Of a stretch of DNA of 64,000 nt, positions 1 to 64,000 are shown piece after piece; position 1 is the stretch's first letter, and every line of letters starts with the position of its first letter. The position numbers and the translations under genes are program-made. The stretch is from NCBI GenBank assembly GCA_947626905.1, contig CANQUE010000004.1, forward strand, positions 1 to 64,000, in the 5' to 3' direction. Source of the DNA: an uncultured Oscillospiraceae bacterium (GTDB lineage: Bacteria; Bacillota; Clostridia; Oscillospirales; Oscillospiraceae). The notes beneath the pieces are model-generated. The model made no database searches. It worked only from the letters and a program-made list of their open reading frames with translations, and was not told the origin of the DNA.

Positions 1-27
1 ACAACACGGAACGCATGCTGTTAAAAT

Positions 28-55
28 AGACGGACATGCCTTCGCACATCCGTCT
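28..55 (-). terminator. possible terminator hairpin downstream of the DacF-like gene
   Basis: AGACGGA (28-34) pairs with TCCGTCT (49-55), and an inner TGC/GCA pair closes a CTTC loop. Read on the minus strand, the hairpin is followed by a weak ATTTTAAC tail about 85 bases past the stop of the DacF-like gene. The T-tract is poor, so a hairpin ending an unseen plus-strand transcript is also possible. Nothing else was recognised in bases 1-140. Confidence 0.35.
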
Positions 56-140
56 ACCTATTCCCTTACACTAGGGGCTTTTTCCCTGTCCGTTCCTCCT
101 GGTACAGTTCACTGCGTCCCGGGGGCGTTATGATCTGTCG

Positions 141-1667
141 TCATCCCTTGAAGTAGCTGTCGAAATAATCCTCGTCGGCGGAGTGGGCGCCCCGGGGGGC
201 GGGGCCGTCGTCATAGCCGTCGTCGTCCTGCCCGCCGTCCTCCGGCTGGTCGATGTAACCGGCGGGGCCGTCGTCATAGTCGTCCTCGTCGTCCTCCGGG
301 TCGTCGATCCACTGGGCCTCCTGCTGGGACTGGGCGATGGCCCGGTCCTTTTTCGCCACCCGCAGGCTGTGCAGATGGCGGAACCGCTGGACGAAATAGA
401 ACACCATCAGCAGCAGATAGATGGCCAGCAGGATGATCAGGATGGTGATGATCTGGCGGACGGCGGGGGTCTGGAACATGCCGTCCAGCTGGGTGCGCAT
501 GTACTCCAGCCGGGAGATCTCCACGGTGGAGGCGGCCACCAAGCGGGAGGAGCCGAAGTTCTCCCCGTCCAGATATACGGTGATGGTGCCCAAACTCTCC
601 CCGGCGCTGATCGGCGCCTGGAGCTGGCGGCCCTCCTGCTCGTGGGTGTACTGCACCTCATAGCGGATGTCGCCCAGCTGCTGGTCGTTGGGAAGGATGA
701 TGGATTTTCCGGACTCCGCCCGCACGCCCACGGAGCTGGGGTTGCCCATGTTCACATCGAGGGTGGCCAGCACGTCGGTGGCCGACAGGATGGAGCGGTA
801 GCTGAAGTTGGCGAACACCCAGTCGAACAGCGACCGGGCGGCCCGGAACTGGTCGCCCACATTGGGGCAGCCGATCACGACCACGATGACGTTCATCTCG
901 TTCCACTCCGCGGCGGCGATCATGCACCGGCCATATTCGTCGGCGTAGCCGTTCTTCACGCCATAGGCCCGGTCAAAATAGTTGTCGCTGGTGGGGATGA
1001 GCATCTCGTTGCGGTTGGTCAGTTTCCGGGATTCAGACTGTTCCGTGGCCTCCACGGTATGCTCCGCGGCGCTGCAGATGCTCAGCATCTGGGGGCTGCT
1101 GAGCAGCTGCCGGGCGATGATGGCAAGGTCCATGGCGGTGGAGTAATGGTCCTCCGCCACCTGGCCGTTGGCGTTGGCAAAGTGGGTGTTGGTGCATCCC
1201 AGCTCATCGGCCCGCTTGTTCATGGCGGTCACGAAGGAGCTCACCGAGCCGGACAGATGCTCCGCCAGCACGTTGCAGGCGTCGGCGGCGGAGCCGAGCA
1301 TGGCCCCGTACAGCAGATCCTCTATGGACAGGGCCTCGCCCGGGTGGATGATGGGGTCCATGGAGGTGCTGTTGTCCTGCATATTATACCGCACGTCTTC
1401 CGACGCCGTGGCCAGGTCCGACAGGGCCACGGTCCGGTTGCTGACGGCCTCGGAGACCAGCAGCGCCGTCATCGCCATGGTCAGCTCCGCCGGAAAATAC
1501 CGCTGGTCCGCGTTGAGCTCGTACATCACATCCCCCGTGTCCGCGTCCATCACGACGGCGGCCTGGGCCGCCACCACGGGATCGTCCAGCGCCAGGGCCG
1601 GCACGGGGACAAGGGCTGTGAGCAGCGATATGATCAGAAGAAAGGACAACAGCTTGAATTTTTTCAT
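141..1667 (-). CDS. DacF-like D-Ala-D-Ala carboxypeptidase family protein, probably inactive, with acidic cytoplasmic tail
   Basis: Protein of 508 residues. The start is the ATG at 1667 (GGAG seven bases upstream, then a signal peptide, residues 1-26, ending ALA), not the longer ORF-track start. The fold of family S11 penicillin-binding proteins is clear (ADTGDVMYELNAD; LLYGAMLGSAAD; MNKRADELGCTNTHF; HYSTAMDLA). The active-site motifs are altered: the usual S-L-T-K reads E61-L-T-M64, the SGN motif reads SAA, and KTG reads KNG. A beta-rich C-terminal domain is followed by a membrane helix (IITILIILLAIYLLLMVFYF) and a roughly 70-residue tail rich in Asp/Glu with repeated YDDGPA. The family trims peptidoglycan stem peptides; this copy probably binds or scaffolds rather than cleaves (inference). 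Confidence 0.85.
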   Translation of the reverse strand: MKKFKLLSFLLIISLLTALVPVPALALDDPVVAAQAAVVMDADTGDVMYELNADQRYFPAELTMAMTALLVSEAVSNRTVALSDLATASEDVRYNMQDNSTSMDPIIHPGEALSIEDLLYGAMLGSAADACNVLAEHLSGSVSSFVTAMNKRADELGCTNTHFANANGQVAEDHYSTAMDLAIIARQLLSSPQMLSICSAAEHTVEATEQSESRKLTNRNEMLIPTSDNYFDRAYGVKNGYADEYGRCMIAAAEWNEMNVIVVVIGCPNVGDQFRAARSLFDWVFANFSYRSILSATDVLATLDVNMGNPSSVGVRAESGKSIILPNDQQLGDIRYEVQYTHEQEGRQLQAPISAGESLGTITVYLDGENFGSSRLVAASTVEISRLEYMRTQLDGMFQTPAVRQIITILIILLAIYLLLMVFYFVQRFRHLHSLRVAKKDRAIAQSQQEAQWIDDPEDDEDDYDDGPAGYIDQPEDGGQDDDGYDDGPAPRGAHSADEDYFDSYFKG

Positions 1668-1718
1668 GTCATTCTCCGTGAAAGTATGGTATGATAGAGA
1701 GCGCGGGACGTTGGACTT

Positions 1719-1747
1719 ATTATAAAAAAAATCCCGGGAAAAAGCAA
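1719..1747 (-). promoter_or_regulatory. sigma-A-type promoter for the DacF-like gene
   Basis: On the minus strand TTGCTT (1742-1747), a 17-base spacer and a perfect TATAAT (1719-1724). Predicted transcription would start about 45 bases before the ATG at 1667. Confidence 0.7.
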
Positions 1748-1769
1748 CCTCTGTCTTTATTAAACTTTC

Positions 1770-2141
1770 ATGCAAAAATTGGCTGAACGAAAACCGGGCT
1801 TTGCCCGGCCGGTCCTGTGGGCCGTGACCGCGCTTCTGGCGGCGGGCACGGTGGGTCTGTACGCCCATACCGGCGGCGCCGGCCAGCTCATCCTCTCCCC
1901 GTTGGAAAGAACGGCCCTGGCCGCCCGGGCCGGCGGGCTGGACCTGAACGAGGCCACGGCGGAGGATCTGCAGGAGCTGCCCGGCATTGGGCCCGTACTG
2001 GCGGAGCGGATACTGGCCTGGCGGGCGGAGAACGGCCCGTTCACCGGTCCGGAGGACGTGCTGGCCGTCAAGGGCGTGGGCCCGGCCACCTATGAGGCCA
2101 TGGCCCCGTATATCGAATTCGGAACAAGGAGCGCGCCATGA
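1770..2141 (+). CDS. ComEA-related helix-hairpin-helix protein
   Basis: 123 residues. An N-terminal membrane helix (about residues 13-32) is followed by a tandem helix-hairpin-helix region from about residue 57 (LNEATAEDLQELPGIGPVLA, then VLAVKGVGPATYEAM). This is the DNA-binding part of ComEA, which holds incoming DNA at the membrane during natural transformation. The SLBB domain found in full-length ComEA is missing, so it is a short form. No convincing Shine-Dalgarno precedes the ATG. The stop overlaps the next start as ATGA, so it is translationally coupled to the response regulator. A role in DNA uptake is inference: HhH repeats also occur in other DNA-binding proteins. Confidence 0.75.
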   Translation: MQKLAERKPGFARPVLWAVTALLAAGTVGLYAHTGGAGQLILSPLERTALAARAGGLDLNEATAEDLQELPGIGPVLAERILAWRAENGPFTGPEDVLAVKGVGPATYEAMAPYIEFGTRSAP

Positions 2142-2821
2142 AGATCCTGGTAGTGGACGACGAAGAGCTGCTGGTCAAGGGGATAAAATTCAACCTGGAG
2201 AACGAGGGCTATGAGGTGGACGCCTGCTATGACGGCCAGACCGCCGTGACCATGGCCCGGGACCGGGGATATGGGCTGATCATCCTGGACCTGATGATGC
2301 CAAAGCTGGACGGGCTGAGCGCCTGCATGAAGATCCGGGAGTTCTCGACCGTGCCCATCATCATGCTCACCGCCAAAAGCGAGGACACCGACAAGCTCAT
2401 CGGCTTTGAGTACGGCGCGGACGATTACATCACCAAGCCCTTCAACATCCTGGAGCTGAAAGCCCGGGTCCGGGCGCTGCTGCGCCGGGCCAACCTGCAG
2501 GGCGGCGGGGACGGCCCCGCCCGGCAGCTGGTCCGGGACGGACTGGTCATCGACACCGAGCGCCGCTCCGCCCAGGTGGACGGCCGGCCGGTGGAGCTGA
2601 CGGCCAAGGAGTTCGACCTGGTGGAGCTGCTGATGCGCTCGCCGGGGAAGGTCTTTTCCCGGGAGAATCTGCTGGACCTGATATGGGGCTACGACTACCA
2701 GGGCGATATCCGCACCGTGGACGTACACATCCGCCGCCTCCGGGAGAAGCTGGAGCCCAACCCGGCCGAGCCGGCGTATATCATCACCAAATGGGGTGTG
2801 GGGTACTATTTCAAGGACTGA
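2138..2821 (+). CDS. OmpR/PhoB-family response regulator
   Basis: 227 residues. The receiver domain (1-118) has acidic pocket D7-D8, phosphoacceptor D51 (ILDLMMP) and the conserved lysine in TKPFN. The C-terminal winged-helix DNA-binding domain (about 130-226) ends in the typical TVDVHIRRLREKLEPNP and WGVGYYFKD. Start ATG 2138 overlaps the stop of the ComEA-like gene. It is followed without a gap by its sensor kinase and a GerMN lipoprotein, an arrangement frequent in Clostridia. The signal and target genes cannot be read from the sequence. Confidence 0.95.
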   Translation: MKILVVDDEELLVKGIKFNLENEGYEVDACYDGQTAVTMARDRGYGLIILDLMMPKLDGLSACMKIREFSTVPIIMLTAKSEDTDKLIGFEYGADDYITKPFNILELKARVRALLRRANLQGGGDGPARQLVRDGLVIDTERRSAQVDGRPVELTAKEFDLVELLMRSPGKVFSRENLLDLIWGYDYQGDIRTVDVHIRRLREKLEPNPAEPAYIITKWGVGYYFKD

Positions 2822-4259
2822 GCGAAAACAGAAACGAAGGGGCCTGTCCGTCCGGTTCAAGCTGGCCGCCGCCTTTTCCCTGTTTACAGCCGCGCTGCTG
2901 CTGTTCGTGAACATCTACCCGATCCTTGTGAGCCGGGACATGGTGATCTCCGCCAAGCAGAGCGCCCTGCAGTCCCAGGGTTCGGTGATCTCCAGCTCCC
3001 TGTCGGCGCTGGAGGTGCTGACGGCCGAGTCGGTGGAGCAGGTGGTGAACCTGCTGGACGTGGCGCCGGTGACGAGGATGCTGGTCACGGACCAGACCGG
3101 GCTGATCCTCTACGACACCGACCAGGACGACAGCGCCGTGGGCCGTTACGGCCTGCTGACGGAGGTGGCCGGGGCGCTGGACGGATACGCCTGGTTCTCC
3201 TGCGCCTATTCCCACGCGGAGGCGGCCTTTACCAGCCGCTGCGCCACTCCGGTCTCCGCCGGAGGCGCCATCACAGGGGCGGTGTTCCTCTATGACCACG
3301 ACCAGTCCCAGGGCGAGATCATCGCGGGGCTGCAGAGGAACCTGCGCAACATGTCCGCCCTGTTCGGCGGGGCGGGCCTCGTCATCATTTTCGTGCTGGC
3401 GTCCACTCTCACCCGGCGGATCAAGCGGCTGAGCGCCGCCATGGAAGTGGTCCGCAGCGGGGATTACTCCTACCGCATCCGGGTCCGCGGCCGGGATGAG
3501 CTGGCGGAGCTGTCTGACGAGTTCAACGTGCTCACCGGGCGGCTGGAGAGCACCGAGGAGGCCCGCCGCCGGTTCGTGTCCGACGCCTCCCACGAGCTGA
3601 AGACCCCTCTGGCCGCCATCCGGCTGCTCAGCGACAGCATCGCCCAGTCCGACTCCATGGACGGGCCCACCACCCGGGAATTCGCCCGGGACATCGGCAG
3701 CGAGGCCGACCGGCTGCAGCGGATCACCGAGAAGCTGATGAGTCTGACGAAGCTGGACTCCGGCGTCACGGTCCGGCAGCGGGAGCCGGTGGACGTCAAG
3801 GACGTGGCGGAGCGGACGCTGCAGCTGCTCCAGCCCCTGGCCGCCGCCCAGAACGTGACCATCGAGGCGGCGCTGGCGGAGGGCTGCGTGGTGTCCGCCT
3901 CGGCGGACGATCTCTATCAGGTCATCTTCAACCTGGTGGAAAACGGGATCAAATACAACACCCCCGGCGGGTCCGTATCCCTCTGCCTGCGGCGGGAGGG
4001 AGAGCGGGCCGTGCTCACCGTGTCCGACACCGGCATCGGCATCCCCCCGGAGGATATAGACCACATCTTCGAGCGGTTTTACCGGGTGGATAAGGCCCGC
4101 TCCCGGGCCAGCGGCGGCAGCGGACTGGGCCTGGCCATCGTCCACGACGCGGTCCAGGCCAACGGCGGCGCCATTCGGGTAGACCCCCGGCAGCAGGGGG
4201 GCACCACCTTCACCGTCAGTTTCCCTCTGGCCGCCCGGAAAGGAGGGGGAAGACCATGA
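2796..4259 (+). CDS. membrane sensor histidine kinase
   Basis: Up to 487 residues from a GTG at 2796 that overlaps the end of the regulator gene. This start has no clear Shine-Dalgarno; a start just after the regulator stop (for example CTG near 2847) is also possible. Order: membrane helix (FKLAAAFSLFTAALLLFVNI), extracytoplasmic sensor region of roughly 140 residues, second membrane helix (FGGAGLVIIFVLASTL), HAMP, HisKA with phosphoacceptor H266 (SDASHELKTP), then HATPase_c with the N box (NLVENGIKYN), DTGIGIP and SGLGLAIV. Partner of the preceding regulator. Its stop overlaps the next ATG as ATGA. Confidence 0.93.
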   Translation: MWGTISRTERKQKRRGLSVRFKLAAAFSLFTAALLLFVNIYPILVSRDMVISAKQSALQSQGSVISSSLSALEVLTAESVEQVVNLLDVAPVTRMLVTDQTGLILYDTDQDDSAVGRYGLLTEVAGALDGYAWFSCAYSHAEAAFTSRCATPVSAGGAITGAVFLYDHDQSQGEIIAGLQRNLRNMSALFGGAGLVIIFVLASTLTRRIKRLSAAMEVVRSGDYSYRIRVRGRDELAELSDEFNVLTGRLESTEEARRRFVSDASHELKTPLAAIRLLSDSIAQSDSMDGPTTREFARDIGSEADRLQRITEKLMSLTKLDSGVTVRQREPVDVKDVAERTLQLLQPLAAAQNVTIEAALAEGCVVSASADDLYQVIFNLVENGIKYNTPGGSVSLCLRREGERAVLTVSDTGIGIPPEDIDHIFERFYRVDKARSRASGGSGLGLAIVHDAVQANGGAIRVDPRQQGGTTFTVSFPLAARKGGGRP

Positions 4260-5662
4260 CCGGCCGCATCTTAGCCATCGTTCTGGCGCTGGCGCTGCTG
4301 GCGGGCTGTTCCTTCGACCCGGGCCAGCTGGACCTCCCCTTCTCCCTGCCCTGGTCCCAGGGGGAGGAGGCCGGGGAGAGCGACGGCTTTCCCGTCTGCC
4401 GTCTGACGGCGGTAGACCCCGCCGCGGCGGAGGACGCCGACCCCTACGGTTCGCTTATTGGCTGGGAAACATGTCCCCTCCCGGCAGACGCCCCCTCCCA
4501 GCTGGAGGCCGCCATCGCCCTGTTCGCCTCTCCCAGCCACACCGAGGGCCTTTTCTGCCCCCTGCCCCAGGGGGTGACCGTGGAGGACTGGAGCCTGGAC
4601 CACGGCCAGCTGACGGTCCGCTTCTCTCCCGGCTATCTGGATATGGACGATATGGACCGCACCGCCGCGGCCTTCTGCGCGGCGCTGACGCTGTGCCAGG
4701 TGGGCGGAGTGGAGTCCGTCACCGTGGCCGCCGGGGACCGGGAGCTGTTTGCCGGTCTGGTGCCGGCGGACGCGCTGCTGCTGGCCACGGACACCGATCC
4801 CTATGTGCGGCAGCTGCGGCTGTATTTCGCCGACGGCAACGGCCGCCGGCTCGTCAGCGAGTACCACAGCCTGACCCTGGAGGAGGACGCCGCGGCGGAC
4901 CGCTATGTGGTGGAAGAGCTGCTCCGGGGCCCCAACGGCCGGGAACTGCGCAGCGCCATCCCGGAGGGGACCCAGCTCCTCTCCTGCCAGACGGAGGACG
5001 GCGTGTGCACCGTGGATCTGTCCGCGGCGTTCTATGACGGCCGGCCCCGCTCGGCGGCGGGCGAGCGGCTGGCAATCTATTCCATCGTGGACTCCCTCAC
5101 CGCCCTGCCCCAGGTGGACAGCGTACAGCTGCTGGTGGAGGGCCAGGCCCTGGATAAGTACGTTTACCGCTCTCTGGCCCAGCCCATCGGCCGGTATGAG
5201 GAGGCCATCGGTCCGGTGTCCGAGAACCGGGGCGAGCTGGATGTGGACCTTTACCTGCCCCTGCCGGGTCTGAAGGCGGTGGAGCCGCTGCCCTGGCGGG
5301 TGAGCATCGGCGAGCACGACTCTGTGCCGGAGGCGGTGCTGGCGGCGCTGCTGACGGCGGCGGAGCCGGGCTATCCGGCGCTGTTTTCCGGCAGCGGGAC
5401 CGCCGGCCGGGTGACCCTGCAGGGCACTGCCTGTACGGTGGACCTGTCGGAGAGCTTTTTCGCCTCTCTTCCCGTCGGGGACCGAAGTCTGGCCGTCCGG
5501 TCCATGACCGCGTCTTTGTGCGCGCTGGACCAGGTGGACGCGGTGTTCTTCACCATCGGCGGCGGCCCGGCGCTGTTTGACGGCGTGGACTGGACCGGCC
5601 CCTGGACGGAGGACCCCCTCCCGCCGGACGCTCTGCCCGCCGCGCTCCGGCCGGACGTCTGA
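4256..5662 (+). CDS. lipoprotein with two GerMN domains
   Basis: 468 residues with a lipoprotein signal peptide and lipobox LLAGC (lipidated C18). Residues about 180-315 form a GerMN domain (QLRLYFADGNG; VVEELLRGPNG; CTVDLSAAFYDG). A second, more diverged copy lies at about 355-455 (AVLAALLTAAEP; CTVDLSESFFASLP). GerMN was first described in the GerM sporulation/germination protein, which links the mother-cell secretion channel to its basal ring. Proteins like this encoded after a two-component system are also found in vegetative clostridial envelopes. Translationally coupled to the kinase, so it is probably part of the same envelope-sensing unit (inference). Confidence 0.85.
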   Translation: MTGRILAIVLALALLAGCSFDPGQLDLPFSLPWSQGEEAGESDGFPVCRLTAVDPAAAEDADPYGSLIGWETCPLPADAPSQLEAAIALFASPSHTEGLFCPLPQGVTVEDWSLDHGQLTVRFSPGYLDMDDMDRTAAAFCAALTLCQVGGVESVTVAAGDRELFAGLVPADALLLATDTDPYVRQLRLYFADGNGRRLVSEYHSLTLEEDAAADRYVVEELLRGPNGRELRSAIPEGTQLLSCQTEDGVCTVDLSAAFYDGRPRSAAGERLAIYSIVDSLTALPQVDSVQLLVEGQALDKYVYRSLAQPIGRYEEAIGPVSENRGELDVDLYLPLPGLKAVEPLPWRVSIGEHDSVPEAVLAALLTAAEPGYPALFSGSGTAGRVTLQGTACTVDLSESFFASLPVGDRSLAVRSMTASLCALDQVDAVFFTIGGGPALFDGVDWTGPWTEDPLPPDALPAALRPDV

Positions 5663-5704
5663 TATAATCGATCCATACTGCAACATAAAAAGGAGATCCG
5701 ATCC

Positions 5705-6769
5705 ATGTCACATGTAAAACAGATTCAGCAGGCCCTGGGCCAGCTGCCCGCGCTGGTGATGACCGACGCGGTCAGCATCCGCTACGCCTGCGGGTTCCAC
5801 ATCGACGACGGCGCCGCCGTCATCTCCCGGGACAAGGCCTGGGTGATCACCGATTCCCGCTATGTGGAAGCCGCCCGGGCGGCCATCCGGGATATGGAAG
5901 TGCTGTGCACCTCCCGGGACCGCAACCTGGGCGCCATTTTGGGCGAGATCTTTGCCGCCGAGGGCTTCGACAAGGCCGGCGCCATGGCGGACCGGCTGTC
6001 CTACGCCAGGTGGGAGTGGCTGGAAAAGGCCGTGGGCGTGCCCCTGGTCCGGGAAGACAGCATCCTCCCCGCCCTGCGGGCCAGCAAGGACCAGCAAGAG
6101 GTGGATTGCATCGTCGCCGCCCAGCGCATCGCGGAAAAGGCCCTGGACGAGGTCCTGGGCATCATCCGCCCCGGCCTGACGGAGAAGCAGATCACCGCGG
6201 AGCTGGTCTACCGCATGTACAAATACGGCGGCGAAGGCAACTCCTTCGACCCCATCGTGGTCACCGGCGCCAAGAGCTCCATGCCCCACGGCGTGCCCGG
6301 GGACAAGAAGGTCCAGGACGGGGATTTCATCACCATGGACTTTGGCACCCTCTACAACGGCTACTGCTCCGACATGACCCGCACCGTCGCGGTGGGCCAC
6401 GTGACCGACGAGATGCGCAAGGTCTACGACACCGTGCTGGCCGCCCAGCTGGCGGGCATCGAGACCGCCGGCCGCCCCGGCGTCACCGGCCGGCAGATCC
6501 ACGAGGCGGCCGCCAAGGTCATCGCCGACGCCGGCTACGGCGAATACTTCGGCCACGGCTTCGGCCACAGCCTGGGCCTGGAGATCCACGAGGACCCGGG
6601 CGCCCATCTGCGCAACGACAAGCCGCTGCCGGAGGGCGTGGTCATCTCCGCGGAGCCGGGCATCTACCTGCCCGGCCGGTTCGGCGTGCGCATCGAGGAT
6701 ATGCTCTGGCTCCACGGCGGACAGGCCGAAAACCTGACGAAAGCCCCAAAACAGCTGATCATCCTGTGA
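5705..6769 (+). CDS. M24 family Xaa-Pro aminopeptidase
   Basis: 354 residues, the size of short PepP/PepQ enzymes. The N-terminal creatinase-like domain (1-120) precedes the pita-bread catalytic domain. The five metal ligands are visible: two Asp in TMDFGTLYNGYCSDMT, His in GHGFGHSLGLEIHE, and Glu in SAEPGIYLP and VRIEDML. It removes N-terminal residues preceding proline in the cytoplasm. AGGAG lies 9 bases before the ATG. A TATAAT at 5663-5668, without a good -35, may give it its own promoter. It is followed by efp, a common order in Firmicutes that also makes biological sense, since both genes deal with proline-rich sequences. Confidence 0.93.
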   Translation: MSHVKQIQQALGQLPALVMTDAVSIRYACGFHIDDGAAVISRDKAWVITDSRYVEAARAAIRDMEVLCTSRDRNLGAILGEIFAAEGFDKAGAMADRLSYARWEWLEKAVGVPLVREDSILPALRASKDQQEVDCIVAAQRIAEKALDEVLGIIRPGLTEKQITAELVYRMYKYGGEGNSFDPIVVTGAKSSMPHGVPGDKKVQDGDFITMDFGTLYNGYCSDMTRTVAVGHVTDEMRKVYDTVLAAQLAGIETAGRPGVTGRQIHEAAAKVIADAGYGEYFGHGFGHSLGLEIHEDPGAHLRNDKPLPEGVVISAEPGIYLPGRFGVRIEDMLWLHGGQAENLTKAPKQLIIL

Positions 6770-6785
6770 TCGTGTCCGATTGGGG

Positions 6786-6814
6786 TTGTCAAACTGGAAA
6801 AAATATAGTAAAAT
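6786..6814 (+). promoter_or_regulatory. promoter of efp
   Basis: TTGTCA (6786-6791), 17-base spacer, TAAAAT (6809-6814), in the 84-base gap between the peptidase gene and efp. Confidence 0.7.
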
Positions 6815-6853
6815 AAATCGCTTGAACAAAACACTCATACGGAGGATGCTTAT

Positions 6854-7417
6854 ATGATTTCTGCAGGCGAATTTCGCAACGGCGTGACCTTTGAGATGGA
6901 CGGACAGGTGATGCAGGTCATCGAGTTCCAGCACGTCAAACCCGGCAAGGGCTCCCCCTTTGTCCGCACCAAGATGAAGAACGTCATCACCGGCGCGGTG
7001 GTGGAGACCTCCTTCAACCCCACGGCCAAGTTCGAGAACGCTTACGTGGAGCGCAAGAATATGGAGTACAGCTACGCCGACGGCGATATCTACTACTTCA
7101 TGGACGGCGAGACCTACGAGCTGATCCCCATCGACAAGTCGAAGCTGTCCGACGGCTTCCGCTTTGTGAAGGAGAACGAGGTCTGCACCATCAGCTCCTA
7201 CAAGGGCGTGGTGTTCTCCGTGGAGGCGCCCAACTTCGTGACCCTGACCATCACCGAGACCGACCCCGGCTTTGCCGGCAACACCGCCACCAACGCCACC
7301 AAGCCCGCCACCCTGGAAACCGGCGCCGAGATCAAGGTGCCCCTGTTCATCGAGCCGGGCGAGCGCATCGAGATCGACACCCGTACCGGGGAATACCTGG
7401 GCCGGGCCAAGGGATGA
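6854..7417 (+). CDS. efp: translation elongation factor P
   Basis: 187 residues, the standard EF-P length, with a KOW-like domain I and two OB-fold domains. It rescues ribosomes stalled on polyproline stretches. The tip loop reads KPGKGSP with the modifiable lysine at position 32, the Bacillus-type loop that receives a 5-aminopentanol group, rather than the beta-lysylation loop of enterobacteria. The C terminus has the signature-like stretch [24 protein letters not shown] lies 8 bases before the ATG. Confidence 0.98.
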
Positions 7418-7444
7418 GCGGACGCTCCATAGGAGGCTTCTGCC

Positions 7445-7873
7445 ATGACCACTGCTGAAAAAGTTGCGTATTTGAAGGGCCTGGCCGAGGGCTATGGCAC
7501 CGATCCCTCCACCAAGGAGGGAAAGCTCCTGACCACCATCCTGGACATCCTGGAGGATCTGGCTCTGGACCAGGAGGATCTGAACGGCTCCCTGGCCGAG
7601 CTGGGCGAGAGCCTGGACGCCATCAGCGAGGATCTGGAGGATGTGGAGGATCTGCTCTTCGGCGAGGAAGAGGACGAGGACGGCGAAGAGGACGAAGACG
7701 GCGAGATCGAGGACTGGGACGGCGAAACGGTGTTTTACGAGTGCCAGTGCCCCAATTGCGGCGAGACCATCACCTTCGAGGAGAGCGTTCTGGCCGGCGG
7801 CTCCATCCAGTGCCCCAGCTGCGGCGAGGAATTGGAGTTCGAGACGGACGCGGACGCCCCGGAAGAGGAATAA
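7445..7873 (+). CDS. CD1247-like acidic zinc-ribbon protein
   Basis: 142 residues. The N-terminal 60 residues (EKVAYLKGLAEGY and a helical stretch) match what I recall of the CD1247 N-terminal domain family of Clostridia. A very acidic linker (about 75-95, Glu/Asp/Gly) leads to a C-terminal zinc ribbon with two CxxC knuckles (CPNCGETI and CPSCGEEL). Strong AGGAGG before the ATG; 27 bases after efp, so probably co-transcribed with it. Function unknown. The ribbon suggests a nucleic-acid or protein adaptor. Confidence 0.8.
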   Translation: MTTAEKVAYLKGLAEGYGTDPSTKEGKLLTTILDILEDLALDQEDLNGSLAELGESLDAISEDLEDVEDLLFGEEEDEDGEEDEDGEIEDWDGETVFYECQCPNCGETITFEESVLAGGSIQCPSCGEELEFETDADAPEEE

Positions 7874-7934
7874 CGCCTTCCCTGCCGGCGCATAGCGAAA
7901 AAATACGCGGCGACCTGCCGCGGAAGGTGCGAAT

Positions 7935-9284
7935 ATGGGCATATTCGGATTTGGAAAAAGCAAGGAAAAGCTCCGGGAGGACGGCCTTGCGGCGCTGGAG
8001 AGCGGCAATGCCAAGCGGGGCGTGGAGCTTCTGGAAAAGGCCGCCGATCAGGGCGACGTGGAGGCCATGATCGCCCTGGGCCGGTTTCACGATGGGAAGT
8101 ACCCCGGCGGCCAGCGATGGTCGGAAAAGGCTTTGGACTGGTTTTCCAAGGCCGCCCACGCGGGGAGCGCGGAGGCCGCCCTGCTGGCGGGGGAGCTTCT
8201 GAGCGACAAAGAAGCCAACGTCTACAGCAACCGCGTGGCGGCGGTCTGGTTCGAAGAGGCGGCGGCCATGGGGAACGTGGAGGCGATGGTGCGGGCCGGG
8301 AAGATGTACCTGCACGGCGTCCCGGCGGACCAGGGGGGCAGGGAGCCGGTGTACGCGGATACCGGGAAAGCCCTGAAGCTCCTGGAGGAGGCGGCAGAGG
8401 CCGGAAACACCGAGGCCCGGTTCCTGTGCGGCGAGACCTATTTTTACGGCAGGGGCTGGCCGCGGGATCTGGCCAAGGGCGCGGAGTATCTGAAGCAGGC
8501 CGCCGAGGACGGGGACGCCGAGGCCCAGTATGACCTGGGCCTGGCCTATCAGGCTGGAAAAGGCGTGCCCCAGGATATGGACGAGGCCATCCGCTGGCTC
8601 AGACAGGCGGCAGAAAATAAGCATCTCCTGGCCCGGCGGGAGCTTGGCCGCATCTATTACGAGGCAGACGGCGTGGCCAAGGACATGGACGAGGCCTTCC
8701 GGTGGTACCGGCTGGCCGCCGAACATGGCGACGTGGATTCCTGGCCCCGGCTGGGGGAGATGTACCACGACGGCCTGGGCACCGAGGCGGATCATGACAA
8801 GGCCATCTGGTGGTTGAAAAAGGCGGACGACGAGGGCTTGGACGTGAAGGACACCCTGCGGCGTTACCTGGTGGAGGTCAACGCCGATAAGATCGCCTGG
8901 ATGGAGAAGAATACTGCGGCTGTCGAGCCGTCCGATCCTAAGACCGAAAAGCTGATGAAGGAAGCGGCGACCCATCTGTGCATGGAATGGCTGGAGGAGG
9001 GCGCTCTTTCCTACGCCTACTACGCTTGGAGGGATGCCGCCGAGGCCGGGAACGCAGACGCCGCCTTCAACTGCGGGCTTTGCTGCCTCCTAGGCCTGGG
9101 TACGGAGAGATCCCAGGATGACGCGGAGGCCTATTTTGCCCGGGCGGCAGAGCTGGGGGACGGCGAGGCCGCCCAAAACCTGGCGCATGAGCCCCTGGAC
9201 TTCCAGACCATCCCCTGCCATAAACTGCGCCTGCCCTCGCAAGAGCGCGGGTGGATCTTTGAGGATCTGCGCGGAAAAGACTGA
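7935..9284 (+). CDS. Sel1-like repeat (TPR-type) protein
   Basis: 449 residues made almost entirely of Sel1-like repeats of about 36 residues (AMIALGRFHDGK; AQYDLGLAYQAGKGVPQDMD; ARRELGRIYYEADGVAKDMD; SWPRLGEMYHDGLG). They are followed by a less regular stretch and one more repeat near the C terminus (AAFNCGLCCLLGLGTERSQD). No signal peptide, so probably cytoplasmic. Such solenoids bind partner proteins; the partner is not evident. Starts 61 bases after the zinc-ribbon gene with only a weak ribosome-binding site (GGAAGG), and ends before a strong hairpin. Confidence 0.88.
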   Translation: MGIFGFGKSKEKLREDGLAALESGNAKRGVELLEKAADQGDVEAMIALGRFHDGKYPGGQRWSEKALDWFSKAAHAGSAEAALLAGELLSDKEANVYSNRVAAVWFEEAAAMGNVEAMVRAGKMYLHGVPADQGGREPVYADTGKALKLLEEAAEAGNTEARFLCGETYFYGRGWPRDLAKGAEYLKQAAEDGDAEAQYDLGLAYQAGKGVPQDMDEAIRWLRQAAENKHLLARRELGRIYYEADGVAKDMDEAFRWYRLAAEHGDVDSWPRLGEMYHDGLGTEADHDKAIWWLKKADDEGLDVKDTLRRYLVEVNADKIAWMEKNTAAVEPSDPKTEKLMKEAATHLCMEWLEEGALSYAYYAWRDAAEAGNADAAFNCGLCCLLGLGTERSQDDAEAYFARAAELGDGEAAQNLAHEPLDFQTIPCHKLRLPSQERGWIFEDLRGKD

Positions 9285-9327
9285 GATCAGCTCAAACCCT
9301 ATTGGCGCCAATGACAACATCGGATAA

Positions 9328-9362
9328 AGTCAGGACCACCCGCAATGCGGGCGGTCCTGACT
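9328..9362 (+). terminator. terminator between convergent genes
   Basis: AGTCAGGACCACCCGC (9328-9343), loop AAT, GCGGGCGGTCCTGACT (9347-9362); one internal mismatch in a 16-base-pair stem. A CCCTTTTTCT tract follows about 12 bases later. It separates the Sel1 gene from the convergent hydrolase gene. Confidence 0.6.
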
Positions 9363-9385
9363 GTCGTTCAAACCCTTTTTCTCCT

Positions 9386-10087
9386 TTACCACCGGTCAAC
9401 GGCCGTCACGCCTTCTCCCTCCGGGAGAAAACTCTCCGGGTCCAGCCCCGCCGCCATCCGGTCCGCCCGCATATCCGGCAGAGGATCGCGGATCTGGCTG
9501 CCGTCATAGGAGCGGAACTGTTCCTCCGTCATCACCGTCACCCCCACGCAGGCCATGTCCTCCAAATTGGCCTGCTGGACAGCCGGGCTGCGGGAGGCGG
9601 TGCAGTCGGACAGCACGATCACGTTATAATCCAGCGCCAGCGCGTCATAGGCGCTGGTGCGCACGCAGTTGGGCGTGGTGGTCCCCGCCAGGATCACCGT
9701 GCGCACGCCCAGCCGCCGCAGGATCAGATCCAGCTCCGTCTGGAAAAAGGCGCTCCAGCGGGGCTTGATGATGGTATAATCTCCGGGCTGGGGCCGGAGC
9801 CCCTCCGGCGCCTGGGCGCTGATGGCGCCCTCCGAGCCCGGCGCCATGGGCCGGCCTCCGGCCCGCCATCCCTCCCAGCGGCACAGCTCCACATCGCTGC
9901 CGTCGGCCCGGTACTGCCGTTTCACAAAGAACACCGGGATCCCCTTTTCCCGGGCGGTGCGCACGGCCCGGGCCAGCACCGGCACGGCGTCGGCCGCCGC
10001 CGGGATGCAGTGGGGCGAGCGGGGATCGATGAACCCCATCTCCATATCGATGCTCACAAGGGCCGAGCGGGTGACGTTTTCCTTCAT
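9386..10087 (-). CDS. isochorismatase-family cysteine hydrolase
   Basis: 233 residues. The catalytic triad is in place: Asp in LVSIDMEMGFID, Lys in IIKPRWSAFF, and the nucleophile Cys in TTTPNCVRTSAYDA. A cis-peptide-type turn precedes the cysteine. The family includes nicotinamidases, N-carbamoylsarcosine amidases, ureidoacrylate amidohydrolases and isochorismatases; the exact substrate cannot be chosen here. GGAGGGAGCC precedes the ATG at 10087. It stands alone as a monocistronic minus-strand gene between a shared terminator and a palindromic upstream region. Confidence 0.9.
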   Translation of the reverse strand: MKENVTRSALVSIDMEMGFIDPRSPHCIPAAADAVPVLARAVRTAREKGIPVFFVKRQYRADGSDVELCRWEGWRAGGRPMAPGSEGAISAQAPEGLRPQPGDYTIIKPRWSAFFQTELDLILRRLGVRTVILAGTTTPNCVRTSAYDALALDYNVIVLSDCTASRSPAVQQANLEDMACVGVTVMTEEQFRSYDGSQIRDPLPDMRADRMAAGLDPESFLPEGEGVTAVDRW

Positions 10088-10180
10088 GGCTCCCTCCGGA
10101 CGTTTTTTCTCAGTTTATCATGTTCTCCGGCAGATTTCCACCGCCGCCGCGAAAATCAGTGGGAAACCCGGCCCGGATAT

Positions 10181-10211
10181 GATATAATAGCGTCAAAGCC
10201 GCTATTATATC
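10181..10211. repeat. perfect inverted repeat carrying TATAAT on both strands
   Basis: GATATAATAGCG (10181-10192), a 7-base loop, CGCTATTATATC (10200-10211): 12 of 12 paired. Each arm contains TATAAT, one reading toward the mini-ORF and one toward the hydrolase gene. No good -35 hexamer is at the right distance for either. It could be an operator, a bidirectional start region or a transcript hairpin. Bases 10088-10303 otherwise hold only a second TATAAT (10262-10267). Confidence 0.6.
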
Positions 10212-10303
10212 CCCAAAATACCGGTCGTGCTCCCGGCTCACGCCGGAACCGCACGACATGGTATAATATTTTTATAGACCAACATTTTTCGGGAGGATAT
10301 ACC

Positions 10304-10369
10304 ATGGAAAAAGGCAGCCTGCTGGACGGCCTGAAGAACGTGCCGGACAGCGAAAAGGCCGGCGCCTGA
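10304..10369 (+). CDS. 21-residue mini-ORF with its own ribosome site and terminator
   Basis: MEKGSLLDGLKNVPDSEKAG plus a final A. GGGAGG lies 7 bases before the ATG and a TATAAT lies at 10262-10267. The stop codon TGA (10367-10369) lies inside the stem of a perfect terminator, so the last codons are part of the hairpin. It is too short for usual gene finders and I recognise no family. It could be a real small protein, a leader peptide without a downstream gene, or a small RNA with a chance ORF. The signals are individually good; existence as a protein is unproven. Confidence 0.5.
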   Translation: MEKGSLLDGLKNVPDSEKAGA

Positions 10370-10388
10370 TTTCAGGCGCCGGCGTTTT
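10358..10388. terminator. bidirectional terminator overlapping the mini-ORF stop
   Basis: GCCGGCGCCTGA (10358-10369) pairs perfectly with TCAGGCGCCGGC (10372-10383), followed by GTTTT on plus and CTTTTC on minus. It serves both the mini-ORF and the convergent small membrane-protein gene, whose stop is at 10388. Confidence 0.75.
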
Positions 10389-10648
10389 CATTCCTCCGGC
10401 CCGGTCCTGTTCTGATTGGCGCCGAACACATAGCCCAGGACCGTGACGGCGATGAGCTTGAACGCCTCAAAGGCGCTGCCGATGAGCGCGCCCCGGCCGG
10501 CCGGGAGCGCCGCGGACAGCACCGCCAGCGCCCCCATGGCCCCCATGGCCGTGAAAAGCACCGCCATGCCGTTTTGCAGCCGCAGCCGCCGCAGCGACCG
10601 GCGGCAGCCGTCCGTTTCCCGGACCGCGTCCTTCTTCTGCTCTGCCAT
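10388..10648 (-). CDS. small membrane protein, function unknown
   Basis: 86 residues if started at the ATG at 10648 (MAEQKKDAVRETD). The ORF-track start 17 codons upstream is also open but has no better ribosome site. A basic N-terminal segment (RRSLRRLRLQ) is followed by two hydrophobic helices (GMAVLFTAMGAMGALAVLSAAL and FKLIAVTVLGYVFGA), predicting a two-pass membrane protein with both ends in the cytoplasm. No family recognised. Monocistronic, between the shared terminator and the ttcA-like promoter. Confidence 0.6.
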   Translation of the reverse strand: MAEQKKDAVRETDGCRRSLRRLRLQNGMAVLFTAMGAMGALAVLSAALPAGRGALIGSAFEAFKLIAVTVLGYVFGANQNRTGPEE

Positions 10649-10690
10649 TTTCCACGCCCCCCGGAGCAGTATATGCCCCCGGAGCCGCCG

Positions 10691-10720
10691 TTGACGCACC
10701 GGACTGGAAAATGCTATAAT
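10691..10720 (+). promoter_or_regulatory. promoter of the TtcA-like gene
   Basis: TTGACG (10691-10696), 18-base spacer, TATAAT (10715-10720). The -10 box is also the left end of a near-perfect palindrome (10715-10741). Confidence 0.78.
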
Positions 10721-10741
10721 GGCCGCGTTGCGGCGATTATA
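10715..10741. repeat. palindrome around the -10 box of the TtcA-like gene
   Basis: TATAATGGCCGC, GTT, GCGGCGATTATA: 11 of 12 positions paired. The expected transcription start falls near the centre. A nearly identical palindrome is at 42391-42416. Confidence 0.6.
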
Positions 10742-10774
10742 CTACTTTACTTTACTTTTTCGGGAGGGCGGACC

Positions 10775-11635
10775 ATGGGCCGGGAGCTGGAGCCATATCA
10801 GCGCGTCGAGCGCAGCATCATCACAAAATACCGCAAGACCCTGTGGCGTCCCTTCGTGGAGGCGGTGAAGCGATATGAGCTCATCCAGCCCGGGGACAGG
10901 ATCGCCGTGTGCATCTCCGGAGGCAAGGACTCCATGCTCCTGGCAAAGCTCATGCAGCAGCTGCACCGCTACTCGGAGGTGCCCTTCGATCTCACGTTTC
11001 TGGTGATGGACCCGGGATATGCCCCCGCCAACCGGCAGCTGATCGAGGACAACGCCGCCCTGCTGCACATCCCCGTCACCGTGTTCACCTCGGATATCTT
11101 TGCCGCCGCCGACAGCACCGACCGGAACCCCTGTTATCTCTGCGCCCGGATGCGCCGGGGCCACCTCTACGCCAAGGCCCAGGAGCTGGGCTGCAACAAG
11201 ATCGCCCTGGGCCACCACTTCAGCGACGTGATCGAGACCACCCTCATCGCCATGTTCTGGGGCGCCCAGCTGCAGGCCATGATGCCCAAGCTCCACAGCA
11301 CCAATTTCCCGGGCATGGAGCTGATCCGGCCGCTGTACTGCGTCCACGAGGACGATATCATCGCCTGGGCCCGGTACAACGACCTGCACTTTCTCCGCTG
11401 CGCCTGCCGCCTGACGGAGGGGGTTGCCACCGGGGAGCTGGCCTCCAAGCGCCAGGAGGTGAAACAGCTTCTGCGCGCGCTGCGGCAGCAGGAGCCCAAC
11501 ATCGAGAAAAACATCTTCACCGCCCTCCACGCCGTCTGTCTGGACACCTTCCCGGCCTACAAATCCCATGGCCGCGTCCACTCCTTCCTGGACGGCTATG
11601 ACAGCCGTCCTCCGGAGGACGGCCCGGCGGAATAA
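10775..11635 (+). CDS. TtcA-family tRNA 2-thiolation enzyme (PP-loop ATPase)
   Basis: 286 residues from the ATG at 10775, which has GGGAGG eight bases upstream; the ORF-track start is upstream of the promoter and cannot be used. The PP-loop ATP pyrophosphatase motif SGGKDS (about residue 49) and the CxxC pair in NPCYLCARMRRGHL are typical of TtcA proteins. These use a 4Fe-4S cluster to put sulphur on cytidine-32 of some tRNAs. Further cysteines in LRCACRLTEG may complete the cluster site. Stand-alone gene with its own promoter and terminator. Related PP-loop enzymes modify other positions, so the exact target is inference. Confidence 0.88.
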   Translation: MGRELEPYQRVERSIITKYRKTLWRPFVEAVKRYELIQPGDRIAVCISGGKDSMLLAKLMQQLHRYSEVPFDLTFLVMDPGYAPANRQLIEDNAALLHIPVTVFTSDIFAAADSTDRNPCYLCARMRRGHLYAKAQELGCNKIALGHHFSDVIETTLIAMFWGAQLQAMMPKLHSTNFPGMELIRPLYCVHEDDIIAWARYNDLHFLRCACRLTEGVATGELASKRQEVKQLLRALRQQEPNIEKNIFTALHAVCLDTFPAYKSHGRVHSFLDGYDSRPPEDGPAE

Positions 11636-11671
11636 ACGGCCCGGAGCTCCCGCTCCGGGCCGTTCCTTTTT
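11636..11671. terminator. terminator between the TtcA-like gene and the dehydrogenase gene
   Basis: ACGGCCCGGAGC (11636-11647), loop TCCC, GCTCCGGGCCGT (11652-11663), then TTCCTTTTT. It sits between convergent genes. Confidence 0.85.
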
Positions 11672-11679
11672 CCCTTTTC

Positions 11680-12645
11680 TCAGTATCCCCGGGAAACGTC
11701 CACCAGGTGGGCCAGGGGCCGGCCGGCGGCGTAATTGTCCAGGTCTTCGCAAAAGCTCTCCACGTTCCGATCCCGGGTATAGGCCAGCGTGTAATTGCCG
11801 GACACATGGGGCGTGAGGATCAGATTCTTTGCCGTCCACAGCGGATCGTCCTCCGGCAAAGGCTCCGGCACCACCACGTCCAGGGCCGCTCCGGCGATCC
11901 GCCCGTCGTTCAGCGCCTCCACCAGGGCCGGCTGGTCCACGGCGGAGCCCCGGCCCACATTGACCACCAGCGCCGTTTCCGGCAGCAGCGCGATCCGCTC
12001 CCGGCTCAGCAGCCGGGCCGTGTCCTCCGTGCCCGGCACGGCCAGCACCAGCAGCTCCGCCCGGGGCAGGATCTCCTCCAGCCGGGACACGGGCAGCGTT
12101 TCGTCAAAGCCCGCCGCGGCGCGGCCGGACCGGTTCACGCCCGTCACCTTCGCCGCGCCCAGAGCTCGGAACCGCTGGGCGATGCACCGGCCGATCTGTC
12201 CTGTGCCCACCATCACCATCTCCAGGCCGTGGATGGACCGGATGGACAGGCCGCCCCGCCAGATCCGCTCCCGGACCCACGCCTGGTATTCCGGCATGCG
12301 GCGCAGGAGCATCAGCGTCACCATCACCGTGTGCTCCGCGATGGTCAGGCCGAATACATTGGAATTGGTCAGCTGGCACCCGGCGGGCAGCATGCCCGGC
12401 TTGGAGCAGATATCGTCCACCCCCGCGGTGGCGCTGCAGTACCATTTCACCTTTTCCGCGCAGGTCAGCGGCTTCCGGGAAACGGAATAGATCACCTCCG
12501 CCTCCCTGGCGCAGGCCAGGGCCTGGGTCTTCTCCTCCGGGCCGAAAAACCGGGCGGTCATGCCGCCGGCGGCCGCCGTGGCGGCGATCTTCTCCCGGTG
12601 ATGGGGCTCCAGAAAGTCCAGATAAACGCAGATCTCCCTGCTCAT
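11680..12645 (-). CDS. D-isomer-specific 2-hydroxyacid dehydrogenase
   Basis: 321 residues from the ATG at 12645 (AAGGAG upstream), not the longer ORF-track start, which lies upstream of the promoter. The NAD-binding Rossmann motif GTGQIGRCIAQRF is near residue 150. Catalytic residues of the family are present: Arg in VNVGRGSAV, Glu in VVPEPLPEDDP, His in LTPHVSGNY. It reduces 2-oxoacids to D-2-hydroxyacids or the reverse. The substrate is not specified by the sequence; the family includes glyoxylate, lactate and phosphoglycerate dehydrogenases. Monocistronic, divergent from mutY. Confidence 0.92.
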   Translation of the reverse strand: MSREICVYLDFLEPHHREKIAATAAAGGMTARFFGPEEKTQALACAREAEVIYSVSRKPLTCAEKVKWYCSATAGVDDICSKPGMLPAGCQLTNSNVFGLTIAEHTVMVTLMLLRRMPEYQAWVRERIWRGGLSIRSIHGLEMVMVGTGQIGRCIAQRFRALGAAKVTGVNRSGRAAAGFDETLPVSRLEEILPRAELLVLAVPGTEDTARLLSRERIALLPETALVVNVGRGSAVDQPALVEALNDGRIAGAALDVVVPEPLPEDDPLWTAKNLILTPHVSGNYTLAYTRDRNVESFCEDLDNYAAGRPLAHLVDVSRGY

Positions 12646-12733
12646 GGCGCTCGCTCCTTTTTCTTGATCTTTTAAGTCCCCTCCCGCGGCCTGCGGCAGA
12701 AGCGCCAAACGGGCCGGCCGGGGCGATACAAAA

Positions 12734-12762
12734 ATAATACCGCCGCCCGACCGGTTTGTCAA
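12734..12762 (-). promoter_or_regulatory. promoter of the 2-hydroxyacid dehydrogenase
   Basis: On the minus strand a perfect TTGACA (12757-12762), 17-base spacer, TATTAT (12734-12739). Confidence 0.85.
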
Positions 12763-12799
12763 TCGCACCGCCGGACCCGATCCCTCTTCTTTCCGGCGC

Positions 12800-12828
12800 T
12801 TGACCGGAGGGGACGGGTGTGGTTTAAT
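12800..12828 (+). promoter_or_regulatory. promoter of mutY
   Basis: TTGACC (12800-12805), 17-base spacer, TTTAAT (12823-12828). The predicted start point is only about 8 bases before the GTG at 12843, so the leader would be very short. Confidence 0.6.
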
Positions 12829-12842
12829 AGGGGCCGGGGGGT

Positions 12843-13898
12843 GTGAGCGTGGAAAAGCTGCCGGAGGGCCTGGCGTCGGCCCTGGTGCCCTGGTACGACG
12901 CCCACGCCCGGGACCTTCCCTGGCGGCGGGACCCCACGCCCTACCGGGTCTGGGTCTCGGAGATCATGCTCCAGCAGACCCGCATCGAGGCGGCCCGGGG
13001 ATACTTTACCCGGTTCATCTCCGCCCTGCCCACGGTGGCGGACCTGGCCGCCGCCCCGGAGGAACAGGTGCTGAAGCTGTGGGAGGGCCTGGGCTATTAC
13101 TCCCGGGCCAGGAACCTGCACAAGGCGGCGAAGCTGGTCATGCAGCGTTACGGCGGCGCACTGCCTGCGGACGAGGCCGCCCTGCGGGCGCTGCCCGGCG
13201 TGGGAGAGTACACCGCCGGGGCGGTGGCCTCCATCGCTTTCGGGCTGCCGGTCCCCGCCGTGGACGGGAACGTGCTGCGCATATGCGCCCGGCTGACCTG
13301 CTGTGGCGAGAGCATCGGCGAGGCGAAGGTCAAAGCCGCCTTCCGGGAGCAGCTCCGGCGCCAGTATCCCGCCGACCGGTGCGCCGCGTTCACCTCCGGG
13401 CTGATGGAGCTGGGGGAAACGGTGTGCCTGCCGGGCACGCCGGACTGCCCTGGCTGTCCGCTGGCGGGCCTGTGCGCGGCCAATGCCGCCGGGCGGCAGA
13501 CGGACTATCCCGTCATGCCGGAAAAAAAGCCCCGGCGCATCCAGGAGCGGACGGTTTTTCTTCTGGTCTGCGGCGGCCGGACCGCCCTTGTGAAGCGGCC
13601 GGACAAAGGACTGCTGGCGGGGCTGTGGGAGTTTCCCAACCGGGAGGGCGTTTTGGATCGGACCGCCGCCCTGGCCCTGGCCCAAGCCTGGGGCTGCGAG
13701 CCGGCGGAGGCCGTCTTCTGCGGGGAGGCCGTGCATATCTTTACCCACCTGCAGTGGGATATGACCGGCTGGCGGATCGACTGCGCCGCCGCGCCGGAGC
13801 GGTTCACATGGGCCGGAGCCCGGGAGCTGGAGGAGCGCTATTCTCTCCCCTCCGCCTTCCGTTACTACCGGACCCAGTTGGAAAGGAGTTTGAAATGA
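12843..13898 (+). CDS. mutY: A/G-specific adenine DNA glycosylase MutY
   Basis: 351 residues, GTG start. It removes adenine mispaired with 8-oxoguanine. The N-terminal glycosylase domain contains the catalytic Glu (VSEIMLQQTR), the helix-hairpin-helix (LPGVGEYTAGAVAS) and the catalytic Asp (PAVDGNVLR). The 4Fe-4S motif is C195-x6-C202-x2-C205-x5-C211. A NUDIX-like C-terminal domain (RTALVKRPDKGLLAGLWEFP) for 8-oxoG recognition follows. The downstream lipoprotein ATG overlaps its stop. Confidence 0.96.
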   Translation: MSVEKLPEGLASALVPWYDAHARDLPWRRDPTPYRVWVSEIMLQQTRIEAARGYFTRFISALPTVADLAAAPEEQVLKLWEGLGYYSRARNLHKAAKLVMQRYGGALPADEAALRALPGVGEYTAGAVASIAFGLPVPAVDGNVLRICARLTCCGESIGEAKVKAAFREQLRRQYPADRCAAFTSGLMELGETVCLPGTPDCPGCPLAGLCAANAAGRQTDYPVMPEKKPRRIQERTVFLLVCGGRTALVKRPDKGLLAGLWEFPNREGVLDRTAALALAQAWGCEPAEAVFCGEAVHIFTHLQWDMTGWRIDCAAAPERFTWAGARELEERYSLPSAFRYYRTQLERSLK

Positions 13899-14737
13899 AG
13901 CGTTTTACCGCATGGATACTGACCGTTTGTTTCCTTCTGGCCGCGGGATGCGCCGCCGCCCTCGACGGGACGGACGGCGAGGACGCGTCTTCCCTGCCGG
14001 AACCCACCACCCAGTCGGGACCCGCCGGCCAGCCGGAGGGGGAGGACGACCCCCAGCCGGACCTGCCCGCCGAGCCGGCCTCCGGCACGGACACGGTGGT
14101 CCCGGAGGGCATGCCGGAGATCACCGGCGAAGGGTCCGCCACCGATATCCCCGCCTCTCCCGCGCCGGTGGATCTCACCGCCCTCTCTGTGGAGGAGTGC
14201 GTGACGGATACCCCCGTCCCGGCGGGGACGCTGCCCTGGATCGCCCTGGACTGCCCCGGCGCGGAGGCCATCAACGGAGCCATCGAGGCCGAGTTCTCCG
14301 AACCGGCCGGCGAGGCGGACCACTTGATGTATTATGAGGCGACCAAAAGCGCCGGCGATGTGCTGAGCGTGCTGCTGGTGGACAAAACGCCTATGAACGA
14401 CGTGGTGGTCTACGGAGTGTATAATCTGGACCTGGCCAGCGGCCTGGCCCTGTCCGGGGCGGAGCTGCTGGAAAAGCTGGACGTCGACCCGGCGTATCTG
14501 GTCCAGTTGGAGCAGGCGCTGCTGGGGGAGGAATTCACCTATCTGTACGGCCAGTTCGACACCGGCGATGACGAATTTTATACCGGGCAGTACGACCGGA
14601 CCACCGACCCGGCCAACGCCGAAACGGACCGGATCTGGATCGGCCAGGACGGCCAGCTCCAGTTCATCGGCCGCATCTATTCCATGGCCGGGGCAGAGTA
14701 TTACGAATATCCCCTTGCAACGGGGCTGTTTTTCTGA
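13895..14737 (+). CDS. secreted lipoprotein of unknown function
   Basis: 280 residues. The ATG at 13895 overlaps the mutY stop (ATGA) and has AAAGGAG upstream. The long ORF-track entry 12800-14737 is this gene plus unused upstream frame. Lipoprotein signal with lipobox LAAGC, then a low-complexity Pro/Glu/Gly/Ser linker to about residue 95, then a folded domain of about 180 residues (LPWIALDCPGAEAINGAIEA and DVVVYGVYNLDLASGLALSG) resembling the small secreted domains common in gut Clostridia. No catalytic motif recognised. Coupling to mutY is probably positional only. Confidence 0.75.
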   Translation: MKRFTAWILTVCFLLAAGCAAALDGTDGEDASSLPEPTTQSGPAGQPEGEDDPQPDLPAEPASGTDTVVPEGMPEITGEGSATDIPASPAPVDLTALSVEECVTDTPVPAGTLPWIALDCPGAEAINGAIEAEFSEPAGEADHLMYYEATKSAGDVLSVLLVDKTPMNDVVVYGVYNLDLASGLALSGAELLEKLDVDPAYLVQLEQALLGEEFTYLYGQFDTGDDEFYTGQYDRTTDPANAETDRIWIGQDGQLQFIGRIYSMAGAEYYEYPLATGLFF

Positions 14738-14748
14738 CAGAAAGACGG

Positions 14749-14777
14749 TTGCATCTGCCATATGGTTGTGATACTAT
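14749..14777 (+). promoter_or_regulatory. promoter of the acyltransferase-carrier protein pair
   Basis: TTGCAT (14749-14754), 17-base spacer, TACTAT (14772-14777), 22 bases before the ATG at 14800. Confidence 0.65.
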
Positions 14778-14799
14778 ACGGGAAACAGGAGGCGGGCAC

Positions 14800-15363
14800 A
14801 TGAAGCTGAACCCCTATTACACCAAAACCGAGCTCCAGCAGATCGGGTTCAAGGCCCTGGGCCGCCAGGTATTGGTGAGCCGCACCTGCCGCATCTATAC
14901 GCCGGAGCAGATCTCCCTCGGCAGCCACGTGCTCATCGACGACTTCACCATCCTCAACGGAGAGATCACCATCGGCGACCACGTGCACATCAGCTCCAAC
15001 TGCGAGCTTTACGCCGGCGAGGCCAGCATCACCATCCAGGATTTCTGCGGCATCTCCTCCCGCAACGCCTTTTACGCCACCAGCGACGACTTCTCCGGGG
15101 CCAGCCTCAACAACCCCACCGTTCCCCGGGCGTTCCGATTTGAAAAGAACCTTCCCGTGGTGCTGGAAAAACACGTGCTCACCGGCACAGGCTGTTCCTT
15201 CATGCCGGGCGTGCACATCGGGGAGGGCTGCTCCTTCGGCTCCATGACCCTTATCAACAAGTCCACGGAGCCCTGGGGCATCTATGTGGGCATCCCCGCC
15301 CGGCGGATCAAAGAGCGGGACAAGGGCCTGCTGGAATTTGAGAAAAAGCTGACAGGCGGCTGA
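14800..15363 (+). CDS. left-handed beta-helix (hexapeptide) acyltransferase
   Basis: 187 residues from the ATG at 14800 (GGAGG upstream). Successive hexapeptide turns (ISLGSHVLIDDFTILNG, ITIGDHVHISSNCELY, VVLEKHVLTGTGCSFMPGVHIGEGCSFGSM) form the left-handed beta helix of maltose/galactoside and sugar O-acetyltransferases. A C-terminal VGIPARRIKE is also typical. It would move an acetyl or other acyl group onto a sugar or similar hydroxyl or amine. The carrier protein immediately downstream suggests that the donor might be acyl-ACP rather than acetyl-CoA (inference). No sugar-pathway genes are adjacent. Confidence 0.85.
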   Translation: MKLNPYYTKTELQQIGFKALGRQVLVSRTCRIYTPEQISLGSHVLIDDFTILNGEITIGDHVHISSNCELYAGEASITIQDFCGISSRNAFYATSDDFSGASLNNPTVPRAFRFEKNLPVVLEKHVLTGTGCSFMPGVHIGEGCSFGSMTLINKSTEPWGIYVGIPARRIKERDKGLLEFEKKLTGG

Positions 15364-15391
15364 CGCCTGGATCTTCAAGGAGGTTATATTG

Positions 15392-15619
15392 ATGGAAGAC
15401 CTGATGGAAATCCTGCGGGACCTGCGCCCGGACGTGGACTTTGAAACGGAGACCGCCCTGATCGACGACGGCATCCTGGGCTCGTTCGACATCACCGCTC
15501 TGGTGAACGAGATCATGGACGCCTTCGACGTGGAGATCTCCATGGCGGATCTGGAGCCGGAGAATTTCAACTCCGCCCAGGCCATATACGAATTCATCCA
15601 ATCCCTGCAGGAAAAATGA
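15392..15619 (+). CDS. acyl carrier protein-like protein
   Basis: 75 residues from the ATG at 15392 with AGGAGG upstream. Four-helix ACP/DltC-type fold. The phosphopantetheine-attachment serine is probably S31 in DDGILGSFDITALV, where the usual D-S-L reads G-S-F, as in dedicated rather than fatty-acid-synthesis carriers. The second helix (IMDAFDVEIS) has the acidic recognition surface of ACPs. Encoded right after the acyltransferase and ended by its own terminator. No ligase or holo-ACP synthase is nearby, so the pair must use enzymes encoded elsewhere. Confidence 0.85.
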   Translation: MEDLMEILRDLRPDVDFETETALIDDGILGSFDITALVNEIMDAFDVEISMADLEPENFNSAQAIYEFIQSLQEK

Positions 15620-15626
15620 ACTCTTT

Positions 15627-15660
15627 GGGGCCGTCCCTGGTGACGGCCCCTCTTTTTCTC
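15627..15660 (+). terminator. terminator after the carrier protein gene
   Basis: GGGGCCGTC (15627-15635), loop, GACGGCCCC (15642-15650), then TCTTTTTCTC. Confidence 0.85.
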
Positions 15661-15682
15661 TCCCTTCGACACCAAACAGACC

Positions 15683-15711
15683 TTGACAACGGACTGTTTT
15701 CATGGTATTAT
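15683..15711 (+). promoter_or_regulatory. promoter of the initiator tRNA gene
   Basis: Perfect TTGACA (15683-15688), 17-base spacer, TATTAT (15706-15711), 14 bases before the tRNA 5-prime end. Confidence 0.85.
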
Positions 15712-15725
15712 GATGGTCCAAATAA

Positions 15726-15802
<77 letters not shown>

Positions 15803-15810
15803 AGTTTTTC

Positions 15811-15855
15811 AAAACAGGCTTCATTGTCGAAATGATATTGAAGTCTGTTTTGTTT
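15811..15855 (+). terminator. terminator of the tRNA gene
   Basis: AAAACAGGCTTCA (15811-15823) pairs with TGAAGTCTGTTTT (15839-15851; one G-T pair), and the T-rich TTTTGTTTTC follows. Confidence 0.7.
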
Positions 15856-15938
15856 TCTGTGCGTTTCGCCTTGATGTTGTGCGGACCGCCGGCGGAGCGG
15901 GGACCGGAGGAATAAAGAGGGATGCGGGAGGACGCGGC

Positions 15939-18900
15939 ATGGCGGGCATAAAGGATATGATCCGGAGCGGGGTCAGCGTGGGCGACCACGTGGTCGTGAC
16001 CCTGAAAAACGGAAAGGACGTGTCGGGAGAGGTCATCTCTCTGGACGAGGACATCATCTGCATCGGACGCCCGAACGGCCGGCAGCAGCCGGTCTCCTAC
16101 GAGGTCATCGGCACATATGAGGAGCTGGGCGAGCAGCCGGCGGAGGACGGACAGCCCTCCGCGGACAGGGAATTGGACGCTTTCGTGGGGGAGATCCGCG
16201 ACTCCGACGTGGATATCTTCCTGCTGCAGAAGGCCCTGCGGGAGGAGGACCGGGAGCTGTACGCCCGGTGCGATCCGGCCCTGAACACGCTGAACAACGC
16301 CATCAAGATCAACGAGGTCGCCGCGAAGTTCGGCCGCGTCCAGAAGGTCGTCAGCCAGCTGCAGGAGGCGGCGGCGGAAACGGACTGCGAATACGTCCCC
16401 GAGCTCTGCTGCGAGGCCGCGCTGCTGTCCGCGGACGAGAAACTCTGCCTGCAGACGGTCAAGCGCCTGCAGCAGGACTGGCAGCCCTCCTATTATGCCT
16501 CCGCCAATCTGCTGCGGTTGTTTGCGGAGCTGTCGGCGGTGGCCCGCAGCTACGGCCAGTTCCTCACCGTGGCGGAGCAGTGCCCGGAGGCCGCGCGGCC
16601 GCTGGTGTGCAAGGCCGCCGTCTATCTGCTGGCAGAGCTGGGCCAGGATGTGGAGCTGCCCATCGGATATGAGGATGCGCTGCTGAAGGTACGGGAGGCG
16701 GCGGGCGTCACTTTGCGCACGGAGGATGTGAAGCCGCAGGCCGACGACGCCGTGCCACGGCGGGAAAAACTGCCGGCCGGAATGGAAGAAGGCCGGATAC
16801 AGTATATCAACTGGGTCACCGGATTCGGTTTGGTGCGGGGCGACGACGGGATCGACTACCAGTTCATCCGGGCGAGATGCAAAAAAGGCGTCTGGGACCA
16901 GTTGACCATGAACGCCAGGGTCCGCTTCAAAAAGGCCAGGATATACAGTGTCAAACAGGACAAGGTCGTGGACGGAGCGGAGGATGTCACCATCGCGAAG
17001 CCCGCGCCTGTGCAGCCCGCGGCGGCGGAGCCCGCGCCTGTGCAGCCCCTGAACAGCACCACCAAGAAATGGTTCCTGTCCCCCGAGAGCGCCGGCGCGT
17101 TCGTACCGGGGGAGACCATCGTCGTGCACCGCAGGGGAAAGGAGACCGTCGGCACGCTCCTCTCCCGCACGGAGGACAGACTGGCTGTCCGGATCGGGGA
17201 AAAGACTGCCGAGATCCCCATCGCCGAGATAGACGAGCTGTTCTTCTGCGGGCTCATCACCTCCTTCAATGTGATCGAGCAGTCGGGCCAGATCAATAAT
17301 ACCTATACCTTCCGTATCACCAACGTGGTCAGCCGGGAGCTTTACGCCAAGCTGACGCTGAGCAAGCACACGGTGTTCCCCTGCCTCTACTCCTTGCTGT
17401 CGGATGCGGGAAAGCTCTATATCAGCCAGGTGGACAGCTTCTCCAGAGGCGTGTCCCAGCAGCTGCCGTGGCAGGCCGGCCGTATCGAGGGCCTGTACGC
17501 CCCCGGGGCGTATTTTTCCGTGGACAAGATGGTCCGCTGTTACGAGGGCGTCGTCAGGGACGGCACTGTGTCGGCATATCTTCGCGGGAACGACTTTCTG
17601 CAGCAGGAGGTGTTTTACCGCTGCGTGACCCATCGGACGGTGGACGAGCGCCGGCCGGGGCCTCTTTCCAGCACCGTCATCGATATCTGCGGCAAGTATC
17701 AGCTGGGGAAGATATACATCAGCAGCGGCACGGTCAAGAGAGTGCAGTGCGAGCGCATATACACCGCCAGGACCGACCTGACCCCTTACGAGGACGGGGC
17801 GAAGGTGCGGGCGGAGCTGTGCAGCGAGGGGCAGAGCCTGGTCGTCAGCTCCGTCTCCACAGAGGAGCTGCTGCTCCCCTCCTATAAGCTGGCGCTGCAG
17901 CAGGAAAAGGCCGCCTTTGACGCCCAGACGAAGGACGCGGAAGCCAGGGGCGACTACGAGACGCAGCTGCGGCTGACCGAGCAGATGCTGGAGCGGGAAT
18001 TCATCCAGCCGGAGGTTGGCTTCAACGTCATTTTCAAGATATGCGTGGCCCAAAACGGTCTGCCCCGGATGTACGGCGCGCTGGAGCGCTATGGCTACCA
18101 GCTCCGGCGGTCGGCCTATAACGGCTACAGGATGCAGCTGGATGCGCTGAGCGGCCAGTACGAGCAGGCCGCAAAATACGCGAGGGACTATCTCTCCGCG
18201 GACCAGTCCAGCAAGTTCCTCAATTCCGCGGCCAGCCAGATCGTCCGGCGCGCCGTGGACCCCGAAACGCTGAGAGAACACATCCTGAACGAGGCTACCT
18301 TCGACCAGAAAAAGTGCGCCGGCAAGATCGGCTATTACGACAACCCCACAAAGCACGGGTATATCCTCTGGGAGCGCAGCAAGCTGAACTTCTCCCACAA
18401 GGATATCCTGGGCAGCAGCGATATAGAGTTCGACCTGCAGGCCTTCGACTATTTCGTCTCCTTTGACGTGGACCGCAGCAAGCCCGTCCTCCGGGCCAGG
18501 AACGTCATCATCGACGAGATCGTCTCCCGGGGGGATGAGAATGAACAGCCCCCTCAGCCGGAGATGCCCGAATACCCCGAGGGACCGGACGAGCTGGGCT
18601 TCAACGAGGACATCCGGGTCACCCGGGTGCTGGAGTTCGCCAGAGAGAACTTCTCCTATGACAGCATCCTGGGCTACCTCCCCAGCGAGGACCGCAGACT
18701 GTTCTCCGACGGCGGGTTCTGCGGCACGGCCGACCAGGCGCGAAAGCTGATCGGGAGCCTGCGGGCGTTCTTTGGCTCGCGGCGGAGGCCCGACCGCTTC
18801 AGCGGCATCCCGGCCCATCTGCGCCCCGGTCTGCTGCTGGCGGCCGCCAAGCTCCACCACCAGTTCGCCGCGGACTACGCCGGGGACGATGAGTTCTGGA

Positions 18901-21410
18901 GCGACGGCGTGGGCAACGCCATCCTGTTCGAATACGCCGACCGGTATATCAACGCCGACGGCGCCACCGAGCCCGCGGAGGCAGAATATTACTGCGAGAG
19001 CGTCTTTTTGAACAACTTCCCCAACACCGCGAAAAACCGCATGAAGGCCCGCTGCCTGGTGGACTTCTTCCAGGGGACGGAGGGCATCAACACATCCCGC
19101 TGCGCGGAGGACTCCGCCATCTCCGGTTTGCTGAAACGGACCTGTGTGGACCCCGACGGCCTTTCAAGGATGCTTCTGAACCTGCCTGAACAGATATTCA
19201 GCGACCTGCTGCAGCTCATGCCCCAGTCGCTGCGAAAAATCCTTGTGGGGACGATCAGCGTCACAGAGGATACCGGCATGCTGCGAAAGCGGGAACAGGA
19301 ACACGCAGAGGCCGTCATCCGCCAGTACTACATCCGTTACCACGGCTATCTGGAAAGGGCCCGGCAGTTCGTGGACCAGTTCTCCGTCATCGAGGACGTG
19401 CCCCACTACCTGGCCCAGCTGGAGAGCGCCAACGACGCGGTGGGGCGGTATTTCTTCGGCATAGACCAGGAGCGGGTCCTGAGCACGGTCAATGTGCTGA
19501 ACACCATAGCCGCCGGACTCAGCGAGGAGGATGTGGACAGAAAGATCAGCCAGATGCAAAGCGTGTTCGGCAATATCCGTCACCTGCTCACCCAGACAGA
19601 GAGCCACCCCTCCAAGCTCTCCTTCGAGTTCATCCGGCCGTTCATGCTGAAGATACAGCAGCTGCTGTCGGCCTATCTGGACAACCAGTTCGAGAAGCTC
19701 CAGCCGGAACTGACGGTGGAGCACTACGAGCTGGCGGGAGATGGGATGCGGGAGCGGCTGCAGATCAGCAACGAGAGCCAGCGGCTCTCCGCCATGAACA
19801 TCAAGCTGAAAGAGGCCAGGCCCTACGGCAAGGACCCGGGCTTCATCGTGGACGACAACGGCAGCCGGACCACCCAGGGCCTGGGCCAGACCATCGTCGG
19901 CGGCAAAGCCGCGGAGATCAGCATCCCGATCCAGATCTATCCGGACGCGCCGAAGGTCCTGGAGCTGTCTCTGACCCTGGCGTACGAGCGCTCGTGCCAT
20001 TACAATGTGGAGAAGGGCTTTGCCGAGAACCAGGTGGAAGAGGTGACGGTCAGCGTCCAGATACCCCGGCAGACGGAGGCGGCGGAGTATATCCGGGAGA
20101 ACAAATACGCCCATTTCGCCGGCGGTATGGCCATGCAGCCGGGAAAGAACAAAGCGGAGGAGATGTTCTTCGGCAGAGAAAACGACATCGACACGGTCTA
20201 CCGGATGCTGACGGACGACGCCGGTCACTTCAAGACGGGCAGCATGGTGGCGATCTATGGGCAGAAGCGCTGCGGCAAGACCTCCGTCATGAACTTCCTG
20301 GCAAAGAGGATACAGCAGGAGCACCCGGACGCGCTGGTCCTGAGCATCAACGCCCAGTCCATCAGCCCCGGCCAGGACAAGGACGCATATTACAGAATGC
20401 TGCTCCAGGCCATCACCACGTCCTTCAAGATAAGCTCCTTCGCCAAGCCGGAGCTGCGGGCCGAGCTGACCGAAAACGGGCTGAAGGCTCCCTCTCCCGC
20501 CGAGCTCCTCTCCGACGGGGGCGAGGTATATTTCAACGACTTCTTCCAGGTGTTCCACGCGGTGTTCCAGGACCGCTACCCCATCATCCTGATGGTGGAC
20601 GAATTCACCCAGATATATATCCACATGAAAAAGCGCCGGGTCAGCGAGGATTTCCTGAACCGCTGGCGGGCCATGATCCAGGAGAACGCATTCGTCAACA
20701 TCATCGTCGGCCAGGATTTCATGGACAAGTTCACCACCGACGAGGAGGTGGCCAACCAAAACTACGGCGGCGCTGTCAACGGCCTGGGGACCCTGGGCAA
20801 GAAACGGCTGTCCTACCTGGCGAAGGAGGACGCCAAGCATATGATCGAAGACCCTGTCCGGTACTCCGACGGGTCGAGCCGGTTCCGGGGCCAGCTGGGC
20901 GACGCGGCCATCGACAGGATATACGATCTCACCGGCGGCAGCGCCTTTTATCTCATGAAATTCTGCAACGCCCTGGTGGACTATATGATGAAAAACCGGA
21001 TCACCCTGATCCCCCGGAGCCTGGTGGATACCGTCGCCACCGGGTATGCCTTCGACACCCCGAACAATCCCATCGAAAAGAGGGACTTTGATCCCATCTA
21101 CAACGAGTACAGCTACGACGAAAAGAAGGACCAGGGCGACGAGATCATCGCCCAGGTGGGCAGCGAGGTCGATCACACCTATAGGCTTCTCAAACTCATC
21201 GCCGACTTGTCCGACCGGGAGGGCCGCTGCGAGCTTTCGAGGCTCCAGTGGGACGACGAGGAGGAGAAGCTGCGCATCCTGCACTCGCTTTTCGTGCGGG
21301 GCGTGCTGATGGACCCGCGGGGACGGGACATCACGGCTGAGCGCATAGACAGGCTGGAGGTCCGCATCAAGGTACAGCTGTTTTCCATATGGCTGAGAGA
21401 GAGGGGATAA
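15939..21410 (+). CDS. giant multidomain protein: Sm-like and cold-shock-like modules plus C-terminal AAA/STAND-type NTPase
   Basis: 1823 residues from the ATG at 15939 (GGGAGG eight bases upstream; ORF-track start has none). Visible order: Sm-like barrel 1-62 (VVVTLKNGKDVSGEVISLDE); helical region; cold-shock-like OB fold about 283-350 (GRIQYINWVTGFGLVRGDDG); second Sm-like segment about 385-430; further beta segments to about 650; TPR-like helices; another cold-shock-like fold about 793-862 (GKIGYYDNPTKHGYILW, ending ARNVI); a long helical region; a beta-rich segment about 1265-1380; then an NTPase with Walker A G1441-QKRCGKT and Walker B D1554-E1555 (IILMVDEFTQ). No signal peptide or membrane helix. 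AGA/AGG arginine codons look more frequent than in flanking genes. Family not recognised; a nucleic-acid-sensing conflict ATPase is inference. Confidence 0.8.
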   Translation: MAGIKDMIRSGVSVGDHVVVTLKNGKDVSGEVISLDEDIICIGRPNGRQQPVSYEVIGTYEELGEQPAEDGQPSADRELDAFVGEIRDSDVDIFLLQKALREEDRELYARCDPALNTLNNAIKINEVAAKFGRVQKVVSQLQEAAAETDCEYVPELCCEAALLSADEKLCLQTVKRLQQDWQPSYYASANLLRLFAELSAVARSYGQFLTVAEQCPEAARPLVCKAAVYLLAELGQDVELPIGYEDALLKVREAAGVTLRTEDVKPQADDAVPRREKLPAGMEEGRIQYINWVTGFGLVRGDDGIDYQFIRARCKKGVWDQLTMNARVRFKKARIYSVKQDKVVDGAEDVTIAKPAPVQPAAAEPAPVQPLNSTTKKWFLSPESAGAFVPGETIVVHRRGKETVGTLLSRTEDRLAVRIGEKTAEIPIAEIDELFFCGLITSFNVIEQSGQINNTYTFRITNVVSRELYAKLTLSKHTVFPCLYSLLSDAGKLYISQVDSFSRGVSQQLPWQAGRIEGLYAPGAYFSVDKMVRCYEGVVRDGTVSAYLRGNDFLQQEVFYRCVTHRTVDERRPGPLSSTVIDICGKYQLGKIYISSGTVKRVQCERIYTARTDLTPYEDGAKVRAELCSEGQSLVVSSVSTEELLLPSYKLALQQEKAAFDAQTKDAEARGDYETQLRLTEQMLEREFIQPEVGFNVIFKICVAQNGLPRMYGALERYGYQLRRSAYNGYRMQLDALSGQYEQAAKYARDYLSADQSSKFLNSAASQIVRRAVDPETLREHILNEATFDQKKCAGKIGYYDNPTKHGYILWERSKLNFSHKDILGSSDIEFDLQAFDYFVSFDVDRSKPVLRARNVIIDEIVSRGDENEQPPQPEMPEYPEGPDELGFNEDIRVTRVLEFARENFSYDSILGYLPSEDRRLFSDGGFCGTADQARKLIGSLRAFFGSRRRPDRFSGIPAHLRPGLLLAAAKLHHQFAADYAGDDEFWSDGVGNAILFEYADRYINADGATEPAEAEYYCESVFLNNFPNTAKNRMKARCLVDFFQGTEGINTSRCAEDSAISGLLKRTCVDPDGLSRMLLNLPEQIFSDLLQLMPQSLRKILVGTISVTEDTGMLRKREQEHAEAVIRQYYIRYHGYLERARQFVDQFSVIEDVPHYLAQLESANDAVGRYFFGIDQERVLSTVNVLNTIAAGLSEEDVDRKISQMQSVFGNIRHLLTQTESHPSKLSFEFIRPFMLKIQQLLSAYLDNQFEKLQPELTVEHYELAGDGMRERLQISNESQRLSAMNIKLKEARPYGKDPGFIVDDNGSRTTQGLGQTIVGGKAAEISIPIQIYPDAPKVLELSLTLAYERSCHYNVEKGFAENQVEEVTVSVQIPRQTEAAEYIRENKYAHFAGGMAMQPGKNKAEEMFFGRENDIDTVYRMLTDDAGHFKTGSMVAIYGQKRCGKTSVMNFLAKRIQQEHPDALVLSINAQSISPGQDKDAYYRMLLQAITTSFKISSFAKPELRAELTENGLKAPSPAELLSDGGEVYFNDFFQVFHAVFQDRYPIILMVDEFTQIYIHMKKRRVSEDFLNRWRAMIQENAFVNIIVGQDFMDKFTTDEEVANQNYGGAVNGLGTLGKKRLSYLAKEDAKHMIEDPVRYSDGSSRFRGQLGDAAIDRIYDLTGGSAFYLMKFCNALVDYMMKNRITLIPRSLVDTVATGYAFDTPNNPIEKRDFDPIYNEYSYDEKKDQGDEIIAQVGSEVDHTYRLLKLIADLSDREGRCELSRLQWDDEEEKLRILHSLFVRGVLMDPRGRDITAERIDRLEVRIKVQLFSIWLRERG

Positions 21411-21414
21411 GGCG

Positions 21415-23013
21415 ATGAAAAGATTTTTTGACCCCAATAACCCTGTTACCGGCAGCTCGTTCCTGGGGCGGACCCGGGAACTGGCGTTCCTCCGGGACAC
21501 GCTTTTTTCCAACGCGGTGCAGGGGAACAGCGTCAATCTGTCCATCACCGGGATGAACCGGATCGGCAAGACGTCTTTGATGAAAGAGGCGTGCCGCCGG
21601 TTCCGGGAGGAGGACCATCCTGACGTATATCTGATCGAGAGCACTCTGGACGGCCAGAGCGGCTTCTGGCGGTACTGGGTCGGCGAGGTCCTGCGGCCCC
21701 TCTTAAAACAGATCGGCCCTGGAGAGATAGACGCAGACTGTGCCGACTTGTTCGAGATGTGCCGGGCGTATTTTTTCGATAAGGAGAAGCTGCGCGCACT
21801 GTTCCAGGACGACGATCTGGTCGCCGATATGGAGGCCAAGGAGCAGATGGATATGCTCTTTTTCGTCCTGCAGCGCATGCAAAAGCATGTCATCCTCGTG
21901 ATCGACGAATTTGACAAGGCGAGCAGCGTGTTTGGCCTGCGGGAGGAGAATTTCGGCTGGTTCCGGGGTCTTTTGCAGCAGAATCAAAACCTTTCGGTGG
22001 TCACCCTTTCCAGAAGAAGCATCTATTTTATCGAGCAGAACAGCTTCGGCGGCTCCACGCTCCACGGCATCTTTTCAAAGCATGGCCTCTTTGGCTTCAC
22101 CAACAGCGAGATACAGGAATTTTTCGACTATGTGGAGATCGAGCGCGGGCCCTTGACGGACAAGCAGAAAAAGAGCATCTGGTACAGCTGCGGCAGATCG
22201 CCGTATTACCTGGCCATCATCGGCGATATCCTGCTGAACAACGAAAAGGTGAATATCGCCGAGGCCTGCAACTGCCTGTGCGACAGCTTTGACGCCGTCC
22301 TCCGGCTGCTAAAGGAGGAGGGGCTTCTGACCGCCATGCTGCAGATGTTCGTCGGCCCCCGGTTCAATCTGCGGCAGCCGGAGGTGGAGAGGCTGATGGC
22401 GATGGGCTATTGCATGAGCAAGGCCTCGCTGGATACCGAGTACGGCATCAAGGAATACATAGACCTCTATGTGCCGGAACGAACCGGCGCCTACCTTACG
22501 GTCTGCCGCCGGTTCGAGGACTATATGGCCGAGACCTTCAAGGGCGAGATCGACGATATCTGGCCAAAGCTCACCGCCACGCAGCGCCATCTGAAAAAAC
22601 TCATAGAGGCAAAATACAAAACGCTGTACGGCGGCAACAGCGAGAACAAGTTAAGGCAGCTGTTGATGACTGCGACCCGGGAGATCTTTTTGAACGAGCA
22701 TGAGCAGCTCTATATGCAGGCGGGCGCCCGCCAAAAGAAAGAGGTGGGCAACAGCATCCTCAATGTCGTCAACTTTACCGGTCTTGGCATTGCGATGCTC
22801 TGTGAGTGGAACAGCTTCAAGGGATGCTTTTCGTGGTCCAAGGACCAGTTCAAGCAGAATATCCAGATCCTGCAGAACGCACGCAATCCTATCGCCCACG
22901 GCAACGGGGAGCTTCTGACGCCGGAGCAGGTGGAAGAGGTCGAGGACGTCTGCGCCCAGTTCATCACGAAGATCGACAAGGTCCTGCCCCCGGAGCCCGT
23001 TCCCGCCCACTGA
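21415..23013 (+). CDS. AAA-type ATPase with C-terminal HEPN-like RNase motif
   Basis: 532 residues, starting four bases after the stop of the giant gene, so surely co-transcribed. N-terminal ATPase: FLGRTRELAFL, Walker A G46-MNRIGKT (K52), Walker B D164-E165 (VILVIDEFDKAS), then a STAND/ORC-like continuation (CGRSPYYLAIIGDILL). The C-terminal third is helical. The stretch ILQNARNPIAHGNGE contains R490-N-P-I-A-H495, the R-x4-H signature of HEPN ribonucleases, in the RNxxAH form I associate with Swt1-type HEPN domains. HEPN domains are common toxin effectors in anti-phage systems. That the ATPase restrains or triggers the HEPN domain on command of the giant partner is inference. Confidence 0.78.
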   Translation: MKRFFDPNNPVTGSSFLGRTRELAFLRDTLFSNAVQGNSVNLSITGMNRIGKTSLMKEACRRFREEDHPDVYLIESTLDGQSGFWRYWVGEVLRPLLKQIGPGEIDADCADLFEMCRAYFFDKEKLRALFQDDDLVADMEAKEQMDMLFFVLQRMQKHVILVIDEFDKASSVFGLREENFGWFRGLLQQNQNLSVVTLSRRSIYFIEQNSFGGSTLHGIFSKHGLFGFTNSEIQEFFDYVEIERGPLTDKQKKSIWYSCGRSPYYLAIIGDILLNNEKVNIAEACNCLCDSFDAVLRLLKEEGLLTAMLQMFVGPRFNLRQPEVERLMAMGYCMSKASLDTEYGIKEYIDLYVPERTGAYLTVCRRFEDYMAETFKGEIDDIWPKLTATQRHLKKLIEAKYKTLYGGNSENKLRQLLMTATREIFLNEHEQLYMQAGARQKKEVGNSILNVVNFTGLGIAMLCEWNSFKGCFSWSKDQFKQNIQILQNARNPIAHGNGELLTPEQVEEVEDVCAQFITKIDKVLPPEPVPAH

Positions 23014-23070
23014 CAGCGGGCGGCGGACGGGGCCGGCGCTATGGCCCCTCCACCCTGCCATCGGGCAAAA

Positions 23071-23100
23071 TGATTTGGCGCACGACTGTGCGCCAAATCA
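23071..23100 (-). terminator. perfect hairpin ending the epimerase transcript
   Basis: TGATTTGGCGCAC (23071-23083), loop GACT, GTGCGCCAAATCA (23088-23100). On the minus strand TTTTGCCC follows, so it terminates the epimerase gene. The plus-strand cassette also ends here, but without a T-tract. The rest of 23014-23120 shows nothing else. Confidence 0.75.
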
Positions 23101-23120
23101 TCAGAGGTGGCAAGGCACCC

Positions 23121-24095
23121 CTATAACGAGTCGCAGATGGACTCCACGATGGCTCTCGGCCTGTAGCCCAGCGATCTTGACGCCTTCTCATGAGAGAAGC
23201 GGCCGTTGGTGTGCAGGGTATAGACGGAGTAAGGGGTGAGCAGCGGCGAGCGGTCCCCGGCCAGCAGGCTCAGCCGCTCCGCGATGGGGGCGATACGCCG
23301 CACCAGGCCGTGGGGAAGCTCGATCTTGTTCTCACGCCTCCCCTTGAGGCGGCAGACGGCGCTGAGAAGCTCCCTGACTCTCATATAGTGGCCGCTGAGG
23401 ATATAGCACTCGCCGGCCTGGCCGTGTTCCTCGCAGGAGAGGATGCCGTCCACCACGTCCCGCACATCCACGAAGTCATAGCCGCCATCCATGCTGACGG
23501 GTATCCTGCCGCTGGCCATGGCCCGGATGGTGCGGACCATGTGGTTGCGCCGGCCACAGTCCCCGGGGCCGATGATGCCGGAGGGATGGACGATGCTCAC
23601 GTTCAGCCCCTCCCGGGCATGGGTCAGCACCCGCTGGGCCGCCGCGGCCTTGGAGCGGGCATACTGGCCGTGGACCAGGTGGGGCGAGAAATCGGCCACC
23701 TCGCAGATGATCTCGCCATGGGGCCGCTCCGGAATGGCGTGGACAGAACTGACATAGACCACCCGCTCCACCCCAGCCCGCCGGGCCTGGCGCATCACGT
23801 TCTCCGTCCCGTTCACGTTCACGTCCCAGACCCGCCGGTCCTTCCTGGAGGCGATGGTGATCATGGCGGCGCAGTGGAGCAGGACCACGCTGTCGTACCC
23901 GGACCGGTCAAAGAAGGGGGCGAGGGTATCCTCCCGCGCCACGTCCCCCTCGACGGCCTGGACGCCCCGGGGCACAAGAGAACTCCTGCCGGGCCGCACC
24001 AGGACCCGGACATGCTCGCCCCGGCGGAGCAGCTCCGCCGTGAGGCATGTCCCCAGATGGCCGGTGGCGCCGGTCACAAGATAGAGCTTATTCAT
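23121..24095 (-). CDS. NAD-dependent epimerase/dehydratase (extended SDR)
   Basis: 324 residues from the ATG at 24095 (AAGGAG upstream). Extended SDR features: nucleotide-binding TGATGHLGTCL at the N terminus, LLHCAAM, the YVSSVHAI strand with catalytic Ser, and catalytic YARSK. The overall form resembles dihydroflavonol-4-reductase-like and 3-beta-HSD-like reductases more than sugar epimerases (IVHPSGIIGPGD; YDFVDVRDVV). Substrate unknown. Monocistronic, with its own promoter and flanked by perfect hairpins on both sides, so a self-contained cassette inside the accessory block. Confidence 0.88.
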   Translation of the reverse strand: MNKLYLVTGATGHLGTCLTAELLRRGEHVRVLVRPGRSSLVPRGVQAVEGDVAREDTLAPFFDRSGYDSVVLLHCAAMITIASRKDRRVWDVNVNGTENVMRQARRAGVERVVYVSSVHAIPERPHGEIICEVADFSPHLVHGQYARSKAAAAQRVLTHAREGLNVSIVHPSGIIGPGDCGRRNHMVRTIRAMASGRIPVSMDGGYDFVDVRDVVDGILSCEEHGQAGECYILSGHYMRVRELLSAVCRLKGRRENKIELPHGLVRRIAPIAERLSLLAGDRSPLLTPYSVYTLHTNGRFSHEKASRSLGYRPRAIVESICDSL

Positions 24096-24141
24096 CTGTC
24101 CCGCTCCTTCATGGGTCTGTCGGTCCGTGTTCTGCAATTCT

Positions 24142-24170
24142 ATTGTAACAGACCGCCCCGGCGTGCGCAA
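24142..24170 (-). promoter_or_regulatory. promoter of the epimerase gene
   Basis: On the minus strand TTGCGC (24165-24170), 17-base spacer, TACAAT (24142-24147). Confidence 0.65.
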
Positions 24171-24178
24171 GGGCAAAA

Positions 24179-24216
24179 AGCGCCCATATCACCGGCTTAC
24201 CGGTGATATGGGCGCT
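24179..24216 (-). terminator. strong minus-strand terminator at the end of the methyltransferase remnant
   Basis: AGCGCCCATATCACCGG (24179-24195), loop CTTA, CCGGTGATATGGGCGCT (24200-24216): 17 perfect pairs. On minus it is followed by TTTTTGCCC. It shields the epimerase promoter from upstream minus-strand transcription. Confidence 0.85.
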
Positions 24217-24385
24217 CTGTTACTGCAGCGGCTCTGGCCATTATAACGCCGCAATGTTCGGGCTGCATGAACCGATCGTCGTACAGATCGGCCAAACATC
24301 TCCGGGGATAGAGCGCCCGCGCATCCAGGATCGCCTTCGCGGTCTGCGCGATTTTCTCTTTCCCTCCCGGAAAAAGAATGTTCCC
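24197..24385 (-). pseudogene. remnant of the C-terminal end of a DNA methyltransferase (restriction-modification)
   Basis: Translating the minus strand gives EKIAQTAKAILDARALYP, then LADLYDDRFMQPE. This is very like the end of class I SAM-dependent DNA methyltransferases of large restriction-modification enzymes (pattern AILDARALYP..SLADLYD...MPPEL), recalled rather than searched. Past MQPE the frame loses similarity while a neighbouring frame reads LRR, as expected of a frameshift. The frame then ends at a TAA in the terminator. Everything upstream of it (the catalytic part) is missing and the antitoxin promoter lies there instead. No start codon, so not expressed as a protein. Confidence 0.6.
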
Positions 24386-24386
24386 G

Positions 24387-24414
24387 TTGCAAAATGGCTA
24401 AAATATGATATAAT
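24387..24414 (+). promoter_or_regulatory. promoter of the toxin-antitoxin pair
   Basis: TTGCAA (24387-24392), 16-base spacer, TATAAT (24409-24414). GCTAAAA (24397-24403) and ATTTAGC (24417-24423) form an inverted pair bracketing the -10 box, a likely site for autoregulation by the antitoxin. Confidence 0.7.
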
Positions 24415-24444
24415 GAATTTAGCTAAAAGAAAGGGGTGCTCATT

Positions 24445-24687
24445 ATGGTCGGCGCGACGGCGACTGCTACAGAGATGCAGAACAATTTTGGGCGCTATCT
24501 GAACCTGGTCATGCACGGGGCCGAGGTCATTGTGACGAAAAACGGCAGAGAAGTCGGCAGATTCATTCCCAAAGGCGCGGCGGTGTCGTATCTCACAGAT
24601 TCTCTGACCGGTGTCCTCAAGGGCGATCATGATCTGGAAGATGTCCGGGCGGCGCGAGTGAAGAGAAAATATGAAGCTGCTGATTGA
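24445..24687 (+). CDS. Phd/YefM-type antitoxin
   Basis: 80 residues from the ATG at 24445 with AAAGGGG upstream; the GTG at 24436 in the ORF track lies within that site. The Phd/YefM fold is clear: TEMQNNFGRYLNLVMHGAEV, then VTKNGREVGRFIP. The N-terminal part would bind its own operator. The C-terminal tail (DLEDVRAARVKRKYEAAD) would neutralise the PIN toxin whose gene overlaps by 17 bases. Confidence 0.9.
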   Translation: MVGATATATEMQNNFGRYLNLVMHGAEVIVTKNGREVGRFIPKGAAVSYLTDSLTGVLKGDHDLEDVRAARVKRKYEAAD

Positions 24688-25078
24688 CGCCAACATCCTG
24701 CTGGATGTGCTGCAAAAACGGGAGCCTCATTACAGGGACTCTGCCTTGATCTGGAAGTTGTGTGAAGCGGAACAGGCTGAAGGCTATGTTTCCGCCCTGT
24801 CCTTCGCGGATCTCGTCTATGTGATGCGCAAAGAACTAAACGCCGAGATGGTCCTGGACGTTCAGAAAAAGATGGCTCTGATCTTCCGCTTTGCGGACCT
24901 TACCGCGGCGGACATCACCCGTGCGGTGGAGATGCAATGGGATGATTTCGAGGATGCCGTGCAGGCGGCGGCCGCCGAACGCATCCACGCCGATCATATC
25001 ATCACGCGTAATGTGCGGGATTTCAGGCAGAGCAGGATCGTGGCCTTTACTCCGGCGGAGTATCTGGCGAGGATCTGA
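24671..25078 (+). CDS. PIN-domain toxin (VapC-like ribonuclease)
   Basis: 135 residues. PIN signature residues: D6 in LLIDANILLDVL, an acidic patch in QWDDFEDAVQ, and Asp in HADHIITRNVRDF. The domain is a magnesium-dependent endoribonuclease; VapC toxins usually cut tRNA or rRNA loops. It overlaps the antitoxin gene. The pairing of a Phd-type antitoxin with a PIN toxin is common in Firmicutes. No hairpin follows. Confidence 0.9.
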   Translation: MKLLIDANILLDVLQKREPHYRDSALIWKLCEAEQAEGYVSALSFADLVYVMRKELNAEMVLDVQKKMALIFRFADLTAADITRAVEMQWDDFEDAVQAAAAERIHADHIITRNVRDFRQSRIVAFTPAEYLARI

Positions 25079-25100
25079 CATGTGTTGACCGACGATCCAT

Positions 25101-25973
25101 ATGGAAGAAGCTTTGACCCGAGAGGAGCTGTACCGCTCCATCTATACCCACGACACCATCTATATCCCGCCCCACGAGGAGACCAGCGGCGCGCTGGAGG
25201 TGGCCCTGGGCTGCTCCTGGCACCGGTGCGCCTTCTGTGATTTTGCAAAGGACCCGTTCCGCCTCATCCCCCTGGAGGAGGTGGAGCGGCGGGTACAGGT
25301 GCTGGCCCGGCTCCAGCCGGAGCAGACCCGGCTGTTTCTGCTGGGGGAAAATCCCTTTTGCATGGACACGTCCCGGCTGCTGGCCATCCGGGCGCTCGTC
25401 GGCCGGCATATGCCCCGGGTAAAGGCCCTGGCCATGTACGCCCGGGCGGATGACGTGCTCAAAAAGAGCGACGGCGAGCTGGCGGACCTGGCGGCCGCCG
25501 GGGTCCGGGCGCTGCATATCGGGGTGGAGAGCGGCTGCGACAGCATCCTGCTCCGGTGCGAAAAGGGCGTGACCGCCGCCCAGACCGTGGAGGCCCTCCA
25601 GCGGCTGGACCGGGCGGGGATCGACTATTTCGTCACCGTCATCCCCGGGCTGGGGGGACGGGAGTATTCCCGCCTGCACGCCGTGGAAACCGCCCGGATG
25701 CTCAACCGCACCCACCCGAAGAACATCTGGTGCCTGAAGCTGCACCTATATCCGGATACGCCCCTTTACCGCCAGGCCCAGGCCGGGCACTTCACCCAGA
25801 TGACCCCGGAGGAAGTGCTGGCGGAGGAGCGGCTGATGCTCCGGGAGCTGACGGTGGAGGACTGCCTGTTCGAGGACACCACCGTTCTGGACGAATATAC
25901 CATCCGGGGGATGCTCCCGGACCAGAAGGCCCAGCTGCTGGCCGCCATCGACATGCTCCTGTCGGCCCGGTGA
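25101..25973 (+). CDS. radical SAM protein
   Basis: 290 residues. The iron-sulphur motif is in ALGCSWHRCAFCDF (CxxxxCxxC spacing, as in the COG1032-like radical SAM group), followed by VRALHIGVESGCDSIL and YFVTVIPGLGG, which form the SAM-binding barrel. The substrate is unknown; genes of this type are usually annotated only as radical SAM protein. The ATG lacks a good ribosome site. It lies at the right edge of the accessory block and ends at a terminator shared with cinA. Confidence 0.88.
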   Translation: MEEALTREELYRSIYTHDTIYIPPHEETSGALEVALGCSWHRCAFCDFAKDPFRLIPLEEVERRVQVLARLQPEQTRLFLLGENPFCMDTSRLLAIRALVGRHMPRVKALAMYARADDVLKKSDGELADLAAAGVRALHIGVESGCDSILLRCEKGVTAAQTVEALQRLDRAGIDYFVTVIPGLGGREYSRLHAVETARMLNRTHPKNIWCLKLHLYPDTPLYRQAQAGHFTQMTPEEVLAEERLMLRELTVEDCLFEDTTVLDEYTIRGMLPDQKAQLLAAIDMLLSAR

Positions 25974-26018
25974 GCCCGCCGCAGACCGCGCCTGCAAGGG
26001 GCCGCCCATATATAAGCG

Positions 26019-26050
26019 AAGTCCGTGCTCTTTTCCAGGAGCACGGACTT
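26019..26050. terminator. hairpin between convergent radical SAM and cinA genes
   Basis: AAGTCCGTGCTC (26019-26030), 8-base loop, GAGCACGGACTT (26039-26050). The stem is perfect but T-tracts are weak on both strands. Confidence 0.6.
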
Positions 26051-26066
26051 TCCGCTGTATCCGGAT

Positions 26067-27314
26067 TCATTCGCTGATGGGCAAGCCCTGCAGGTACCGG
26101 CGGAGCATGTCGAAGGCGTGGTTGGCGGCCAGGGCCCGGACCCGCTCCCGGCGGGTGCCCAGGCGAAGCTGCCGCACCCAGACGCTGTCCCTGTCCGCCA
26201 GGCCCACGAACACGGTGCCCACCGGGTGGACCCCGTCCCCGTCTGGGCCGGCCAGGCCGGTGGCGGACACGGCCAGGTCCGCCCCCACGGCCAGCCGGGC
26301 GCCCTTTGCCATGGCCGCGGCGGTCTCATAGGACACCGCGCCTTTTTCCTCGATCATGTCCCGGTCGATGGCCAGCATGGCCGCCTTCACCTCGTTGCAG
26401 TAGGTGACCGCGCCGCCTTTATAGACCGCCGAGGCCCCGGGCAGGGCGGTGAACCGGGCGCCGATGAGCCCGCCGGTCAGGCTCTCCGCCGTGGCGAAGG
26501 TGAGCCCCTTCTCCTTCAGCAGGCCCAGGCACAGCGCCTCCAGACTGTCCACATCCACGCCGTAGACCACATGGCCCAGCTCCGCCTTCACCATGTCCAC
26601 CACCGGGGCGCACATGGCCTCGGCGGCCGCCTCGTCATGGGCCTTGGCGGTGACCCGGAGCATCACCTCCCCCACCTTGGCGTAGGTGGCGAGGGTGGGG
26701 TTGGTCATCTGTTCCATCCGGGCGCGCAGCCGGTCCTCCACCGCGCTCTCCCCCATGCCGAACACCCGGATCTGGTGGGAGAAGATGGTCTCATGGGAGA
26801 GGCTCTTCAGATAGGGCACCGCGCAGTGCCGGAACATGGGCACGCACTCATTGGGCGGGCCGGGGAGCATGATCACATGCACGCCGTCCTCTTCAAAGGC
26901 GCAGCCGGGGGCGGTGCCCCAGTCGTTGTGGAACACCGTGCACCGCTCGGGAAGATATGCCTGCTGGAGGTTGTTTTGGGTGAATTGGATGGACGTGTTC
27001 TTGGCGAACCACGCCCTCAAAAACTCCCCCTCTTCCGGATGATACTCCATCTTCCGGCCGAAGCACTCCGCCAGCACGTTCTTCGTCAGGTCGTCGTAGG
27101 TGGGCCCCAGCCCGCCGGTGGTGATGATCAGGTCCGCCCGCTTTTTGGCGATGGCCACCGCCTCCGCCAGCCGGGCGGGGTTGTCCCCCACCGCCGTGTG
27201 CCAGAACACGTTCACCCCCAGGCCCGCCAGCATGTCGCCCAGGTCCGCGGCGTTGGTGTTGACGGTATTGCCCAGCAGCAGCTCTGTTCCCACGCAAAGT
27301 ATCTCGCAGTTCAT
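26067..27314 (-). CDS. cinA: CinA: competence/damage-inducible protein, NMN amidohydrolase
   Basis: 415 residues, the full-length two-domain form. The N-terminal MoCF/COG1058 domain (CVGTELLLGNTVNTN; IITTGGLGPTYDDLT) acts as a pyrophosphatase on ADP-ribose-type substrates. The C-terminal CinA domain (ATAESLTGGLIGARFTALPG) is the nicotinamide-mononucleotide deamidase of the NAD salvage cycle. Last gene of the thiI-peptidase-cinA run, 10 bases after the peptidase stop, with GAGGGG before the ATG. The comM-like gene upstream in the cluster and the comEA-like gene elsewhere suggest competence functions in this organism (inference). Confidence 0.95.
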   Translation of the reverse strand: MNCEILCVGTELLLGNTVNTNAADLGDMLAGLGVNVFWHTAVGDNPARLAEAVAIAKKRADLIITTGGLGPTYDDLTKNVLAECFGRKMEYHPEEGEFLRAWFAKNTSIQFTQNNLQQAYLPERCTVFHNDWGTAPGCAFEEDGVHVIMLPGPPNECVPMFRHCAVPYLKSLSHETIFSHQIRVFGMGESAVEDRLRARMEQMTNPTLATYAKVGEVMLRVTAKAHDEAAAEAMCAPVVDMVKAELGHVVYGVDVDSLEALCLGLLKEKGLTFATAESLTGGLIGARFTALPGASAVYKGGAVTYCNEVKAAMLAIDRDMIEEKGAVSYETAAAMAKGARLAVGADLAVSATGLAGPDGDGVHPVGTVFVGLADRDSVWVRQLRLGTRRERVRALAANHAFDMLRRYLQGLPISE

Positions 27315-27324
27315 AGCAAACCCC

Positions 27325-28566
27325 TCAAAACGCGAAATTGCCGTTTACGAACACCGGCACTTCCTTCCCGTCGTGGGTGGTGCCCACGATGGAGAGGTCC
27401 GCCGTGCCCACCATGAAGTCCACGTGGTTGATGGACTGGTTCAGGCCCGCCGCCTTCTGCTGCTCCTCCGTCATGTCCGCCCCGCCCTTCACGCAGGTGG
27501 GATAGGCCGAGCCGAAGGCCAGGTGGCAGGAGGCGTTCTCATCGAACAGGGTCTCATAAAACAGGATGCCCTTGTTGCGGATGGGGCTGTCGTAGGGCAC
27601 CAGGGCCGCCTCCCCCAGGTAGTGGGAGCCCTCGTCCAGGTCGATGGAATGGCGCAGGATGTCCTCCCCCTCGCCGGCGTGAACATCCACGATGCGGCCG
27701 CCCCGGAAGTCCAGGTAAAAATCCTTCACCAGGTTCCCGTCCAGGGCCAGGGGCAGGGCCGCGTATACCCGGCCGTCCACGGCGTCCCACTTGGGGGCGG
27801 TGAAGATCTCTTCGGTGGGCATGTTGGCCACGAACTCGATGCCCGCGGCGCTTTTTTCGCTGCCGCCCTCCCAGACGTGGTCATCCGGCAGCTGTACGGT
27901 CAGGTCCGTGCCCAGAGAATTGGTATAGCGCAGGCTCTTGAAATTATAGCGGTTCAGCGTTTCGCACCGCCGGGCGGTGGTGGCGATGTGCTCCCGCCAG
28001 CGCTCCACGGCCCGGCCGTCGCCGGTGATGCGGCACACGTCGAAGATGGCGTCCCACAGCGCGTCCATGGCCTCGGCCTCGGGCATGTCCGGGAACACCT
28101 TCTTCGCCCAGGCGGGGGTGGGATGGGCGCCGATGGACCACTGGAAGCGGCTGGCGGTCATGGCGTCAAAGTAATCCTTGGTGGCCTGGCCGCTGACCCG
28201 CTGCCAGGTCTGGATACGCTTGGGGTCCACGCCCTTCAAAAGCTCCGGGTCGCCGCCGACGATGGCCAGGCTGGGCGAACCCTTTGCCAGCAGCCAGTCC
28301 AGCTGTTCCTTCATATAGGCGGGGTACTCGGCGAACACCGCCTCGTCCGCCCGCAGGTATTTCTCCCGGGTCATGAAGTCGTCGCGCCACTCCACCACCA
28401 CCTCCCGGGCGCCGCAGTCATAGCAGGCCGCCGCGCATTTCCTGGCCAGGGGCGCGCACGTCACCTCTGAGCGCAGCCGCACCGTCTGTCCGGGCCGGAC
28501 ATTCACGCCGATCTGGACCAGCAGGTGGGCGTATTCGTCCAGCTTCTCGTCAAAGTTCTTGACCAT
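27325..28566 (-). CDS. M29 family metal-dependent aminopeptidase
   Basis: 413 residues, the usual length of AmpS/PepS/aminopeptidase T. Family features include YTNSLGTDLTVQLP, EIFTAPKWDAVDG, the DEGSHYLGEAALVP region with metal-binding Glu/His, and the C-terminal INHVDFMVGTADLSI with further ligands. It is a cytoplasmic peptidase releasing N-terminal residues. GAAGGAG precedes the ATG, and the start overlaps the thiI stop by 17 bases, so it is translationally coupled. Confidence 0.94.
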   Translation of the reverse strand: MVKNFDEKLDEYAHLLVQIGVNVRPGQTVRLRSEVTCAPLARKCAAACYDCGAREVVVEWRDDFMTREKYLRADEAVFAEYPAYMKEQLDWLLAKGSPSLAIVGGDPELLKGVDPKRIQTWQRVSGQATKDYFDAMTASRFQWSIGAHPTPAWAKKVFPDMPEAEAMDALWDAIFDVCRITGDGRAVERWREHIATTARRCETLNRYNFKSLRYTNSLGTDLTVQLPDDHVWEGGSEKSAAGIEFVANMPTEEIFTAPKWDAVDGRVYAALPLALDGNLVKDFYLDFRGGRIVDVHAGEGEDILRHSIDLDEGSHYLGEAALVPYDSPIRNKGILFYETLFDENASCHLAFGSAYPTCVKGGADMTEEQQKAAGLNQSINHVDFMVGTADLSIVGTTHDGKEVPVFVNGNFAF

Positions 28567-29749
28567 GATAAACTCCTTCGTATCCGATCTTCACAAATTC
28601 TATCCCCGCCAGGGCCTCGGCCACCAGACCGTCCACGTCCAGGGCGGCCTCCGCCTCCCGGACTTTTTTGATCTTGGGGTGGGTGCAGGGGTGGCGGGGG
28701 GTGAACACGGTGCAGCAGTCCTCATAGGGCAGGATGGAAGTCTGGAAGGTGCCGATGCGCTCGGCGATGGCGATGACCTCCTTCTTGTCCATGCCCACCA
28801 GGGGCCGCAGCACCGGCCGGTCGGCGCAGTCCTCGGTGGCGGCCATGGCCTCCATGGTCTGGCTGGCCACCTGGCCCAGGCTCTCTCCGGTAATGATGGC
28901 GCCGCACTTGTTGTCCGCCGCCACGGCGCAGGCGATGCGCATCATCATCCGGCGCATGACAAGGGTGAAGTAATCCTCCGGGCACTTGTCCCGGATCTCC
29001 TCCTGGATGTGGGTGAAGGGCACGATCTGCACGTTCATCCGCCCGCACCAGGGCACCAGCAGCTTCGCCAGGTCCAGCACCTTCTGCTTGGCAAGTTCGG
29101 AAGTGTAGGGGAAGGAGAAAAAGTGCACCGGGATCAGGCGCATGCCCCGCTTGGCCATCATCCAGGTGGACACGGGGCTGTCGATGCCGCCGGACAGCAT
29201 CGTCACCGCCGCGCCCGCCGTGCCCACAGGCAGGCCGCCGGCGGCCTCGATGGGGGCGCCGTGGACATAGGCCGCCCGGTCCCGCACCTCCAGGTGCACG
29301 GTGAACTCGGGGTCGTGCATGTCCGCGGTCAGGCCGGGGAAGGCGTCGTTCAGCTCCCCGCCCACGTACTGGCTCAGCTGCACGCTGGTCATGGGGAAGG
29401 ACTTGTCCCCCCGGCGGGATTCCACCTTGAAGGTCTTTGCCGCCGACAGCTGGTCGAACAGGTATTCTTTGGCCTTTGCCAGAATGGCCTCCGGGGTCTT
29501 TTCGCAGGCGGCGGCCCGGGTCATGGTCATGATGCCAAAGACCTTTTCCAGGGCCTCGAAGGCCCCGTCCACGTCGCAGTCCCCGCTCTGGGGCTCCACG
29601 TAGATGATGGACTGGTGGGCGATCACCTCAAAGCGGCCGAATCGCCGGATGCGGCGGCGGATGTTGCTGAGGAGCTTTTGCTCGAAGGAGCGCTTGTTCA
29701 GGCCCTTCAGGACCACCTCGCCCTCCTTCAGAAGGATCATATCGGTCAT
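28550..29749 (-). CDS. thiI: ThiI tRNA 4-thiouridine sulfurtransferase
   Basis: 399 residues: N-terminal ferredoxin-like and THUMP domains (about 1-165), then the PP-loop ATPase motif SGGIDSP, and late family cysteines in LPYEDCCTVFTPRHPCTHP. It adenylates U8 of tRNA and inserts sulphur; it can also feed thiamine biosynthesis. There is no C-terminal rhodanese domain, as in Bacillus-type ThiI, so sulphur must come from a cysteine desulfurase, whose gene is not adjacent here. Start ATG at 29749 (GGAGAG upstream) or nine bases later. Confidence 0.95.
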   Translation of the reverse strand: MTDMILLKEGEVVLKGLNKRSFEQKLLSNIRRRIRRFGRFEVIAHQSIIYVEPQSGDCDVDGAFEALEKVFGIMTMTRAAACEKTPEAILAKAKEYLFDQLSAAKTFKVESRRGDKSFPMTSVQLSQYVGGELNDAFPGLTADMHDPEFTVHLEVRDRAAYVHGAPIEAAGGLPVGTAGAAVTMLSGGIDSPVSTWMMAKRGMRLIPVHFFSFPYTSELAKQKVLDLAKLLVPWCGRMNVQIVPFTHIQEEIRDKCPEDYFTLVMRRMMMRIACAVAADNKCGAIITGESLGQVASQTMEAMAATEDCADRPVLRPLVGMDKKEVIAIAERIGTFQTSILPYEDCCTVFTPRHPCTHPKIKKVREAEAALDVDGLVAEALAGIEFVKIGYEGVYHGQEL

Positions 29750-29783
29750 AAATGGATCTCTCCGATCGGGATGTTATCATGGT

Positions 29784-29804
29784 CTTTGCCGCTTGGCGGC
29801 AAAG
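29784..29804. repeat. small hairpin between comM-like gene and thiI
   Basis: CTTTGCCGC, loop TTG, GCGGCAAAG. The core GCCGCTTG-CGGCAA resembles the hairpin at 31436-31469 downstream of aspS. Confidence 0.5.
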
Positions 29805-29810
29805 GGAGGC

Positions 29811-31325
29811 CTATTTCGCGAGCGCCGACGACGTTCTGTACTGTATGGCCTCCGCCAGATGCATGGGGCCGATGGATTCGGCGCCGTCCAGATCCGCGAT
29901 GGTCCGGGCCACCCGCAGGATGCGGTCATAGCTCCGGGCGGTGAGGCCCAGGGCCTCATAGGCTCCCTTCATCAGGGCCGAGCCCTCCGGGTCCAGCGCA
30001 CAGAACCGCTCCAGCGCCGCCGGGCCCATCCGGGCGTTCTCTCCCACCTCTGTGCCGGCGAACCGGCCCCGCTGGATGGCGCGGGCGGCATCCACCCGGG
30101 CCTTGATGGCGGCGGAGCTCTCTCCGCTGGGCTTGGCCTCCAGCTGGTCGTACTCCAGGGCCGGGACCTCCACCATAATGTCGATCCGGTCCAGCAGCGG
30201 CCCCGAGATCTTGCCCTGGTACTCCGCCACAGAGCGGGGCGAACACCGGCAGCGGCCCGAGGGGTGGCCATACCAGCCGCAGCGGCAGGGGTTCATGGCG
30301 CACACCAGCATGAACCGGCTGGGGTAGGTGACAGACCCGCCGGCCCGGGAAACGGTGACCTCCCCCTCCTCCAAGGGCTGGCGCAGCAAGTCGATCACGT
30401 CCCGGTGGAACTCCGGCAGCTCGTCCAGAAACAGCACCCCGTTGTGGGCCAGGCTCATCTCCCCGGGCCGAAGGTCCGCCCCGCCGGACAGGGCCTGGCG
30501 GGAGGCGGTCTGGTTGGGGGCCCGGAAGGGCCGCCGGAGGACCACCGGCGCGGCGGGGCTGGTCAGTCCCGCCACCGACCAGATGGCCGTGGTGCGCAGG
30601 GCCTCGTCCCGGGTCAGGTCCGGCAGGATGCCGGGCAGGCGCTTGGCCAGCATGGATTTGCCCGCCCCCGGCGGGCCCACCATCAGCACGTTGTGGCCGC
30701 CGGCGGCGGCCACCTCCAGCGCCCGCTTCACGTTCTCCTGGCCCTTTACCTCGGAAAAGTCCGGCACGGGAACGCTGTCCGGGTCCAGGACCCCCGGGGC
30801 GGCGGGCAGGATGGCCTGTTCCCCCGCCAGATGGTCCGCCAGCTGGCGGACGTTCTCCACGGGATAGACCTCCACGCCCTGGGCAAACGCCGCCTCGGCG
30901 GCGTTGTCCCGGGGCACGAACAGCCGCTTCGCCCCGGCGGCCTCCGCCGCCAGCGCCATGGGCAGCGCCCCGGAAACAGGCCGGAGCTGTCCCGTCAGGG
31001 ACAGCTCGCCGAAAAACATATCGTCCTGCTCGGGGGCCCGGCACTGGCCGGTGGCCGTCAGGATGCCCAGCAGCACCGGCAGATCATAGACCGTGCCGGC
31101 CTTTTTCGTGTCCGCCGGGGCCAAGTTGACCGTGATGCGGCTGACCGGAAAATCCCAGCCGTTGTGCTTGATGGCCGCCCGGACCCGGTCCGCGGCCTCC
31201 TTCACGGCGGCGTCGGGCAGGCCCACCATGTCCAGGCGGGGCAGGCCGGAGGTGATGGATGTCTCCAGCTCCACCTCGTAGCCGCCTATTCCTTTGATGC
31301 CAAGGGAACGGATGCGTGCGTACAT
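29811..31325 (-). CDS. YifB/ComM-family magnesium-chelatase-like AAA+ ATPase
   Basis: 504 residues. N-terminal Lon-protease-like fold (LDMVGLPDAAVKEAADRVRAA), then the AAA+ module with Walker A GPPGAGKSMLAKRLPGILP and Walker B GVLFLDELPEF, and the C-terminal chelatase domain (LTARSYDRILRVARTIADLD). ComM is a hexameric branch-migration helicase that helps integrate incoming DNA during natural transformation. AAAGGAG precedes the ATG. It is the first gene of the run toward thiI, after a 148-base gap with two hairpins. Confidence 0.93.
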   Translation of the reverse strand: MYARIRSLGIKGIGGYEVELETSITSGLPRLDMVGLPDAAVKEAADRVRAAIKHNGWDFPVSRITVNLAPADTKKAGTVYDLPVLLGILTATGQCRAPEQDDMFFGELSLTGQLRPVSGALPMALAAEAAGAKRLFVPRDNAAEAAFAQGVEVYPVENVRQLADHLAGEQAILPAAPGVLDPDSVPVPDFSEVKGQENVKRALEVAAAGGHNVLMVGPPGAGKSMLAKRLPGILPDLTRDEALRTTAIWSVAGLTSPAAPVVLRRPFRAPNQTASRQALSGGADLRPGEMSLAHNGVLFLDELPEFHRDVIDLLRQPLEEGEVTVSRAGGSVTYPSRFMLVCAMNPCRCGWYGHPSGRCRCSPRSVAEYQGKISGPLLDRIDIMVEVPALEYDQLEAKPSGESSAAIKARVDAARAIQRGRFAGTEVGENARMGPAALERFCALDPEGSALMKGAYEALGLTARSYDRILRVARTIADLDGAESIGPMHLAEAIQYRTSSALAK

Positions 31326-31380
31326 GAGCCGGATACTCCTTTCATTTCATATGCCCGAAGGGCACTATATCGAACGGGGT

Positions 31381-31415
31381 CCCCACGGGAAACCAGCAAA
31401 GCGTTTCCCGTGGGG
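31381..31415. repeat. perfect hairpin in the aspS-comM gap
   Basis: CCCCACGGGAAAC (31381-31393), 9-base loop, GTTTCCCGTGGGG (31403-31415). It lies 5-prime of the comM-like gene and could attenuate read-through from aspS. Confidence 0.55.
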
Positions 31416-31435
31416 AGAGGAGAGACCCCCGGGCT

Positions 31436-31469
31436 GTCCTCCCCTTGCCGCTTGCGGCAATGGGAGGAC
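31436..31469 (-). terminator. long hairpin immediately after aspS
   Basis: GTCCTCCC-c-TTGCCGC, loop TT, GCGGCAA-t-GGGAGGAC: 15 pairs and one mismatch, starting five bases past the aspS stop. No T-tract, so termination is uncertain; the form is that of a dispersed GC-rich hairpin repeat. Confidence 0.5.
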
Positions 31470-31473
31470 CAGC

Positions 31474-33249
31474 TTAGGGTGTTTCGACGACGGCGATATG
31501 CAGCTCGTCCAGCTGCTTTTGCTCCACGGCGGAGGGGGCGCCCATCATCACGTCCTGGGCGTTCTTGTTCATGGGGAAGGGGATGATCTCCCGGATGGAG
31601 GGCTCGCCGGCCAGGAGCATCACCATCCGGTCCACGCCGGGGGCGATGCCCGCGTGAGGGGGCGCGCCATAGCAGAAGGCGTTGTACATGGCGGGGAACT
31701 TGGCCTTCACGTCCGCCTCCCCCAGGCCCACCATCTCGAAGGCCTTGACCATGATGTCGGGGTCATGGTTGCGCACCGCGCCGGAGGAAAGCTCCACGCC
31801 GTTGCACACCAGATCGTACTGGTAGGCGTAGATGTCCAGCGGGTCCACCTCGCCCTTTTCCGCCTGCTCCAGGATCTTCAGCCCGCCGTTGGGCATGGAG
31901 AAGGGGTTGTGGCAGAACTCCAGCTGGCCGGATTCCTCCCCGATCTCGAACATAGGGAAGTCCACGATCCAGCAGAATTCGTACCGGGCCTCGTCCATAT
32001 GGCCGGGCACCGCCGCGCCCAGCATCTTCAGGGCCACCCCCGCGGTCTTGCGGGCCGCGTCGGGGGTCCCGGCGGCGATCAGCCCCAGGCTGCCGGGGAC
32101 CATGCCCAGGTCCTTCAGCGCCTGCTCATGGCCGGCCAGGAACTTGGCCACGCCGCCCACCAGAGCGCCGTTTTCGTCCATCCGCACCCAGTAGGGCTTC
32201 GCTCCCGCCTGGACGGCCACGTCGTCGCAGAGCTTGTCGATCTGCTTCCTCGTCAGCGCCGCGCCGGTGCAGGGCACGATCTTTACGGCTCCGGCCTGGG
32301 CGAAGGGCTCAAAGCCCTCGGTCTGGCGGGCCAGGGCGGTCATGTCCTTCACCGTCAGGTCGATGCGCAGATCCGGCTTGTCGGTGCCGTAGGTGTCCAT
32401 GGCGTCGTTGTAGCTGATGCGCCGGAACGGCGGCCGGGAGGCCACGTCATAGACGCCGTATTTGGCGAAGATGGGCGGCAGCACGTCCTCGATGACGGCG
32501 AACACGTCCTCCTGTCCGGCAAAAGCCATCTCCATATCCAGCTGATAGAACTCGCCGGGGGACCGGTCGCCCCGGGCGTCCTCGTCCCGGAAGCAGGGGG
32601 CGATCTGGAAGTAGCGGTCAAAGCCGGAGGTCATCAGAAGCTGCTTGAACTGCTGGGGGGCCTGGGGCAGGGCGTAGAACTTGCCCGGATGCTTCCGGGC
32701 CGGCACCAGGTAATCCCGGGCGCCCTCCGGGCTGGAGGCGGTGAGGATGGGGGTGGTGATCTCCAGAAAATCGTGGGCGAGCATGGCGCTGCGCAGCGCC
32801 GCCACCACGTTGCACCGCAGGATGATGTTCTTCTTCACCGCCGGGTTGCGCAGGTCCAGATAGCGATACTTCAGCCGGATGGCCTCGTCCGCCTCCCGGC
32901 TGCGGTTGATCTCAAAGGGCAGCTCGTTATAATGGCAGCGGCCCAGCACTTCCACGGTCTCGGGCACCACCTCGATGTCCCCGGTGGGCAGCTTGGGATT
33001 TTTGCTGTCCCGCTCCCGGACCGTGCCGGAAACGGAAACGGTGCTCTCCTTGGTGATGGCCCGGAAGCATTTGACCATGTCCTCCGTCTCGGCCACCACC
33101 TGGGTGGTGCCGTAAAAGTCCCGGATCACCGCGAAGGCCAGGGCGGAGCCCACTTCCCGGACGTTCTCCAGCCAGCCCACGATGGTCACCTTCTGCCCGG
33201 CGTTTTCCAGCCGCAGCTCGTTGCAGGTATGGGTGCGCATTTGTGTCAT
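31474..33249 (-). CDS. aspS: aspartyl-tRNA synthetase
   Basis: 591 residues, the bacterial-type length. An OB-fold anticodon domain (VTIVGWLENVREVG) is followed by the class II core: motif 1 region (FLEITTPILTASSPEGARDYLVP), motif 2 (FDRYFQIAPCFRDEDARGDR, FYQLDMEM), the bacterial GAD insertion (about 285-430), and motif 3 (GIAPGVDRMVMLLAGEPSIR). It charges tRNA-Asp, and possibly tRNA-Asn if no asparaginyl enzyme exists. The ATG overlaps the hisS stop (ATGA) with AAGGAG upstream. Confidence 0.98.
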   Translation of the reverse strand: MTQMRTHTCNELRLENAGQKVTIVGWLENVREVGSALAFAVIRDFYGTTQVVAETEDMVKCFRAITKESTVSVSGTVRERDSKNPKLPTGDIEVVPETVEVLGRCHYNELPFEINRSREADEAIRLKYRYLDLRNPAVKKNIILRCNVVAALRSAMLAHDFLEITTPILTASSPEGARDYLVPARKHPGKFYALPQAPQQFKQLLMTSGFDRYFQIAPCFRDEDARGDRSPGEFYQLDMEMAFAGQEDVFAVIEDVLPPIFAKYGVYDVASRPPFRRISYNDAMDTYGTDKPDLRIDLTVKDMTALARQTEGFEPFAQAGAVKIVPCTGAALTRKQIDKLCDDVAVQAGAKPYWVRMDENGALVGGVAKFLAGHEQALKDLGMVPGSLGLIAAGTPDAARKTAGVALKMLGAAVPGHMDEARYEFCWIVDFPMFEIGEESGQLEFCHNPFSMPNGGLKILEQAEKGEVDPLDIYAYQYDLVCNGVELSSGAVRNHDPDIMVKAFEMVGLGEADVKAKFPAMYNAFCYGAPPHAGIAPGVDRMVMLLAGEPSIREIIPFPMNKNAQDVMMGAPSAVEQKQLDELHIAVVETP

Positions 33250-34589
33250 ATCGTTTTCTCCTTCACCGGTCTGACCGGCTTATTCAAGTTCTCCCGAAGG
33301 ATGGCGGCCGCCTCCCCGCAGGACACGGTCACCTGGCCGCCGGAGCGCAGGTCCTTCAGCCCCACGGTCCCGGCCGCCCGCTCGCTCTCCCCCACCACCA
33401 CGGCATAGGGGATCGCCAGCTTATCGGCATAGGCAAATTTCGCCTTTGTCTTCTTCTTTTCCGCGTATACCTGGGTCCGGACCCCCTCGGCGCGCAGGGC
33501 GGCGGCGCAGCGCACGGCGTAATCCAGATCCTCCTCCAGGGGGATCACCAGCGCGTCGCAGGGAGCGGTGGGCAGCTCGTCGTTGAGAATCCCCTGCTCC
33601 TGGAGGATGTAGAACAGCCTGGTCACCCCGATGGACAGGCCCACGCCCGGCAGCTTTTTGTCCGTGTAATACCCCGCCAGGTCGTCGTACCGTCCGCCGG
33701 AGCAGACGCTGCCCACCTCCGGATAGTCGGTCAGGACGGTCTCATACACCGTGCCGGTGTAATAGTCCAGGCCCCGGGCGATGGTCAGATCCACCCGCCA
33801 CTTGTCCTCCGGCACGCCCAGCCCCGGCAGCAGGCCGGTGACAGCCTTCAGCTCGGCCAGGCCCTGATCCAGCGCCGGGCATTTCCCCGCCAGGGCCTCC
33901 AGGGTGGCGATGGGCTCCGCCGAGCGCAGGATCTCCAGCAGCTCCTCCGCCTTTTCCGGCGCCATGCCCAGCTCCTCCAGGATGGCCTTCACTTTCTCCG
34001 GCCCGATCTTCTCCAGCTTGTCCACCGCGGTCATCACCGCCGCCGACTGGCCGCCGATGCCCAGGTATTCAAACAGCCCGTTGAGCACCTTGCGGTTGTT
34101 CATGCGGATGCAGAACCGCTCCAGCCCCAGGTTCCGCAGGGTCTGGCAGATGATGGCGGGCATTTCCGCCTCGTTGGCCACGTCCAGGCTCCCGTCGCCG
34201 ATCACGTCGATGTCCGCCTGGTAAAACTCCCGGAACCGGCCCCGCTGGGCCCGCTCGCCCCGGTAGACCTTGCCGATCTGATACCGGCGGAAGGGGAAGG
34301 CCAGCTGGCCGTAATTCATGGCCACATACTTGGCCAGCGGCACCGTCAGGTCGAACCGCAGGGCCAGGTCGCTGTCCCCCTTGGTGAAGCGGTATATCTG
34401 TTTTTCCGTTTCCCCGCCGCCCTTGGCCAGCAGCACCTCCGCCGGCTCGATCACCGGCGTGTCGATGGAGGTGAAGCCGTACAGGGCATACGTCCGGCGC
34501 AGCACGTCGAGCACCGCGTCCATCCGGGCCTGGGGCCCGGGCAAAAGCTCCATGAACCCGGACAGGGTCCGGGGTTTGATCCGTTCCAT
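33246..34589 (-). CDS. hisS: histidyl-tRNA synthetase
   Basis: 447 residues. Class II motifs: motif 2 (AQRGRFREFYQADIDVIG), the histidine-specific ARGLDYYTGTVYE, motif 3 region (SVCSGGRYDDLAGYY), and the C-terminal anticodon-binding domain. It forms the hisS-aspS pair frequent in Firmicutes. No T-box leader was found: the gap to mgsA is only 58 bases. GAGGAG precedes the ATG. Confidence 0.98.
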   Translation of the reverse strand: MERIKPRTLSGFMELLPGPQARMDAVLDVLRRTYALYGFTSIDTPVIEPAEVLLAKGGGETEKQIYRFTKGDSDLALRFDLTVPLAKYVAMNYGQLAFPFRRYQIGKVYRGERAQRGRFREFYQADIDVIGDGSLDVANEAEMPAIICQTLRNLGLERFCIRMNNRKVLNGLFEYLGIGGQSAAVMTAVDKLEKIGPEKVKAILEELGMAPEKAEELLEILRSAEPIATLEALAGKCPALDQGLAELKAVTGLLPGLGVPEDKWRVDLTIARGLDYYTGTVYETVLTDYPEVGSVCSGGRYDDLAGYYTDKKLPGVGLSIGVTRLFYILQEQGILNDELPTAPCDALVIPLEEDLDYAVRCAAALRAEGVRTQVYAEKKKTKAKFAYADKLAIPYAVVVGESERAAGTVGLKDLRSGGQVTVSCGEAAAILRENLNKPVRPVKEKTI

Positions 34590-34647
34590 ATTCGCTCCTC
34601 ATGGCGGACGGCAGCCTGTCCGGCCGCCGCCCAGCTGGTTTTTGTCC

Positions 34648-35058
34648 TTATTTTTTCCTGGCCTTGGGGTTGACGATGTCGCGCCAGGCGAAGTCGCCCC
34701 GGCGCAGGCCCTGGACCAGCACCTCCGCCGTGGCCATATTGGAGGCGAAGGGGATGTTATGGGCGGCGCAGAGCAGCGCGATCTCATTCACCGGGCCGAA
34801 CAGCTCCGGGTGGTAGGGATCGGCGAAAAACATCACCAGGTCGATCTCGTTATAGGCGATGCGGGCGCCGATCTGCTGCACGCCGCCCTGGGTGGCGTTC
34901 ATATATAGCTCGATGGGCAGGCCCGTGGCTTCGCTCACCAGCTTTCCGGTGGTGTTGGTGGCAATGATGTTGTGTTCGGCAAGGATGCCGCTGTAGGCGA
35001 TGCAGAATTGCACCATCAGTTCCTTCTTCCCGTCATGGGCCATCAGTGCGATATTCAT
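34648..35058 (-). CDS. mgsA: methylglyoxal synthase
   Basis: 136 residues starting at the ATG at 35058 (GGAGAG five bases upstream); the GTG six bases earlier in the ORF track overlaps that site. It converts dihydroxyacetone phosphate to methylglyoxal plus phosphate, a bypass when phosphorylated sugars accumulate. Family motifs: ALMAHDGKK, the phosphate-binding ATNTTGKL, GGVQQIGARI, and catalytic Asp in FFADPYHPE. Between mrdA and hisS; the link is probably positional. Confidence 0.95.
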   Translation of the reverse strand: MNIALMAHDGKKELMVQFCIAYSGILAEHNIIATNTTGKLVSEATGLPIELYMNATQGGVQQIGARIAYNEIDLVMFFADPYHPELFGPVNEIALLCAAHNIPFASNMATAEVLVQGLRRGDFAWRDIVNPKARKK

Positions 35059-35119
35059 AAACACTCTCCGATCTATAGGATTCCACTTGCCGAGGCAAGG
35101 TTTTTTCCGGCTCTTCCCG

Positions 35120-37210
35120 TCAGTGGAGGAGGGTCAGCTCCTGCTCCGTCTGCTGGGTGCTCTCTTTGAAATCAAAATAGTATTGCAGCACGTCCCTGGC
35201 CATATAGCCCAGGCTGGCGCCGCGGGCTCCCTTCTCCAGCGCCACCGCCACGGCGATCTCCGGGTCCTCATAGGGGGCGTAGCAGATGAAGAAGGCGTCG
35301 TTGGTGCCGAAGCCGGTCTCGGTGGTACCGGTCTTGGCCGCCACGGTGTAGGGGAAACCGAAAAACTCCATACGGGCGGTACCGTTGGTGATGGCCCCCC
35401 GCATCCCGGAGTGGATCAGGTCCCAGGTGGCCTGGGAGCTCTTCACCTGGCTGACCACCTCCGGCTCCCGCTCATACACGCTCTCGGAATAGTCATAGCT
35501 GGAGGCGGACTTGAGGATGGAGCAGCTGTAGGTGGTGCCGGAATTGGCGATGGCCGCCGCGTACCGGGCCAGCTGGATGGGCGTCACCAGGGTGAAGCCC
35601 TGGCCGATGGAGGCCTGGATGGTGTCGGCGGCATACCAGGCGGCGTTGCGCTGTCCGGCATAGCGCCAGGCCTTGTACTCCGGGGAGGCCACCTGGCCGG
35701 TCTCTTCGTACAGCTCGATGCCGGAGGGCTCGCCCAGGCCCAGAAGGGCGCCGTATTTGTCGATGTTCTTGATCTGGATGGTATCGCCCACGGTGTAGAA
35801 GAAGAAGTTGCAGCTGTAGGTCAGCGCCTTATCCACCGTGAGAGAGCCATGGCTGCCGGTACAGCCGGGGGCATAACCCGCGTCCTGGTATTTTTTATAC
35901 ACGCCGGTGCAGACAATCTCCGTCTTCCCGTCGATGAAGCCCTCCGTCAGGGCCGCCAGGGCCATGCAGGGCTTGAAGGTGGAGCCGGGGGAGTAAAGGC
36001 CCTGGAGGGCCCGGTTCAGCATGGGCGTCCCCTCGTCCTCCTGCAGGGCGCTGTAGTCCCGCAGGAAGGTCTGCAGGTTATAGGTGGGGTAGCTGGCGAT
36101 GCACAGCGGCTCGCCGGTGCGCACGTCTATGGCCACCAGGGCGCCGCCCTTGATCAGCTCCTTCATATCTTTCAGATTCCCCTCCGCCTGCAGCTGGGCG
36201 TTGTTCCGCTCCGTTTCCGCGTTGGTGGTGGTGATATAGCTGGCCAAGGCGGTCTCGGCGGCGCTCTGCAGCTCGATGTCCAGCGTCAGATAGATGTTGT
36301 TTCCGGGCTGGGGGATCTCGGTATAGACGGTGCTGGTGATGACGCCCTCGCTGGTGCTGGTGAGCTTGGCCTTGCCGTCCACCCCGTGGAGCAGGGACTC
36401 AAAGGCCGCCTCCACGCCGGACTTGCCCACCGTGGCGTCCATAGGATAGCCCTTTTCCTTGTAGGTATCATATTCCTCCGCCGTCATAAGGCCGGTATAG
36501 CCCAGCACATGGGGGGCATAGGCGGTGTTGTATTCCCGGATATAACCCACCTGCACGTCCACGCCGGGCAGGTCCGCCTCCATGAGGGAGGTGATGGTGT
36601 TGATGTTCACATCCTGGGCGAAGATATAGTCGGCGGTGGCGATGTCGTAGCGGACGTTGACCGCATAGCGGATGGAGGAGATGATGCGCATCTCGTCGGC
36701 GGTGTAGTTGCCGTCGATGCCGTAGCGGGTGCGCATGTTGGCCATCACCTCCACGGCGGTGGCGTCCTCGTCCAGCTTGTTCGCCTTCAGCCACGCCTCC
36801 AGCAGCAGCCGCTGGGTGGCGGACATATCGGTGAACTGCCAGGGGGTGGAGGCGCTGATGGGCAGCTCGTCGTTATAGTGGTCGCCGTTGGCCTCGATGA
36901 TCTGGCACATCTCCAGGATGTCGGCGTTGATCTCGTCGTTGTCCAGGCCGGAATAGAACAGCTCGTCCACGTCGATGAGCAGATTGTTGCAGTTCCGGTT
37001 GGACACCAGCAGCCGGCCGTAGCGGTCCATGATGTTCCCCCGGGCGGCGATGACGGTCTTCTCGGTGACGATGGAGTGGGTGGACTCCTCATAGGCCTGG
37101 TTGCCGCCCACGATCTGCAGCTGGTACAGCGTGACGAAAAACGTCGCCAACACCGCCGCCACCACCAGCCCCAAAAAGGCCAGCCGTCCCGGACTGATCA
37201 GCTTTCTCAT
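35120..37210 (-). CDS. mrdA: penicillin-binding protein 2 (MrdA), class B transpeptidase
   Basis: 696 residues. One N-terminal membrane helix (LAFLGLVVAAVLATFFVTLY), the PBP dimerisation region (RGNIMDRYGRLLVSN), then the transpeptidase with intact SxxK (SPGSTFKPCMAL), SxN (YSCNFFF) and KTG (AAKTGTTETG). It cross-links peptidoglycan in the elongasome. The mreC-mreD-mrdA order fixes it as the rod-shape enzyme rather than a sporulation SpoVD, although GAD-like extra loops make it longer than E. coli PBP2. AAGGA precedes the ATG. In contrast to the DacF-like protein, all active-site motifs are preserved. Confidence 0.95.
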   Translation of the reverse strand: MRKLISPGRLAFLGLVVAAVLATFFVTLYQLQIVGGNQAYEESTHSIVTEKTVIAARGNIMDRYGRLLVSNRNCNNLLIDVDELFYSGLDNDEINADILEMCQIIEANGDHYNDELPISASTPWQFTDMSATQRLLLEAWLKANKLDEDATAVEVMANMRTRYGIDGNYTADEMRIISSIRYAVNVRYDIATADYIFAQDVNINTITSLMEADLPGVDVQVGYIREYNTAYAPHVLGYTGLMTAEEYDTYKEKGYPMDATVGKSGVEAAFESLLHGVDGKAKLTSTSEGVITSTVYTEIPQPGNNIYLTLDIELQSAAETALASYITTTNAETERNNAQLQAEGNLKDMKELIKGGALVAIDVRTGEPLCIASYPTYNLQTFLRDYSALQEDEGTPMLNRALQGLYSPGSTFKPCMALAALTEGFIDGKTEIVCTGVYKKYQDAGYAPGCTGSHGSLTVDKALTYSCNFFFYTVGDTIQIKNIDKYGALLGLGEPSGIELYEETGQVASPEYKAWRYAGQRNAAWYAADTIQASIGQGFTLVTPIQLARYAAAIANSGTTYSCSILKSASSYDYSESVYEREPEVVSQVKSSQATWDLIHSGMRGAITNGTARMEFFGFPYTVAAKTGTTETGFGTNDAFFICYAPYEDPEIAVAVALEKGARGASLGYMARDVLQYYFDFKESTQQTEQELTLLH

Positions 37211-37228
37211 CTGGTTCCTTTCCGCGCC

Positions 37229-37783
37229 TCACCGGCCCATCGGCCGGGAAGCGATCAGTTTGCAGGGGATGTAAATGGGCATGGCCCAGACCAGGCTGTA
37301 TGCCGTCTGGATCAGCCCCGTGCGCCACACGGGCCAATTCGCGCCCGCCCCCAGAAGGGCCGTCCGAAACAGTTTCACGTCCCCGTCCAGGAAAAACAGG
37401 AACCGGAACATCTGGCAGAAGGCCACCACGGCGAGCGCCGCCAGGGTCAGCGTCATATAGGACACGAAACCCTTGTGGAGCATATATTTTCCCAGCACGC
37501 CGGAGAAAAAACCGGCGGCGGGGAGCAGTACGGTGAACAGCGCCACCTGGTCGGTATAGGCGATGTCGGAGAAGATCCCCGCCGTCAGCCCGACGAAGCC
37601 GCCCCAAAGGCCGCCCTCGAACAGGCCCACCGCCACCACCGCCGACGGCACCAGCATGGCCCGCACGCCCCACAGCGTAAAGCGCACCGCCACCAGGTTC
37701 TGCAGGGAGAACAGCACCACCAGCAGCAGCCCGTAGGCGATGGCCCGGCGCAGCTTGGACAGGTCTATCAAGTCAAGCAGCAT
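37229..37783 (-). CDS. mreD: rod-shape protein MreD
   Basis: 184 residues, almost entirely hydrophobic with about five or six membrane helices (AIAYGLLLVVLFSLQNLVAV; AVVAVGLFEGGLWGGFVGLTAG), the usual size of MreD. Integral membrane part of the elongation complex between MreC and PBP2. CAGGAG before its ATG overlaps the end of mreC, so it is coupled. Confidence 0.92.
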   Translation of the reverse strand: MLLDLIDLSKLRRAIAYGLLLVVLFSLQNLVAVRFTLWGVRAMLVPSAVVAVGLFEGGLWGGFVGLTAGIFSDIAYTDQVALFTVLLPAAGFFSGVLGKYMLHKGFVSYMTLTLAALAVVAFCQMFRFLFFLDGDVKLFRTALLGAGANWPVWRTGLIQTAYSLVWAMPIYIPCKLIASRPMGR

Positions 37784-37788
37784 AATGC

Positions 37789-38637
37789 TTACTCCTGAAC
37801 GGTGAAGTCGGTGATGATGAACACCTGTGTCAGACTGCCCAGGTCACAGGCCGGCTCTACCACGCCGTAGATGGTCTGGCCGTTGCCCTCGCTGAGCACG
37901 GCGCTGATATAGCCGATGATCAGTCCCTGGGGAATGGAGCCTCTGCCGGAGGTGAGCACCGCCTCGCCCTCCACCAGCTGGGCGTTCTCGGACAGATAGG
38001 TCAGGCGCAGCTCGTTGTTCTGCATCAGGGAGAACTCGCCCACGCACATCCCCACCGCGCCGGCTTCGCCCACCAGCGCGCCCACGTCGATGCCGGAGTC
38101 GACCACGGTACGCACCGTGCACCAGGTGTCCCCCAGCTCGATGACCTGGCCCACCAGCGCGCCGTACTCGGTGATGACGCAGTCGCCCACCTCGATGGGG
38201 TTGGTGGCGTTGGACGAGCCCTTGGAGATGCGGAAGGTGCTCTCCCAGTTGGAGCTGGACCACTCCGTGATCTTGGCGGACTCCATCACATAGTCGGTAT
38301 GCTTTTCCGCGAAGCCCAGCAGCTCCCGCAGCCGGATGTTCTCCTCCTGGAACTCGGAGGCGCTGATGGCCGCCTGCTGGGCCTGGGCCAGCTGGGCCCG
38401 GAGGGCGTTGTTGTCCGCCACCAGCTGGTCATATTCGTAGATATAGCCATAGATGCCCTCGATCCACTCGATGGCGGAGGAGGCCGCCTGGCCCACCGCG
38501 CCGGACAGAGAACCGGTCACGTTGGCCAGCAGTCCCGCCCGGCCGCCCAGCAGCACGGTGGCCAGCACCGCTATCAGCACCACGGCCACCACCACTGCGC
38601 CTACCCGCAGGCCATATTTTCTGATGTATTCTTTCAA
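37789..38637 (-). CDS. mreC: rod-shape protein MreC
   Basis: 282 residues if started at the TTG at 38637, whose TTGA overlaps the maf stop TGA and has GGGAG ten bases upstream. The product then begins with KEYIRKYGLRVG right before the membrane helix, as in other MreC proteins. The ORF-track ATG at 38682 would add 15 residues inside maf. After the helix come a coiled coil (NNALRAQLAQAQQAA; FQEENIRLRELLGF) and two beta domains. Periplasm-side scaffold of the elongasome that activates PBP2. Confidence 0.93.
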   Translation of the reverse strand: MKEYIRKYGLRVGAVVVAVVLIAVLATVLLGGRAGLLANVTGSLSGAVGQAASSAIEWIEGIYGYIYEYDQLVADNNALRAQLAQAQQAAISASEFQEENIRLRELLGFAEKHTDYVMESAKITEWSSSNWESTFRISKGSSNATNPIEVGDCVITEYGALVGQVIELGDTWCTVRTVVDSGIDVGALVGEAGAVGMCVGEFSLMQNNELRLTYLSENAQLVEGEAVLTSGRGSIPQGLIIGYISAVLSEGNGQTIYGVVEPACDLGSLTQVFIITDFTVQE

Positions 38638-39221
38638 ACCAACTTGACTCCCGCTTCTGAAAGCATTTCCCCCAAAAGACACAGGGGCAGACCCACCACG
38701 TTGTAGTAGTCCCCCTCGATCCGCTCCACAAAAAGCCCCGCCCGGCCCTGGTAGCCATAGGCCCCGGCCTTGTCCATAGGCTCGCCGGTGGCCACATAGC
38801 TGTCGATCTCGGCGTCGGTCAGCTCCCGGAAGAACACCTTCGTCACGGCCATGCGGGTGTCGTTGTAAGACTGGACGGCGGGATACACGCCGTACCGCAC
38901 CAGGCTCACGCCGGTGTAGACCTGGTGCTCCCGGCCGGAGAGCAGCCGCAGCATCCGCCGGGCGTCCGCCACGTCATGGGGCTTGCCCAGGATCATCCCG
39001 TTTACGCCCACCACCGTGTCCGCGCCGATCACCAGCGCCTCGGGATGGGCTTCGGCCACCTGCCTGGCCTTTTGCTGGGACAGATACCAGGCCGTCCGGC
39101 CCGCCTCCGCCTCGTCGGGCGGCACCTCCGGCCCCGGGGCGGGGATGATCCGGAACGGCAGCCCCAGCGTTTCCATCAGCTGCCGCCTTCTGGGGGAGGT
39201 GGAGGCAAGGATCAGCTCCAT
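38634..39221 (-). CDS. maf: Maf/YhdE family nucleotide pyrophosphatase
   Basis: 195 residues from the ATG at 39221 (AAGGAG upstream; overlaps the U32 stop by 10 bases). Family signature at the N terminus, LASTSPRRRQLMETLGL, with the catalytic Asp in VIGADTVVGVNG and the conserved GKPHD. It hydrolyses modified or canonical nucleoside triphosphates (dTTP/UTP type) as house-cleaning. Its position before mreC is conserved in many bacteria. Confidence 0.95.
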   Translation of the reverse strand: MELILASTSPRRRQLMETLGLPFRIIPAPGPEVPPDEAEAGRTAWYLSQQKARQVAEAHPEALVIGADTVVGVNGMILGKPHDVADARRMLRLLSGREHQVYTGVSLVRYGVYPAVQSYNDTRMAVTKVFFRELTDAEIDSYVATGEPMDKAGAYGYQGRAGLFVERIEGDYYNVVGLPLCLLGEMLSEAGVKLV

Positions 39222-41308
39222 AGCGCTCCTTTCTGATAGGCCCCCCGGCTGGCGTTGATCGGCACATAGTCGTTTTGCTCCCGGTACCGCTGGGTCACCT
39301 GCACGCACTCCCGGGGGCTCTCGGTGGTGAACAGCAGCCGCAGGCCCCACAGCCCCGCCCCGGCATATATCTCCGGGTGGTCGGCCAGGAAGATCTTCCG
39401 GCTGTCATAGACCGTGTTCCGGCAGCCAAACTCCTTCGCCACCGGGTATACGCCTCCAAAGGCGTCCCCCATGGAGGCAGGGGTGGAGCAGGCGCACCGC
39501 CCGGCGCTGTTGCGGATCAGGCAGTGATCCGTCACCATCACCGGCACCCGGCCGTAGACCACCATCTCGGTGGGGGCGGACTTGGCCATCCCGGCGATCT
39601 GCCGGGCGGTCATCTCACAGGAGGCGGTGACGGAGATCAGCCCCGCCCGGCCCAGCCGGTCCAGGGCCAGGGAGTTGGCCACGTTCAGGGCCAGATCCCC
39701 CCGCACGGCCATGCCCGCCCGCCGGGCCGCCGGCAGCAGCCCCAGGCTCCCGGCCAGCACCTGGCGCACGCCCATGGCTTGGAGCGCGGCCAAAAGCTCC
39801 GCCAGCACCGGCATCTCCGCCTCGGAAACCACCGGCGGCAGCACCGCCGCGATCTTTGTCCCCCGGGAGCGGAAATGCTCCACCCCCGGCGCTCCGGCCG
39901 CCAGCACCTCCGCCGGCACATAGAGCAGCTCCGCCCCCATGCCGGCCAGCTCCGGCGTCAGCTGGGACTCGGAGGACACCTGCAATATCAGCTTGGGCGG
40001 CCCCGGCGGGAGCTGGTTCTCCGGCCGGAGAGGGCGCTCCTCCACCCGGACGGTCACCGGTTCCCGGCTCTTGTCGCTGATCTGGGCCAGCAGATCCCGC
40101 CGGGCGTCTTCCACCGCCTCGTCGGGATAGTCCAGGTTCGGGGCCACGGCGCATTTGACATAGGTGCAGTGAAAGGGCGTCCCGCCCGTGCGCTGCAGGA
40201 TCTCCCGGACGCGGCTGTCGGATATGCCCTGGCGGCCCAGGTCGATGGGCTCAAAGCCCCTGTGCACCGCCCGGCTGCCCTGTTCGTCCTCCGCGGCGAA
40301 CAGGGCGGGCTTGCCCGGCTCCAGCACCGCGTAAAACTTCACCGGCACCCGGCGCAACTCGCCGCTCATGTAACCGCGGCGCACCTCCGTATAGAACCGG
40401 GACGGGACCTTGTCCCGCTCCGGCGCGGGGGCGAACATATCCGGCCCCGCCTGGCCGGTGAAATAGCCGTCGGACAGGCCCGTGGCGCCGAAGGCGCCGG
40501 CCAGATAATCCCGCTCCTCCGGCGAGGGGGGCAGCTTTTCCCGGATCGCCCGGGCATACAGCCGGGTGGCATAGGCCACATATTCGGGGCGGCGGTCCCG
40601 CCCCTCGATGGCGGCGAAGGCCACCCCGGCGGCCTCCAGCTCCTCCAGCCGGTCGATCAGGCACACGTCCGCCATGGACAGGGGATGCTCGTCCATCCGT
40701 CCGCCCAGGGAGAACCGGCCCCGGCAGGGCTGGGCGCAGCGCAGGCACCCGTCCCCCCGGTGTTCATGGGCCATGGCCCCTATGTAGCAGCGGCCGCTGT
40801 GGGCCACGCACACCGGCCCGTGGACGCACACCCCCACCGGGATGGGCGACGCCTTGGCGATGGCGGCCACCTGGTCCGCGCTCAGCTCCGGGGCCAGGAT
40901 CACCCGGCTCAGACCCATGGCGGCCGCGGCCGCCACGCTGTCCAGGTTGCTCAGCCCCAGGCGCAGGCCGCCCCACAGGGGCATGTCCGGCAGAGTCTGG
41001 CGCAGCGCCGAAATCAGGCCCGTGTCCCGGACCACCAGCGCCCCCGCGCCCTCCCGGGCGGCAAACAGCGCCAGATCCAGGGCCTGGGGCAGGGTCTCGT
41101 CCGTATACAGCGCCTCCACGGCCACCGCCGCCAGGCAACCCCGCACCCGGCAGTAGCGGATGCTCTGGGCCAGCCCCTCCCGTTCCAGGGGCTGGTCGCC
41201 CTTGCCCAGGGCGGTGAGCCCCCGGCCCATATATACCGTGTCCGCTCCGCTCTGCACGGCGGCGATCACCGCCTCCGTGCTCCCGGCAGGCGCAAGAATC
41301 TGCAGCAT
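39212..41308 (-). CDS. U32 family protein, RlhA/YhbU-type
   Basis: 698 residues from the ATG at 41308 (GAGGG upstream). N-terminal U32 barrel (LAPAGSTEAVIAAVQSGAD) with the cysteine-rich signature VCVHGPVCVAHSGRCYIGA and CLRCAQPCR. A central domain of the DUF3656/collagenase-like type and a second U32-like part (EMVVYGRVPVMVTDHC...C.C) follow. Despite the peptidase name, the two-part form resembles E. coli RlhA, which hydroxylates a 23S rRNA cytidine using an iron-sulphur cluster. That role is inference. First gene of the U32-maf-mreC-mreD-mrdA operon. Confidence 0.88.
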   Translation of the reverse strand: MLQILAPAGSTEAVIAAVQSGADTVYMGRGLTALGKGDQPLEREGLAQSIRYCRVRGCLAAVAVEALYTDETLPQALDLALFAAREGAGALVVRDTGLISALRQTLPDMPLWGGLRLGLSNLDSVAAAAAMGLSRVILAPELSADQVAAIAKASPIPVGVCVHGPVCVAHSGRCYIGAMAHEHRGDGCLRCAQPCRGRFSLGGRMDEHPLSMADVCLIDRLEELEAAGVAFAAIEGRDRRPEYVAYATRLYARAIREKLPPSPEERDYLAGAFGATGLSDGYFTGQAGPDMFAPAPERDKVPSRFYTEVRRGYMSGELRRVPVKFYAVLEPGKPALFAAEDEQGSRAVHRGFEPIDLGRQGISDSRVREILQRTGGTPFHCTYVKCAVAPNLDYPDEAVEDARRDLLAQISDKSREPVTVRVEERPLRPENQLPPGPPKLILQVSSESQLTPELAGMGAELLYVPAEVLAAGAPGVEHFRSRGTKIAAVLPPVVSEAEMPVLAELLAALQAMGVRQVLAGSLGLLPAARRAGMAVRGDLALNVANSLALDRLGRAGLISVTASCEMTARQIAGMAKSAPTEMVVYGRVPVMVTDHCLIRNSAGRCACSTPASMGDAFGGVYPVAKEFGCRNTVYDSRKIFLADHPEIYAGAGLWGLRLLFTTESPRECVQVTQRYREQNDYVPINASRGAYQKGALWS

Positions 41309-41388
41309 AAATCCCTCGTGTTCATCCGGCCGCAGGCGGCCGGGCAGGTGCCAGTCCAAAGACCATAAAAGACCATATAATCTTTTAC

Positions 41389-41417
41389 ATTATAAACGTA
41401 AACCTCTGACAAAACAA
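41389..41417 (-). promoter_or_regulatory. promoter of the U32-maf-mre operon
   Basis: On the minus strand TTGTTT (41412-41417), 17-base spacer, TATAAT (41389-41394). The leader contains the tandem 10-base repeat AAAGACCATA (plus-strand reading, about 41358-41377). Confidence 0.7.
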
Positions 41418-41453
41418 GAGAAAATCCCGATTTCAGGAAGCCTTTACAAAAAC

Positions 41454-42302
41454 TTAAAATTTGACCCGCCGGAGCTCGTCCAGCGCCGACGCCGGCACGC
41501 GCACCTCTCCGTCTATGCCCCGGCCCAGCCGGATGCGGGGCTTGCGCTCGCCGTGGAAATCGCTGCCGCCGGACACGGCCAGGCCGAACCGGGCCGCCAG
41601 ACCGGTCAGAAGCTCCCGCCGCTCCGGGCCATAGCCGGAATAGACGCACTCCATGGCCCGGCATCCCGCCTCGGTACAGGCGCGGATGAAGGCCTCCAGC
41701 GCCCCGCCCTCGTAGCCGTACTGCAGCGGATGGGCGATGGCGGCCAGGCCCCCGGCGCTTCGGATGGCCTCGACCGCCTGCTCCAGAGGCATGCGCCGCC
41801 GGGGCTGGTAATAGACGCCGCCCTTGTTCAGCCACCGGGTCAGCGCCTCCTCCACCGAGGACGCGCAGCCCGCCTTCACCAGCAGGGAGGCGATGTGGGG
41901 CCGGCCCAGGACCGCCCCGGGAAAGGAGGCCCTCAGCCGGTCCATGGAAAGGGGAAAGCCGTCCGCCGCCATGGCGTCCACGATGGCCGTGTTGCGGCGC
42001 TCCCGCTCCCGCCGGAACCAGTCCAGCGCCTCGGCCAGGGCGGGGGCGGCCGGGTCGATGAAATAGCCCAGGATGTGTACGCCCTGGCCCAGATACCCGG
42101 CGGAGACCTCCACGCCGGGGACCACCTCCACCCCCAGCGCCTCTCCCGCCGCCAGCGCCTCGGCCAGGCCGGAGGCGGTGTCGTGGTCGGTCACGGCGAT
42201 GGCGGCCAGGCCCGTTTCCCGGGCCAGCGCCACCGTCTGGCGGGGCGTCAGGGTCCCGTCCGACGCCGTGGTGTGTACATGCAGATCGATCAGGCGTTCC
42301 AT
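41454..42302 (-). CDS. PHP-domain phosphoesterase
   Basis: 282 residues from the ATG at 42302 (AGGAGG upstream). The PHP metal-binding motifs are in order: DLHVHTTASDG, AVTDHDT, PGVEVSAG, AIAHPLQYG, and GGSDFHG near the C terminus. Relatives include the nuclease/phosphatase RNase AM (YciV/TrpH), which removes 5-prime nucleotides from short RNAs and pAp; that activity is plausible here but not shown. Monocistronic, divergent from the dnaD gene. Confidence 0.9.
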   Translation of the reverse strand: MERLIDLHVHTTASDGTLTPRQTVALARETGLAAIAVTDHDTASGLAEALAAGEALGVEVVPGVEVSAGYLGQGVHILGYFIDPAAPALAEALDWFRRERERRNTAIVDAMAADGFPLSMDRLRASFPGAVLGRPHIASLLVKAGCASSVEEALTRWLNKGGVYYQPRRRMPLEQAVEAIRSAGGLAAIAHPLQYGYEGGALEAFIRACTEAGCRAMECVYSGYGPERRELLTGLAARFGLAVSGGSDFHGERKPRIRLGRGIDGEVRVPASALDELRRVKF

Positions 42303-42390
42303 CGTCCGTCCTCCTGTCGTTGTCGTTCCGCGGTAAGGGGGCATGTTTTGCGGTCCCGGCTTCGCCGGGAGCAAAACGCCGTAAATCAAA

Positions 42391-42416
42391 TATAATGGCC
42401 GCTTGCGGCCATTATA
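42391..42416. repeat. perfect palindrome built on TATAAT, at the PHP promoter
   Basis: TATAATGGCCGC (42391-42402), TT, GCGGCCATTATA (42405-42416): 12 of 12 paired. Its right arm is the minus-strand -10 box of the PHP gene and the predicted start point falls near the centre. Almost the same sequence as 10715-10741. Confidence 0.7.
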
Positions 42417-42439
42417 GCATAAACAAGCAAAACTTGTAA
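42411..42439 (-). promoter_or_regulatory. promoter of the PHP gene
   Basis: On the minus strand TTACAA (42434-42439), 17-base spacer, TATAAT (42411-42416). The -35 hexamer is the exact complement of the dnaD -35. Confidence 0.7.
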
Positions 42440-42462
42440 CTGGTCCCGGTTGATGTTATAAT
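42434..42462 (+). promoter_or_regulatory. promoter of the dnaD-loader operon
   Basis: TTGTAA (42434-42439), 17-base spacer, TATAAT (42457-42462). It shares its -35 bases with the divergent PHP promoter. Confidence 0.75.
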
Positions 42463-42495
42463 GTAGAAGATCATACCAAAGACAAGGGACGAGCC

Positions 42496-43437
42496 ATGGA
42501 CGACGCCAAGCTGAAACTGAACAGCCCCCGCCTTTTGGCGGTGCCTCTGCGGGACGCGGACCGCCTTCTGGAAGCCGGCGACGGCGATTGCGCGCTGCTG
42601 TATCTGTACCTGGTCAAGGGGGGCGGGGTCCTGGATCTGGAGCAGGCCGCGGGAGAGCTGCGGCTGTCCGTCCGGGCGGTACAGGCCATCGCCCGGCGGT
42701 TGGAGCGGATGGGTCTGCTGGATATGGCGGACCGGGACGTCCAGCCCGCCCGGGAGCCGCCCGAATACCGGGCGGCGGACGTGGTGCGCCGCAGCCAGTC
42801 GGACCCGGCCTTCCGGGACCTGGTGAAGGAGGCCCAGACCGCGCTGGGGCGGCTTTTGAGCTCCACAGATCTGAAAAAGCTGTTCGGCATCTACGACGAT
42901 CTGGCCCTGCCGCCGGAGGTGATCATGCTGCTGATCCACCACTGCCGGGAGGAGCACGAGCAGCGCTACGGCGCCGGGCGGAACCTGGGCTTCGCCGCCA
43001 TCGAAAAGGAGGCGTACAGCTGGTTCGACCGGGAGATCGTCACCTATGAGCAGGCGGAGAGCTGGCTGGCGGAGCTGGACCGGCGCAAGAGCCTGACCGG
43101 GGAGATCCAGCAGGCCCTGGGCATCCGGGGCAGGGATCTGACGGCCACGGAGCGGCGGTACATCGACCAGTGGATCGAGCTGGGCTTCGGCCCGGAGCCC
43201 CTGGCTCTGGCGGCGGACCGGACCGTCACCAACACCGGGGCGCTGAAGTGGAAATATATGGACTCCATCGTCCGCTCCTGGCACAGCAAGGGCCTGCACA
43301 CCGTGGCCGACATCGAGCAGAAGGACCGCAAGAACCCGGCCGCGCCCCTTCCGCCCCGGCAGGCCGCCGGGTCCGCTCCCGACGCCGGAGAGCTGGAACG
43401 GATGAAGAAGCTCCGGGAACGAATGAAGAACCGTTGA
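42496..43437 (+). CDS. DnaD/DnaB-type replication initiation protein
   Basis: 313 residues. N-terminal winged-helix region (about 25-85) and a C-terminal DnaD (DnaB_2) domain around 215-275 with YIDQWIELGFGPEPLALAAD and TGALKWKYMDSIVRSW, close to the family consensus. DnaD-family proteins remodel DNA at origins or stalled forks and bring in the helicase loader. The loader gene follows 10 bases later, so they form a primosome unit. Confidence 0.93.
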   Translation: MDDAKLKLNSPRLLAVPLRDADRLLEAGDGDCALLYLYLVKGGGVLDLEQAAGELRLSVRAVQAIARRLERMGLLDMADRDVQPAREPPEYRAADVVRRSQSDPAFRDLVKEAQTALGRLLSSTDLKKLFGIYDDLALPPEVIMLLIHHCREEHEQRYGAGRNLGFAAIEKEAYSWFDREIVTYEQAESWLAELDRRKSLTGEIQQALGIRGRDLTATERRYIDQWIELGFGPEPLALAADRTVTNTGALKWKYMDSIVRSWHSKGLHTVADIEQKDRKNPAAPLPPRQAAGSAPDAGELERMKKLRERMKNR

Positions 43438-43447
43438 GGACACAGCC

Positions 43448-44437
43448 ATGGACGGAAAGCTGCTGGCCCAGGCCAGAGAGGAAAAAGAGAATATCCGCCG
43501 GGCGGCCGTACAGACGGACCGGCTCCGCCACGAAACGGCCTATGCCCGGGTGCCGGAGCTGCGGCGGCTGGACGAGCGCATCGCCGCGCTGGTGCCGCTG
43601 GCGGCGGTGGCGGCCCTTGGCGACGGTCCGGACCTGGACCGGCTCCGGGCGGAGAGCCTGGACCTGCAGGCCCGCCGGGCGGAGCTGCTGGTGGAGAACG
43701 GCTGGCCCATCAACTGGCTGGACGGGGCCTGGAGCTGCCCCAAATGCCGGGACACCGGCTATGTGGAGGGGCGGATGTGCTCCTGCCTGAAAAAGCTGTA
43801 CGACAAAGCGCAGACCCGGGAGCTGTCGGAGCTGCTGCTGCTGGGCAGCGAGAGCTTCGGCACCTTCGATCTGGGCCTTTACGACGACCGGCCCGACCCC
43901 GCCTCCGGGGTCTCTCCCCGGGCGCAGATGGAAACGGTGTTCGGCATCTGTTACGATTACGCCCTGGACTTCGGCCGCCGGCGGGAGAATTACCTGTTCC
44001 GGGGCGGCACGGGTCTGGGCAAGACCTTTTTGTCCGCCTGCATCGCCCGGGAAGTGGCGCAGCAGGGCTTTTCCGTGGTCTATGCGTCCGCGGTGTCGGC
44101 CCTGACCGCCTTCGAGCGGCAGAAATTCTCCCACGACGGGGAGGAGGCCGCCCAGGCCGACGGAAAGGTCCGGCGGCTGATGGGATGCGACCTGCTCATT
44201 TTGGACGACCTGGGCACGGAGATGGTCTCAGAATTTACCCGCAGCGCCCTGTATACGCTGATCAACACCCGGCTGGTGGACCGGAAGAAGACCGTCATCA
44301 GCACCAACCTGTCCGCCGCCGAGATGGCCGCCCGCTATACCCCCCAGATCGTATCCCGCCTGGAGGGGGAATATCAGATCCTCTCTTTTGCCGGACGGGA
44401 CATCCGGCTGCTGAAAAAGGAGCGGGGCCTGGACTGA
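43448..44437 (+). CDS. DnaI/DnaC-like helicase loader ATPase
   Basis: 329 residues. N-terminal coiled helices, a zinc-binding segment (CPKCRDTGYVEGRMCSC), then a AAA+ domain with Walker A GGTGLGKTF, Walker B LLILDDLGTE, and sensor region VISTNLSAAEM. The zinc knuckle plus AAA+ layout is that of DnaI, which loads the replicative DnaB/DnaC helicase. Operon with the DnaD-type gene and ended by a strong terminator. Confidence 0.93.
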   Translation: MDGKLLAQAREEKENIRRAAVQTDRLRHETAYARVPELRRLDERIAALVPLAAVAALGDGPDLDRLRAESLDLQARRAELLVENGWPINWLDGAWSCPKCRDTGYVEGRMCSCLKKLYDKAQTRELSELLLLGSESFGTFDLGLYDDRPDPASGVSPRAQMETVFGICYDYALDFGRRRENYLFRGGTGLGKTFLSACIAREVAQQGFSVVYASAVSALTAFERQKFSHDGEEAAQADGKVRRLMGCDLLILDDLGTEMVSEFTRSALYTLINTRLVDRKKTVISTNLSAAEMAARYTPQIVSRLEGEYQILSFAGRDIRLLKKERGLD

Positions 44438-44452
44438 CGGCCGCCCCGAAAA

Positions 44453-44501
44453 CACCGTGGACCCCCGGCGCGCTGCCGGAAGTCCACGGTGATCCTTTTT
44501 T
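44453..44501. terminator. terminator between helicase loader and dipeptidase
   Basis: CACCGTGGAC (44453-44462) pairs with GTCCACGGTG (44482-44491), with an inner CCGGC/GCCGG stem, then ATCCTTTTTT. It serves the plus strand. Confidence 0.85.
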
Positions 44502-45439
44502 CAGCCCAGTACGCGCAGCCAGTTGTTGAAGAAGATGTCCTCCAGCGTCCCCCGGTCGTAGCCCCGCTCCGCCAGGGCGTCCCACAGCCGGGGCAGGTCC
44601 TGTACCCCCTGCCAGCCAAAGGCCAGGCGGCACCCGTCCCAATCGCCGCCCAGAGCCAGCGTTTTGGCGCCGTCCAGGTCCATGAAATGGTCCACATGGC
44701 GCACCGCGTCCTCCAGGCCGCCGGTCCCGCCGATGAAGTCCTCGTACATATTCAGTCCCGCGGCGCCGCCGCTGTCCCGGACGGCCCGGAACATGTCATC
44801 CGTCAGGTTCCGGCTGTGTCCGCAGACCGCCCTGGCGTTGGAGTGGCTGGCCACCAGAGGCCCCAGGGCCATCTCCGCCAGGTCCCAGAACCCGGCGTCG
44901 GACAAATGGGACACGTCCGGCAGGATCTGCAGCCGGGCCGCCTCCCGGACAAAGGCCCGGCCCCGGTCCGTGAGCCCCTGCTCCGGCCGTTCCACGTTGG
45001 ACCCGGACAGGGCGTTGGCGTGGTTCCACGTCACGTTCACCAGCCGCACGCCCCAGCCGGCCGCCTGCTCCAGCATGGCCGGCTCGCACCCCAGCAGCTC
45101 CCCGCCCTCCACGGAGAGCAGCGCCGCCGTTTTCCCGGCGGCCAGGGCGGCGGCGATGTCCGCCGCGGTGGCGCACCGGACCGCCAGGTCCGCGTTCTTT
45201 TCCAGCTCCCCGGCAAACACGTCCCTCTGCCGGCGGCACTCGCCGGCCAGATCCCCCGGGACCCGGCCGCTGTCGGCGAAAATGGCAAATACCTGCACCG
45301 CTTTTTGGAAGCGGCTCAGCCGGACCAGGTCCAGCTGGCCCCCGTTTTCCCGCAGGCTCTGTCCCCCGTGGGCGCAGCGGCTGACGGTGTCGCAGTGAGC
45401 GTCAAAATAGGGGATATCCCCCATGGCTGAAGCGGACAT
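44501..45439 (-). CDS. M19 membrane dipeptidase (renal dipeptidase family)
   Basis: 312 residues. Binuclear zinc ligands in order: DAHCDT, the bridging Glu in LLSVEGGE, His in DVSHLSDAGFWDL and ASHSNARAV, and Asp in GGDWDG. Family members cleave dipeptides, often including D-residues. No signal peptide, so cytoplasmic despite the family name. GGAAGGG precedes the ATG. Monocistronic with a strong promoter. Confidence 0.94.
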   Translation of the reverse strand: MSASAMGDIPYFDAHCDTVSRCAHGGQSLRENGGQLDLVRLSRFQKAVQVFAIFADSGRVPGDLAGECRRQRDVFAGELEKNADLAVRCATAADIAAALAAGKTAALLSVEGGELLGCEPAMLEQAAGWGVRLVNVTWNHANALSGSNVERPEQGLTDRGRAFVREAARLQILPDVSHLSDAGFWDLAEMALGPLVASHSNARAVCGHSRNLTDDMFRAVRDSGGAAGLNMYEDFIGGTGGLEDAVRHVDHFMDLDGAKTLALGGDWDGCRLAFGWQGVQDLPRLWDALAERGYDRGTLEDIFFNNWLRVLG

Positions 45440-45471
45440 GATCCCTTCCTCCCGTCGTTTTCATCCCCAGC

Positions 45472-45500
45472 AGTATATGCTCTGAGGCGGCGGTTGTCAA
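45472..45500 (-). promoter_or_regulatory. promoter of the dipeptidase gene
   Basis: On the minus strand perfect TTGACA (45495-45500), 17-base spacer, TATACT (45472-45477). Confidence 0.85.
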
Positions 45501-45610
45501 CGCCGGCGCAGCCGGCATAAATTGTGGATGATTTCCAAAGAACTGGTAAATTTTTGTCGAGTATTATTTGCAAAGAAAATAACAAACCTCTTCCATTTGG
45601 AGGAAGGCTT

Positions 45611-45661
45611 TGCTATAATGTGGAATATAGAGTGGACGATATCATAGCCGTTGGCTATGAT
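45611..45661 (+). promoter_or_regulatory. extended -10 promoter and leader hairpin of prs
   Basis: TGC-TATAAT (45611-45619) is an extended -10 element with a poor -35. The predicted leader carries a perfect hairpin ATCATAGCC/GGCTATGAT (45641-45661) and then CCGG-TT-CCGG. The AT-rich stretch 45520-45600 upstream shows no other signal. Whether the hairpin regulates prs is unknown. Confidence 0.6.
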
Positions 45662-45705
45662 GACGATAGAAAAATAAATATGCCGGTTCCGGCAGGGGGT
45701 AATTT

Positions 45706-46668
45706 ATGATTTCACACGGGAAAGAGATCAAGGTCTTCACCGGAAATGCCAATCCCGCCCTGGCCCAGGGGATATGCGACAACCTGAACATCTCGCTGGG
45801 CGACGCCGTATGCACCCACTTCGCGGATGGGGAATGCTCTGTGTCCGTCTACGAGCCTGTGCGCGGGGCGGACGTGTTTTTGGTCCAGTCCACATGCGGT
45901 CCCGTTAACGACAACCTGATGGAGCTGCTGGTGATGACCGACGCCATGCGCCGGGCCTCCGCCGGCCGGATCACCGCCGTGATGCCCTATTTCGGCTATG
46001 CCCGGCAGGACCGGAAAGCCAAGAGCCGCGATCCCATCTCCGCCAAGCTGGTGGCGAACCTCATCACCCAGGCCGGCGCGGACCGGGTCCTGACCATGGA
46101 CCTGCACGCCCCCCAGATCCAGGGCTTTTTCGACATCGCCGTGGACAATCTCTCCGGCGGGCCCCTGTTCGCCAACCACTATAAAAAGCGTTTTGATCTG
46201 GCCAGCGGCCAGTATATGGTCGTATCTCCGGACGTGGGCAGCGTGGCCCGGGCCCGGACTTTTGCCATGAAGCTGGGCGTGGGCCTGGCCATCGTGGACA
46301 AGCGCCGGGAGAAGGCCAACCAATCCGAGGTGATGAACCTGATCGGCAACGTGGAGGGCAAAAACGTCATCATCTTGGACGACATGGTGGATACCGCCGG
46401 CTCCCTGGTCGGAGCGGCCAGGGCCCTCAAGGAGCTGGGCGGCGCCAACAAGGTCTATGCCTGCGCCAGCCACGGCGTGCTGTCCGGCCCCGCCCTGGAG
46501 CGGATCGAGTCCAGCGCGCTGGAGGAGCTGCTGCTGTTCGACACCATCCCCTACCCCAAGGATCAGCCCCAGGTGGAGAAGATCCGCTATCTCTCCGCCG
46601 CGCCGATCTTTGCCGCGTCCATCCACCGGATCTACGAGGACGAGTCCCTCTCGTCCCTGTTCGACTGA
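45706..46668 (+). CDS. prs: ribose-phosphate pyrophosphokinase
   Basis: 320 residues. It makes PRPP from ribose-5-phosphate and ATP for purine, pyrimidine, NAD, His and Trp synthesis. Class I features: FADGE loop, flexible loop YARQDRKAKSRDPISAKL, metal-binding DLHAPQIQGFF, and the PRPP loop VIILDDMVDTAGS. GGGGGT precedes the ATG. The stop overlaps pth by one base (TGATG), a coupling seen widely in bacteria. Confidence 0.97.
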   Translation: MISHGKEIKVFTGNANPALAQGICDNLNISLGDAVCTHFADGECSVSVYEPVRGADVFLVQSTCGPVNDNLMELLVMTDAMRRASAGRITAVMPYFGYARQDRKAKSRDPISAKLVANLITQAGADRVLTMDLHAPQIQGFFDIAVDNLSGGPLFANHYKKRFDLASGQYMVVSPDVGSVARARTFAMKLGVGLAIVDKRREKANQSEVMNLIGNVEGKNVIILDDMVDTAGSLVGAARALKELGGANKVYACASHGVLSGPALERIESSALEELLLFDTIPYPKDQPQVEKIRYLSAAPIFAASIHRIYEDESLSSLFD

Positions 46669-47258
46669 TGTTCGGCACGGGCGGCAGCGTCCAATGGCTG
46701 GCGGTGTTCCTGGGCAACCCGGGGCCCCGCTACACCGGCACCCGGCACAACGCCGGGTTTCTGGCGGCGGACGAGCTGGCCCGGGAAAAGGGCGTGAAGA
46801 TCGCCCGGCTGCGCTTCCGGGCCATGACGGGCCGGATCGAGCTGGGCGGGGCGGGCGTGCTGCTGATGAAGCCCCAGACATATATGAACGAGTCGGGCCA
46901 GGCCGTGGGCCAGGCCGCCCGGTTTTATAAGCTGCCCCCGGAGCGGGTGATCGTGGTGTCCGACGACATCAACCTACCCTGCGGCCGCCTGCGGGTGCGC
47001 CCCCGGGGCTCCGCCGGCGGGCACAACGGTCTGAAAAGCGTCATCGCCCACCTGGGCAGCGAGGATTTCCCCCGGGTCCGCATCGGGGTGGGCGCCCCTC
47101 CCCACGGAGGCGGGGAGCAGGTGGACTGGGTGCTGGGCGTGCCGAAAAACCAGGACTGGGAGGACTTTTCCGGGGCGTGCGCCCGGGCCGCCCAGGCGGT
47201 GGAGGAGTACATCCTCCACGGGCCGGAGCGGACCATGGACCGGTTCAACCGGCAGTGA
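46668..47258 (+). CDS. pth: peptidyl-tRNA hydrolase
   Basis: 196 residues. Family motifs: FLGNPGPRYTGTRHNAGF with the catalytic His, KPQTYMNESG, DDINLPCGRLRVRPRGSAGG and HNGLKS. It recycles peptidyl-tRNA dropped by ribosomes. Coupled to prs; no terminator before glgC was seen. Confidence 0.96.
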   Translation: MFGTGGSVQWLAVFLGNPGPRYTGTRHNAGFLAADELAREKGVKIARLRFRAMTGRIELGGAGVLLMKPQTYMNESGQAVGQAARFYKLPPERVIVVSDDINLPCGRLRVRPRGSAGGHNGLKSVIAHLGSEDFPRVRIGVGAPPHGGGEQVDWVLGVPKNQDWEDFSGACARAAQAVEEYILHGPERTMDRFNRQ

Positions 47259-47328
47259 TATTTCCGTATTCCTGCGCTTACGGCGGAGCGCAAAAAATAT
47301 CGATGAAATATGAAAAGGGGGTTCGCCA

Positions 47329-48525
47329 GTGAAAAAGGAATGCATCGCCATGCTGCTGGCGGGCGGCCAGGGTTCCCGGCTCTATGCCCTGACTGCCAAT
47401 GTAGCAAAGCCAAATCTCCCCTTCGGGGGCAAGTACCGCATCATTGATTTTCCCCTGTCCAACTGCGCCAACTCCGGCATCGACACCGTGGGGGTGCTGA
47501 CCCAGTACCGGCCCATGAAGCTCAATGCCTACCTTGGCACGGGCCAGCCCTGGGACCTGAGCGCCGACGACGGCGGCGTGTTCATCCTGCCGCCGTATAT
47601 GTCCGCGGGGGAGAAGGGCAACTGGTTCTCCGGCACGGCAAACGCCATCTACCAGAACATCGACTTCATCGACGTGCGGGACCCGGAATATGTGCTGATC
47701 CTCTCCGGTGACCACATCTATAAGATGGACTACGCCGACATGCTCCGGGAGCACAAGGAAAAAGGCGCCGCCTGCACCATCGCCGTCATCCAGGTGAGCA
47801 TGTCCGAGGCCCCCCGCTTCGGTATCCTCAACACCGGCGAGAACGGGTACATAACCGAGTTCGAGGAAAAGCCCCCTCAGCCCAAGAGCGACCTGGCCTC
47901 CATGGGCATCTATATCTTCACCTGGAAAAAGCTGCGCCAGGCCCTGATCGAAGACGAGGCCGATCCCCACAGCCAGCGGGACTTCGGCAAGAACATCATC
48001 CCCAAGCTGCTGGCGGAGGGCGAAAAGCTCTGGCCCTACCGGTTCAAGGGCTATTGGCGGGACGTGGGCACCATCACCAGCCTGTGGGACGCCAATATGG
48101 ATATGCTCTCCCCGGACCTGATCGACCTGTACGATCAGGACTGGCCCATCATGAGCCGCAGCCCCATCCGGCCGCCCCAGGTGGTGGGCCCGGAGGCGGA
48201 CGTGCGCCACAGCATCGTCACCGAGGGCTGCATCCTGGATGGAAAAGTGTTCAACAGCGTCCTGTCCAATCAGGTAGTGGTGGAGAAGGGCGCTACCGTG
48301 GAGTACAGCGTGCTGATGCCCGGCGCCCATGTGGAGACCGGAGCGGAAGTGCGGTTCGCCATTTTGGGCGAGAACGTCCGGGTCTGCCGGGGAGCCCACG
48401 TGGGCACCGAACCGGACGGGACGGAGAGCTGGGGCGTAGCTACCTGCGGCCCGGATGTGACTGTTGGCCCCGGCGCGCTGGTGGCGCCCGGCGCCATGCT
48501 CTATGATGATTTGGTGGCGACATGA
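47329..48525 (+). CDS. glgC: glucose-1-phosphate adenylyltransferase, catalytic subunit
   Basis: 398 residues, GTG start with AAGGGGG seven bases upstream. N-terminal nucleotidyltransferase with [29 protein letters not shown] and [12 protein letters not shown]-terminal left-handed beta helix. It makes ADP-glucose for glycogen. The internal [19 protein letters not shown] is the sugar-phosphate site. ATGA overlap with glgD. Confidence 0.97.
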
Positions 48526-49640
48526 GAAACGATCTGCATGGAATCATTTATACGCTCCACTCCGAGCGTGCGCTCCGGGAACTGGTCGAACACAGAAACA
48601 GCGCCTCCATCCCCTTCGGCGGGCGCTACCGTCTGATCGACTTCGCCCTGTCCATGATGGTGAACGCCGGCATCCATGACGTGGGCGTGATCATGGAGCG
48701 GGATTATCAGAGCCTGCTGGATCATATGTCCAACGGCGCCGACTGGGGCCTGGCCCGCCGCAGCGGCGGACTGCGCCTGCTGCCGCCCTTCGGCCTGCGG
48801 GAGGCCCACTCCGGCAACTTCAACGGCTGCATGGAGGCCCTGCGCTCCGTCAGCTCCTATATCCGCGACATCCCCCACGAGAACATCGTGCTGTGCGCCG
48901 CCGACTGGGTGGGCAACATCGACCTGAGCAAGGCGGTGGAGGTGCATATGCAGACCGGCGCGGACATCACCGCCGTCTGCTCCGAGGGCTACGGCCACTT
49001 CCCCCATCACCGGCTGGTGCCGGACAGCGACGGCTTTGCCCGGACGCTGCTGTTCTCCGAGGGCGGCCCCGGACCGGGCCTGTTCTCCCGGGAGATCTAT
49101 ATCCTCAAACGGACGTTCCTGCTGCAACTGATGGACTACTGCTCCGACGCGGTCCACAACCACTTCCACCGGGACGCGCTGGCCAATTATCTGGCCAACG
49201 GCGGCAAGATCGCCATTTATGCGCACAACCAATACGCCCGGCGCATCACCTCCGTGCGGGACTACTACGACGCCAGTATGGAGCTGTTCCAGCCCCAGAT
49301 GCTGGCGGAGCTGTTCCCCGCGGACGGACTGCCCATCCGCACCAAGGAGCGGTCCGAGGTCAGCACCTACTACAGCGACACCGCCAAGGTCCACGCCTCT
49401 CTGGTCGCCGACGGCTGCTATGTGGAGGGCGAGCTGGACCACTGCATCCTCTTCCGTGGCGTCCAGATCGCCAAGGGCGCCAAACTGAAAAACTGCATCA
49501 TCATGCAGGACACCGTCATTCAGGAGGGCGCCGCCCTCAGCTGCGTCATCGCGGACAAGGACTGCGTCATCACGGAAAACAGCCTTCTGGCCGGGACCGA
49601 CCGCATCCCCCTGGTGATCCCCAAGGGCGAAAAGGTCTGA
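48522..49640 (+). CDS. glgD: GlgD, regulatory/non-catalytic ADP-glucose pyrophosphorylase subunit
   Basis: 372 residues. Same fold as GlgC ([17 protein letters not shown]-terminal hexapeptide turns [22 protein letters not shown]), but the N-terminal ATP-binding G-rich loop is replaced ([19 protein letters not shown]). This is characteristic of GlgD, which modulates a GlgC-GlgD heterotetramer in Firmicutes. Ends 24 bases before a very strong GC palindrome. Confidence 0.96.
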
Positions 49641-49663
49641 CAGGCCATCCTTCCATCTTCCGG

Positions 49664-49695
49664 CCGAGCCCCCGCCCCGCGGGGCGGGGGCTCGG
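49664..49695. terminator. GC-only palindrome between glgD and glgP
   Basis: CCGAGCCCCCGCCCC (49664-49678), GC, GGGGCGGGGGCTCGG (49681-49695): 15 perfect pairs and no T-tract. More likely a partial terminator or mRNA stabiliser setting glgCD against glgP levels than a full terminator. Confidence 0.6.
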
Positions 49696-49738
49696 TCTGG
49701 CCCAAAAACGCTATCAATCTTCATAAGGAGTTCTATAT

Positions 49739-52132
49739 ATGTCAGAAATCACACGGGACGAGCTGCACGCCGCCATAGAAGACAAGCTCTGCGCCCATTT
49801 CGGCACCACCGGCGCCAGCGCCACCGACGAACAGGTGTTCCTGGCCTCCGCCCAGGTGATCCGGGAGATCATGAGCCGTGTCATCGCTTTCCAGCGGGAA
49901 ATGAAGCCGCAGCGGCAGGTCCATTACCTGTCCATGGAGTATCTGCTGGGCCGCAGCCTGATGAAAAACGCCTACAACCTGGGCATCGGCAAGGAGCTGA
50001 CAGGCGCCCTGGAGGACATGGGCCGGGAACCGGCGGACATCTTCGAGATGGAGCCGGACGCGGGACTGGGCAACGGCGGCCTGGGCCGCTTGGCCGCCTG
50101 CTATTCCGACAGCATGGCCACGCTGAACATCCCCGCCTCCGGATACTCTCTGTGCTATGAGCTGGGCCTGTTCAAGCAGGTCATCAAAGACGGCGTCCAG
50201 ACCGAGATCGCCGACAGCTGGCCCCTGGGGGCCATCGGCTGGCTCATCCCCCGGGAGGAGGACACCTGCGAGGTGCGCTTCGGCGGCCGGGTGGAGGAGG
50301 TCTGGGACCACACCGGCATGTGCCGGACCCACCTGAAGGACTATACCAGCGTGCTGGCCGTGCCCCGGGATATGCTCATCGCGGGCTATGGGGCCAAGCG
50401 GGTCAACACCCTGCGCCTGTGGGAGGCCCGCAGCAACCAGGACCTGGATATGTACCTGTTCTCCGGGGGCAAGTACCTGGAGGCCATGGAAAAGCGGACC
50501 ATGAGCGAGGTCATCACCAAGGTCCTCTATCCCGCCGACGACCACACCCAGGGCAAGGAGCTGCGGCTGAAGCAGCAGTATTTCTTCGTGTCCGCCACCG
50601 CCCAGGACCTGGTGAAAAAGCACCGCCGGGACTGGGGGGACGTGCGCTCGTTCCCGGAGCACCACGTCATCCAGATCAACGACACCCACCCCACCCTCAT
50701 CATCCCGGAGCTGATGCGCATTTTCATGGACGAGGACGGCCTGGGCTGGGACGAGGCCTTCGACTGCGTGCGCCAGACGGTGGCCTACACCAACCACACG
50801 GTCCTCAGCGAGGCGCTGGAGAAATGGCCCCAGGGCCTGATCGAGTCGCTGATGCCCCGGGTCTGGCAGATCATCCGGGAGCTGAACATCCGCTGGACAA
50901 AGCAGCTGAACCAGTGGTTCCCCGGGGACCAGAAGAAGGTGGAATACAGCCTCATCCTCTCCGGCGGCCAGGTGCATATGGCCAACCTGTGCCAGGCGGT
51001 GTGCTATAAGATCAACGGCGTGTCCGCCCTGCACGGAGAGATCCTCAAGACCCGGCTGTTCAAGGACATCTGCTCCATCCGGCCGGAGCGATATACCTTC
51101 GTCACCAACGGCATCGACCACCGCCGCTGGCTGGACCAGATCAACCCGGAGCTGTCCGGCCTGATCCGGGAGCTGATCGGCGACGGCTTCATCACCAAGC
51201 CCGAGGAGCTGGGCCGGCTGCGCCAGTATGAGCAGGACACCTCCGTCCTGGAGCGGCTCAACGCCATCAAATCCGACAACAAGGCCCGCCTGGCCGCCTG
51301 GCTGAAGCGGGACCAGGGCGCGGTGCTGGACCCGTCCGCCGTATTGGACGTACAGGTCAAGCGCCTGCACGAGTATAAGCGCCAGCTTCTGGCCGCCATG
51401 CTCATCACCAGCCTACAGCAGCGCATCCACGACGACCCCAAGGCCGATTTCCTGCCCCGGACCTTCGTGTTCGGCGCCAAGGCCGCAGGCAGCTACGTCA
51501 CCGCCAAGCGGATCATCGAGCTGATCAACTCCCTGTCCCGGGACCTGGCCGCCGACCCCCTGTGCCAGGGCAAGCTGCAGGTGCTGTTCGCCGCCAACTA
51601 CCGGGTGAGCATGGCCGAGCAGCTCATGCCCGCCGCCCAAGTCTCCGAGCAGATCTCCACCGCCGGCAAAGAGGCCAGCGGCACGGGGAACATGAAGCTG
51701 ATGATGAACGGCGCTATCACCATCGGCACCCTGGACGGGGCCAACGTGGAGATGTACGAGCGGCTGGGGGCGGACAACATGTTCCTGTTCGGCCTGAAGG
51801 CCCAGGAGGTGGAAGCCCTGCGGCCCCAATACCAGCCCCAGAAATATTACGATTCCGACCCGGTGACGAAGGCGGTGCTGGACCGGTTCCGCTCCGGCTT
51901 CTCCGACGGCAAGAGCTACTCGGACCTGGTGAGCAACCTGCTGTACGGCGGCGACCAGTATATGCTCCTGGCGGACTTCGCCGACTACCGCCGGGCCCAC
52001 GACGAGCTGTATAAGCTCATGGCCGACCCCATCGCCTCCGCCCGGATCAGCCTGGTGAACATCGCCGAGTCCGGGGTGTTCGCCGCGGACCGGGCCGTCG
52101 GGGAATACGCCAAAAACATCTGGAGAGTATAA
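49739..52132 (+). CDS. glgP: glycogen/starch phosphorylase
   Basis: 797 residues, the usual size of bacterial GT35 phosphorylases. It releases glucose-1-phosphate from alpha-1,4-glucans. Visible signature parts: N-terminal VHYLSMEYLLGRSL, GNGGLGRLAACYSDSMATL, VIQINDTHPTL, and the pyridoxal-phosphate lysine region EASGTGNMKLMMNGA. AAGGAG precedes the ATG. In the same direction as glgC-glgD, so synthesis and breakdown genes are linked; glgA and glgB are not in the window. Confidence 0.97.
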   Translation: MSEITRDELHAAIEDKLCAHFGTTGASATDEQVFLASAQVIREIMSRVIAFQREMKPQRQVHYLSMEYLLGRSLMKNAYNLGIGKELTGALEDMGREPADIFEMEPDAGLGNGGLGRLAACYSDSMATLNIPASGYSLCYELGLFKQVIKDGVQTEIADSWPLGAIGWLIPREEDTCEVRFGGRVEEVWDHTGMCRTHLKDYTSVLAVPRDMLIAGYGAKRVNTLRLWEARSNQDLDMYLFSGGKYLEAMEKRTMSEVITKVLYPADDHTQGKELRLKQQYFFVSATAQDLVKKHRRDWGDVRSFPEHHVIQINDTHPTLIIPELMRIFMDEDGLGWDEAFDCVRQTVAYTNHTVLSEALEKWPQGLIESLMPRVWQIIRELNIRWTKQLNQWFPGDQKKVEYSLILSGGQVHMANLCQAVCYKINGVSALHGEILKTRLFKDICSIRPERYTFVTNGIDHRRWLDQINPELSGLIRELIGDGFITKPEELGRLRQYEQDTSVLERLNAIKSDNKARLAAWLKRDQGAVLDPSAVLDVQVKRLHEYKRQLLAAMLITSLQQRIHDDPKADFLPRTFVFGAKAAGSYVTAKRIIELINSLSRDLAADPLCQGKLQVLFAANYRVSMAEQLMPAAQVSEQISTAGKEASGTGNMKLMMNGAITIGTLDGANVEMYERLGADNMFLFGLKAQEVEALRPQYQPQKYYDSDPVTKAVLDRFRSGFSDGKSYSDLVSNLLYGGDQYMLLADFADYRRAHDELYKLMADPIASARISLVNIAESGVFAADRAVGEYAKNIWRV

Positions 52133-52142
52133 GCAAACCAGC

Positions 52143-52175
52143 GGGCGGCTTTCCGGCGGGGAAGCCGCCCTTCTT
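52143..52175 (+). terminator. terminator after glgP
   Basis: GGGCGGCTT (52143-52151) pairs with AAGCCGCCC (52162-52170), followed by TTCTT. A second hairpin GTCCGACG/CGTCGGAC (52214-52235) lies in the leader of the next gene, just upstream of its ribosome site. Confidence 0.7.
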
Positions 52176-52254
52176 ACAGCTCCCCGGACAGCGGGAAGCG
52201 GGTATGTCATTTTGTCCGACGGCGGTTCGTCGGACCGAAAGGAGCTGATCGACC

Positions 52255-53673
52255 TTGAAAGTACAGCAAAGCGCCTTCATCGCCCAGGCGCGGCCCCTGC
52301 TTTTGAAGCTGCGGGACGCGCTTTGCGGGGCGTTTGAATATGCCTCGATCCTGGCGGAGGACACCGTGGGCAGAAGCTACCGGGTCAGCCGCCACAGCGT
52401 CAGCGTGGGCGAGGGCGACAACATGCGGGGCTTCGTGGTGAAGGCCCTGGACGGGGGCCGCTACGGGGAGTATTCCTTCACGGAGCTGACAGAGGATTCC
52501 ATCCCCGGCGTGGTGGACGCGGTGCGGGATCTGCTGGCCGCGCCGGCGCGGCCGGAGAACCTGGGCGCCAACGCCTACGCGCCCCCGGCGGAGGACCCCG
52601 CCGTGTTCTCCGGCGCCACGGACTATGAGCAGGACCCGGCGGACTTCAGCGACGGGGAGATCCTGGACCGGCTGGCCGCCCTGCGGGACAGTGGCCTGGC
52701 CATGGACGGGGCGGTGCTGGACTTCATCGCCCAGATGACCTGGCAGAAATACACCAAGCTGTTCCTGTCCCGGGAAAAGGACATGACCCAGAGCGTGATG
52801 TACATGGACGGGGCGGTGGCAGCCGCGGCGGCGAAGGGCCAGGAGGTGAAGCAGGCGTACCTGCCCTGCTCCGGCCTGGGGGGCATGGAGCTGATGGAGC
52901 GGATGGAGGCCAACGCGGCCCCCTGCGTGCGGACCGTGCTGGACCTGCTCGACAGCGAGCCCATGATCCCGGGCACCTATGAGTGCATCTGCGACCCGGA
53001 GACCACCGGCATGATCGTCCACGAGGCCTTCGGCCACGGGGTGGAGATGGACATGTTCGTCAAGGACCGGGCCCAGGCGCCCCAGTTCGTGGGCAAGTAT
53101 GTGGCCTCGCCTCTGGTGACCATGCACGACGGGGCCGCCTCCGCTAAGCAGACCGCCACCTATTTCTTCGACGACGAGGGCACCCCGGCCCACGACACCA
53201 TCGTCATCGACAAGGGCGTGCTGCGCACCGGCATCAGCGACCTGCAGTCGGCCCTGGCTCTGGGCACGGAGCCCACCGGCAACGGCCGGCGGGAGAGCTT
53301 CGCCCGCAAGGCCTATACCCGCATGACCAACACCTGGTTCGAGCCGGGGCATGACAAGCTGGAGGACATGATCGCCTCGGTGAAGTACGGCATGTTTCTG
53401 CAGTGCCCCTCCAGCGGCATGGAGGACCCGAAAAACTGGGGCATCCAGTGCATGGTGAACATCGCCCGGGAGATAAAAGACGGCCAGCTCACCGGCCGCA
53501 TCTTCTCCCCGGTGGTGCTCACCGGCTACGTGCCGGACCTCTTGAAGTCCATCACCGCCATGTCCGACGGCGCCGAGCTGAGCGGCTCCGGCTTCTGCGG
53601 CAAGGGCCACAAGGAGTGGGTGAAGGTCTCCGACGGCGGGCCCTATATCAAGGCCACCATCAGGCTGGGTTAA
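52255..53673 (+). CDS. tldD: TldD-family metalloprotease subunit
   Basis: 472 residues, TTG start with AAAGGAG ten bases upstream. The TldD zinc motif HExxxH is intact in IVHEAFGHGVEMDM. TldD and TldE form a heterodimeric protease that digests unfolded short peptides and matures microcin-type modified peptides. Coupled to the tldE-like gene 13 bases downstream. The modified-peptide-like transporter system downstream makes a peptide-processing role conceivable, but TldDE are widely distributed housekeeping proteins. Confidence 0.93.
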   Translation: MKVQQSAFIAQARPLLLKLRDALCGAFEYASILAEDTVGRSYRVSRHSVSVGEGDNMRGFVVKALDGGRYGEYSFTELTEDSIPGVVDAVRDLLAAPARPENLGANAYAPPAEDPAVFSGATDYEQDPADFSDGEILDRLAALRDSGLAMDGAVLDFIAQMTWQKYTKLFLSREKDMTQSVMYMDGAVAAAAAKGQEVKQAYLPCSGLGGMELMERMEANAAPCVRTVLDLLDSEPMIPGTYECICDPETTGMIVHEAFGHGVEMDMFVKDRAQAPQFVGKYVASPLVTMHDGAASAKQTATYFFDDEGTPAHDTIVIDKGVLRTGISDLQSALALGTEPTGNGRRESFARKAYTRMTNTWFEPGHDKLEDMIASVKYGMFLQCPSSGMEDPKNWGIQCMVNIAREIKDGQLTGRIFSPVVLTGYVPDLLKSITAMSDGAELSGSGFCGKGHKEWVKVSDGGPYIKATIRLG

Positions 53674-53686
53674 GGGGGGAGCGCAT

Positions 53687-54958
53687 ATGGAAAAGATCCT
53701 TTCCGCCCTGCGGGCGCTGGGCGTGGAACAGTATATCATCACCGAAAAGCACACCGATTCGCTGCAGTCCTTCTATGTGAAGAAGAACATGGACCTGATC
53801 CGCCGGGCGGACACCACTCTCCGCTCTGTGCAGGTGTTCCGCCCCTTTGAAAAGGACGGGACAGAGATGCTGGGGGACACGGAGGTGACCCTCCGCCCGG
53901 GCATGTCGGACGGGGAGATCCGGGCCGCCCTGGAAAGGGCCTGGTTCGCCGCACAGTTCGTGGCCAACCCCTGGTATCCGCTGCCCGGAGGCGTGAAGCA
54001 GCCGCCCCGCCGGGACCGGGGCGGCTTCGCCGGCAGGAGCCTGGCGGAGAGCATGAAGACCATGACGGCCGTCCTGTTCGCCGCGGACACCTCCCGGCAG
54101 GTCTTTCTCAACTCCGCGGAGATCTTCATGCGCCGCGCCGAGACCCGCATCGTCACGTCCATGGGCGCGGACGTGGGGTGGGAGCAGTACGACGTGTGGG
54201 GAGAATATGTCTGCCAATGCCCCGCGCCCCGGGACGTGGAAACCTATCACCAGTTCAGCTACCGGGACCCGGAAACGGAGGCCCTGACCGGGGCGGCGGC
54301 CCACGCCCTGGAGATGACGAAGGCCCGGGCCATGGCCCAGGCGGCTCCCCGGACCGGCACGTATGCCCTGGTGCTGGACCGGGAACAGATGCGGACGCTG
54401 CTGGGCTACTATGTGGACCGGTCCGGCTCCGGCATGATCTACCAGAAATATTCCCCCTTCCAGCTGGGGGACGATGTCCAGGGCCAGGACATCGCCGGCG
54501 ACAGGCTGTCCATCGCCCTGACGGCCACCGAGCCTTACACCGGCTTCGGCGCGCCCATGGCCGACCGGCCCCTGCTGGAGGACGGCGTGCTCAGGACCAT
54601 CCACGGCGGCGCCCGCTTCGCCCACTATCTGGGGGTAGAGCCCACCGGCCGTTACCGGGCCGTTTCCGTGCCGGCGGGGGATACGCCCCTGGCGGAGCTG
54701 ACCGGGTCCGCCTGTCTGCACGTGGCGTCCTTTTCGGATTTTCAGATGGACGCTCTTTCCGGCCACTTCGGCGGAGAGATCCGGCTGGGGTTCCTGCACG
54801 AAAACGGCGCGGTGACGCCGGTGACCGGCGGGTCCGTCAACGGCAGCATCCTGGACTGCCAGGGGCGCATGACCTTCTCCCGGGAGCGGTACCGCAGCGC
54901 CGATTACGACGGCCCCCTGGCGGTGCGCATCGAGGGCGTACAGGTGGCCGGCTCCTGA
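53687..54958 (+). CDS. TldE/PmbA-like protease partner subunit
   Basis: 423 residues. Homologous fold to TldD but without the HExxxH zinc site, as expected of the TldE/PmbA partner. Notable segments: NMDLIRRADTTLRSVQVFRPFEKDG near the N terminus, DRPLLEDGVLRTIHGGARFAHYLG, and LTGSACLHVASFSDFQMDALSGHFGGEIRLG, which shapes the active site of the pair. AAGGGGGAG precedes the ATG. Confidence 0.88.
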   Translation: MEKILSALRALGVEQYIITEKHTDSLQSFYVKKNMDLIRRADTTLRSVQVFRPFEKDGTEMLGDTEVTLRPGMSDGEIRAALERAWFAAQFVANPWYPLPGGVKQPPRRDRGGFAGRSLAESMKTMTAVLFAADTSRQVFLNSAEIFMRRAETRIVTSMGADVGWEQYDVWGEYVCQCPAPRDVETYHQFSYRDPETEALTGAAAHALEMTKARAMAQAAPRTGTYALVLDREQMRTLLGYYVDRSGSGMIYQKYSPFQLGDDVQGQDIAGDRLSIALTATEPYTGFGAPMADRPLLEDGVLRTIHGGARFAHYLGVEPTGRYRAVSVPAGDTPLAELTGSACLHVASFSDFQMDALSGHFGGEIRLGFLHENGAVTPVTGGSVNGSILDCQGRMTFSRERYRSADYDGPLAVRIEGVQVAGS

Positions 54959-54984
54959 GCCGCGCCGCCGTATATAAGGATATC

Positions 54985-55020
54985 AGCGGCTCCCTCTGTG
55001 CGAGGGGGCCGCTCTGTTTC
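54985..55020 (+). terminator. terminator after the TldD-TldE pair
   Basis: AGCGGCTCCCTC (54985-54996), loop TGTGC, GAGGGGGCCGCT (55002-55013), then CTGTTTCTCTTT. Confidence 0.75.
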
Positions 55021-55022
55021 TC

Positions 55023-55055
55023 TTTACACGGACGGCCCTTTTGGTATACTATACC
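55023..55055 (+). promoter_or_regulatory. promoter with palindromic operator for the ABC-transporter regulon
   Basis: TTTACA (55023-55028), 16-base spacer, TATACT (55045-55050). The perfect 13-base palindrome GGTATACTATACC (55043-55055) covers the -10 box and is a likely site for a repressor or for the adjacent response regulator. Confidence 0.65.
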
Positions 55056-55073
55056 GGAAGAGAGGTGACTGGC

Positions 55074-55751
55074 ATGCAGAAACACATCCTCATCGTCGAC
55101 GACGACGTTGCCATCGGGGACATGCTGACGGAGGCCCTGACCCGGGAGGGCTACCGGGTCAGCCGGGCCTATTCCGGCACGGAGGCGCTGCTGCTCCTGC
55201 CCCAGGCCCGGCCGGACCTGGTGCTGCTGGACCTGATGCTGCCGGGCCTGGCCGGAGAGGAGGTCCTGCCCCGGCTCAAGGGCGTGCCCACCATCGTGGT
55301 GTCCGCCAAGGTGGACGTACAGGACAAGGTGGACCTGCTGCTGGGCGGGGCGGCGGACTATGTGACCAAGCCCTTCGAGATCCGGGAGCTGCTGGCCCGC
55401 ATCGCCGTGCGCCTGCGCCAGGCCCCGGCTCCGGATGCGGCCCGGCTCACCTTCGGCGGCCTGGCGCTGGACACGGATACCCGCGCCGCCTCGGTGGACG
55501 GCGCCCAGACCCATCTGACCCGCACCGAGTGCGCCATTTTGAAGCTGCTCATGCTCAACCCCAACCAGGTCATCACCAAGTCCGTCATCCTGGACCGGAT
55601 CAGCCTGGACACCCCCGACTGCACGGAGAGCAGCCTCAAGATGCACGTGAGCAACCTGCGCAAAAAGCTCCGGGAGCTGGACGGCAACGACTACATCGAA
55701 GCCGTCTGGGGCATCGGGTTCAAAATGCGGGCCCCCGCGCCGGAGCCATGA
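55074..55751 (+). CDS. OmpR/PhoB-family response regulator of the peptide-transporter cluster
   Basis: 225 residues from the ATG at 55074; the ORF-track start lies upstream, within the promoter. Receiver domain with D9-D10-D11, phosphoacceptor D53 (LLDLMLPG) and TKPFE; C-terminal winged helix (THLTRTECAILKLLM; ESSLKMHVSNLRKKL). Forms a BceR/SalR-like set with the kinase at the far end of the cluster. It probably controls the ABC transporter genes that separate them. Confidence 0.94.
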   Translation: MQKHILIVDDDVAIGDMLTEALTREGYRVSRAYSGTEALLLLPQARPDLVLLDLMLPGLAGEEVLPRLKGVPTIVVSAKVDVQDKVDLLLGGAADYVTKPFEIRELLARIAVRLRQAPAPDAARLTFGGLALDTDTRAASVDGAQTHLTRTECAILKLLMLNPNQVITKSVILDRISLDTPDCTESSLKMHVSNLRKKLRELDGNDYIEAVWGIGFKMRAPAPEP

Positions 55752-55826
55752 GATGCTTACCCGCCTCTTTACCGCTTTCTTTACCGTCCCCGTCCATACT
55801 GGGGCCATAAAGGAGGTCGTTATCCC

Positions 55827-56741
55827 ATGGAATATGTTCTGCAGACGGCGGGGCTGACAAAGCGCTACCGCGATTTCACGGCCCTGGACAAGCTGACCAT
55901 GAACGTGCCCCGGGGGGCCATATACGGCCTGGTGGGCCGCAACGGCGCCGGCAAGACCACCCTCATCCGGCTGATCTGCGGCCTGCAGCGCCCCACCGCG
56001 GGCCTGTACATGCTCTACGGCCGCAAACACACGGACCGGGACATCAGCCTCTCCCGGCGGCGGATGGGGGCGGTGGTGGAGACCCCCTCCATCTATCTGG
56101 ACATGTCCGCCGTGGACAATTTGAAGCAGCAGTATCGGGTGCTGGGCCTGCCCTCCTTCGAGGGCATACCGGAGCTGTTGGCGCTGGTGGGCCTGGAGGA
56201 CACGGGCAAAAAGAAGGCCCGCCACTTCTCCCTGGGCATGAAGCAGCGGCTGGGCATCGCGGTGGCCCTGGCGGGGGACCCGGACTTTCTGGTGCTGGAC
56301 GAGCCGGTGAACGGCCTGGACCCCCAGGGCATCATCGAGATCCGGGAGCTGATCCTCCGCCTCAATCGTGAGCGGCAGATCACCGTGCTCATCTCCAGCC
56401 ACATCCTGGACGAGCTGAGCCGCCTGGCCACCCATTACGGGTTCATCGACGGCGGGCGGATGGTGAAGGAGCTGTCCGCGGCCCAACTGGAGGCCGCCTG
56501 CCGCAAGTGCGTGCGCCTGACCGTCACGGACACCGCCGCCCTGGCCCGGGCCCTGGACGGCATGGGCGCGGAGTATAAGATCCTGGACAGCGAGACCGCG
56601 GACGTATACCAGAAGATCCCCGTCTCCCGGCTGACGGCGGCCCTGGCCGCCCAGGGATGCGAGCTTGTGGACATGCAGGAGCGGGACGAGAGCCTGGAGA
56701 GCTATTTCGTCTCCCTGGTGGGAGGTGGCCGCCATGCGTGA
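55827..56741 (+). CDS. ABC transporter ATP-binding protein (antimicrobial-peptide immunity type)
   Basis: 304 residues with AAAGGAGG upstream. Walker A VGRNGAGKTTL, signature FSLGMKQR (a variant of LSGGQ common in lantibiotic-immunity and ABC-2 exporters), Walker B DFLVLDEPVNGLDPQG, and switch His in ISSHILDE. The C-terminal 80 residues are the extension typical of ABC-2 exporters. It powers the three permeases encoded next. Confidence 0.93.
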   Translation: MEYVLQTAGLTKRYRDFTALDKLTMNVPRGAIYGLVGRNGAGKTTLIRLICGLQRPTAGLYMLYGRKHTDRDISLSRRRMGAVVETPSIYLDMSAVDNLKQQYRVLGLPSFEGIPELLALVGLEDTGKKKARHFSLGMKQRLGIAVALAGDPDFLVLDEPVNGLDPQGIIEIRELILRLNRERQITVLISSHILDELSRLATHYGFIDGGRMVKELSAAQLEAACRKCVRLTVTDTAALARALDGMGAEYKILDSETADVYQKIPVSRLTAALAAQGCELVDMQERDESLESYFVSLVGGGRHA

Positions 56742-57561
56742 TCTGCTGCGGGCGGGCTTCTCCCGGATGTGGCGGGCCCCGGTGTTCTGGCTGGGCGTGG
56801 CGGTCATGGTGTGCTGCGGCGGTCTGGTCTGCCAAAACGCCTACGACGGTTCCCGGAGGGGGATCGTCTACTTCATGGGCGACCTGTGCCGCTACCACTG
56901 CGTCGTCACCGTGTTCCTGCCGGCGGTGTTCTGCGCCCTGTTCCTGGGCACGGAGTATGAGCACGGCACCATCCGCAACAAGCTCGTGGCGGGCAAGAGC
57001 CGCCCGGCGGTGTACTTTTCCAGCCTCATCCTGAGCCTGGCCGCCTGCTTTCTGATGATCGGGGCCTATTTTGTGCCGGTGGTCATCGCCGGCCCCTTCG
57101 TCACGGAGGGGCTGGGCATGACGCCCGGTATGCTGGCCCTGATCCTGGGCGGGGAGCTTCTCATGGCGGCGGCCCTGTGCGCGCTATGCACCCTGGGGAG
57201 CATGCTCATCTCCCGCAAGGCGCTGCTGGCGGTGGTGCTGCTGCTGGCGGCGGTGGGCGGGGTCGTCTTCAGCGCCACCGTGGAGGGCCGGCTGGCGGAG
57301 CCGGAATTTTACCCGGGCATCATGATGACCGTGGACGGTGAGCAGGTGGACACGTCGCATATGGAGAATCCGAGCTATGTCCGGGGCTGGGCGCGGGAGA
57401 TCTATCAGTTCGCAGCGGACTTCCTGCCCACCGGCCAGGCGCTGGAATATAACCTCGGGACCTACGTCCACCCGGCGGCCATGTGCCTTTACTCCCTGCT
57501 GATCCTGACCGCGTCCACCGCCGGGGGCCTGGCGGCCTTCCGCCGGAAGGACCTGAAATAA
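56734..57561 (+). CDS. ABC-2-type permease 1
   Basis: 275 residues from the ATG at 56734, overlapping the ATPase gene by 8 bases; GGGAGGTGG upstream. About six membrane helices. Shared with the next two proteins: RAGFSRMWRAPVFWL at the start, FLGTEYEHGTIRNKLVAGKS after helix two, and LAAFRRKDLK at the end. It is the most diverged of the three copies. Confidence 0.88.
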   Translation: MRDLLRAGFSRMWRAPVFWLGVAVMVCCGGLVCQNAYDGSRRGIVYFMGDLCRYHCVVTVFLPAVFCALFLGTEYEHGTIRNKLVAGKSRPAVYFSSLILSLAACFLMIGAYFVPVVIAGPFVTEGLGMTPGMLALILGGELLMAAALCALCTLGSMLISRKALLAVVLLLAAVGGVVFSATVEGRLAEPEFYPGIMMTVDGEQVDTSHMENPSYVRGWAREIYQFAADFLPTGQALEYNLGTYVHPAAMCLYSLLILTASTAGGLAAFRRKDLK

Positions 57562-57573
57562 GGGGGCGGCGGC

Positions 57574-58389
57574 ATGGCAAGTCTGATCCGCTCCCACCTG
57601 GCGCGGCTGCGGAAGAGCCCCGTGTTTCTGCTGGCCCTGTTCGCCATGGTCCCCTACGGCCTGGGCCTTTGCAACAGCGCCATAGGCGACTTTCAGGCCG
57701 GCGGCGTATCCGCCGGCCTGTGGGGCCAGCCCCTGTTCGGCCCCGGTCTGCTGATGGGCCTGATCCTGTCGGCGGTGTTCAGCCTTTTTTTCGGCACGGA
57801 GCACGCCGACGGGGCCATCCGCAACAAGCTGATCGCCGGCCACGGGCACGCGTCCATCTATCTGGCGACCCTCGCGGCGAGCCTGTTGGCGGCGCTGGCG
57901 CTGTATGCGGTCAATTTGCTGACCTGGGCGCCCCGGCTGGGCTGGATGCTGCAAAACTTCCCCGCGCCGCCTCCAGGGACGGTGCTGCTGTGTCTGGCGG
58001 GGATGGCGCTGCTCCTGGCGGGGCAGTGCTCGCTGTGCGTGATGCTGTGCATGCTGATCCAGCGGCGGTCGGTGCTGGCGGTGGTCTTGATCCTGCTGAT
58101 GGTCTTTCTGTTCTTTGCCGCCATCCAGGTCCAGGACGCCTATGAGACCGCCGTCGCCGGGGGCGTGCAGATGGAGATCGACGGGGCCGGACGGCAGCAG
58201 TGGGTGTTCCACGAGCCGGGCCAGGCAGGGGCGCTGACGGCGTTTCTCTATGACGCGCTCCCGGTCTGCCAGGCATACCGGTACATGGAGCTGGACGCGT
58301 CGCCGGTCATGCCGGCCTATTCCGCAGCCCTGACGGCGCTGACCACGGCCCTGGGTCTGGCCCTGTTCAAACGAAAGGATATCCGGTGA
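57574..58389 (+). CDS. ABC-2-type permease 2
   Basis: 271 residues, six predicted helices. IRSHLARLRKSPVFLLAL, then FFGTEHADGAIRNKLIAGHG and the end LALFKRKDIR match permease 3 nearly residue for residue, so the two arose by tandem duplication. The middle parts, including a polar loop (GGVQMEIDGAGRQQWVFHE), have diverged, which could reflect substrate contact. Confidence 0.88.
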   Translation: MASLIRSHLARLRKSPVFLLALFAMVPYGLGLCNSAIGDFQAGGVSAGLWGQPLFGPGLLMGLILSAVFSLFFGTEHADGAIRNKLIAGHGHASIYLATLAASLLAALALYAVNLLTWAPRLGWMLQNFPAPPPGTVLLCLAGMALLLAGQCSLCVMLCMLIQRRSVLAVVLILLMVFLFFAAIQVQDAYETAVAGGVQMEIDGAGRQQWVFHEPGQAGALTAFLYDALPVCQAYRYMELDASPVMPAYSAALTALTTALGLALFKRKDIR

Positions 58390-58392
58390 GAT

Positions 58393-59211
58393 ATGGGGAA
58401 TCTGATCCGCTCCCATCTCGCCCGGCTGATGCGCGCGCCGGTGTTCTGGCTGGCCGTAGCGGTGTCGGCGGGCGCGGGCCTATGCCTGGGGTTCATCCAG
58501 GCCGCCGGGCTGGTCATCTTCCCGCCGGCCTGCTGCGCGGTGGTGTTCAGCCTCTTTTTCGGCCCGGAGCACGCCGACGGCGCTATCCGCAATAAGCTGA
58601 TCGCCGGCCACAGCCGGACGGAGATATACCTGTCTGTCCTGGCGGTGTCCATCCTGGTCATGTGGCTTTTTCTGGCCCTGGCCAGCCCCCGGATCATCCA
58701 CACCGCCCGGTTCAACACCTATGGCCATTACACCCCCGGCCAGGCAGCGCTGACCATCGCGACGGTGATGCTGGCTCTGGCGGCGGTGGCGGCGGCGCTG
58801 ACGGCGCTGTGCATGCTGATCCACCGGCGGACGGTGCTGGCCCTGGCCCTGGTGCTGCTGGTGCTGTGCGGCATCCTGCTGGGGGCGGCGGTGTGGACCG
58901 AGATCGCCTCCTATGGCAGCTACAGCTACCTGGAGATCGCCGAGGACGCGCCGAGCAGGCTCCTGGAGCGCTATGATGTGGACGAGCTACTGCGGCTGGG
59001 GCTGGCCCAGTGGGTGTACGTGCCGGCCCAAAAGCCGCCGGCGACGCTGGCCTTCGCGGGCCGGCTCCTGCCCGTGGTGCAGGCCCTGCAGGCGCTGGAC
59101 CGGGACACGGGCGTGCCCATGGCCTGGGACGCGCCCCTGTGGTCTCTGGGGGAGATGGCCCTGGTCACGGCCCTGGGCCTGGCCCTGTTCCGGAGAAAGG
59201 ATATAAAATAA
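58393..59211 (+). CDS. ABC-2-type permease 3
   Basis: 272 residues, starting four bases after permease 2. IRSHLARLMRAPVFWLAV, FFGPEHADGAIRNKLIAGHS and LALFRRKDIK mark it as a paralogue. A polar segment between helices (EIASYGSYSYLEIAEDAP) is unique to it. Lantibiotic-immunity FEG systems have two permeases; a third copy is unusual. Confidence 0.88.
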   Translation: MGNLIRSHLARLMRAPVFWLAVAVSAGAGLCLGFIQAAGLVIFPPACCAVVFSLFFGPEHADGAIRNKLIAGHSRTEIYLSVLAVSILVMWLFLALASPRIIHTARFNTYGHYTPGQAALTIATVMLALAAVAAALTALCMLIHRRTVLALALVLLVLCGILLGAAVWTEIASYGSYSYLEIAEDAPSRLLERYDVDELLRLGLAQWVYVPAQKPPATLAFAGRLLPVVQALQALDRDTGVPMAWDAPLWSLGEMALVTALGLALFRRKDIK

Positions 59212-59225
59212 AAGGCGGTGTTTCC

Positions 59226-60107
59226 ATGGCGTATCTGGCCTGCGCCATACTGGCCATAGCCGTGCTGGCGCTGGGGATCAAGGTCCTGTCCATGCGCCGC
59301 TCGGCCCGGCAAATGCTCCGGGAGCTGACCGAAAAGCTCTCGGAGGACACCAATACCCTCATTTCCCTGTCCGGCTCGGACAGGGAAATGCGCCGTCTGG
59401 CGGCGGAGCTGAACCGCCAGCTGCGCACCCTGCGGGAGCTGCGGCTGCGCTACCAGCAGGGGGACCAGGAGCTGAAGGACGCCGTCACCAACATCTCCCA
59501 CGACCTGCGCACGCCCCTGACCGCCATATGCGGGTATCTGGAGCTGCTGGAGCGGGAGGAGAAGAGCGAGGCGGCCAGCCGGTACCTGGAGCGCATCGCC
59601 GAGCGGACCGAGGCCATGAAGGCGCTGACGGAGGAGCTTTTCCGCTACTCGGTGGTGCTGTCCACGGCGGAGGACATGACCCCGGAGCCGGTGGATCTCA
59701 ACGCCGCGCTGGAGGAGGCCTCCGCCGGCTTTTACGCCGCCCTCACCGGCCGGGGGATCGAGCCGGTCATCGACCTGCCCCAGACCCACGTGGTGCGCCA
59801 TCTGAACCGGGCGGCCCTGAACCGGATACTGTCCAACCTCTTTTCCAACGCCCTGAAGTACAGCGACGGGGACCTGGAGGTGACCCTCTCGCCGGAGGGG
59901 GAGCTGGCCTTCTCCAACGCCGCGGCGGGCCTGGACCCGGTACAGGTGGGGCGGCTGTTCGACCGGTTCTTCTCCCTGGAGGCGGCCCGGAGCTCCACCG
60001 GTCTGGGCCTGGCCATCGCCCGGACGCTGGTGGAGCGCATGGGCGGGTCCATCGCCGCCGGATACCAGGCCGGCCGCCTCACCGTCACGGTCCGGTTCCC
60101 CCCTTGA
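59226..60107 (+). CDS. sensor histidine kinase of the peptide-transporter cluster
   Basis: 293 residues from the ATG at 59226 (AAGGCGG upstream). A single N-terminal helix (LACAILAIAVLALGIKVL) with hardly any extracellular part, so it cannot bind a large ligand alone. The signal probably comes through the transporter, as in BceS-type intramembrane sensing (inference). Helical linker, HisKA with H92 (NISHDLRTPLTA), N box (NLFSNALKYS) and STGLGLAIA. Confidence 0.92.
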   Translation: MAYLACAILAIAVLALGIKVLSMRRSARQMLRELTEKLSEDTNTLISLSGSDREMRRLAAELNRQLRTLRELRLRYQQGDQELKDAVTNISHDLRTPLTAICGYLELLEREEKSEAASRYLERIAERTEAMKALTEELFRYSVVLSTAEDMTPEPVDLNAALEEASAGFYAALTGRGIEPVIDLPQTHVVRHLNRAALNRILSNLFSNALKYSDGDLEVTLSPEGELAFSNAAAGLDPVQVGRLFDRFFSLEAARSSTGLGLAIARTLVERMGGSIAAGYQAGRLTVTVRFPP

Positions 60108-60111
60108 CGGG

Positions 60112-60145
60112 GTATGGTATACTGGGATCGTGAGGCATACCATAC
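60112..60145 (+). promoter_or_regulatory. inverted repeat upstream of the MntR-like gene
   Basis: GTATGGTAT (60112-60120), 16 bases, ATACCATAC (60137-60145), directly before the AAGGAGG of the regulator gene; TATACT overlaps the left arm and TTGACG lies at 60104. A likely self-operator or leader hairpin. The half-site resembles GGTATA of the palindrome at 55043-55055. Confidence 0.6.
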
Positions 60146-60158
60146 AAGGAGGTCCGTC

Positions 60159-60527
60159 GTGAAGATACAGGAGTCAGCGGAAAACTATCTGGAAGCGGTA
60201 CTGATGATCTCCCGGCGGCAGCCCTTCGTCCGGGCGGCGGATCTGTGCCGCCAGCTGGGCTTTTCCCGGCCCACGGTGAGCCAGGCGGTGCGGGAGCTGG
60301 CCGCGGACGGATACCTGACCGTGGACGGGGAGCGCCACATCGCCCTCACCGAAAAGGGCATGGCCATCGCCGGGAGCATCCTGGAGCGCCACGAGGTGAT
60401 CGCGGAGATCTTCATGGGCCTGGGCGTCAGCCGGGACACGGCCTATGCCGACGCCTGCCGGGTGGAGCACTATATCAGCGCGGAGACCTTCCAGTGCATG
60501 AAGCGCTGGCATCGGCGGGAGGGCTGA
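60159..60527 (+). CDS. MntR/DtxR-family metal-dependent regulator
   Basis: 122 residues from the GTG at 60159 (AAGGAGG six bases upstream). N-terminal winged helix (FVRAADLCRQLGFSRPTVSQ, AVRELAADGYLTV) and a dimerisation/metal domain with likely ligands in SAENYLEAVLMI, ILERHEVIAEIF and ACRVEHYIS. It lacks the SH3-like third domain, like MntR. Such proteins repress manganese or iron uptake genes when metal-loaded. No metal transporter is adjacent, and it follows the kinase gene after 51 bases. Confidence 0.88.
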   Translation: MKIQESAENYLEAVLMISRRQPFVRAADLCRQLGFSRPTVSQAVRELAADGYLTVDGERHIALTEKGMAIAGSILERHEVIAEIFMGLGVSRDTAYADACRVEHYISAETFQCMKRWHRREG

Positions 60528-60549
60528 CGGGCAGCCGCATATAAACGTC

Positions 60550-60578
60550 AACGGCAGCCCCTCGGCCGCCGTTTTTTC
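60550..60578 (+). terminator. terminator after the MntR-like gene
   Basis: AACGGC (60550-60555) pairs with GCCGTT (60568-60573), with an inner GGC/GCC, then a run of T. Confidence 0.75.
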
Positions 60579-60608
60579 CTATCCCGAGCGGGAAAACGGC
60601 CCGATCAG

Positions 60609-60637
60609 TTGACGAAGATCTCATCTTATGCTATAAT
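60609..60637 (+). promoter_or_regulatory. promoter of the CNNM/CorC operon
   Basis: TTGACG (60609-60614), 17-base spacer, TATAAT (60632-60637). Confidence 0.85.
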
Positions 60638-60681
60638 ACCTCATTGATTTTGACCGAGAAAGCAAGAGGTGGTTTTTCCCC

Positions 60682-61971
60682 ATGGGAGATGGCAGTAGTT
60701 GGCTATCTGTCCTTTTCCTTCTCGCCCTGGTGGGCTTTGCCACATATTTCGCCGTGGCGGAAACGGCGTTCGCATCCGTGTCCCGCAACCGCATCCGTGT
60801 CCGGCAGGAGCGGGGCGACCACCGGGCCAAAAAAGCCCTGTACGTTCTGGATCACTTTGACCGGGCCATTACCACGATCCTCATCGGCACCAACATCGCC
60901 CATCTGGCGGCGGCGGCCGTGGTGACCGTATTCGTCACCCGCCAGTGGGGCGTGGGGAAAGTGGTGTGGGGCACCATCGCCACCACGCTGGTCCTGTTCT
61001 TTTTCGGGGAGATGCTCCCCAAGAGCATAGCGAAAAAATACAGCGAGCGGTTCAGTCTTGGCACCGCCGGTTCGCTGTGCTTTTTTATGCGCTTTTTCGC
61101 GCCCATATCGGCCCTTCTCACCGCCATTGGCCAGGCGGCCGCCCGGCTCTCCAAGGGAGAGGGCGAGGTGTCGGTGACGGAAGACGAGCTGTATGATCTG
61201 ATCGAGGACATGACCGACGCGGGCAGCCTGGACGAGGAACAGGGCGACCTGGTCCAGTCGGCGCTGGAATTCGCCGACATCACCGTGGAGCACGTGCTCA
61301 CCGCCCGGGTGGATATGGCCGCCATCGACGTGGCCTGGCCGGCGGAGCGGATCATCGACTTCATCCGCTCCCAGCGGCATACCCGGCTGCCGGTATATGA
61401 AAACGACACCGACAACATCATCGGCATCCTGCAGATCCGCAAGTACATCAAGGCCTGGCTCAGCCAGGGGGACGGGGTGGCGCTGCGGGCGCTGCTGGAC
61501 CCGGCCTATTTCGTCCCGGCCACCACCAAGGTGGACGACCTGCTGCCGGAGCTGAGCCGCAACCGGCAGAACATGGCCATCGTCACCGACCCCTGGGGCG
61601 GCACCCTGGGCATCGTGACGGTGGAGGACATCGTGGAAGAGCTGGTGGGCGAGATCTGGGACGAGGAGGACGAGGTGGAGGAATACTTCCGCCCCATCGG
61701 CGGCGGCCGGTATGAGGCCGACGGCCGGTTAGACGTGGACGAGCTGTTTGAACGGCTGGACTTCAAGGACCCGGAGGACAACGAGGAGCTGATCCACAAG
61801 CCCCTGGCCGAGTGGACCCTGGAGCAGTTCGATCTGATGCCCGCCCAGCGGGACACCTTCACCTACCACGGCCTGGAGTTCACCGTATCCGACGTGCGCC
61901 AGCACCGCATCCGCAAGCTGACCGTCCGGCGCCTGCCGGAGGCGGCCCAGGAAGAGGAGGCGGGCCGATGA
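60682..61971 (+). CDS. CNNM/CorC-family transporter-associated protein 1
   Basis: 429 residues. N-terminal CNNM (DUF21) membrane domain with three to four helices (FATYFAVAETAFASVSRNRIR; FFGEMLPKSIAKKYSE), a CBS-domain pair about residues 200-325 (RLPVYENDTDNIIGILQI; MAIVTDPWGGTLGIVTVEDI), and a C-terminal CorC/HlyC domain (YHGLEFTVSDVRQHRIRKL). Relatives export magnesium or regulate its efflux; the old hemolysin label is misleading. Its stop overlaps its paralogue (ATGA). Confidence 0.92.
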   Translation: MGDGSSWLSVLFLLALVGFATYFAVAETAFASVSRNRIRVRQERGDHRAKKALYVLDHFDRAITTILIGTNIAHLAAAAVVTVFVTRQWGVGKVVWGTIATTLVLFFFGEMLPKSIAKKYSERFSLGTAGSLCFFMRFFAPISALLTAIGQAAARLSKGEGEVSVTEDELYDLIEDMTDAGSLDEEQGDLVQSALEFADITVEHVLTARVDMAAIDVAWPAERIIDFIRSQRHTRLPVYENDTDNIIGILQIRKYIKAWLSQGDGVALRALLDPAYFVPATTKVDDLLPELSRNRQNMAIVTDPWGGTLGIVTVEDIVEELVGEIWDEEDEVEEYFRPIGGGRYEADGRLDVDELFERLDFKDPEDNEELIHKPLAEWTLEQFDLMPAQRDTFTYHGLEFTVSDVRQHRIRKLTVRRLPEAAQEEEAGR

Positions 61972-63227
61972 TCGCGTATGTTCTGGCTCTGTTGGTATGC
62001 CTGGCCCTGTCGGCATTCTTCTCCGCCTCGGAGATGGCCCTTTCCTCGGCCAACCGCCTGCGGCTGGAGAGCGCCGCCGACAGCGGCAGCCGTTCCGCCA
62101 AAACGGCGCTGGGCCTGCTGGACGGATTTGACAACGCCCTGGGCGTCATTTTGATCGGCAACAACTTGGTCAACGTGGCCTCCAGCTCCATCAGCTCCGT
62201 TATCGCCATCACCATCGCCGCCAAGGCGGGGCTGGCGGACGGACTGTGTTCCACGGCGGCCACCGTGATCGTGACCGTGCTGGTGATCATCTTCGGCGAG
62301 ACCATGCCGAAGATCCTGGCAAAGAAAAACGCCACCCGGCTGACCCTGGCGGTGGCGGGCCCGATCCGGGTGCTGGCGGTGGTGCTCACGCCTCTGGTCT
62401 GGTGCGCGGTGGGCCTGACCCGGCTCATCACCAAGCCCCTGCACGGGGAGTCCGCCGAGGACGACCAGGAGGCGGCGGTGGAGGAGCTGCAGTCCATCAT
62501 CGAGACCGCCCAGGACGAGGACGTGCTGGACGACGACCGGGGCGAGCTTTTGCAGGCGGCCCTGGATTTCGGAGAGATCTCCGCCAGCCAGGCCATGACC
62601 GCCCGGGTGGATATGATGGCCCTGGACGTCGACGACAGTCTGGAGGAGATCCTGCGCCAGGTGGCCGACGTGCCTTATTCCCGGCTGCCGGTCTATGAGG
62701 GGGACACCGACAACATCATCGGCGTGCTCCATCTGAACACCCTGTACCGGGCGCTGCTGGAGGGCGGCCAGATCGACCTGCGGTCCCTGCTGACGGAGCC
62801 CTGCTGGGTATACAAGACCGTGAAGCTGCCGGCGGTGCTGGAAAAGCTGCGCCAGCGGCAGACCCACCTGGCCATCGTCACCGACGAGTACGGCGGCACC
62901 GCCGGCGTCATCTCCATGGAGGACGTGCTGGAGTACCTGGTGGGGGACATCTGGGACGAGACCGACGAGGTGGAGGAAGAGATCGTAAAGACCTCGGAGG
63001 ACAGCTGGGAGCTGGACGGGGATCTGCCCATCGGGGACTTTCTGGAGCTGGTGGATCGCGGCGAGGACGGCTTCGACTTTGAGAGCGAGACCGTGGGCGG
63101 CTGGGTCATGGAGCTGAACGAGGGCTATGCCCCGCCGGGATGCGTCGTAACATATGAGGACCTGGAGATCACCGTCCTGGAGGCGGATGACAAACGGGTG
63201 GAAAAGGTGCGGGTGATCCGAAAATGA
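61968..63227 (+). CDS. CNNM/CorC-family transporter-associated protein 2
   Basis: 419 residues from the ATG at 61968. Same layout as protein 1: CNNM helices (FFSASEMALSSANRLRLESA; IIFGETMPKILAKKNATR), CBS pair (RLPVYEGDTDNIIGVLHLN; LAIVTDEYGGTAGVISMED) and CorC domain (VVTYEDLEITVLEADDKRVE). Sequence identity with protein 1 is moderate, so it is an old duplication, perhaps working as a heterodimer. Coupled by overlapping ATGA at both ends. Confidence 0.92.
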   Translation: MIAYVLALLVCLALSAFFSASEMALSSANRLRLESAADSGSRSAKTALGLLDGFDNALGVILIGNNLVNVASSSISSVIAITIAAKAGLADGLCSTAATVIVTVLVIIFGETMPKILAKKNATRLTLAVAGPIRVLAVVLTPLVWCAVGLTRLITKPLHGESAEDDQEAAVEELQSIIETAQDEDVLDDDRGELLQAALDFGEISASQAMTARVDMMALDVDDSLEEILRQVADVPYSRLPVYEGDTDNIIGVLHLNTLYRALLEGGQIDLRSLLTEPCWVYKTVKLPAVLEKLRQRQTHLAIVTDEYGGTAGVISMEDVLEYLVGDIWDETDEVEEEIVKTSEDSWELDGDLPIGDFLELVDRGEDGFDFESETVGGWVMELNEGYAPPGCVVTYEDLEITVLEADDKRVEKVRVIRK

Positions 63228-63910
63228 ACGAAACCGAAAACAAAAACGACCGGGAAAACGAAGCCGATAAAGAGAGCCGGGCATTGCGGTTCTGGAAGGG
63301 CCCGGGGCCCTGGATCGTGGTGGCGGCGCTGCTGATCCCGTCGGTCTATGTGGGGCTGGTGAATCCCGGCCTGCTGGGGCAGCGGCTGTCCGCGGTGCTG
63401 TCCATCGCCGGGGCGGGCGTGGCCTTCATCTTCCTCACCACCGCCGGCCGGGTCCGCAAGGCCCTGAAGCAGGCCGCGGAGCGGTCCGCCCAGCCGGACG
63501 GGCCCGAGGGCGGCGCCCCGGCGGACGGGCCGGACAAGGTGCCGGACGAGGAGGAATATGAATTCCCCTTCCTGCGGCTGATGGATACCCGCAGCCGGCT
63601 GTATCTCTGCTTCGAGACCCGCAGCTGGTACGCCATCCAGTTCCAGACGGTGGCCACCCCCGGGGCCCACGGCGACAGGATGACCCCCAGCTGGTACCCC
63701 GCCGACGTGGACCACGATTACGCCACGAAGCAGGACATCTGGATCGCCAAGAGCGACCTGGTGGAATATGAGCTGGACCCCTTCCCGGTGGCCAACCTGC
63801 CCTGGAAAAACAGCGGCGCGCTGACGCTGAAGACCCCCACGGCCAAGTATTCCTTCGCGCTGCTGGGCGACGTGGACGAGGACGAGCTGGACGATTTCTT
63901 TCAAAAATAG
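63224..63910 (+). CDS. membrane protein of unknown function, third gene of the CNNM operon
   Basis: 228 residues. A charged N terminus (ETENKNDRENEADKESRA), two hydrophobic helices (WIVVAALLIPSVYVGLV; LSAVLSIAGAGVAFIFLTT), then a soluble acidic domain (about 105-228, EEYEFPFLRLMDTRSRLYLCF, DEDELDDFFQK). No family recognised. The overlapping ATGA suggests that it works with the two CNNM proteins. Confidence 0.75.
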   Translation: MNETENKNDRENEADKESRALRFWKGPGPWIVVAALLIPSVYVGLVNPGLLGQRLSAVLSIAGAGVAFIFLTTAGRVRKALKQAAERSAQPDGPEGGAPADGPDKVPDEEEYEFPFLRLMDTRSRLYLCFETRSWYAIQFQTVATPGAHGDRMTPSWYPADVDHDYATKQDIWIAKSDLVEYELDPFPVANLPWKNSGALTLKTPTAKYSFALLGDVDEDELDDFFQK

Positions 63911-63919
63911 ACAACGAAA

Positions 63920-63950
63920 AAGCCCGGAGCGATTGCTCCGGGCTTCTGGT
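63920..63950. terminator. terminator between the CNNM operon and rpmB
   Basis: AAGCCCGGAGC (63920-63930 region), loop GATT, GCTCCGGGCTT (63935-63945), then CTGGTTT; on minus the hairpin is followed by TTTTTCG, so it also ends rpmB. Confidence 0.8.
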
Positions 63951-63960
63951 TTCGGAAAAA

Positions 63961-64000
63961 TCACACGGCGCGCTGGACCTTGCCGCTGCGCAGGCAGCGG
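63961..64000 (-). CDS. rpmB: 50S ribosomal protein L28, C-terminal end only
   Basis: Partial: the gene runs off the right edge. The last 12 complete codons on the minus strand read RCLRSGKVQRAV and stop, the C terminus typical of zinc-type clostridial L28 (CTRCLRSGKV.RA). Too short for the ORF track. Confidence 0.8.
   Translation of the reverse strand, partial: RCLRSGKVQRAV

Follow-up and report, generated by a model that had tools for sequence, protein, structure and literature searches.

Introduction

Low-molecular-mass penicillin-binding proteins (PBPs) have been studied as enzymes and as drug targets. Those of the DacF/DacA type (MEROPS family S11), represented by E. coli PBP5 and PBP6, are secreted proteins in which an S11 domain is followed by a PBP5_C domain, and which are held at the membrane by an amphipathic C-terminal anchor. 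In PBP5, replacement of the active-site serine (S44G) left neither penicillin binding nor carboxypeptidase activity, and the mutant was no longer concentrated at the septum (PMC2909392). Pseudo-peptidases that appear to have been kept in Firmicutes as regulators include the clostridial Csp proteins CspA and CspC, which have a subtilisin fold, act in spore germination and are not membrane proteins of the kind described here. The degenerate LytM factors EnvC and NlpD of E. coli have an M23 fold unrelated to that of S11 proteins, act on amidases and have no cytoplasmic tail. By analogy, they too may be instructive, as a non-catalytic cell-wall hydrolase fold kept for the regulation of cell-wall enzymes (PMC7668044).

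We have analyzed a DacF-type gene in a 64,000-nt stretch of DNA (hereafter the window; contig CANQUE010000004.1 of assembly GCA_947626905.1) from an uncultured Oscillospiraceae bacterium. The original prediction, made from the sequence of the window, was that its product is probably a pseudoenzyme serving as a peptidoglycan-binding sensor or scaffold. We found no description of an S11/PBP pseudoenzyme of this kind in the open literature that was searched, which does not prove absence.

Results

The gene is a minus-strand open reading frame at 141-1667, with its ATG at 1667, and encodes a DacF-type protein of 508 amino acids with the S11/PBP5_C arrangement. Its features, and those of the adjacent locus, are as follows.

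141..1667, minus: putative pseudoenzyme gene, whole (ORF listing; Pfam; single ortholog per genome in 35/35 of the genus)
1590..1667, minus: signal peptide, residues 1-26, MKK start and ALA end (read from sequence; start strongly conserved in orthologs; AF2 helix 4-19)
867..1583, minus: Peptidase_S11 ectodomain, residues 29-267 (Pfam E 2.9e-52; AF2 pLDDT mostly >=90; PDB matches PBP6/PBP5)
1476..1487, minus: degenerate SxxK, E61-L-T-M64 (alignments; lost in 25/25 clade members)
1284..1292, minus: degenerate SxN, S126-A-A128 (alignments)
948..956, minus: degenerate KTG, K238-N-G240 (alignments; KTG still present in 8/25 clade members)
519..806, minus: PBP5_C beta domain (PF07943), residues 288-383 (Pfam)
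387..455, minus: transmembrane helix, residues ~405-427, putatively N-out/C-in (hydrophobicity; positive-inside rule, basic RFRHLHSLRVAKK following; AF2 helix 401-453)
309..386, minus: basic cytoplasmic juxtamembrane helix, residues 428-453 (sole region without acceleration in the pseudoenzyme clade)
171..308, minus: acidic disordered cytoplasmic tail, residues 454-499, 2 YDDGPA copies (AF2 pLDDT ~36-40; composition)
150..170, minus: conserved C-terminal peptide DYFDSYF, residues 500-506 (regex on all tails)
1719..1747, minus: likely sigma-70-type promoter, TTGCTT, 17 nt, TATAAT (read by eye)
1770..2141, plus: divergent neighbor, ComEA-like helix-hairpin-helix protein, locus marker (Pfam; conserved synteny)
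2138..4259, plus: response regulator and HAMP histidine kinase; these mark the locus, obligate partnership being rejected (Pfam)

The signal peptide, the one transmembrane helix and the acidic tail with YDDGPA repeats had all been predicted and are real; the 55-residue acidic tail contains 22 D/E and 2 K/R, and the two repeat copies lie at residues 464 and 485. The protein is predicted to be oriented N-out/C-in, and its true transmembrane helix, cytoplasmic helix and tail differ from the anchor of PBP5 and PBP6. The strong promoter that had also been proposed is borne out in part: TATAAT at 1724-1719 (minus strand) is perfect and the spacer is 17 nt, but the -35 element TTGCTT matches at 3/6 positions and a consensus promoter scan listed no minus-strand site. 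Searches for terminators and RNA elements found none that was relevant.

By both profile and structure the protein has the fold of low-molecular-mass PBPs, with PBP5_C after S11 as in the PBP5/DacF architecture. AlphaFold2 (AF2) modeled the ectodomain with confidence (pLDDT mostly at least ~90) and placed residues 401-453 in a single continuous helix, which would cross the membrane and extend into the cytoplasm; the tail was predicted to be disordered. The best matches among solved structures were E. coli PBP6 and PBP5 (Foldseek E ~1e-34), with ~25-30% sequence identity, and the AF2 models of the window protein and of a catalytically intact ortholog have one common architecture. The fold is therefore intact, as originally proposed. 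All three motifs that define an active S11 enzyme are nevertheless altered. Translation and alignment placed ELTM, SAA and KNG on the S/K, S-x-N and K-T-G positions of solved PBP5 and PBP6 and of intact orthologs, so that the nucleophile and general base of SxxK, the asparagine of SxN, and KTG (or KSG) are all missing from the window protein. The codon changes were found again in independent genomes, and orthologs 75-76% identical to the window protein read EMTM/SST/KNG or EMTM/SAT/KNG; sequencing or assembly error can therefore be rejected as their source. Because Ser, Lys and Asn are all gone, catalysis is very unlikely to persist, and the view that the window protein is a true DD-carboxypeptidase pseudoenzyme appears strongly supported.

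We observed exactly one ortholog per genome, at the same locus, in all 35 genomes examined from the genus, which is one of uncultured gut bacteria. Ten of these have intact motifs (STTK/SAN/KTG), and 25 are without SxxK and SxN. In an ML tree from which the motif columns were left out, the 25 motif-lost orthologs formed one clade (bootstrap 100, SH-aLRT 99) nested within the genus; the 10 intact lineages lay outside it, and the outgroups of the tree are intact too. The loss of SxxK and SxN thus had a single origin within the genus. Clade members are 43-76% identical to the window protein, and the replacement residues vary among them, with E/G/T/A/V/N/F at the position of Ser and A/E/T/Q/M/S at that of Asn. 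Since KTG is retained in 8/25 clade members (e.g., GLTM/SAA/KTG) and eroded in the others, the loss was stepwise, Ser, Lys and Asn going first and KTG later. Partial motif changes were seen in other orthologs outside the genus. At the same locus of a rumen Oscillospiraceae MAG (L096, 5001-6320) we observed an independent loss of all three motifs (GLTV/GAS/KST), and in DacF relatives from other families (L045, L049, L052, L059) KTG has become NYG, CSG or NSG with SxxK kept, for which altered specificity is possible. An open frame of 946 residues (L065 in G022:C5, ORF at ~2038, minus strand) unites an intact-motif S11 domain with a hydrophobic stretch and an extended C-terminal part, the latter resembling, by eye, a PQQ-type beta-propeller.

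Throughout the family the locus has a conserved layout: on the side divergent from the gene are comEA and the genes for the response regulator, the histidine kinase, a lipoprotein with a GerMN domain, an Xaa-Pro peptidase and EF-P, and the window gene has this arrangement. On the other side, spo0A is situated no more than a few kb from the gene in G020:C5, G029:C7, G025:C15, G024:C2, G018:C93 and G023:C44; this is the side cut off in the window contig, which starts at window base 1, so that the region downstream of the gene falls outside it. Loss of sporulation was considered as a cause of motif loss and rejected, Spo0A being present in 34/35 genomes without correlation. The window genome contains two further S11 paralogs with intact motifs, and compensation by gene duplication was not seen, as two further S11 genes occur in most genomes of the intact and motif-lost groups alike.

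We compared regional rates of change between the pseudoenzyme clade and its intact sister lineages. The active-site columns were accelerated ~130-fold, a value that is indicative since the column set was defined on the same alignment. The ratio was 3.4 for the S11 domain, 2.7 for PBP5_C, 1.9 for the stalk plus transmembrane helix and 1.28 for the juxtamembrane helix, against a background of 1.55 for the response regulator and 1.54 for ComEA, the control genes all being drawn from the same neighborhood. The S11 domain has therefore changed ~2-fold faster than the background, and the cytoplasmic helix at or below it. Positions conserved in intact orthologs and released in the clade lay near-exclusively in S11 and around the catalytic motifs (21 in S11 versus 2 in residues 288-458, Fisher p 7e-4); those that had become fixed anew in the clade lay mainly in PBP5_C, stalk, transmembrane helix and juxtamembrane helix (20/171 in the membrane-proximal and cytoplasmic part versus 6/239, p 3e-4); as the position classes were also defined on this alignment, both p-values are indicative.

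The reading frame is open in 25/25 clade genomes, with no premature stop within domains. Approximately 1900 replacements were estimated for the S11 domain (7.94 per site x 239 sites), for which the neutral expectation is on the order of 100 nonsense changes (~1 nonsense per 19 missense, a rough estimate). Pairwise dN/dS of the gene was mostly <0.6, similar to ComEA and the histidine kinase and above the response regulator, by the NG86 method, which is crude in GC-rich genomes and gave values reaching ~1 in some segments. The open frame, these dN/dS values, the sharp regional rate differences and the segregation of released from fixed positions together indicate, within the crudeness of such estimates, that the gene has been retained under selection as a pseudoenzyme. 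Loss of catalysis, as judged from the motifs, and retention across the clade accordingly place the protein among functional pseudoenzymes, and the original prediction of a probable pseudoenzyme gains strong support from the monophyletic loss in 25 genomes with open frames.

One genome, represented by L012 (G001:C49), looks mosaic. Its response regulator and kinase are 91% and 87% identical to those of the window, and its transmembrane and juxtamembrane segments 84-86%; its S11 domain is 40-45% identical to the window clade, with NG86 dN/dS of at least 1.0 in residues 29-330. Its ectodomain was possibly swapped by recombination or has diversified rapidly, and such recombination or ectodomain acceleration may distort parts of the tree.

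A C-terminal peptide that had been overlooked in the original prediction emerged from comparison of the tails. In all eight intact genus members whose tail is complete, D(Y/F)FDSFF is followed by just two more residues; in seven outgroup orthologs, including Candidatus Scatomorpha, the peptide reads DYFEEFF or DYFDDFF. At the end of the window protein and of those closely related to it the sequence is DYFDSYF, and at that of L007 and L008 it is NYFDTYF; a degenerate coding pattern of the peptide had a single match in the whole genome of the window. The window protein has thus kept an ancestral C-terminal peptide that is common to it and catalytically intact orthologs of other genera. The tail itself had been thought unusual, which does not hold for the group, as catalytically intact orthologs of the genus are also tailed. 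The peptide is missing in 18/25 clade members, which have other acidic tails instead, and in one more it is cut by a contig end; because of these 18 losses, it is not essential to the role of the protein everywhere. The tails of L016, L029, L032, L033, L035 and L037 have been lengthened by tandem acidic repeats, e.g., EYADEG/QYADEG, and some of them end in basic-aromatic peptides resembling KPPKRRWWKR.

The adjacent histidine kinase is missing in 7/35 genomes, all of them among the 25 with the pseudoenzyme, which is kept. In these (L009, L010, L011, L013, L026, L035, L036) the kinase, response regulator and GerMN lipoprotein genes (window 2138-5662) have been lost from this place, and the Xaa-Pro peptidase gene adjoins comEA. 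Pseudoenzyme and kinase thus do not show the constant co-occurrence expected of a sensor and its kinase; obligate partnership is rejected, and a dedicated link between the two is unlikely.

Discussion

The intact orthologs of the same genus, of Candidatus Scatomorpha and of other Oscillospiraceae share the locus, transmembrane helix and cytoplasmic tail of the window protein, and several also have DYF(D/E)xFF; unlike it, they have kept SxxK, SxN and KTG and a slowly evolving ectodomain. The reading that we favor, and consider somewhat better than even, is that the window protein is a retained pseudoenzyme that serves the cell-wall machinery as a non-catalytic transmembrane scaffold or adaptor, the role being carried by its membrane-proximal and cytoplasmic parts. 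We prefer it because constraint persists on the fold, on the part near the membrane and on the cytoplasmic helix. The scaffold half of the original prediction fits these observations, given the constraint on helix and C-terminal peptide, although slow decay of the ectodomain could likewise account for an S11 domain changing at ~2x background.

We envisage that the protein descends from an active, bitopic S11 enzyme of the DacF type in which the basic juxtamembrane helix on the cytoplasmic side was present from the start, joined in several lineages by a short DYF(D/E)xFF peptide at the C terminus. In one branch of the genus the catalytic Ser and Lys and the SxN Asn would have been lost once, and the protein kept afterwards for a non-catalytic task. 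The folded ectodomain with the membrane-proximal PBP5_C/stalk region may then form an extracellular docking body, and the continuous helix from membrane to cytoplasm, with the C-terminal peptide, may bind a cytoplasmic protein, so that the molecule would join an extracellular cell-wall component to it. A more specific form of this proposal, which we regard as tentative and rather doubtful, is that a DD-carboxypeptidase was turned into an obligate transmembrane adaptor within one genus, the helix and DYFDxYF recruiting a cytoplasmic cell-envelope factor in a job of the peptide that predates catalytic loss.

The sensor half of the original prediction fared less well. A dead pocket that binds D-Ala-D-Ala without cleavage and signals through the transmembrane helix would accord with the retained fold, with Ser126, which many clade members keep, and with a HAMP histidine kinase and response regulator adjacent in most genomes. 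A ligand pocket is, however, expected to be conserved, and here no columns of the protein drift faster than those of the pocket; the kinase is also missing from 7/25 pseudoenzyme genomes, and catalytically intact orthologs share the locus and tail. Since the cleft drifts freely, sensing through the old pocket is unlikely. That the protein is still an enzyme, with a new mechanism or altered chemistry, is by far the least credible reading: the fold is intact, but the replacement residues vary by subclade without a common new set, and no conserved polar constellation stands in place of those lost.

The rapid change of the ectodomain invites other explanations. It might have been under diversifying selection as a surface target (a phage receptor or host-recognized antigen), the enzyme function being shed and the cytoplasmic anchor conserved, as the mosaic appearance of L012 could suggest, with its divergent S11 domain beside similar flanking segments and neighbors. 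We think this improbable, as the hot spot is the active site rather than an outer surface loop, dN/dS is <0.6 in most pairs, and, with dS near saturation, a single recombination import explains L012. We give similarly little credence to slow decay, in which the gene would persist as a relic by chance or for its anchor only. The acceleration of S11 over neighboring genes and the non-canonical motifs at the same locus in other genera speak for such decay; against it are a frame still intact in every clade genome over long divergence, the well-predicted fold, and a cytoplasmic helix changing no faster than background.

For the family, a lineage in which catalysis was lost once, as judged from the motifs, while the gene was kept everywhere is a natural experiment that separates the enzymatic from the non-enzymatic role of DacF. 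In 25/35 species of the genus, this gene is probably misannotated as 'D-alanyl-D-alanine carboxypeptidase', and the conserved cytoplasmic peptide offers a concrete bait for finding a partner.
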